DNA of 32,890 nucleotides from Spirochaetes bacterium RBG_13_51_14 (GCA_001829455.1 MIBH01000010.1:1-32890); one strand, 5' to 3'; counted from the first letter of the stretch, positions 1 to 32,890 are shown. Program-made: numbers and translations. The notes: generated by a model from the sequence alone, not told the origin.

Positions 1-390
1 GTCCTCCTCGTCGCCCCAGAGGGAGATTCCCACCATCATGTCGGGGAACCGGTCCCGCGGCACCTTGATGATGCCGTTGGTGGCGCAGTAGGTGGGAATG
101 CGCCGGAAGAATGCCTCCACCCGGTCAAGGTAAAGGGTCGGCTCGCCGCCGATGAGAATGGCGAGATTGACTCCGCGCTCCTTTTCCCTATCGACGAATT
201 CTTCCCACTTGCGGATATCGGGTTCGTCCGGGGATTTTTTGTGTTCGTCCGAAGAGAAAAAGAAGCAGCCCTTGCACCGGAGGTTGCAGTTATTCGTCAC
301 GTCGTAAATGGAGCTCCGGATGTTGAGCTTTGATATTCGCTTATATCGTTCATACCATTCTTTATCCAGTAATGAACTGACGGTATTCAT
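1..390 (-). CDS. radical SAM protein, partial (runs off left edge); paralog of the 444-1538 gene
   Basis: Manual minus-strand translation from ATG at 390: MNTVSSLLDKEWYERYKRISKLNIRSSIYDVTNNCNLRCKGCFFFSSDEHKKSPDEPDIRKWEEFVDREKERGVNLAILIGGEPTL...; CNLRCKGC = CxxxCxxC; GGEP motif. Not in the ORF track because it is open at the edge. Confidence 0.9.
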   Translation of the reverse strand, partial: MNTVSSLLDKEWYERYKRISKLNIRSSIYDVTNNCNLRCKGCFFFSSDEHKKSPDEPDIRKWEEFVDREKERGVNLAILIGGEPTLYLDRVEAFFRRIPTYCATNGIIKVPRDRFPDMMVGISLWGDEED

Positions 391-443
391 GGTATACTCC
401 TCATGTGTTTTCCCGGTCCGGCGGCGGATACTCGGCCGCGTTT

Positions 444-1538
444 CTACAGTTCGAATCCGGGTGGCGGGGTCATGCGCTCCAGGAGGTTTTTCCCCTTGTC
501 GTAGCCGACAACCCAGACCGCGAGGTACGTGTCAACGTAGTCGAGCCACGCCTTGAAGGTCTCCGGGTCCGACGCGTGGCGGTAGAGACGCGCGGTGACC
601 ACGGCGCTTCCGGACGCGTAATGGCGGCAGTCGGCGCAGTCGGTGTCGGGCACGCAGCAGGACGCGCTCCGGTCCCAGGAGAGGTCGGTCCGGTACTGGC
701 GGAAGGATCTGCCCAGTCCGATATCGGTGGACGGGTTCATCCGGGGATAGGAACAGCCGAAAAGGTCATGGAGGCCCAACCGATGGGTGTGCGCAACGAC
801 ATTGTACGGAGAAAAGAGAACATGATCCGGATATGCGGCCAGAACGTCCATCATCGCTTTTCTCGCGAACGAAAGCGACGCGTTGTCATGGCGGAGGGTT
901 CCGGCGTAGCCCACCGGCGCGGAGAAAATATTAAACGTGACCCTGCACTCGTGCCGTGAGAGTGTCTCCATAACGTCGTATATCTCGCCGATATTATCCC
1001 GCGTGAACGTGTAAACGAAGACCGCGCGGGAGTCGCCCTCGTAGTTTTCAATCTGCCGTTCCAGCAGGTGTTTCGCGTTCCGCACACGACGGCTGGTATC
1101 GTCGTTGCCCCACACGGAGATGTGGATCTTGTATCCCACCGATTCCGGTATCATCTTGAAGCCGTTGGTGGCGATGCTGCCGAGAGGAATAACATCGTAG
1201 CAGACCCGGCACAGCTCCGGGACCAGGGACGGCTCCGCGCCCGCCAGCACCACATAGGTAATGCCCCGTTCTTTTTCCGCCTTCATGAGGGCGCGCCAAT
1301 CCACCGGATCGCTGTTATCACCGGTGAACTGCTTTTCACCCTCGTAGTAGTAGCACCCGTCGCACCGGATGTTGCAGCGGTTGGTCATGTCATACGTGGA
1401 TTCGCGGAGGAAAAAGTAACGGCGCACCTTTTCCCACCGCTCCCGGATCGCCGGATCCGCTATGATTTTTGAAAATTTCATTGTATGTTTCTGGACGATA
1501 TTTTCAACGGAAGGCTTTTCTGCGCGTTTAATATTCAT
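444..1538 (-). CDS. radical SAM protein with C-terminal Cys-rich (SPASM/twitch-like) region
   Basis: TNRCNIRCDGCYYYEG (CxxxCxxC), AGAEPS motif, C-terminal SCCVPDTDCADCRHYASGSA. Confidence 0.9.
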   Translation of the reverse strand: MNIKRAEKPSVENIVQKHTMKFSKIIADPAIRERWEKVRRYFFLRESTYDMTNRCNIRCDGCYYYEGEKQFTGDNSDPVDWRALMKAEKERGITYVVLAGAEPSLVPELCRVCYDVIPLGSIATNGFKMIPESVGYKIHISVWGNDDTSRRVRNAKHLLERQIENYEGDSRAVFVYTFTRDNIGEIYDVMETLSRHECRVTFNIFSAPVGYAGTLRHDNASLSFARKAMMDVLAAYPDHVLFSPYNVVAHTHRLGLHDLFGCSYPRMNPSTDIGLGRSFRQYRTDLSWDRSASCCVPDTDCADCRHYASGSAVVTARLYRHASDPETFKAWLDYVDTYLAVWVVGYDKGKNLLERMTPPPGFEL

Positions 1539-1589
1539 GGTTTAACCCATTCACATACGACGATATTTTTTACTCAATGTACTAAATAT

Positions 1590-1847
1590 TTATAGTTCCT
1601 TCAACTTTTCATCAATATATTCCGCGATTAATCTCACGGTCTTCAGCTTCGGGTAATCGTCTTCATCGATGGTCACGCCATACTCGTCCTGAAGAACCAG
1701 CACCACCGTTGTAAGGTCCATGCTGTCGATTCCCAGTTCGTCGATGAGATCGACCTCCGGATCAAAGGTTTCCGGGGTCACGTCCTCCAGCTTCAGCTCG
1801 TCGATAAGAATTTCCGCGACGCGAAGAATCAATTTTTTTTCCGCCAT
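1590..1847 (-). CDS. acyl carrier protein
   Basis: 85 aa, phosphopantetheine site DELGIDSMDLTTVVLVLQDEYGVTI. Confidence 0.93.
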   Translation of the reverse strand: MAEKKLILRVAEILIDELKLEDVTPETFDPEVDLIDELGIDSMDLTTVVLVLQDEYGVTIDEDDYPKLKTVRLIAEYIDEKLKEL

Positions 1848-1881
1848 GTATGTTCCTCCATTGAAAGTTGCGTGGTCAATG

Positions 1882-2319
1882 CTATGAGCGGGTGCGCGGT
1901 GCCGTCGCCATCAGACCGTTGCACGCGATCTGACCGTTACACAACACCCTGAATTTGTACACGGACGGATCGTGTTTATCCGGCGTTACCGTCACTTGCA
2001 GGGTGTCACCGGGCCGGACAAACTGCCTGAATCTCACTCTGCTTATTCCTGAAATGGCAATATCCCTGCTGTTTCTTTTCGCATGTTCCTTAAGCACATC
2101 GGAAACGATGGCGATCTGCGCGATCCCGGGAAGAATAGGCGAACCGGGGAAATGTCCGTCGAACCATAATGAACCTGTCTCAAGCCTTGTTTCCGCTGAA
2201 ATGCCGTGCGCGTCGGTTTCCGTAAGGTTTTTTAAAAAATGCCAGAGTTCATTCATTCCCGTGTATCCGCTCTCTACCCCGCCATTGAGTTGCTGATGTA
2301 TATCAAGATGCTTCCACAA
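1882..2319 (-). CDS. 3-hydroxyacyl-ACP dehydratase (FabZ/FabA-like hotdog)
   Basis: WFDGHFPGSPILPGIAQIAIVSDVL active-site motif; adjacent to ACP. The start may be a downstream ATG. Confidence 0.88.
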   Translation of the reverse strand: MWKHLDIHQQLNGGVESGYTGMNELWHFLKNLTETDAHGISAETRLETGSLWFDGHFPGSPILPGIAQIAIVSDVLKEHAKRNSRDIAISGISRVRFRQFVRPGDTLQVTVTPDKHDPSVYKFRVLCNGQIACNGLMATAPRTRS

Positions 2320-2431
2320 GCCAGGTTATACGATTATCTGTATGATAGATTTTTATATTGAACCGCGCACGGCTTGCAGACAGCGGCTTTTACTAAAATC
2401 AAAGGCCATATCGATGTCAAGAAAAAAAACA

Positions 2432-3898
2432 TCACTGATCCCGGCGCTCCTTAATTGCCAGCGCTTCCGCGAGCATTCCGCCGGCAAACCCGCATTTCAG
2501 GACATGCGTGGAAACCTTTTCAGGACGAAAGCCCGCCGCGGCCAGCGATTTCCTGATGCGGCGTTCTGTTCGCGAGTGCAGCCAGACTCCCTGCCGCATT
2601 GCGTTTCCGACCTGGGTGAAGAATCGAAAAAAGGAACGGTGCGCGGTGGTGAAATAGAAAGCCCCGCCCGGTTTGATGCATGGCGATATTTTATTGAACA
2701 GCGAGCCCAGGTCGCCCACGTACTCAAAGCATGAGAAGGAGCAGATAACGTCATACCCGCCGTCGAGTTCCATTGTCTCAATATCGCCGGTCCGGACGAT
2801 GATGTTTGACAGCTGCTCGGCCGATTCTTTTTGTTTCAGCACCGCAGCCATGTTCTCGGACAATTCGACCGCCGTGACTTCCCGGCAGTGCCGGGCTATG
2901 GCACGGGTAAAGAGGCCGGTGCCGGCGCCGATTTCCAGCACGCGGTGTTCCGGCGTCAGCAGCTTTAAAAAATGTTCATTGAACAGTTCTCGTTCTTTTC
3001 TGTAGATCCGGGAGCCGCACCGCTCCGCGTCATAGCAGCCGGTGATACTGTCGTAAAAAACCGACGCCGGGCCGGCGGCCGCCGATGAAGAGTCCGCCGG
3101 CTTCATGATCGGACGGCCGATACAGTCGGACAGGGGAATCACCGCGATGCCCCTGGCTTTCAGTCCGTCGAGGACCGCGCTCACTTCATCGAGCCATGCG
3201 CGGACGTTAAAATTTCCGCCGGGAGCGACGTCATGCATGAGAATAATATCGCCCGGTTTTACGCGCCGGAGGATTTTTTTCGACAGGTTCCTGATGCGCC
3301 GGTTGCCGGCGTCGCGGGCGCGGCAGCTGAAATTGACGCAGTACAATCCCGATTCGAGGAGCACGCGCCAGAGCCGGGGGTTCGTAATTCCGGCTGGAGG
3401 CCTGAACGCGAAGGACGCAATGCCCGATTCCAACAACACCTCCCGGGTTTTGTTTATTTCTTCGCGCAGCGTATCTGTTTTTTTTAGCATGAGCAGCGGC
3501 GAGTGGTGGTACGAATGATTGCCAACGCTGTGTCCGCGGGAGAGTATCTCCCGCATCAGACCGCGGTGCAGGGTCGCGCGCCGGCCGGTAACGAAAAAAG
3601 TCGCTGGAACGCCCTGTTGTGCCAGCAGGTCCAGCAGAGCCGGCGTGGTGTCCGGGTCAGGGCCGTCGTCGAAGGTAAGGGCAACCGCGCGCGAGTCCCT
3701 TTTGCCGCGGCTTACAATTGGAAGGTAGAAGCTCAGCCGTGGAAAAAAGGGAGCCACGAAGCAAGTGATGAGAAAAAGCGCCAGTGGGATTCCCGCACAA
3801 CGGATATCGATAAAGGCCAGAATGATGGCCGCCTGGAGCGCGACGAGTCCCGCCAGGTGCGCCGGGGCCAGGGGAACGATTGTGGGACCCCTGCTCAT
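2432..3898 (-). CDS. fusion: N-terminal TM segment, NodB-type polysaccharide deacetylase, class I SAM methyltransferase
   Basis: Deacetylase motifs TFDDGPD, HSVGNHSYHH, FRPPAG, ILMHD; then SAM-binding VLEIGAGTGLFTRAIA...VTAVELSENM in the same ORF. 4-nt overlap with the upstream gene. Confidence 0.88.
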   Translation of the reverse strand: MSRGPTIVPLAPAHLAGLVALQAAIILAFIDIRCAGIPLALFLITCFVAPFFPRLSFYLPIVSRGKRDSRAVALTFDDGPDPDTTPALLDLLAQQGVPATFFVTGRRATLHRGLMREILSRGHSVGNHSYHHSPLLMLKKTDTLREEINKTREVLLESGIASFAFRPPAGITNPRLWRVLLESGLYCVNFSCRARDAGNRRIRNLSKKILRRVKPGDIILMHDVAPGGNFNVRAWLDEVSAVLDGLKARGIAVIPLSDCIGRPIMKPADSSSAAAGPASVFYDSITGCYDAERCGSRIYRKERELFNEHFLKLLTPEHRVLEIGAGTGLFTRAIARHCREVTAVELSENMAAVLKQKESAEQLSNIIVRTGDIETMELDGGYDVICSFSCFEYVGDLGSLFNKISPCIKPGGAFYFTTAHRSFFRFFTQVGNAMRQGVWLHSRTERRIRKSLAAAGFRPEKVSTHVLKCGFAGGMLAEALAIKERRDQ

Positions 3899-5241
3899 CT
3901 GATCATGTGCTCCCAGAGCGGGCCGGTATGGCCCTGTTTGTGCAGGCGCGAGATCAGGCGGGCGGCCCTGCTTCCGCCCGTTCCGATGAACCAGTTTTCC
4001 TTTCCCTTCGCGAGATCGGCGACGATGCGGTAGATCTCCTCGCTGCTGATGCTCCGGGACTGATAGAAGACCGGTTCCAGCAGGTCGTCGGATTTGGATA
4101 TCTGGCCCTCCTTGAGCGCTATGTCGTAAATCCGCGTGTTCGGGTAGATCCTGATACCGCAGAAGAAAAAGATAACGGTTTTCTCAAGCCGCTCCGCGTT
4201 TCGCAAGGTCTCGTCGAGCGTATCCCGGTTTTCGCCGGGCCCGCCCAGGAGGATGTAATGGGCAGCGTACAGGCCCGCGTCCAGCGCGGCCGCGTGCGCG
4301 GCGAACACGTCATTGATGCTGAAGGGCTTCCGGTACGCGGCGAGCATCGGACCTGAGAGTGATTCCGTCCCGAACTCGGCGTGGGTCATGCCGGCGTCAT
4401 GCATGACGCGGTAATAGTCATCCGGAGGCTTCGTCGGCGCGAAAAAGGCGCCCCAGGGAATTGAGAGGCCCTTCTTTTTAAAGGCGCGGGCGACCTCGGC
4501 GCTGTGCTGATAGGATCCGTTAAACACTGAATCGGTTATGAAAAAATACTTAGCGCCGGCACGCTCAAGAGCGAGGGCGGTGTCAGCCACTTCATCCGCC
4601 GGGATGAGCCGAAACTCCGCGCCTTCTATAAAGGGGTAGGTGCAATAGATGCAGGTGTAGCAGCACCCGCGCTTGGTCTGCAGGTTGAGCATTCCGCCCC
4701 GGGCGATGTAATAGTGCGCGTGAGCGCCGCCGTCAAACTTCCTGTGAAATTCCGTATCTAGAGGAGCGGGCACGGCTTCCGAGGAAGCCCCGGTTATGAC
4801 CCCGGGAATGGCGGCGGCGTTTCCACCCGTTTCGATCGCGTCAAGGAGCAGGGAAAGGCGTTCTCCTTCGCCGATGATTCCGTAGTCGGCCTTCAGTATA
4901 TCCATCAATTTTTTCGGGAAGATAGTGAACCCGCTTCCGCCGAGAACAATCGCGGCAGTGGAGTGTCTGCGAATGGCTTCCACCAGATTCCGGTAGATCG
5001 GGATAAAGCTCTTCGTGTCATGGGAATCAACGTTGTCGATATTCCGCAACGAGAGGCCTATAACGTCGGGGACGAAGTCATTGATGATGCTGATGAGGGG
5101 ATCCATGCCCTTCATGATATTGATGTCCGCGATCCGTACGATGTGCCGGCTCGAAAGCGCGGCGGTGACGTAGTCGAGTCCCAGGGGATAGACATAGTAG
5201 GGGGTTCTCACGGTGTTCGCCGATATGAGCAGTACTTTCAT
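3895..5241 (-). CDS. B12-binding-domain radical SAM protein, lipid-biosynthesis type
   Basis: N-terminal MKVLLISANTVRTPYYVYPLGLDYVTAAL (Rossmann/B12-binding-like), KRGCCYTCIYCTYPF (CxxxCxxC), GGPGE motif. 4-nt overlaps on both sides. Confidence 0.9.
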   Translation of the reverse strand: MKVLLISANTVRTPYYVYPLGLDYVTAALSSRHIVRIADINIMKGMDPLISIINDFVPDVIGLSLRNIDNVDSHDTKSFIPIYRNLVEAIRRHSTAAIVLGGSGFTIFPKKLMDILKADYGIIGEGERLSLLLDAIETGGNAAAIPGVITGASSEAVPAPLDTEFHRKFDGGAHAHYYIARGGMLNLQTKRGCCYTCIYCTYPFIEGAEFRLIPADEVADTALALERAGAKYFFITDSVFNGSYQHSAEVARAFKKKGLSIPWGAFFAPTKPPDDYYRVMHDAGMTHAEFGTESLSGPMLAAYRKPFSINDVFAAHAAALDAGLYAAHYILLGGPGENRDTLDETLRNAERLEKTVIFFFCGIRIYPNTRIYDIALKEGQISKSDDLLEPVFYQSRSISSEEIYRIVADLAKGKENWFIGTGGSRAARLISRLHKQGHTGPLWEHMIR

Positions 5242-7415
5242 AACGGCCCGGCAGTAATTTCAATAGCGGTTATGAAGCTGCCGAGGCCCAGGAGAAGAAT
5301 TCCCTTTCCGCCGAGGGAGCATTCGGTGCCGCCCGCGAGGGCCTCCGGAATGGCGCCTTCTCGCGCCAGCCGCGCGGCTATCGCCGCGGCAGCTGCCGAG
5401 GCGGAGGGGAATTCTCCGATGAAAGAGCGGTAGTCGATGACCGGGCCGGTGAAGGCGGATATGTTCAGGAATTCATGAAGCTGTTTGTCACCTGCAGATC
5501 GCTCCCCGGCCGGTATGCCGGCGAAGAGTGCGGCGTACGATGCGTTAATTCTTTCGGGTCCGCCCAGGGATTGAACCAGCGAATCGACAGCGGAAGAATT
5601 GACGCGTGCATTCCCGAAGAAGAGCGGCGCCATTCCGATGCCGGCCGGCGACTCGGCAGCGCGCAGACAGAGGGCGCCGCCGCCGTCGGAATGCTCCCGG
5701 GAGGCGCGGACCGATCCGTCGAACAGGGGCGACAGGGTATCATGATGCTCGTCCGCGCCCATGAGTAAAAGGACCTCGCCGTACGCGGCTGTCAGGGAGG
5801 CGGCGTACAATGCCTGCTCGAAAGAATAATCTCCGCCGGTGGCGGTGATATTGGCGCCGGTCGCCTTGAGCCAGATGGCGGCCTGTCCGGCCGGTGCGTT
5901 GTGCACCGATCCAACGAAATCGGTGGGGCTGACGAACTGTTCGTTTGATTCAAACAGCTTTGACAGGAAATCGCCGGTTTCCGAGAGCGGACCCAGGCCG
6001 GTGCCGAAAAATATGGATGATATCGTTATCCCGGCCCCGGCGAGTTCGCGCGCTTCCATGGCCATCGAGAGTACGATGCGCGGCAGCCGTTTGAGCCTCC
6101 TCACCTCACGCGCGGGGAGCTTTTTCGAGATATCCGCCAGCGGAAGCGCACCACGGCAGCTTTTTCCTACCTGTAGATTCCGGAGCGTCGTGTCCATGTC
6201 TCCGGCGCCGGTAATGCAGGTGCTTCCCAGCACTTCAAATCGGAATGAGTGCTGCAGCGCCGGCCTTTCACGAGCTGCGCCTGGTTTCGACAGCACCAGG
6301 CAGGCGTTGTTACCGCCGAAGCCGAAGGAATTGGAAAGGACCGTGGAGATTTTTTTATGGAGCGGTTGAAGCACCGGTTTGAGTTTCAGCTCCGGGTCCG
6401 GTTCGACGCAGCCGGTGTTTGCCGGGATGAGGCCCTCCCCGATGACAATGGAGCTGATGACCGCTTCGATGGCGCCGGCCGCGGCGAGTGAATGGCCGGT
6501 CGCTCCTTTCACCGACGACAGTGGCGGGATCGCGTCCCCGAACAGCGCCCGGACAGCCCGAGCCTCGGCCAGGTCGTTATCCAGGGTGCCGGTGCCGTGG
6601 AGGTTGATATATTCAATGTCCGAGGCTGATATGCCCGCGTTTCCGATGGCGCTCTTCATGGCGGCCAGCGCCCCATCGCCCTGAGGGTGGGGGGCCGCGG
6701 GGTGGTACGCGTCGCAGGAGAGCCCCCCGCCGAGGATCTCGGCGATGGCGCCGACGGGTCTGGATTCGGCGGCCTCAAGCAGGAGCATGGCCGATCCCTC
6801 GGCCACGGTCATGCCGCGCCGGGACCGGTCCAGGGGCCGGGAGCCGGCCGGGTCGATGAGCTGAAGGGAATTAAACCCGTAATAGGTAAGCCGGCACAGG
6901 GCGTCGGCTCCGCCGGCGAGAACGCGCCGCGCCCTGCCGGACCGCAATAGCTCAAAGGCAAGTATGATCGCTGCGGTGCCGGAAGAGCAGGCCGTGGTGA
7001 CGGTGATGACGAGTCCTTCGCAACGGAAAACGTCGGCGCAGTATTCAGCCACCGAGGAGGTTGAATGATAGCGGTACGGACCGGAATCTTTCTCCCCGTT
7101 CTTCAACAGTACTTCGGTGCGAGGCATGCCCCCGGTGGTTGTGCCGATGATGATGGCGTCCGGTATGATGTCCCTGCCGGCAAGGGCTTCCCGCGCGGCG
7201 GTGATGGCGAGTGTGTGCGTCCGTGGCAGGTCGACCGCCTCCCCAAGTCCGGGGATTTCGCCTGTCGGAAAGTTATTGCCCGGCGATGCAGGGAACAGGC
7301 TGAGCGGCTTTATCCCGGAACTGTTTTTCTTCAGGGCGTCGTGATGTGCGGGAATGCCGATTCCGAGCGAGCTGGCGATTCCCATCCCGGTGATATAAAC
7401 CCCGACGCTGTTCAA
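5238..7415 (-). CDS. ketosynthase fused to a chain-length-factor-like ketosynthase domain
   Basis: N-half: TACSSG (Cys), NLHGTGT (His), KGATGHSLAAAG (His), SNSFGFGGNNACLV. C-half: KS-like fold with Cys replaced (TATGGDYSFEQALYAASL), resembling beta-ketoacyl synthase N-terminal-like (PF13723-type) proteins. Confidence 0.88.
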   Translation of the reverse strand: MNSVGVYITGMGIASSLGIGIPAHHDALKKNSSGIKPLSLFPASPGNNFPTGEIPGLGEAVDLPRTHTLAITAAREALAGRDIIPDAIIIGTTTGGMPRTEVLLKNGEKDSGPYRYHSTSSVAEYCADVFRCEGLVITVTTACSSGTAAIILAFELLRSGRARRVLAGGADALCRLTYYGFNSLQLIDPAGSRPLDRSRRGMTVAEGSAMLLLEAAESRPVGAIAEILGGGLSCDAYHPAAPHPQGDGALAAMKSAIGNAGISASDIEYINLHGTGTLDNDLAEARAVRALFGDAIPPLSSVKGATGHSLAAAGAIEAVISSIVIGEGLIPANTGCVEPDPELKLKPVLQPLHKKISTVLSNSFGFGGNNACLVLSKPGAARERPALQHSFRFEVLGSTCITGAGDMDTTLRNLQVGKSCRGALPLADISKKLPAREVRRLKRLPRIVLSMAMEARELAGAGITISSIFFGTGLGPLSETGDFLSKLFESNEQFVSPTDFVGSVHNAPAGQAAIWLKATGANITATGGDYSFEQALYAASLTAAYGEVLLLMGADEHHDTLSPLFDGSVRASREHSDGGGALCLRAAESPAGIGMAPLFFGNARVNSSAVDSLVQSLGGPERINASYAALFAGIPAGERSAGDKQLHEFLNISAFTGPVIDYRSFIGEFPSASAAAAAIAARLAREGAIPEALAGGTECSLGGKGILLLGLGSFITAIEITAGPL

Positions 7416-7420
7416 TACCG

Positions 7421-7678
7421 CTACCCCTTGCGATTCTTGATGATATGTTCTGCGAGGGTTATGAGTGTGGCAAAAACTTTTTGTCCAAGTTCCTTATTGT
7501 CGATCTTCACGCCGTATTCCCGGTCGATCATCATGGCGAGCTCCAGAATGTCGATTGAATCAATGCCGATGGTACCTCCCACGAGCCGATCGTCTTCCTT
7601 GAAGTCGTCGGGAGTGATGTCGATCAGGTCCAGCGCATCGATTATTTTTTCCTTCAGTTCAACAATCAGTTCTTCCAT
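7421..7678 (-). CDS. acyl carrier protein
   Basis: 85 aa, GTIGIDSIDILELAMMIDREYGVKIDN. Confidence 0.93.
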   Translation of the reverse strand: MEELIVELKEKIIDALDLIDITPDDFKEDDRLVGGTIGIDSIDILELAMMIDREYGVKIDNKELGQKVFATLITLAEHIIKNRKG

Positions 7679-7900
7679 TCAATTCCTCAGTAATGGCATC
7701 TAAACCGTGCAGGACCGATTGAGCGTGTCTTCAGGTCTATGAAAGTATGCGTTGTATATTTCCAGATATGAGACCCATCAGGAGACGCGGCCCGGGAGTA
7801 TCATTCCTTGATACATCAGCCTCTCCGTGCTGTTACCCTCTAGAGCGGCATACCGTACGGAAAGCTAAAAAAGCACCCAAATAATATTTAAAGGATACTT

Positions 7901-7923
7901 TTGGCATATAACCGGTATGTCAA
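7901..7923. promoter_or_regulatory. imperfect inverted repeat in divergent promoter region (candidate operator)
   Basis: TTGGCATA-TAACCGG-TATGTCAA; arms match 7/8. Lies between the divergent ACP and dehydratase operons. Confidence 0.35.
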
Positions 7924-7993
7924 GATATTTTTATTGACACCGATCCGGCGATAAACCTAAGGTATCGTACCACAACCAGCCGGTTAATTCAGC

Positions 7994-8437
7994 ATGTACG
8001 ACATCGAGAAATTGATCCCTCATCGCGGCAGAATGAAGCTCGTTGGCGACATCATCGAAATCGATGATGACCGGTGCGTTACCGCGTCGATCGTATCCAA
8101 TGAATGGCCGCTGCGCGCGGATGGATACGTCGATGCAATTATTTTGATAGAGCTGACGGCTCAGACCGCCGGCGTTCATTTCGGCTGGGATGAGATGAAG
8201 AGGGGAAAAGAGAACGCCGGCACGGTGGGATGGCTGGTGGGAATAAAGAACGCCATGTTGTACCGCGACCGGATCGCCGTGGGATCAAACATTGTGATCT
8301 CGATTGAGGACCGGAAGAGCGACGATACCTACGCCGAGATAATCGGCACGGCGCGGGTTGAGTCAGAGGTCATCGGGGAAATAATGCTTCAGGTCTTCCG
8401 GCCCGAAACGACACATCAGCAGGGAGCACCGTCATGA
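7994..8437 (+). CDS. ApeP-like 3-hydroxyacyl-ACP dehydratase
   Basis: MYDIEKLIPHRGRMKLVGDIIEIDDD...AIILIELTAQTAGVHFGW, the pattern of aryl-polyene-type dehydratases. Confidence 0.8.
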   Translation: MYDIEKLIPHRGRMKLVGDIIEIDDDRCVTASIVSNEWPLRADGYVDAIILIELTAQTAGVHFGWDEMKRGKENAGTVGWLVGIKNAMLYRDRIAVGSNIVISIEDRKSDDTYAEIIGTARVESEVIGEIMLQVFRPETTHQQGAPS

Positions 8438-9171
8438 GCGAAGAATCAAACAGCCGCGTCGCCATTGTCACCGGCGGGAGCAGGGGGATCGGACGCGCCA
8501 TAGCCCTTGAGCTGGCACGCACCGGCTACTACGTCATCATTAATTACCGTTCCAACGATCAGGCCGCAGCCGACACCCTGGACCAGATAAAAGCGCAGGG
8601 CGGCAGCGGCGAGATCATGAAGTTCGATGTGGCCGATTCCGCGGAAGCGGAGCGGGCGCTGGACGATATCATGAAGCGTTTCGCCGCGATTGACGCGCTC
8701 GTGAATAACGCCGGCATCGCCGCGGACAACCTTTTTCTCATGATGCCCGAGGCAGACTGGGACGCGGTCATCGCGACCACGCTCAAGGGTTTCTACAACA
8801 TGACCAAGCCGGTTCTCAAAAAAATGCTGCGCCAGAAAAAGGGATCGGTGGTTTCCATCGCCTCGGTGGCGGGGATGATCGGCAACAAGGGACAGGCGAA
8901 TTATTCAGCCGCCAAGGCGGGCCTCATCGGTGCGAGCCGGTCAGTGGCTTCGGAGATAGCAAAAAAAGGCATCCGGGTCAACGTGGTGGCTCCCGGCCTC
9001 ATCGAGACCGATATGATAAAGGACGCCCCGGTCGAGTTGATTAAGAACATCATTCCCATGGGCAGGATCGGCAAGCCGGAGGAGGTCGCGAAGGTGGTGC
9101 GGTTCCTCTGCTCTGACGATGCTTCGTATATCACCGGCCAGGTGATATCGGTCAACGGCGGAATGATATAA
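8434..9171 (+). CDS. fabG: 3-oxoacyl-ACP reductase (SDR)
   Basis: VTGGSRGIGRAIA, NNAGIA, YSAAKAG; ATGA overlap with the upstream gene. Confidence 0.93.
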   Translation: MSEESNSRVAIVTGGSRGIGRAIALELARTGYYVIINYRSNDQAAADTLDQIKAQGGSGEIMKFDVADSAEAERALDDIMKRFAAIDALVNNAGIAADNLFLMMPEADWDAVIATTLKGFYNMTKPVLKKMLRQKKGSVVSIASVAGMIGNKGQANYSAAKAGLIGASRSVASEIAKKGIRVNVVAPGLIETDMIKDAPVELIKNIIPMGRIGKPEEVAKVVRFLCSDDASYITGQVISVNGGMI

Positions 9172-9180
9172 GAATAGTAC

Positions 9181-9201
9181 CCCCTCCCTTGATGGGAGGG
9201 G
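9181..9201. repeat. perfect 8-bp-stem hairpin CCCCTCCC-TTGAT-GGGAGGGG
   Basis: Direct reading; located between fabG and the lolA-like gene. Confidence 0.85.
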
Positions 9202-9233
9202 AAGGGGAGGGAAAATTCCCGGAAAAAGTTAAA

Positions 9234-9848
9234 ATGAATAAAATATTTTGCAGCCCAATAAAACTAATGGCAATCATGCTTCTCTCCACATCGCTCCTGG
9301 GCTGGGGCGATTCATGGGACCAGATAAAAAAGACCGCGAACACCATAACATCGGTGCAGGCAGAATTCACGCAGAAAAAGCACCTTGAGATACTGGCCCG
9401 GCCGATGGTTTCAAAGGGGAAATTTTATTTCAGGGCTCCGCGATCATTGCGGTGGGAATACACATCGCCCCTGCGGAGCGTCCTGCTGATGCACGGCGGA
9501 ACCGTGACGCGGTATGTTAAAAATGACGAACAAATAATCAAGGATTCTTCCGCGCGGCTGCAGTCAATGCAGGTCATCATTCAGGAAATTGCCCTGTGGA
9601 TGAAGGGAACCTTTGACGCGAACCCCGCGTTCAAGCCCTCCCTCATGCCGGGAAGGAAAATAGTGCTCACCCCGCGGGATAAAGCCATGGCTGATATCAT
9701 CCAGCGCATCGATCTGCAGCTCTCCGCCACGCCCGGCGTGATACAATCGGTCGTCATCTATGAAAGCCGGACCTCTTATACCGTGCTCGATTTCACGCGG
9801 GTGACGCTGAACGCCGCGGTTCCCGATTCCCTTTTCAAGGAATTGTAA
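9234..9848 (+). CDS. LolA-like outer-membrane lipoprotein carrier protein
   Basis: MNKIFCSPIKLMAIMLLSTSLLGWGDSWDQIKKTANTITSVQAEFTQKKHLEILARPMVSKGKFYFRAPRSLRWEY; signal peptide. ORF track start moved from 9189 to 9234. Confidence 0.82.
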   Translation: MNKIFCSPIKLMAIMLLSTSLLGWGDSWDQIKKTANTITSVQAEFTQKKHLEILARPMVSKGKFYFRAPRSLRWEYTSPLRSVLLMHGGTVTRYVKNDEQIIKDSSARLQSMQVIIQEIALWMKGTFDANPAFKPSLMPGRKIVLTPRDKAMADIIQRIDLQLSATPGVIQSVVIYESRTSYTVLDFTRVTLNAAVPDSLFKEL

Positions 9849-10504
9849 TGAGGCCGGCCATTGCCATTGTTGCGTTGCCCGTAATCATCGCCTGCGCCGG
9901 CCTTCCGCGGATAACTCCAGCAGCCGAAAAGGAAAAAGCGGATATCGCGCGAAGATGCGGATGCCCGTACCTGAACGGGCGATACCGCCTGGTTCATACG
10001 ATACAAGGCACGCTTCCGGGGGGGATGGCGGCTGCGATGATTGGCATAACGGTTGCTGCCGCGGATACCGGCCGGCTCCGCTGTACCCTCATGTCCATTG
10101 AGGGCCTTGTGCTCCTGGACGCCGATTATGACGGGGCGCTGGTCATTAACCGCGGAATCGGACCCCTTGCCTCGCCTGACCTGGTCATGGGCATGATCCG
10201 GGACATCAAGCTCATGCTGTTCAGGCCGGCGGGGGCAGTTGCCGAAATCGGGGCGCTTCATGACGGAAGCGGCATCTGCCGGTATCGAACTGACGGCGGC
10301 ATGTTGGATGTGGTGCTTATGAACGGCGGCGACACCGAGGTGTTGTCATATGACTCGTCCTCGCGAGTGTCGCGCACGGTGCGGTTCTCCGATTTCCGCA
10401 GCGACGGCATTCCGCGCAGGATTGAACTTTCAGCTACCGGTCTTTTCAGCTATTCCCTTCGTCTTGATCTGATCGAGGCGGAGCAGGTGCGGCCATTGAA
10501 TTAG
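9848..10504 (+). CDS. DUF3261-like lipoprotein
   Basis: Signal peptide with lipobox-like IIACAG; position directly after the LolA-like gene matches APE-type clusters. Confidence 0.6.
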   Translation: MRPAIAIVALPVIIACAGLPRITPAAEKEKADIARRCGCPYLNGRYRLVHTIQGTLPGGMAAAMIGITVAAADTGRLRCTLMSIEGLVLLDADYDGALVINRGIGPLASPDLVMGMIRDIKLMLFRPAGAVAEIGALHDGSGICRYRTDGGMLDVVLMNGGDTEVLSYDSSSRVSRTVRFSDFRSDGIPRRIELSATGLFSYSLRLDLIEAEQVRPLN

Positions 10505-10536
10505 CGAATTATGGGACCACGCCTTTACTGATCTAG

Positions 10537-10593
10537 TCCGTGTTTATAACCTCCGACCAAAAAATAAGTCCGTCTTTATAAACCCAGTTGACA
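10537..10593. repeat. two copies of GTCCGT(G/C)TTTATAA-type intergenic motif
   Basis: 10537 GTCCGTGTTTATAACC and 10568 GTCCGTCTTTATAAACCCAGTTGACA; the latter matches 25201-25226 at 23/26. Confidence 0.75.
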
Positions 10594-10653
10594 GATGTTT
10601 GATCCTATGATTATATTTATTTCTAATATATTGCATTTAAAATTATTTTTCAA

Positions 10654-10671
10654 CCGTCCGGACGGAATTAT
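10654..10671. repeat. CCGTCCGGACGGAATTAT (contains 12-bp perfect palindrome), copy 1
   Basis: Identical 18-mer at 25415-25432. Confidence 0.85.
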
Positions 10672-10828
10672 ATTAAGTGCTTTACTATTTAGAATAGAAA
10701 TTTCAGATTGTACGTATAGGCCGGTTAGTGGGTTAAAAATCCGAAGGGTGTCAAGAATCCTTTCTTATGATGTTCACTCATAGTGTATAATCGATCTGAT
10801 AATTCGGTGCTGAATAGGGCGTAGATTT

Positions 10829-10856
10829 TTGATAATTAATGTTGAGGAGATATAAC
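10829..10856 (+). promoter_or_regulatory. candidate sigma70-type promoter for the MoaD-like gene
   Basis: TTGATA, 16-nt spacer, TATAAC; about 39 nt before the TTG start. Confidence 0.4.
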
Positions 10857-10894
10857 GAAAGGGGCTATAATCGCTTGACTAAAGGGGAAATATC

Positions 10895-11149
10895 TTGGGC
10901 GAGATTCGAGTAAAACTGTACGGCGCTCTGTGCCTGATTCCAGAAGTAAAGAAAGATAAAGACCGTATAAAAAACGGAGTGCCGATGATTATCAATGAAC
11001 CGACAAACGTCAGGGATGCTTTAAAACTGCTGGATATACCGATAAAAAACGTTAACATCGTCTGTATAGGCAAAGATCAGGTGATGTTAGATAAAGAACT
11101 GAAAGATGGCGACATCCTGCATGTCTTTCCGATAATGGGCGGAGGATAA
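10895..11149 (+). CDS. MoaD/ThiS-family ubiquitin-like sulfur carrier
   Basis: 84 aa; ...LKDGDILHVFPIMGGG with terminal Gly tail; TTG start preceded by AAAGGGGAAA. Confidence 0.85.
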   Translation: MGEIRVKLYGALCLIPEVKKDKDRIKNGVPMIINEPTNVRDALKLLDIPIKNVNIVCIGKDQVMLDKELKDGDILHVFPIMGGG

Positions 11150-11371
11150 CGAACACGCGAGATTAATCCCGGCCATAAATATAAAACAAAATAAGAGATT
11201 ATTTGTCTCGGCTGAATAGCCTTACAGACACTTTTTAATCTCAGATTTATTATTATCAAGATGTTGGGAAAGTCTTATATTACAGTGATATACCCATATC
11301 CATAGAGAAATATTCTAACTTGATTTAAGGCTCTTTTATTTTCTTTTCAAAGAGAGCATAGAGGAGGTAAT

Positions 11372-13246
11372 ATGAACTGTGAAGCAGGTTATGCGAAAAG
11401 GTTGCTCGAAGTCGATCTTTCACAGGGAAAAATACAAAAAACGCCGCTGGATGAAACGTTGTTAAAGACCTTTCTGGGCGGTGGAGGTCTGGCGGCAAAA
11501 CTGTTTCTGGACCGTTTCTCTCCAGATTTGGATCCACTGTCCAGGGAAAATCCATTGATCGTGATGACAGGTCCGCTGGTAGGCACCCTGCTTCCGGGAT
11601 CCTCCCGGTTTGCAGTTTGCGCACGTTCCCCACTGACCGGATTTTGGGGAATCGGGACGTGCGGAGGGAATTTTGGACCTGAGCTGAAGTTTGCCGGCTA
11701 TGACGGCATCCTGATCGAAGGGATGGCAGAAAAGCCCGTGTACCTGTTGATAGATGACGATACAGTGGAGCTTAGGAATGCCGCGGATCTGTGGGGTAAG
11801 GATTTATATGAAGTTACGGACCTTTTAAAGCAAAGGCACGGTGAAAAGAAAAAACCGAAGATTTTGGCAATCGGTCCGGGGGGCGAGAACAAGGTCCTGT
11901 ACGCGGCGATTGGAAACGACTATGGTCATTATATCGGCAGGACGGGGATGGGCGCGGTTATGGGCTCGAAAAATCTGAAGGCCATTGTGGTTTCGGGAAC
12001 CGGGAAAGTATTGCCGGCCCTTGCCGAAGAATACAAAGAGGTCAGGGCGAGGGTCATAGAGAAATGTAATGAATCCGCGGTCGCCCAATCTTTGAAGAGC
12101 ATGGGCTCTGCGGTAAATGTTGATCTTGGCATGATGACAGGGGATGTACCGATCCGGAATTGGAGGCAGGGAGAATTTGAAGGATCGGGCAAGATCGGCG
12201 GCCCTACCATGACAGCGGATTATTTGACTAAAGGACACGCATGCTATGCGTGCCCGATTGCATGCAAGCGGGTGGTCAAGGTCGACAATGGACCCTATCA
12301 GACCAACGAGGGACCGGGGCCGGAATATGAGACAATTGGTTCGTTCGGTTCCTATATAGAAAATGATAACCTTGAAGGGATCATCAAGGCCAATGAACTT
12401 TGCAACCGATATGGGATTGATACCATTTCAACTGGGGCAACCATTGCATTTGTTATGGAGTGCTTTGAGAAGGGTATCCTGACAACGTCTGATACGGACG
12501 GATTGGAGGTGAAATTTGGAGATATTGACGTAGCGCTGAAACTCGTGGAAAAGATCGCCTTTCGTAAGGGGATCGGCGATCTCCTTGCTGAAGGTTCAGT
12601 AAAAGCAGCACAAAAGATTGGAAAAGGCGCAGAAGCGTTTACCGTGGCGGTCAAAGGACTGGAATTGCCTGCCCATGATCCGCGAGGGTTTCATGGAATG
12701 GGCCTTGAATACGCTGTCGGGTATCGGGGTGCTTGTCATCTCCAGCACATGACGATGTATATTGAACAGGGGATGAACATATATGAAGGAGTTGGTTTAG
12801 AGAGCGATTATGTTGGACAAAGCAGTGACGGCAAGGCAAAAATGGTCTTAATATCCCAGAATATGGGTGTTCCCTTAAGTTCGGCCTGCCTCTGTGTATA
12901 TGTCTATGCCTGTATAGCACCTCAGGATCTTGTGGATATGATCCATGCAGTGACCGGGTGGGATTTCAGACTGAAAGATCTTCTAAACATCGGCGCTAGG
13001 ATATGGCTGCTGATGCGCGGTCTGACCAACCTTATGGGCGCAAGATCACGTGATGACAGGCTGCCGAACAATGTTATGATGCCTCTTGATAACGGCGGGG
13101 CAGCTGGATCAAAACTGGATCTCGATAAAATGCTGAAAGAGTACTATGAAATGCGCGGTATTGATTCTAATGGCATTCCCAAAAAAGAGGTGTTGGAAAA
13201 CGCCGGTCTGCATGATCTGGCAGTCAGACTTCATGGCGGTACGTGA
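11372..13246 (+). CDS. aldehyde:ferredoxin oxidoreductase (tungsten/molybdopterin family)
   Basis: GGGGLAAKLF, GPLVGTLLPGSSRFAVCARSPLTG, GRTGMGAVMGSKNLKAIVV, ACYACPIACKR cluster ligands; GAGGAGG RBS. Confidence 0.95.
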   Translation: MNCEAGYAKRLLEVDLSQGKIQKTPLDETLLKTFLGGGGLAAKLFLDRFSPDLDPLSRENPLIVMTGPLVGTLLPGSSRFAVCARSPLTGFWGIGTCGGNFGPELKFAGYDGILIEGMAEKPVYLLIDDDTVELRNAADLWGKDLYEVTDLLKQRHGEKKKPKILAIGPGGENKVLYAAIGNDYGHYIGRTGMGAVMGSKNLKAIVVSGTGKVLPALAEEYKEVRARVIEKCNESAVAQSLKSMGSAVNVDLGMMTGDVPIRNWRQGEFEGSGKIGGPTMTADYLTKGHACYACPIACKRVVKVDNGPYQTNEGPGPEYETIGSFGSYIENDNLEGIIKANELCNRYGIDTISTGATIAFVMECFEKGILTTSDTDGLEVKFGDIDVALKLVEKIAFRKGIGDLLAEGSVKAAQKIGKGAEAFTVAVKGLELPAHDPRGFHGMGLEYAVGYRGACHLQHMTMYIEQGMNIYEGVGLESDYVGQSSDGKAKMVLISQNMGVPLSSACLCVYVYACIAPQDLVDMIHAVTGWDFRLKDLLNIGARIWLLMRGLTNLMGARSRDDRLPNNVMMPLDNGGAAGSKLDLDKMLKEYYEMRGIDSNGIPKKEVLENAGLHDLAVRLHGGT

Positions 13247-13324
13247 TAATCTCGTTTATTGTTGATGGCGGCTGGCCTGTTGATCAGGTCGGCATTATTA
13301 AATATTAAAAAGGGAGGATGGAGT

Positions 13325-13891
13325 ATGGCTTATACGTATGGAACACCGGAATGGGAAGAAGCTTTTAAAAAAATGACAAAAGAGAGGATTGAAGCCAAGT
13401 CAAAGCCCTTCATTTATTTTTCACCTGAATGGGTTGGACTATGGGAAAAGCTGCTTCAAGGTGATGCGAAATACAAGGAAGTGGCCAAGGACTGGGAAGG
13501 CGTGGTCGTCTTGCACGTGCTAAAAAACCCCGATTGTGGCGTCGATCAGGATATGTTTATACACATGGATCTCTGGCACGGAGACTGTCGGGCCATACGT
13601 TACGTTCCGTCTGAAGTCGGGAAAAATGCCGCTTATGTGGTTACCGGCACCATTGAGCGTTGGGTATCAGTTGGTAAAAAAGAGCTTGATCCGACCAAGG
13701 GGATGATGCAGGGAAAGCTCAAACTGAAGGGAGATCTTCCGACTATCGTGCGCAACGTCAAGGCCGTCTTACGCCTGGTTGAAACAAGTGCGGAAGTTGG
13801 AGGCAAATTTCCTACTGAGTTGAGCCCGGAAGAGGTAGAAATATTTAGGAAAATGATTAAAGATATGACCACCAAGTTCAGTATTACATGA
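13325..13891 (+). CDS. SCP2 sterol-transfer-like domain protein
   Basis: MAYTYGTPEWEEAFKKMTKERIEAK...; C-terminal pattern (TKGMMQGKLKLKGDLPTIVRNVKAVLRLVE) as in SCP2-like proteins. Start moved to the ATG after AGGGAGGATGGAGT. Confidence 0.7.
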   Translation: MAYTYGTPEWEEAFKKMTKERIEAKSKPFIYFSPEWVGLWEKLLQGDAKYKEVAKDWEGVVVLHVLKNPDCGVDQDMFIHMDLWHGDCRAIRYVPSEVGKNAAYVVTGTIERWVSVGKKELDPTKGMMQGKLKLKGDLPTIVRNVKAVLRLVETSAEVGGKFPTELSPEEVEIFRKMIKDMTTKFSIT

Positions 13892-14083
13892 AATCAAGCG
13901 TAGATACTATCAGATACAGATATAAATCCGTTCCTTCTGAATTTAGAGTGGACCTCCAAGATGGAGTGATTGTGTGCCCGCTTGGCCGGGTGGCCGCTTT
14001 GACAGGCTTGTTAAGGGCTCATTTGCGCAACCACACAAGGCTTATGGCTGCAAAGGATTTAATAAACTAATGGGAGGTATGCT

Positions 14084-15247
14084 ATGGCGTACGACAGGGA
14101 TCTTTCCTTTATCTATCGCAATCCGACGAAACTGGTGTTCGGAGAAAATTCAATAAATGAAGTGGAACAGGAGGTAGTCAGTCTTAAATGCAGCAAGGCA
14201 TTTGTAGTGACCGACAAGGGTGTGGTTGATGCCGGATTGACCGGCCGGGTGGAAAAGGTGTTGGGCAAAAAACATGTCGGAACGTATGACAAATGCACCC
14301 AGGACTCCGGTCTTCATCTTATAAATGAAGCGGCCGAAATCGCAAAGAGCAAAGGCGCCGATATTCTGGTGAGCGTTGGCGGCGGAAGTGCAATAGATAC
14401 TGCGAAAGGAATGGCCATTGTTTTGAAAGAAGGTATAAAAATTCAGGACCATACGGGTTATCAGAGCCTGTCGCGCCCGCAAACTCCGCACATCGTCATT
14501 CCCACCACCGCAGGCACGGGAAGTGAAGTCACTTACTTCGCGGTAGTCAAAGATTGGGAACAGAACAGAAAAATTGAAATTGGCGAAGATAATATTATTC
14601 CAAATGTGGGCATCCTCGATCCGACCATGACGGTGGGATTGCCCCCCCAGCTTACCGCCACAACCGGCATGGACGCTTTCTGTCATGCTCTCGAATCCAT
14701 CCATGCAAACCAGTCCTCACCCGTGGCCGACGCCATGGCCATTCATGCCATACAATTGATCGTGGAATATCTCCCACGATGCGTTGAGAATGGCAAGGAC
14801 CTTTTTGCCCGGGGCCAACAGTTATTGGCATCCACAATGGGCGGGATCGCCTTCTGCAATGGGCAGATAGCCCTGGTGCATGCCATGGCGCATACGGTGG
14901 GGGGCCTGTTCAAAGTGCCGCACGGATTGGCCAATAGTATTCTCCTTCCGCATGTCGTTCGATACAACATGGATGCCTGTGGCGATAGATATGCCGTGGT
15001 TGCCCGCGCCATGGGTCTGGATATGAAGGGGATAAATGATGAAAATGCCGGTGAGGCGGTGGCCAATGCCATAAGCGCATTAACCAGGAAAATGGGAGTG
15101 CCCCAGAAACTGCGGGATGCTGGTGTTCCTGAAAGCGGTCTGGTCAAGGCGTCTGAAGTCACCATGACTATGGGAGGAGTGGTATTTAATCCCAAGCCAA
15201 TCAGCGACGCAAATGAGGTCCTTGGCGTGTATAAAAACGCGTGGTAA
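14084..15247 (+). CDS. iron-containing (group III) alcohol dehydrogenase
   Basis: SVGGGSAIDTAKGMA, PTTAGTGSEVT, GMDAFCHALES, VHAMAHTVGGLFKVPHGLANSILLPHV. Confidence 0.95.
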   Translation: MAYDRDLSFIYRNPTKLVFGENSINEVEQEVVSLKCSKAFVVTDKGVVDAGLTGRVEKVLGKKHVGTYDKCTQDSGLHLINEAAEIAKSKGADILVSVGGGSAIDTAKGMAIVLKEGIKIQDHTGYQSLSRPQTPHIVIPTTAGTGSEVTYFAVVKDWEQNRKIEIGEDNIIPNVGILDPTMTVGLPPQLTATTGMDAFCHALESIHANQSSPVADAMAIHAIQLIVEYLPRCVENGKDLFARGQQLLASTMGGIAFCNGQIALVHAMAHTVGGLFKVPHGLANSILLPHVVRYNMDACGDRYAVVARAMGLDMKGINDENAGEAVANAISALTRKMGVPQKLRDAGVPESGLVKASEVTMTMGGVVFNPKPISDANEVLGVYKNAW

Positions 15248-15291
15248 ATTTGAATCGGAAATTGTGAAATCGATCGTGTGAGGGAGGGAAT

Positions 15292-15711
15292 ATGGCTAAG
15301 ATCAATTTTGCTAAAGGAGCTAAGAAAGCTGGGCTGGCCGTGATGATGGCGGACATGATCAAGGCGAACCTGAAACAAAAGCCCGAAAGAGAGAAAGATT
15401 TAAATGCCTTAAACGGAAATATTTACTTACATGCAGAGGACGCTGAAGTCGATATGACCATGGTTTTCAAGAATGGAAGTCTGACCGTCTACAGAGGCAA
15501 AGTCGGGGATCCAATGATCAGCATTGCAGCGGACTCTGTCACTTTACTTGACTTGGCCAATATAAGCATCAAATTCGGCTTGCCTTTTTATTTTGATGCG
15601 AGGGGTCTGGCGATTCTTTGGAAACTTCTGACGCGCCAACTCAAATTAAAAGGCCTGATTACGCACCCGATAGCGCTTACCCGTTTCACAAAACTCATGT
15701 CTGTCAGATAG
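15292..15711 (+). CDS. small SCP2-like protein
   Basis: LHAEDAEVDMTMVFKNGSLTVYRGKVGDPMISIAADSVTLLDLANI...; TGAGGGAGGG RBS. Confidence 0.55.
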   Translation: MAKINFAKGAKKAGLAVMMADMIKANLKQKPEREKDLNALNGNIYLHAEDAEVDMTMVFKNGSLTVYRGKVGDPMISIAADSVTLLDLANISIKFGLPFYFDARGLAILWKLLTRQLKLKGLITHPIALTRFTKLMSVR

Positions 15712-15783
15712 TATCAGAAGATCAGTGATACATGGAGCGACCGGCTGAGAAAACAGTTATTTTGTTAATTGGAGGATCGAATC

Positions 15784-16338
15784 ATGCATTTTCAAAAATG
15801 TATCAGCTTCATTGTATTGGTTTTTCTTTTGTCCTGTAGTTCTACTTTCAAGGTCGAGACTGATCCTTTGGATAACACAAAGATCATCACCTATGAAACA
15901 AAGCTGGAGACAGTCCGCGGATTATTGGGTAATCATTATATCCAGCTTGTCAAAAGCTCTAAAAATGATAAAAATGCAGCAGTAAAAATGAATATGAAAT
16001 TCTACGGCTATTATAAAGAAAAGGCGAGCAAGGATTATATAGAGTTGAACATAGATGATGTGATGCACAAACTGCCTGTTGAGCTTACTGAAAGTTACAC
16101 CTCGGCCAGCGGTTGCGAGAAACTTACCGAGGAAGCAATAACGACATATGATGAAAAGCGGCTCTGGTATACCATTAAGCTGACAGTGCCAATCTCGGCC
16201 GAATTTGTTGAAAAATTAAAAGGTGCGAAGAAGTTGTTGATCAGGGTCCACTATTTTAACAATGTCGGAGAAGATGCGTCCACCTTTGGCTTTTCTCAAG
16301 GCCAGATTGAAAATGTGGGTGAACTTCTGCGCATGTAA
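15784..16338 (+). CDS. predicted lipoprotein, unknown function
   Basis: MHFQKCISFIVLVFLLSCSS lipobox; GGAGG 5' of the ATG at 15784 (track start 15769 is a TTG before the RBS). Confidence 0.75.
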   Translation: MHFQKCISFIVLVFLLSCSSTFKVETDPLDNTKIITYETKLETVRGLLGNHYIQLVKSSKNDKNAAVKMNMKFYGYYKEKASKDYIELNIDDVMHKLPVELTESYTSASGCEKLTEEAITTYDEKRLWYTIKLTVPISAEFVEKLKGAKKLLIRVHYFNNVGEDASTFGFSQGQIENVGELLRM

Positions 16339-16405
16339 TTGTGTACATGTGGCGATCTGGGAATGATTATCTTTTCAGAAGCAGCGCCATCAATGTGCGG
16401 CCCTG

Positions 16406-18136
16406 TTACATCTTGAAAAAATTGGTTTCGTTCTTTAGATTCTCTGCCATGCCCGCGATGTTTTCCGAACTTCCCGCCATCTGTTCTGAACCAGAGGCGT
16501 TTGCCTGGGTCAGCTCATTTATGCTGCTTACGGACCTGACTATTTCACTAACGGCCGCCCTGTGTTCTTCAGTGGAAATTTTTATCTCTTCTGACCTGGC
16601 GCTCAGGCTTTTTATCTCATCGTCGGCGATGTGGTTTTTATCGACCTGTTTTTTCATTAGTCCTGATATGCGGTTTGATATTTCGCTGACGGCGTTTATC
16701 CTCTCAATAATAGTGCTGATTGTTTCGATTGATTCCACAACGCGGATCATTCCCCTGTTTATTTCGTCGTTATTCACCATGATAAGGGAGTCGATTTTTT
16801 TAATGCTTGTTGCTGTCTGGTCCGCCAGCTTGGAGATTTCATCGGCTACCACGGCGAAACCGCGCCCGGCTTCTCCGGCCCTGGCTGCTTCAATAGCGGC
16901 ATTGAGCGACAGGAGGTTTATTTTCTCGGAGATGTCATTAATGATGCCTACGATATCAGTCATTGCCTTGGAACTATCGATGATTTTCGACATGCCTTCA
17001 TTCATGAATTTGAGGGTCTCTTCTCCCGATCTCGCGTCATCTGAGATTGAGTCTGAAAGCCGTTGCGATTCGGCCACGATGGCGGCCATTTCATCGATGA
17101 TCTCTGAAATGTCATTTCGAATGTCAATAAATTTTTTGATGCTGTTCAGCTGGTTGGATGCTCCATCTGCAACACGGTCAATTCCTGCGGCGATCTCCTC
17201 GACCGATGCCGTTATTTGCTCTACAGTGGCAGACTGATTCTGCGCGTTATCAGAGAATAATATTGAGGTCGATGAGAGTTCCTCGGATGAAGATGCCAGT
17301 TCGCCTGCCGTGTCCAGAATTTTTTTAACCACGGTTACAAGTTTATTCGCCGCTTCATTAAGTGCTGCGGCAAGCTGACCCATCTCGTCGCGCTGGGTGA
17401 GGGTGATGCGCTCTCTGAGGTCACCGGCGGCGACTTTCTGGGCAAAGGTCACGCCTTTTTTTACGGCGTCCATTATGCTGCCGCTGATGAAGACGCCAAA
17501 GATTACGGAGGAAGCAAGGCCGATAAGAATAGTCACTATCATCAAGATTATCACGGCACCGGCAATGCGGTCGGCCTCGTCTCTTTTTTTAGATACGGTT
17601 TTATCATTATGCTCAACGAGCCTCTCCAGCATGTCGGTGGCAAGACCGGATGTTATGTAGTTTAAATCAAGGGCCTGGTTTGTGGCGCGTATCAGGCTGT
17701 TTTCGGTCCGATAGATTTCCCACTCTTTGATCAGGCCCATGAGTTTTTCATGGTCACTTTTCCATGATCCCCAGACCCCCCCGAATTTTTTCCACATTTC
17801 GGCTTCCTCGCCGGCGTGGGGCAGGGACTCGTAGCCCTTCCATGCCCCGTTTGCCCGTGCCCATGCTTCTTGCAGTCGCTGGTACTGGTCTTTCCGTTCC
17901 TGTACGCTCAGGCGCGGGTTTATCAGTGTCTTTTCCGCGGACTCAATGGCTGTCTGTGCTCCGCTGAGTGCGTTTATCGCCAGGAGGCCGGGAAGTCTGA
18001 TTTTTGTCGCATCGTTAAGGACAGTTATGACGCTGCGTAGGGACACGAAGCTCACGACGCCGACGATCAGCATAATGACGGCCAGTATACCGAATGAGAC
18101 CAAGAGCTTGATTCTGATACTGAAATGCTTCAACAT
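16406..18136 (-). CDS. methyl-accepting chemotaxis protein
   Basis: TM-periplasmic four-helix-TM-HAMP, signalling hairpin INLLSLNAAIEAARAGEAGRGFAVVADEISKLADQTA. Start at MLKHF after GGGGAGGGATGTC. Confidence 0.94.
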   Translation of the reverse strand: MLKHFSIRIKLLVSFGILAVIMLIVGVVSFVSLRSVITVLNDATKIRLPGLLAINALSGAQTAIESAEKTLINPRLSVQERKDQYQRLQEAWARANGAWKGYESLPHAGEEAEMWKKFGGVWGSWKSDHEKLMGLIKEWEIYRTENSLIRATNQALDLNYITSGLATDMLERLVEHNDKTVSKKRDEADRIAGAVIILMIVTILIGLASSVIFGVFISGSIMDAVKKGVTFAQKVAAGDLRERITLTQRDEMGQLAAALNEAANKLVTVVKKILDTAGELASSSEELSSTSILFSDNAQNQSATVEQITASVEEIAAGIDRVADGASNQLNSIKKFIDIRNDISEIIDEMAAIVAESQRLSDSISDDARSGEETLKFMNEGMSKIIDSSKAMTDIVGIINDISEKINLLSLNAAIEAARAGEAGRGFAVVADEISKLADQTATSIKKIDSLIMVNNDEINRGMIRVVESIETISTIIERINAVSEISNRISGLMKKQVDKNHIADDEIKSLSARSEEIKISTEEHRAAVSEIVRSVSSINELTQANASGSEQMAGSSENIAGMAENLKNETNFFKM

Positions 18137-18679
18137 GACATCCCTCCCCTCAGGTCTCGTTATATTATAAGTCATGCACTATTAATAAACCTAGTGGATC
18201 GGTTTTCTATTGATCTTGAACAAATATCGAATGGTGCTTATTATACAGAAGATTATTTTTTATGTCAATAAAAGATATAAAAATAGTGGACACAATACCT
18301 GGGTTATTTTGCGGTTTCATTGATATGGCTCGGTAATTCATGAGCAAATCATGGGGATATATTAAGAAGTCATCTCAAAAGTCATTTTCTTATCCATTAT
18401 ATTGATTTGAATATCAATTTTTACTGATATAAGTAACGAATTTTATAGATTATAAGAATACCTATACAAATTAATATTATTATTGATATAACTTCTAGTT
18501 ATTTCACTGGGAAATACCATGGAATTTTAAAAATCAGAGTGAATTTTCTAAATTATTTCCGGTATCATGTTGACCTTTCAGGCAAATGTACTGTAGTATG
18601 ACGGTAATCGGTGCGTGGTAATATTTATGAAGTATTTATTGGCTATTAATTATACTAAATTTTCAGGAGGGACACCATT

Positions 18680-19132
18680 ATGAATAGCGGAAAAATTACT
18701 GTAGCGGCACTCATTGCATTTTTTCTTTCGCTGGGAGGACTTTATGCAGGCGGCACGAAAGAAGAGGCCAAAGGGCTGGTTTTAAAAGCCATCGAATACT
18801 ATAAGGCCAATGGAAAGGACAAGGCCTTTGCGGAAATCAACAATCCAAAGGGCATGTTTGTAAAAGACGACCTTTATGTCTTTGTGTATGACATCAACGG
18901 GACCTGCGTGGCCCACGGTTTTAACGCAAAAATGATCGGTAAGAATCTTATTGATGCAAAAGATCCTGATGGAAAATTTTTCGTTAGGGAGCGTGTAAAG
19001 ATAGCCAAAACTGCGGGAAGCGGCTGGCAGGATTACAAGTTTACCAATCCATCCACCTATAAAATGGAAAATAAAACAGCCTATATTCAAAAGGTCGACA
19101 ACTATATTTTCGGCTGCGGCGTGTATAAATAG
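18680..19132 (+). CDS. stand-alone periplasmic Cache-domain protein
   Basis: Signal peptide; FVKDDLYVFVYDINGTCVAHGFNAKMIGKNLIDAKDPDGKFFVRE...WQDYKFTNPSTYKMENKTAYIQKVDNYIFGCGVYK. Confidence 0.85.
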   Translation: MNSGKITVAALIAFFLSLGGLYAGGTKEEAKGLVLKAIEYYKANGKDKAFAEINNPKGMFVKDDLYVFVYDINGTCVAHGFNAKMIGKNLIDAKDPDGKFFVRERVKIAKTAGSGWQDYKFTNPSTYKMENKTAYIQKVDNYIFGCGVYK

Positions 19133-19270
19133 GCATAACACCATAGTGGTGAGGCTCTCCTCGCCGTTCCCTCGCCACGAATGCACAATGCACATCCCCG
19201 TGCCTTTAGCTTGTAGTTTCCACCTGATCACCTGGGTCTCGTGGCTGACCGGAGGCGATCGGTCGAGCCA

Positions 19271-19585
19271 TCAATTTACGGCGATGCCTATAGTTATGGA
19301 GAGAAGAGGTGAGAATATCATTGCGACGATCAATACCGCTCGAATGTGGGTGTTGCCTAACCGGCGCCAATACACCCGCGGCATCATCCAGACAAAGATC
19401 CAAACTGTTACTCCTACGCCAGCATAGAGGAAGTATGGATAGATGTCTAATGGACCGAGGAAAACACTGATGAAAATCACCCCGGGCCAGGCACATATGA
19501 ATATGAGCCAACAAAACAGGAACGAAACCCATTTAAGTCCTTTAACACCAATCCTTCCGAGCCTTCCCTGACTTGTACTTATCAT
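19271..19585 (-). CDS. small multi-pass membrane protein
   Basis: From ATG at 19585: MISTSQGRLGRIGVKGLKWVSFLFCWLIFICAWPGVIFISVFLGPLDIYPYFLYAGVGVTVWIFVWMM...; about three TM segments. Confidence 0.55.
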   Translation of the reverse strand: MISTSQGRLGRIGVKGLKWVSFLFCWLIFICAWPGVIFISVFLGPLDIYPYFLYAGVGVTVWIFVWMMPRVYWRRLGNTHIRAVLIVAMIFSPLLSITIGIAVN

Positions 19586-19869
19586 TGCATATCCTTTAAT
19601 TTTCAGGTTGTTTTGATTGCCTCGCAATCGTGATATCGTGTAGCAATAAACAGGGGTTGGCTGTATCCTGTTCTCAATCGCCCGGAGTAAATGAATGGGA
19701 AAAGGAGACGGCCCGTTCAATTTCCTTGGCGCTGGAGCGACCATAAATCTAAGTTTGGCCGGGCGTCTTCTGTATCCGTACGAACAAATCAGCATGAATA
19801 AAACGATGCTGAATAGTTGAACGAAACAACGAATTATCATCACGGTGATCCTGAACAGTCTGTCGAAAT

Positions 19870-20703
19870 TTAAGGCGCGGAGTCGCACCAGTCGTAAATG
19901 CCGGTGTTGTACTGGCCGAACCAGGTATGGCCCCCGCCGATGACCTCGCATTTCATCTTTATTTTAATGCCTGCGGCGACGAATGTGCAATCGGGAAGAA
20001 TTTGTGTGAAGGGTATCGGCGATGTCAGTGCAGTATAGTATTCATTCATTCGTCCGATTGGGACCATGAAATCATCGGTTCCGTGAATAAAAGCGGCTGA
20101 GGGATGGTTGCCTCTCATGGTAAAACTCGAGGACACGTACGGCGAATAGTTAGGATTGCAGGTCGCGACAAGTACCACGCGGTTGAATATCCATGGCACG
20201 GTCTGGCATAGGCGACTCACCATTGCGCCGCCGGAAGATATGCCCACTCCGAATATCCTCCTCATGTTGACCAGGTAGCCGGAGCGGGGGAGCCACGCAA
20301 CTATGTCCAGAATGAAGGGGATGTCCTTGCTGTCCACCGCCGTGTCCCAACGCTTCATAACGTCGTTCACGCTGCCGGACGCCTTGTCCGAGACGCCCGA
20401 TTCGGGCGCGATCACGAGGTACCTGCGTCCGAGCCCGATGACCGTCATGGCGTTCGGCAGCCCCATCACCTCTATCCAGTCAGACGCGTATCCGTCCCCG
20501 CCATGGAAAAATATGATGACCGGGTAGCCGCCGGCTGGAGGCGGGAGGAGCGGTTCGGCATAGTAAAATATTCTGCCGTTCACGGTAACCGCGCGCAGGA
20601 GGCCGGTATCGGACTTCTGCGCCGGTATGGCCTCATCCAGCGAGTTCATGCAACCGGCTGTCGCCGTCAGCACGGCAAGGATCAATGCAGCGCTTATTTT
20701 CAT
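19870..20703 (-). CDS. PHB-depolymerase/feruloyl-esterase-family lipoprotein
   Basis: Lipobox LTATAGC; GISSGGA (GxSxG), HGTDDFMVPI, GGGHTWFG. Start trimmed to MKISAALILAV. Confidence 0.85.
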   Translation of the reverse strand: MKISAALILAVLTATAGCMNSLDEAIPAQKSDTGLLRAVTVNGRIFYYAEPLLPPPAGGYPVIIFFHGGDGYASDWIEVMGLPNAMTVIGLGRRYLVIAPESGVSDKASGSVNDVMKRWDTAVDSKDIPFILDIVAWLPRSGYLVNMRRIFGVGISSGGAMVSRLCQTVPWIFNRVVLVATCNPNYSPYVSSSFTMRGNHPSAAFIHGTDDFMVPIGRMNEYYTALTSPIPFTQILPDCTFVAAGIKIKMKCEVIGGGHTWFGQYNTGIYDWCDSAP

Positions 20704-20755
20704 TGCGATACCCCGTACATTGGGAGTCTGCGCCTGCCCGGTATGCTGTATGGGC

Positions 20756-21406
20756 TCATAACACCCGATAACTGGCGCCGATAAAAAAATACAGCGTCCT
20801 GAAGCGTTCAAAAAAATCCTCAGGCGGCAGGAGGATCGACAGGTTTGAATGCTTGTTCATGTTTGTCAGACCGTAATTGTGCCTGAATTCCGCACACAGG
20901 GTCACCCGCTCGTGCACCGGGATTGAAGCACCCAGCACCAGGACGTAATTCAATTCGAAATCTTTCATTTTCTGCGAAACAAAATTATCATATCCCCGGA
21001 TAAACCCGGAAATATCCAGATTGTCCTGCTTCTTGTCTCCGACCTTGAACGCCGCTCCCACGCCCGTGCCCAGGTAGAGGTATTTGATCGGATACAACTT
21101 AAAGACAAGGGGGATTTCGATAAAGTAGAATTGGAAACTGGATTCATCGCCCCGAAGCTGGGTAAAGCCCCGCTCGTCAAACAGGAGGCCGAGCTCCACA
21201 CGGAAGATATCCTTCACGATGAGCTCCCCTGATACGAGGAAGTTCAAGAAGGTGTAATGCTCCCCGGTCCGCTCCATGAACGGGTCCTGGCCGAGGGTGC
21301 AGATCCCCGCTCCATACCTGAGCCCAAGGTCGATCCCGATGTTCGCAGAAAGGACCGGAACATGCAGGGCGATAATTATCGGCAATATCAGGGCAATACG
21401 CTTCAT
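20756..21406 (-). CDS. outer-membrane beta-barrel protein
   Basis: Signal peptide; alternating hydrophobic strands; terminal FFIGASYRVL. Confidence 0.7.
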   Translation of the reverse strand: MKRIALILPIIIALHVPVLSANIGIDLGLRYGAGICTLGQDPFMERTGEHYTFLNFLVSGELIVKDIFRVELGLLFDERGFTQLRGDESSFQFYFIEIPLVFKLYPIKYLYLGTGVGAAFKVGDKKQDNLDISGFIRGYDNFVSQKMKDFELNYVLVLGASIPVHERVTLCAEFRHNYGLTNMNKHSNLSILLPPEDFFERFRTLYFFIGASYRVL

Positions 21407-21417
21407 AGGGCTGCAAC

Positions 21418-22074
21418 CTAAAAATGGAATGCTACTCCTGCGTCAGGCACGATATGATAAAAGACACGGTCCCGGTCAAAGCCGAATACCGCGCGTACCC
21501 GGATCCCAGCCGAAACAAGGCCGCTGAACCGGTACGAGAGCTCGATTCCCGGCGCGCACGCAACGTGATTGTAGGAACCGGACGACGAACTGTTGCGTAC
21601 CTGGGTGAAGGTCATGCCAGCGCCAAAGGAGGGGAGTATCGAAATCCCCCGCAACAGCGGGAAAACGCCCATCACTGAAACCATGACCGGCTCTGCATAG
21701 AGCCGGGGCCGTTTTCCCGCCGTTTCCTCCCGCGCACGGTAGCCGTAAAAGCCCGCTTCCACTTCAAAGGCAAGGTAGCGCGACCATTCCGGCGGCGCGG
21801 AAGCCCGGAATGCCAGGGAAAGGTATGGCAGCCACACCTTCGTCCGTTCGTTCATGTCTGACAGCGGGACCGAAGCGCCGCAGCGCGCAAGCAACGAGAA
21901 GCGCCCGGAATCATCTTCCGCGCGCGACTCGACCGCAAGGAACGCAAGAAACGCGATTATAATGGCATGAATAGGAACACGAAAGAAAACGTGGATCGTT
22001 GGCGGATGTCTTTTTGGAAACAGCATGACAGGGATCACATGGTTAACAATATCAGCAGAAATGCCCGGGGTCAA
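21418..22074 (-). CDS. outer-membrane beta-barrel-like protein
   Basis: Signal-like segment ending AVESRA, strand-like repeats, C-terminal VAFHF. True start uncertain. Confidence 0.6.
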   Translation of the reverse strand: MTPGISADIVNHVIPVMLFPKRHPPTIHVFFRVPIHAIIIAFLAFLAVESRAEDDSGRFSLLARCGASVPLSDMNERTKVWLPYLSLAFRASAPPEWSRYLAFEVEAGFYGYRAREETAGKRPRLYAEPVMVSVMGVFPLLRGISILPSFGAGMTFTQVRNSSSSGSYNHVACAPGIELSYRFSGLVSAGIRVRAVFGFDRDRVFYHIVPDAGVAFHF

Positions 22075-22274
22075 GCTCTTTTATAGATCCGGCAGGCCGT
22101 TTTCAATCTTCCGGGTTATTGAGGTTCTGTCTGCCCTGCATGGTCCGGAAATTTAAAGGAATGGATGTTTCTCTCAGGTGATGTTCAACATCTCCAAAAT
22201 TTACCGCTACGCTCGAGCCAGCCAGTCTGAACTCGAGCGTCTGAGCGTGACCGGACGAAAAATCAGACTCTGAA

Positions 22275-22700
22275 TCAATGCCTGTCCACAACGCTGCATT
22301 TGAGAACGATATGGCCCCATCCCCCGCATTTCACGCCAACGTCAAAGCAACCCGTGGCTTTAAAGCGCATTTCGTTGGGATCAACACCTGCATAGATGAG
22401 CTCGTTCACAGCAAAAATAAGGCCGCTGAGAGAGCTCAACGCAAAAATGCAAACTCGTTTGGGATTCAACTTTGTCAGAAAATTGCCGGCGCCATCAAAG
22501 TAGAGTTTATCGCCTACTTTGTGCTGGCTGTTGCAGCCCTTTGATTCGATAACCTCGAAGATAATCGTTTTGTTCATCATCTCGGGAGCCTTTGACAATA
22601 CATCCGCGTTCTCCGGTCTCTCCTTGAAGAGCTTCATCTCCTCGTCGGAGTAGCCGAGATGGCCTTTTATCATCTTCCATGCTTCATCTGATACCTTCAT
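22275..22700 (-). CDS. small Cys-containing protein, tentatively TIGR04076-like
   Basis: IIFEVIESKGCNSQHKVGDKLYFDGAGNF...CFDVGVKCGGWGHIVLKCSVV; AGGTTTCT upstream. Confidence 0.55.
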   Translation of the reverse strand: MKVSDEAWKMIKGHLGYSDEEMKLFKERPENADVLSKAPEMMNKTIIFEVIESKGCNSQHKVGDKLYFDGAGNFLTKLNPKRVCIFALSSLSGLIFAVNELIYAGVDPNEMRFKATGCFDVGVKCGGWGHIVLKCSVVDRH

Positions 22701-22729
22701 AGAAACCTCCCCGATAGTATTAATATTAT

Positions 22730-22747
22730 TAGTTTGACATCAAACAA
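22730..22747. promoter_or_regulatory. candidate MarR operator, site 1
   Basis: TAGTTTGACATCAAACAA, 15/18 identical to site 2. Confidence 0.65.
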
Positions 22748-22806
22748 TTATCTACCGCTCAACTCTTATATTCATCAAACCGGCGCAAGACCGCTCTTGA
22801 TTGTGG

Positions 22807-23229
22807 CTACATATTTTTACCGAGCCTTATTAGGTATTTATAGAGCATCTCCCGTTCCTCACCGGTAAATCCCCGGTATGCCCACGACTTGAGTTTAGAT
22901 GATATTGCTTTATAGTGTGGCTTCAATGCTTTGCCGGTTGCGGTTAAACTGATGAAAGTTATTCGGTTATCATCAATATCTTTACTTTTTTTTACATATC
23001 CTTTGGCAATCAGCTTATCAACAAGTACGGTAACCGTTGACTTGTCTTTGCCTACGATCTCCGCTATTTCCTTCATCTTAAGTTGGCCCCGCATGAGAAG
23101 TGATCCAATTATTTCGCCATGAGACGGCGCAATGCCCGTGATGCCGTGACTTTTCAGTTCCTCAGTCAAAAATTTATTCACCCGGTAGTGGATCCTGCCA
23201 ATTTGAAAGAGTATATGATTTTTGTTCAT
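22807..23229 (-). CDS. MarR-family transcriptional regulator
   Basis: Winged-helix region LLMRGQLKMKEIAEIVGKDKSTVTVLVDKLIAKGYVKKSKDIDDNRITFISLTATG. Confidence 0.93.
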   Translation of the reverse strand: MNKNHILFQIGRIHYRVNKFLTEELKSHGITGIAPSHGEIIGSLLMRGQLKMKEIAEIVGKDKSTVTVLVDKLIAKGYVKKSKDIDDNRITFISLTATGKALKPHYKAISSKLKSWAYRGFTGEEREMLYKYLIRLGKNM

Positions 23230-23235
23230 ATGACC

Positions 23236-23264
23236 ATGATAGTTTTATATCAAACTAATGTCAA
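23236..23264 (-). promoter_or_regulatory. marR promoter with overlapping operator (site 2, 23240-23257)
   Basis: Minus strand TTGACA-N17-TATCAT; spacer filled by TAGTTTGATATAAAACTA. Confidence 0.65.
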
Positions 23265-23491
23265 TATTATTTCGTATTTGGATTTAATTTTTTTCTACCG
23301 TTTCGAGCTATTCAAGATACGTTATTCAATCACACATCGCCCTAAACGGGCAAAATTCGCCTTTTTATAAGTTTATCTATGAAAAAAAATCGCCTAAGTC
23401 GAGTAATAATAAACGACTATCTGATGGCGGTTCTTCTCATGAATTCAATCCAACGGTACGATAAGCGTGTATTGATAATTGAAGACTAAAA

Positions 23492-25014
23492 TCACGCCCG
23501 TTTGTCTTCCATGAGCTGTTCAAGTTTCCGGTAATCAACCGAGCGCTTAAACAGAGGCTCCCTGTTGTCTTTATAGACGGCGAGGTTTTCTTCAAAGGTT
23601 GGATTTTTATTATTAATGTATATTATGCCGAGGGGGAATTTTTCACTCTCAACGGCCTTTTTAAAAGCTTCTTCCCGGTCGTGCGGATCATATGAAGCGT
23701 CAAGATAATAGCTATGATCACGATACCATTTGAATGTGTTTAATCTGTTGAAGGATACGCATTGCTGGAAAACATCTATAAGCGCATATCCCTTATGAGT
23801 TATCGCACTCTTAATAATCTCCTTCGTTTTTTCAATATCGCCGGCAAACGCCCGGGCGACAAAGGAAGCGTTGAGCGCAACCGCGACGGCGATCGGGTTA
23901 AACGGCTCAAGATTGACCCCGGCTACCTGAACAGGTGTTGTAAATCCCCTCCGGCTGGTCGGTGAGGCCTGACCTTTGGTGAGGCCATATACCATATTAT
24001 CATGCACGATAGTGGTGATGTCCGCATTGCGCCGTATGGCATTGATAAAATGATTTCCGCCCTCTCCGTATGTGCATCCGTCGCCGCTCTCTACAATAAC
24101 GGTCAATTCCGGGTTGGACGCCTTTATGGCGATAGCGGCGGGAAGCGATCTACCGTGCAGTCCGTCAAAAAAGCTCGTATTTATGTAGTGGGGGGTCTTA
24201 GCCGCCTGCCCGATTCCGGAAACCATCACCAGCTTATCCCTGCTGAGCAGATTTCATCCTCCGCCTGCTCCACAATGATGCCGAATTTTTCCGCATGCTT
24301 CGCAAAAAATACCAGCACTTCGGTTGACGGCGACATGGGATATGAAGAAACGAAATTACACCCGCCGGCGATGCCTCCCATTCCGATCGCATCAGCGCCG
24401 TTTAAGAGCAGCTCGCCTTTAGCCTGGTCCGACATTGAAAGCTTGAGATCAATTCTGCGCGCCGGAAAGAGATCGTTCCCCATCGAGAAGCCCTTCTCGG
24501 CTGCGGTGATGTTTTTCGACAGTATATCATCCGTGGCCTTCGTGAAGAAACTTTTGAGCTTATCCCGCACAAAGGCCATATCCAGATGGAACGCGGATGC
24601 AATAATTCCGACAATGATTATATTGGTAAATATGGGGCCGCCCACAAGTTTGGCCGTATCCCGAAGGGGGATTTCAATAAGCGTATGATTTCCGTCACGG
24701 AACCGGCTGTCTATATGCGCGGGATCGCCGATAATGACCGTTTTATGCGAGATTCTGTCATAATGCCGTTCCATGGCCCCTTCATGAAGGGAAACAAAAA
24801 CATCAATCCGCTCACAAAAAGAATTAACCCGCTCCGACGAAACCCGGATCTCGGTTGAGTTGTTTCCACCCCTGATGCGTGACATGAATTCGCTGTAGGA
24901 AAATACGTGAAGCCCGGATAATTTAAACAGCCTCAGCAGCAGCCTTTCTACGGTCTGGATGCCCTGGCCGGCTTCACCGGATAAAACGATCGATATGTCT
25001 TTTTGATTAAACAA
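23492..25014 (-). pseudogene. 2-oxoacid:ferredoxin oxidoreductase alpha(gamma)-beta locus with apparent internal deletion
   Basis: ORF 25014-24226 has gamma domain plus the start of alpha (SSYPMSPSTEV...VEQAEDEI), then stops. ORF 24229-23492 starts mid-beta ([34 protein letters not shown]). Most of alpha and the N-terminus of beta are missing, and the junction is out of frame. Confidence 0.75.
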
Positions 25015-25200
25015 GGTAATTTACATCAATAAAGAGTCAGTCCTGTCCTTTCATGTCATCGCAGGCTCATCGGCATCATATTTCCGTGATATTTCCGGAT
25101 GAGTCAAGAAAAAAGCAAGTAGTGCGGTCATTGAATTGGAGAATTTTAAGAACTTGCATTTCCAGATATGGTGCGAGCAATAATTTTCATCATAAAAAAT

Positions 25201-25226
25201 GTCCGTGTTTATAAACCCGGTCGACA
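25201..25226. repeat. GTCCGTGTTTATAAACCCGGTCGACA, dispersed repeat copy
   Basis: 23/26 match to 10568-10593. Confidence 0.75.
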
Positions 25227-25414
25227 AATACTTCTTCGTATGCTATTGTTTCTTCCAGACTATTTGCAGTAAGAGCTATTTTCACAATTTTAAAAAATAT
25301 AAATTCAATAATCTCGCAGATTCCTTTACTAGGGCCGCCTCTTTTTCATAACACATGAGGTCATTATTTAATTGATCGTTGATTGATGTTATATAATCTT
25401 TATATCATTCGCTG

Positions 25415-25432
25415 CCGTCCGGACGGAATTAT
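25415..25432. repeat. CCGTCCGGACGGAATTAT, copy 2
   Basis: Identical to 10654-10671. Confidence 0.85.
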
Positions 25433-25629
25433 GTCTGGGACGCTGCTAATTATTCATAGAGATAATTAAATATCGTTATGTCTCATGTGACGGTACCACA
25501 GAGGACACTAATCTAATAAGGATGAATGCAAAGGGAGATGAGGTTTTCGTCGCTCTGGGTTTAAATGGTCATCATAAAAAATGTTAGGTTAAGTAATATT
25601 AAATTAAATAACAGATGGGAGGATTTTTT

Positions 25630-26982
25630 ATGGAAAAAGTAAAACAAACATTACTATTCGCCATGACAATCGCTTTTGCAATAGTTATGGTTTTCGTATC
25701 CAGTGGATGTGACGATACCGACCCAAATCCAATGGGTTACCGGCCTATTGTTTTCGTTCACGGCATGGCGGGTTCGGCAGATCAATTCGAGCTGCAGGCT
25801 ATGAGATTTGCAAGCAACGGGTATCCTGCAAGCTTCATAAGCGGATTTGAGTACGATACAACCATGACGAGTATTGAAGCCTGGTTTTATGTGGAGAATC
25901 TCAATAAGCACATCAATGACGTTTTTGATGAGACCGGAGCCGATCAGGTTGATCTTCTGGGCCATTCAATGGGAACCATGGTGAGTCAGGACTATTTAAG
26001 CTTTGATACATATGCCGCGAAAGTCGCCCACTATGTGAATATTGACGGACAGGAAAGTGATTCTCTTCCTGGCGGCGTGCCTACTCTGGCTTTATGGGCC
26101 GAATTTAGCGTTGGGGGCGCAGGCGCGGACCGCGAGATAGTCGGGGCGAGGAATGTTCTTCTTCCCGCTACGACTCATGTCCAGGCTGCATCCTGCACAG
26201 CGTCTTTTGTCGAGATGTTCAAATTTTTCAATAATGACAAAGAGCCTGATACGGTGGAGATTGTTACCAGTACGGATAAGAATATTGAGCTCAGCGGGAA
26301 GTTAATTTATTTTATGACCAACAACACGCCGAATGACTTCACATTAAAAATTTATGAAGTGGACCCTGATACGGGATTACGGGTCAGTGAAAAGCCGAAA
26401 TATACAAAAAAAATAGATAATGTTGATGGAACCTTCAAGATGACCAAGGCTCGACCCGGCAAGAGCTATGAATTCTTTGTATCACGGGATGACTATAGTT
26501 ATCGTCTGTATTATGAGCCATTTGTCAGAAGCGACTGCTTGATACGGCTGAAAATAGTCCCTGAAGATGGGATAATCGATATGATGATTCCAAAAAGTGA
26601 GAACAAATCAGGTATGGTTATTGTAAGAAACATGGAATTCAGGGGCCAGGGTGTCTCTTTGAACGACTACGATAGTCTTACCGTCAATGGCACGGAACTG
26701 CTCACTGAAGAGATGTCACCCAGTGTCGGCGGAACAATCGGGCTCTTCGTCCTGGACTACAATGATGACGGGGTAAGCGATCTTTCTCAAAATATAGAAG
26801 ATTTTTCATGGATACCATTCGTCAGTGCAGTCGACTTGTACATTCCCGGGGTTGATCCGCCCGACGGCACGATCTCTATTAAAGTTACTGAACGGGGCAC
26901 CAACGGTTTGGAGCGTGTGATAAATATACCCAACTGGACTTCGAAAATAAGCAGATCGCTGCTTCAGTTTAATAATCTTTGA
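25630..26982 (+). CDS. lipase-like alpha/beta-hydrolase lipoprotein with C-terminal accessory domains
   Basis: Lipobox VSSGC, PIVFVHGMAGSADQF, LLGHSMGTMVS. Confidence 0.88.
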   Translation: MEKVKQTLLFAMTIAFAIVMVFVSSGCDDTDPNPMGYRPIVFVHGMAGSADQFELQAMRFASNGYPASFISGFEYDTTMTSIEAWFYVENLNKHINDVFDETGADQVDLLGHSMGTMVSQDYLSFDTYAAKVAHYVNIDGQESDSLPGGVPTLALWAEFSVGGAGADREIVGARNVLLPATTHVQAASCTASFVEMFKFFNNDKEPDTVEIVTSTDKNIELSGKLIYFMTNNTPNDFTLKIYEVDPDTGLRVSEKPKYTKKIDNVDGTFKMTKARPGKSYEFFVSRDDYSYRLYYEPFVRSDCLIRLKIVPEDGIIDMMIPKSENKSGMVIVRNMEFRGQGVSLNDYDSLTVNGTELLTEEMSPSVGGTIGLFVLDYNDDGVSDLSQNIEDFSWIPFVSAVDLYIPGVDPPDGTISIKVTERGTNGLERVINIPNWTSKISRSLLQFNNL

Positions 26983-27004
26983 TATTGTCCGGTAAAAAAT
27001 GAAT

Positions 27005-27042
27005 TTGAGGAGGCGTCTTTATGGTAACAGACGCCTCCTCAA
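27005..27042. terminator. perfect 14-bp stem hairpin, likely terminator
   Basis: TTGAGGAGGCGTCT-TTATGGTAAC-AGACGCCTCCTCAA downstream of the lipase; only a short T-run follows on the + strand. Confidence 0.7.
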
Positions 27043-27337
27043 TTTATAAGGCCTATTGAAAGATGGGGAGTATCTTCAGAAATAGTTTCCCTCTATTTTA
27101 ACAATTTTTAACCACGTTAATATTTTCTCTTCAAATAAAATTATTTTAATATCTAAAAGCATGCTGACCGCATATTTATTGCATATATGCGTGAACATGC
27201 TCCCCGGTCCCTCATGAGCCAGTGCCTATCATGGAATTTGGAACCATGAACAGAAAGTTTCTATAAAAAACACACAAAATAAAACATAATAAAAATATCT
27301 TGACAGCATCAAACATAACAAAAAGCTGAAGTGAGTC

Positions 27338-28609
27338 ATGGAAAAAACCGTTACATTCAGACTTATCTACCCGCGCTGGGACAAGCTTCCGGAGCAGACC
27401 ACATTCAACCTGCCGCCCCACGGCCCGGCGGTGATGGCCGCGACCCTCCCTGATTACGTTGACGTGGAGTTCATCGACGAGAATCTGCAAGCCTTCAGCT
27501 ATGACGATCCGGTAGATTTCGTGGGAATCTCCATGATGCTGACGACGCAGGTGAAGCGCGGGTGGACCATTGCCGACGAATACCGGAGGCGGGGCGTCAA
27601 GACCATGTTCGGCGGCATATCCGCCATGCTCCATGCGGAAGAGACGGCGGACCACGCAGACTCGGTTTTCCTGGGCGAGGCTGAGGGGCGCATGGAAGAG
27701 GTATTTAATGATTTCAGGAACAACAACCTCAAAAAGGTGTATAATTATCTCGCCGCTCCCCCGCCCATCGAGATCGTGGGGCCGGCCCGCCGGAGCATCT
27801 ACAACCGGGACCTGTATTACTATCGCGGTGTCCAGATGCTGGACCTGGTGCACGCCTCGCGGGGCTGCCGGTTCAATTGCTATCCCTGCGCCGTGGCGTA
27901 CCTGGGCGGAAGGAAATTCCGGCCCCGGCCCATCGATAAGGCCATTGAGGAGATGGCCCTGGCCGACAACAACCGGTTGTTCGTGGTGGATAATTCCCTC
28001 GCGCAGGATACCCGGTGGGAGATGGATCTATTCCGCGAAATGATACCCCTGAAGAAGAACTGGTGCAGCCACACCATCGAAGACAAGCCGGAGGTGCTTG
28101 ACCTTGCCCGGCAGGCCGGCGCCTGGTATGTGTACCAGGCGGTGTTCGACACGTCGGATTTCATAAAGGAGCGCATCAGGCGCTATCATGACCACGACAT
28201 CGCCGTGGAGGGCACCATCCTGCTCGGCATGGACAACCACGACGAGGATTACATTAAACGGCTCGTCGATTTTCTCCTCGAGATCGACCTTGACCTGGCC
28301 GAGTTTACGGTGCTCACGCCCTTTCCCCACACAAAAGCCTACGACGACATGCGCAAGCAGAAGCGGATCCTCTCACACGACTGGAACGATTACAACGCCG
28401 GCAAAGTGGTGTTCCGGCCGAAACTCATGAGCCCCGAGCTTCTTCAAGAACTTTACTACTTTGCATGGGAGCGGTTTTACCAGGACGAGCCCCAGCAGTA
28501 TAAAATGTTCAAGCTCCTCAAAAAGGTGATCGAGCGGGAGATGGCCTCGGGCACCTACAAGCCGCGGCGGCGGGACCTGATGAGGCGGGCATTTGCTGAT
28601 ACGCTGTAA
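27338..28609 (+). CDS. B12-binding-domain radical SAM protein (BchE/HpnJ-like)
   Basis: B12-domain-like N-terminus VDFVGISMMLTTQVKRGWTIADEYRRRGVKTMFGGISAMLHAEE; RGCRFNCYPCAV (CxxxCxxC). Confidence 0.88.
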   Translation: MEKTVTFRLIYPRWDKLPEQTTFNLPPHGPAVMAATLPDYVDVEFIDENLQAFSYDDPVDFVGISMMLTTQVKRGWTIADEYRRRGVKTMFGGISAMLHAEETADHADSVFLGEAEGRMEEVFNDFRNNNLKKVYNYLAAPPPIEIVGPARRSIYNRDLYYYRGVQMLDLVHASRGCRFNCYPCAVAYLGGRKFRPRPIDKAIEEMALADNNRLFVVDNSLAQDTRWEMDLFREMIPLKKNWCSHTIEDKPEVLDLARQAGAWYVYQAVFDTSDFIKERIRRYHDHDIAVEGTILLGMDNHDEDYIKRLVDFLLEIDLDLAEFTVLTPFPHTKAYDDMRKQKRILSHDWNDYNAGKVVFRPKLMSPELLQELYYFAWERFYQDEPQQYKMFKLLKKVIEREMASGTYKPRRRDLMRRAFADTL

Positions 28610-28626
28610 ATTCCTTGGAATCATTT

Positions 28627-28989
28627 ATGAAGTACGTAGACCAGATCCATGATTATAAGGGACAGTGGGACGTTCCATCGCGCTGCGGTCTGAAAATCGT
28701 CAGGAAACATGACCGCGATATCGTGATCGCGACCGAGCTCTTCGAGGAAAATCCAGGCACGAGCATAACCAATGTCAGTGCGCAGCTTGCAGCGGATATC
28801 GTCCATACATACGGCCTGGACCCGGGCAGACTCCTGTTCATCGAACACTGTTCGGACCGGGGCTCGCGGCTGGAACACTTTCGCGAGTCCTTTGATATCG
28901 TGCACCTGAAGTGGGACGGAACACGGTTCGGTGATCCCGACTGGGAGAGCATAAGTCGGGAGCGTGTCGACGAGATGATACGCGATTGA
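28627..28989 (+). CDS. small protein of unknown function
   Basis: MKYVDQIHDYKGQWDVPSRCGLKIV...; codon-like, directly follows the rSAM gene. Confidence 0.6.
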   Translation: MKYVDQIHDYKGQWDVPSRCGLKIVRKHDRDIVIATELFEENPGTSITNVSAQLAADIVHTYGLDPGRLLFIEHCSDRGSRLEHFRESFDIVHLKWDGTRFGDPDWESISRERVDEMIRD

Positions 28990-29046
28990 TCCGGGAGAGA
29001 CGGTAGTCCGTTCGGGACGATCGGCGCTTCAGGGGGAACTCGCGAT

Positions 29047-30069
29047 TTAGTATTGCGGCCGGGCCGGTTTGACAGCCAATTTCTTCCCGAGAACGAGCTG
29101 CCACGCCGGGTCCGAAAGCTGAAGAACGCTCAATTCCCTGAAACCGGCCTGTGAAAGCCAGTCGAAGTATTCCCCGCGAGAGTAGATGTCCCCCCGTGTG
29201 CTCTGCGTGACCATGTGCAGCGCAAGGGTTGCCCCGCGGTAGCTCTCGCCGCGGAGGTTATCGAAGACCGCTATCAACCCCCCCTCGTTCAGGTGATCAT
29301 GGCACCTCAACATGATGGCCGCGTTATCCTCGGGAGACTGGCCGTGGCAGATGTTCCCGAGAAAGGCGATATCGTAGCTCCCGGTTGGGAGCGCCGTGGT
29401 CGCGTCGCCGGTCTGTATGTCGATTTCCGGAACCAGCGACAGTTTTTGCCTTGTGACAGCGATCGATTCGGGCAGATCGTACACGATCGTCCGGACCCCC
29501 CGCCGGGCGAATTCCATCGCGATGGTTCCCGGCGCGCCGCCGATGTCGGCCGCAGTGCCGGCATGGGGGCACTGCTTCAGGCAGGCATCGACGATCTCCG
29601 GCGCGATCTTTTTTTTCCACGGGGAATCCATTCCCATGATGAAATCGTACATGGAAATGCCGGCGAAGCTTGATTCGTCAGGCTTTCCGTTTTTCAGCAC
29701 GTACGGGAGCGATCGCCAGGGGTTGATGAGGTACAACAAAAAATTCCAGAAATGGCCCTCGTAGCCGGCTCCTTCGACATCAACGAGGCTGCGGGCCGTG
29801 TCTCCGGTGACGGAGTATACGCCGTCGGATGCAGTGCAGTAGCCCATTTCAACCAGGGCTTCGAGGAGCACGCCGGTGACCCTCCGATCGAAGCCCATCC
29901 GCCGCGCGAGTCCGTGGGCCGTATCGGGCTGGCGGTTGAGCTCGGCGAACAGGCCGAGCCGGTGGGCGGCGCCCACGAAGATGGTCTCCTCAACGGCGTG
30001 CTGCAGATCCCGAACGTGCACGAGTATTTCCCTCCGGCGTTCCGCAATAATGATCGGCACAGGCACCAT
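29047..30069 (-). CDS. SAM-dependent O-methyltransferase (acetylserotonin/CrtF-like)
   Basis: Dimerization-like N-terminus (VGAAHRLGLFAELNRQPDTAHGLARRMGFDRRVTGVLLEALVEMGY), AADIGGAPGTIAMEFARRG, YDIAFLGNICHG. Confidence 0.88.
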   Translation of the reverse strand: MVPVPIIIAERRREILVHVRDLQHAVEETIFVGAAHRLGLFAELNRQPDTAHGLARRMGFDRRVTGVLLEALVEMGYCTASDGVYSVTGDTARSLVDVEGAGYEGHFWNFLLYLINPWRSLPYVLKNGKPDESSFAGISMYDFIMGMDSPWKKKIAPEIVDACLKQCPHAGTAADIGGAPGTIAMEFARRGVRTIVYDLPESIAVTRQKLSLVPEIDIQTGDATTALPTGSYDIAFLGNICHGQSPEDNAAIMLRCHDHLNEGGLIAVFDNLRGESYRGATLALHMVTQSTRGDIYSRGEYFDWLSQAGFRELSVLQLSDPAWQLVLGKKLAVKPARPQY

Positions 30070-30122
30070 AGGAACAATCGGATCTATCCAGAGTCAATAA
30101 CTTTATCCGGGGCGCAGAGCGG

Positions 30123-32890
30123 TCAATCAGCGGATTCCGGCCAGTTCCCCCCGAATGCCGCGTTGCATTTCCGGCAGGCGAGATTCAGTCCCCTGATCAG
30201 ATGCTCGCGCAAATCCCCGGCAGAGGGGATCGTCCAGTCCACGAGCTTCGATTCGACCCCGTCATTCTTCGCGCGCGCCTTCTCGATATATGTTTCCGCA
30301 AAGCTGTTCCTCAGTTGTTCGGCTCTTTCAGTTTCGGCTCTGTCCAGGAGCCGCTCGTATTTCTTGCCGAAGAGGAGATCAAAGGCCGCGTCGATGCCGA
30401 TAACCGCCATGATGGCGGTTTCAAGGGCCAGGTACACGATGCCGGGACGAAGAAATTTATTGAATGCGTGAATGAGGCGCCCGCCGTAGTTCTGATTGAG
30501 GACCACGCTCACCACCGGAATGGTGCCGAGGATGTTCACGTCAAGCGACTCGGCGCCGATGGCCTGGATGCGGTGTCGCTCCTGCTGGGAACCGGGCACG
30601 AAGCCTGACGAGTTGGAAAGCATCACAAGCGGAATCCGGTTCCGGTTCAGGAATTCGGTAAAGACACGGAATTTCTCCGTGCCGAAGGCGTCGGCGCCGC
30701 CTCCCGAGAGAAGCGGCTGGTCCGCGATGACGCCCACGCTGCGGCCCGCCAGACCGGCGAGCCCGGTGATAAGATTCGGGCCGGTAATGGGATTGTTCAT
30801 GCTCCGGTAGAACTCCAGGAAGGAGCCGGTGTCGAACGCGTTCAGTATCACCGACTCGACAATATCATACGGTTCGGCGGCGTCAGCCGGTATCGCCGGG
30901 GGGAGGGCGGGGGCGTTGAATGGGACCGGGGTGTCGAGCGGGTCTATCATGGCGATGATCTGGAGGGCAAGATCAAACGCCGTATCGATTGAACCAGCCA
31001 GGAACGTTGCGTTTTTTTCCGCGAAAGCGGAATCCGCTGCCGACTCCTGTTTGTTCAGTATGTAGATAACGGCGTCCGCGGTGCTGTTCAGGTCGAAGTC
31101 CTTCAACCCCTCGGGATGGGTTATCATGTGCATTTTCACTCCCGATTTTTTCATAATGGTCGTCATGAAATCGAGCCGGGGCCGCATCTGCGCGTTCTCG
31201 TGGTAATCGGGCGTCTGCTGCCATCTCCTGCCGAAAATGAGTATCTGGTGGGAGTCAGTGCGGTGCGCGGTCCGGAGGAGTTCGCGCGCCTTGATGGTGG
31301 CAGCCATGGAGCGGAGACCGGAATTGGTGCGCGGACCCATGATGAGAACGCGCCGGCCGCCTATCTGCGCGAAGCCGCCGACCAACCCTTCCGCCGCATA
31401 GTAGCTCTCCTTGAAGGGCCAGAAGAGTCCGTTGTCGACGTTATTCCGGATGACGGATTCATTGAGTACGATCGAGTCGCTCATTTTGCTCTCGGCGGGG
31501 GCGACTCCCGGAGTCCGCATAATGCGGGGCAGCTGCCGGTTCGAGCAGAAGAGATTCTGGATCAGATAGATGCAATTCAGGAGGTGCAGCTTGTCGCAGG
31601 CGACGATGTCCACAATGCCGGTCCATTTTCCCAGGATCTTCGCGCCGCCGATGTCGTAGTTGGTGATCTCTTCACCGATGACCGTGTGCACCACCTTGGA
31701 CCCGGTGAGCACCCGGTATGATTCTTCCGAATCGAGCAGTATCTGTATGGACGCCTGGCTCGATCCGTACACGTCCAGACCGGCCGATGATCCTATTCCC
31801 ACTGCCGTGAGCTGGAATGAGCGGTGCCGTGCGTCCAGCGTTTCATAAGAGAGGCCGAACTCTTCGTTCAGCTCCCGGAAGAGCTTTCCCAACTCGTCAT
31901 CGGGGGTATGCTCAACATAGCGGCGGAAAGTATCCCCGGTTGTCCGTTCCGTGAGCAGGGCGTTCATCATGAAGCCCTCGGCGCCGCGGTTGAGTGAAAT
32001 GACGCCTTCCATGATATTGGCCCCGGCGCTGTCATTCCACACATAGAGCGGCCAGTCGTTCAGGTATGACAGGTATGCCGCCGCAATGTATTTGAGGCCC
32101 TCCCGGCTCCCGGTGGAGCCGCCGCTCACCCGGAAATCCTTCATGTAGAAGCAGGCCGGCGCGCCGCTGATGGTGCCGCGGTAAATCTTCGCGCCAACGG
32201 GGCGGCTGATAATCTGCAGCTCGCTTGCCGGTTCTACCGGCAATTCGTCAATGGAGGGGATGCGGATCTCCTCCATGGAACCGGGATCAAAGCACGCGTC
32301 AGCCCATATCTCAATGGGCCACTTTCCTGCGTCCAGAAGCCGCTGGTTGGAGATGTTCACGTCTTCTCTGCGGTGGTAGGGATTGTTCCGGTCGATGGGG
32401 AGCAGAAAATCAATAATGACCCGATCGTTTTCCCGATAAAAGAGGATGCTCCGGTTCTGGGCTTTATTCGAAAAGGGAAACCGTATGTCGATAGTGAATA
32501 TTCCGCGGAGCGATGCGCTGTTCTGGAGGCCGTTAATTGATGACGCGCACAGATTCTTGAAAGTATCGTAATCAAGAGCGCTGTCTCCGCCGGCTTCAAT
32601 CATCCCAACGGTTATGCCCCGCACCAAAACCTCTATCCAGCAGTATTCGCATTTCTCGGCCTGCTGGTATATCTCAACGGCCTGTACGGCATCGTTGAAT
32701 ATAGATTTCAGGTGCCCCGGACGCTCCGAACCCGGGTTGAAATCGGCGAAGGAATACACAACATAGGATCGAGCGGCCGAGTCGTCCCGTGGCTCGAGGA
32801 GAAACAGGGGCACGGTCATGATGGGGGAGAAAAGCCATTTTACTCGGTAGTTTTGTTCGAGGAGGGTTATTCGCGCGGAAATGTCCTCGT
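30123..32890 (-). CDS. acyl-CoA carboxylase carboxyltransferase, both CT halves in one chain; partial
   Basis: GGSTGSREGLKYIAAAYLS, NDSAGANIMEGV, GSSAGLDVYGSSQ, VIADQPLLSGGGADAFGTEKFRVFTEFLNRNRIPLVMLSNSSGFVPGSQQE. Reading frame stays open upstream of 32819 to the window edge (EDISARITLLEQNYRVKWLFSPIM). Confidence 0.85.
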   Translation of the reverse strand, partial: EDISARITLLEQNYRVKWLFSPIMTVPLFLLEPRDDSAARSYVVYSFADFNPGSERPGHLKSIFNDAVQAVEIYQQAEKCEYCWIEVLVRGITVGMIEAGGDSALDYDTFKNLCASSINGLQNSASLRGIFTIDIRFPFSNKAQNRSILFYRENDRVIIDFLLPIDRNNPYHRREDVNISNQRLLDAGKWPIEIWADACFDPGSMEEIRIPSIDELPVEPASELQIISRPVGAKIYRGTISGAPACFYMKDFRVSGGSTGSREGLKYIAAAYLSYLNDWPLYVWNDSAGANIMEGVISLNRGAEGFMMNALLTERTTGDTFRRYVEHTPDDELGKLFRELNEEFGLSYETLDARHRSFQLTAVGIGSSAGLDVYGSSQASIQILLDSEESYRVLTGSKVVHTVIGEEITNYDIGGAKILGKWTGIVDIVACDKLHLLNCIYLIQNLFCSNRQLPRIMRTPGVAPAESKMSDSIVLNESVIRNNVDNGLFWPFKESYYAAEGLVGGFAQIGGRRVLIMGPRTNSGLRSMAATIKARELLRTAHRTDSHQILIFGRRWQQTPDYHENAQMRPRLDFMTTIMKKSGVKMHMITHPEGLKDFDLNSTADAVIYILNKQESAADSAFAEKNATFLAGSIDTAFDLALQIIAMIDPLDTPVPFNAPALPPAIPADAAEPYDIVESVILNAFDTGSFLEFYRSMNNPITGPNLITGLAGLAGRSVGVIADQPLLSGGGADAFGTEKFRVFTEFLNRNRIPLVMLSNSSGFVPGSQQERHRIQAIGAESLDVNILGTIPVVSVVLNQNYGGRLIHAFNKFLRPGIVYLALETAIMAVIGIDAAFDLLFGKKYERLLDRAETERAEQLRNSFAETYIEKARAKNDGVESKLVDWTIPSAGDLREHLIRGLNLACRKCNAAFGGNWPESAD

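Follow-up and report, generated by a model that had tools for sequence, protein, structure and literature searches.

The systems closest to the one considered here are the pairs of AOR and alcohol dehydrogenase of P. furiosus and Clostridium autoethanogenum, in which a ferredoxin-linked acid/aldehyde step is combined with an aldehyde/alcohol step; these pairs handle short or soluble substrates and do so without carrier proteins. Proteins of the SCP2 fold are found in other settings, where UbiJ and the peroxisomal SCP2 and MFE-2 SCP2 domains are lipid-holding accessories to oxidoreductase or beta-oxidation enzymes. The neighbourhoods of 4,064 WOR sequences are covered by a 2026 survey, according to which the physiological role is defined for only 5 of the 92 clades of tungsten oxidoreductases (PMC13328260). 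Its Class I enzymes consist of a single large AOR subunit with intact catalytic and cluster residues and have a ThiS-like gene, WorX, nearby.

We analysed a stretch of 32,890 nucleotides from Spirochaetes bacterium RBG_13_51_14 (GCA_001829455.1, MIBH01000010.1:1-32890), hereafter the window. It encodes an AOR-family enzyme and an iron-type alcohol dehydrogenase (Fe-ADH) for the same two steps as the known pairs, and it resembles the Class I loci in its single large subunit, its intact residues and its ThiS-like gene. Unlike the known pairs, two SCP2 proteins (SCP2a and SCP2b) are part of the gene block, and the neighbours of related loci suggest oxidation; unlike UbiJ and MFE-2, the partner enzymes of these carriers are AOR and Fe-ADH. 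The window AOR also departs from the Class I survey in that a histidine replaces Tyr427, and SCP2 or alcohol dehydrogenase partners go unmentioned in the main text of that survey. On balance, we lean towards a joint reading in which AOR, SCP2a, Fe-ADH and SCP2b belong to a single conserved metabolic module and this four-gene module oxidises carrier-held long-chain alcohols and aldehydes.

Gene content of the locus

Six open reading frames, all on the + strand, occupy positions 10895-16338 of the window and are separated by gaps of 222, 78, 192, 44 and 72 bp (Table 1). A ribosome-binding-site-like sequence precedes each of the five ATG starts, including the ATG at 13325, which is probably the start of SCP2a, the listed TTG at 13259 being too early. 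The first five products all have Pfam matches over the respective cut-offs, namely ThiS (26.4 bits; cut-off 22.5), AFOR_N (262; 29.8) and AFOR_C (419; 27) for the AOR, SCP2 (PF02036; cut-off 21.3) for SCP2a and SCP2b (44.7 and 23.6), and two values for Fe-ADH (149 and 184). The gene identities and the single orientation given in the preliminary description are thus borne out.

Table 1. Open reading frames of the locus, with positions in the window.
Feature	Position	Strand	Basis and remarks
ThiS/MoaD-like protein (of the WorX type named in PMC13328260)	10895..11149	+	Pfam ThiS; TTG start; C-terminal GGG
AOR-family (WOR) large subunit	11372..13246	+	Pfam AFOR_N/AFOR_C; alignment to 1aor
SCP2a, SCP2 fold with conserved N-terminal extension	13325..13891	+	Pfam SCP2; profile; predicted fold
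Group III Fe-ADH	14084..15247	+	Pfam; metal-ligand residue check
SCP2b, second, shorter SCP2-fold protein	15292..15711	+	Pfam SCP2; AlphaFold model; Foldseek
Lipoprotein-like protein	15784..16338	+	LLSC lipobox-like motif; without Pfam or NCBIfam match

Upstream of the locus, 390 bp away, lie FabG-like, LolA-like, acyl carrier and ketosynthase genes, which look like a cluster separate from the module; downstream, a chemotaxis receptor gene is found on the opposite strand. Within the window itself, neither an acyl-CoA ligase nor a thiolase gene adjoins the module. The lipoprotein-like reading frame, previously taken as the end of the module, has no relative at any module locus, and on this ground it was rejected as a member; it probably lies outside the module.

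The ThiS/MoaD-like protein combines a ThiS domain with a C-terminal Gly-Gly. Among the related loci described below (L, locus; G, genome; L001 belongs to G393), a ThiS-like gene lies 3' of AOR at four from Actinomycetota (L003, L004, L006 and L068), and none was detected at L001 and L081, the two closest relatives. Given that it is undetected at these two and occurs at only some Actinomycetota loci, we rejected it as a fixed part of the module. It is an optional companion of AOR and not, as first proposed, a dedicated carrier in general.

The window Fe-ADH is, by its sequence, a group III iron-type alcohol dehydrogenase, and the corresponding activity is predicted. Its Asp-His-His-His metal site is complete (D197, H201, H266 and H280) and its GGGS nucleotide motif is present (GGGSAID at 99). 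The protein is 71-77% identical in the closest relatives, and in the alignment all four metal ligands are kept in bacterial and archaeal versions alike, Archaeoglobi included.

Residues and phylogeny of the AOR

In the alignment to 1aor, C291, C294, C298 and C508 of the window AOR correspond to the 4Fe-4S ligands C288, C291, C295 and C494, and these four cysteines are present in 20 of 20 module AORs. Likewise kept are E320 and H456, the counterparts of P. furiosus Glu313 and His448. The position of Thr243 is occupied by Ser246 in the window AOR and by Thr in most relatives, while that of Tyr427 is occupied by His435 and is a histidine in all 20 module AORs. The same Tyr-to-His change is reported for one AOR, AOR Cf, and for ASOR, which is a WOR with added sulfonate activity (PMC12096430). 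His435 is therefore compatible with AOR/WOR membership and, given the same residue in ASOR, the module AOR might catalyse something other than simple aldehyde oxidation. Judged by its AFOR domains and cluster cysteines, the enzyme is a member of the AOR/WOR family, for which tungsten and ferredoxin-linked aldehyde oxidation are predicted. His435 does not single out the module, since it is common to other AORs in the set and to AOR Cf and ASOR. An additional cysteine, Cys506, which precedes the cluster cysteine by two residues, is found in 18 of the 20 module AORs and in no non-module AOR of the set.

In the trees, the five Desulfobacterota-type module AORs form one clade (starred), and those of Actinomycetota form a second, which also holds L121. 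The branch uniting these two bacterial groups has moderate support (82/87), and the AORs of L121/L124 (G415) fall among the module AORs with neither SCP2a nor Fe-ADH nearby; hence the module AORs come close to one exclusive clade without strictly forming it. The archaeal SCP2-associated AORs make up a clade of their own inside the same larger His-type group.

Other AORs have SCP2-like neighbours as well. The sister AORs L122 and L123 adjoin an HpnE-like flavoprotein and a membrane-anchored SCP2-like protein, and several further AORs have a membrane-anchored SCP2-like protein within 3.5 kb. When AORs found through SCP2a are left out, an SCP2-like neighbour is seen for 7 of the 16 AORs of the His type and for 1 of the 15 of the Tyr type; the contrast is modest (p about 0.02 in a one-sided exact test), and the membrane-SCP2 model was built from three of the seven positive His-type loci. 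By the same count, an SCP2 neighbour is not a universal feature of His-type AORs.

The SCP2 proteins

The SCP2a profile finds the Thermus SCP2 structures 1wfr/2cx7 (E 3e-24), and its predicted model (pLDDT 94) matches 2cx7 in Foldseek with a TM of 0.89 on the target. Thermus SCP2 is thus a close relative in sequence and fold, from which SCP2a differs by an added N-terminal stretch. For SCP2b, the assignment by sequence alone is marginal, and because its Pfam score is close to the cut-off the folds of both proteins were predicted. Its AlphaFold model (pLDDT 86.6) matches UbiJ-SCP2 (6h6p) and other SCP2 structures, at only about 15% identity to UbiJ. The SCP2 fold is shared by SCP2a, SCP2b, UbiJ and the peroxisomal SCP2/MFE-2 domains. 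Membership of both proteins in the SCP2 family, as first proposed, is confirmed by Pfam and by the modelled fold, and hydrophobic-ligand binding is predicted for them.

SCP2a is not tied to AOR, because copies outside the module are common in the same genomes. One of them, at L063, adjoins a molybdopterin oxidoreductase, and extra copies that lack an Fe-ADH are frequent. A plasmid search gave no match to SCP2a.

Recurrence of the four genes in bacteria and archaea

A genome scan with SCP2a found 11 loci, and the complete set of four genes is present in all five relatives of at least 56% identity (L001, L002, L003, L004 and L006). Of 393 sampled genomes from the window's phylum, only 5 have an SCP2a match and only 3 of these (G000, G050 and G183) contain the module, which is rare in this phylum. 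Four Desulfobacterota-type genomes carry it: the window genome, G393 (with two copies), G050 and G183. In Geothermincolia (Actinomycetota), the class of G395, full-length SCP2a is found in 22 of 31 genomes and has Fe-ADH beside it in 21 of the 22; AOR lies in the same stretch in 18 of these 21, the remaining 3 being cut by contig ends. The class also takes in Candidatus Geohydrothermomicrobium.

The gene order is AOR-SCP2a-FeADH-SCP2b in the window and at L001, L079, L080 and L081. In Actinomycetota it is SCP2a-FeADH-SCP2b-AOR, and some of these loci have the ThiS-like gene after AOR. That the four genes are kept together despite this permutation, with AOR first or last, supports a conserved module, and their recurrence across phyla places the grouping beyond chance.

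In the phylum of Methanolliviera, SCP2a has matches in 31 of 247 genomes. A three-gene SCP2-FeADH-AOR block, with one SCP2 carrier, stands side by side at 11 of the 12 examined archaeal loci with a short-type SCP2a (L153-L164), and full views of three genomes show tight SCP2/Fe-ADH/AOR operons: Geoglobus ahangari (G470) and two that we take to be Geoglobus acetivorans (G461) and Ferroglobus placidus (G451). A search for SCP2b in ten archaeal genomes, run without a positive control, gave no match. At L083 of Methanolliviera, AOR and Fe-ADH adjoin a divergently oriented SCP2 gene; this related locus sits in an alkane-oxidising archaeon. At L171 (G444), the genes next to an Fe-ADH/SCP2 pair encode an acyl-CoA ligase and an aldehyde dehydrogenase of the NAD type, and no AOR is seen on this short contig, with one possible elsewhere in the genome. 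The co-occurrence predicted in the preliminary description is thus strongly upheld in Geothermincolia, Desulfobacterota types and archaea.

This conservation also bears on general aldehyde detoxification, in which the neighbourhood would be a loose one and the SCP2 proteins would have separate lipid jobs. For several Class I WORs, a role in aldehyde detoxification has been suggested (PMC13328260), and SCP2 copies do occur elsewhere in these genomes. However, four- or three-gene blocks are conserved in three lineages, permuted yet intact, and we regard this explanation as very improbable.

Proposed function and direction

In the module as we picture it, Fe-ADH would use NAD(P)+ to oxidise a long-chain alcohol, fatty or isoprenoid, to the corresponding aldehyde, and AOR, as a tungsten-pterin 4Fe-4S enzyme, would convert the aldehyde to the free acid, with reduced ferredoxin as a benefit to the cell. 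The alcohol and the aldehyde are poorly soluble and reactive, and the two soluble SCP2 proteins may keep them bound and carry them from one enzyme to the other; activation to acyl-CoA would then lead the acid into beta-oxidation. The earlier proposal that AOR and Fe-ADH act on a hydrophobic substrate presented by SCP2 proteins remains plausible. A hydrophobic lipid is a plausible substrate, but nothing favours sterols, also suggested there, over other lipids.

Given that the reactions of AOR and Fe-ADH are reversible, the direction has to be read from neighbours and from the physiology of the organisms that carry the genes, with the neighbours as the best guide. Downstream at L001 lie a CoA-transferase family protein and a long-chain acyl-CoA synthetase that scores above its cut-off, and a long-chain acyl-CoA ligase over its cut-off is found at L170; thiolases and ChsH2-type OB proteins lie beside at least seven Actinomycetota modules. 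Geoglobus ahangari, for its part, is a cultured archaeon that oxidises stearate and palmitate according to the main text of PMC4600277, which makes no mention of aldehyde, sterol or alcohol dehydrogenase. Because acyl-CoA ligases and thiolases are nearby, an aldehyde dehydrogenase takes the place of AOR at L171 and an archaeal carrier burns fatty acids, oxidation is favoured over the ferredoxin-driven reductive route first envisaged.

In such a reductive route, AOR would reduce a fatty acid presented by SCP2 to the aldehyde with reduced ferredoxin, and Fe-ADH would yield the fatty alcohol for wax or ether lipids. AOR and alcohol dehydrogenase together can indeed reduce acids to alcohols (PMC12096430). 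The SCP2 fold suits fatty-acid binding, and the window genome is that of a bacterium with fatty-acid lipids. However, the archaea that carry the three-gene form are not known to build fatty-acid membranes, and an NAD-type aldehyde dehydrogenase such as that replacing AOR at L171 runs essentially oxidatively. With the ligase and thiolase neighbours and the physiology of Geoglobus ahangari pointing the same way, we consider the reductive route unlikely.

The thiolase and OB neighbours raise a further point concerning the substrate, which could be an isoprenoid, a steroid or another branched lipid and not a straight-chain one, for instance phytol-like alcohols or side-chain aldehydes from thiolase-like retro-aldolases. 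Consistent with this are the pairs of thiolase and ChsH2-type OB protein beside Actinomycetota modules, the HpnE-like flavoprotein and membrane-anchored SCP2-like protein beside the sister AORs, and the role of UbiJ, which SCP2b matches best in fold, in a prenyl-lipid pathway. However, the thiolase/OB pairs are widespread and can serve other pathways too, and the nearby acyl-CoA ligases are named as long-chain fatty-acid types, two of them over cut-offs. A substrate confined to branched lipids is hence doubtful in our estimation, and we retain the oxidation of long-chain alcohols and aldehydes, fatty or isoprenoid, as the preferred reading.

Significance

The enzymes of the module are known, and the carrier-containing AOR/Fe-ADH arrangement, a variant of the known AOR-ADH pair, appears undescribed: full-text literature searches, outside which most subscription papers fall, found no paper on AOR with SCP2 or a sterol carrier protein, and the main text of the 2026 survey (PMC13328260) makes no mention of SCP, sterol, lipid or alcohol dehydrogenase.

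In alkane-oxidising archaea, the alkyl-to-acyl step is still unsolved (PMC10811742, PMC7175092). It is conceivable, though we think it quite improbable, that SCP2 marks a lipid-dedicated branch of tungsten AORs in both domains that acts on carrier-held long-chain aldehydes; if so, L083 would become a candidate locus for the conversion of alkyl-CoM into long-chain acyl-CoA in Methanoliparia-type archaea. For the SCP2-linked AOR group, our analysis provides a testable role: in anaerobes of both domains, these enzymes may take part in oxidising alcohols and aldehydes of fatty or isoprenoid type with the help of carriers. Expression tests are feasible at once in Geoglobus ahangari, which is in culture and grows on long-chain fatty acids.

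Gene neighbourhoods of the module and its relatives

In the window, the module (AOR, Fe-ADH and two SCP2-fold proteins, the longer being SCP2a) is adjoined by a gene cluster of lipid- or polyene-like biosynthesis type, whose make-up recalls that of clusters for aryl polyenes or flexirubin. One of the two module copies in genome G393 (L081) is followed on the same strand by further genes, among them a second AOR (33% identical). At two loci whose AORs are sister to those of the module (L122, L123), a second gene set of three members is found. L171, in an archaeal genome, is a relative of the Methanolliviera locus.

Gene arrangements at and around module-related loci
Locus	Coordinates	Genes
Window	444-10504	double ketosynthase, acyl carrier protein, two dehydratase-like proteins, FlxB-like FabG, LolA2-like carrier, radical SAM/B12 protein, deacetylase-methyltransferase fusion
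L081	1904-11773	module copy; downstream, 173-aa protein, two additional Fe-ADHs, second AOR, ferredoxin-like gene
L122	7685-11719	AOR, HpnE-like flavoprotein (amine-oxidase family), SCP2-like protein with N-terminal membrane segment
L123	6216-10071	as L122
L171	2-4836	aldehyde dehydrogenase, acyl-CoA ligase (long-chain type), Fe-ADH, divergent SCP2
L086	9895-11955	271-aa 4Fe-4S protein, cysteine-rich Fe-S protein (CCG domain), 5' of SCP2a
L063	6419-10287	full-length SCP2a; immediately downstream, molybdopterin oxidoreductase, ferredoxin-like gene; one strand

The Fe-S protein pair at L086 lies upstream of SCP2a in several module loci of Actinomycetota, and both proteins are possible electron-transfer partners. 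Finally, the arrangement at L063 suggests that other metal oxidoreductases may be further partners of SCP2a.
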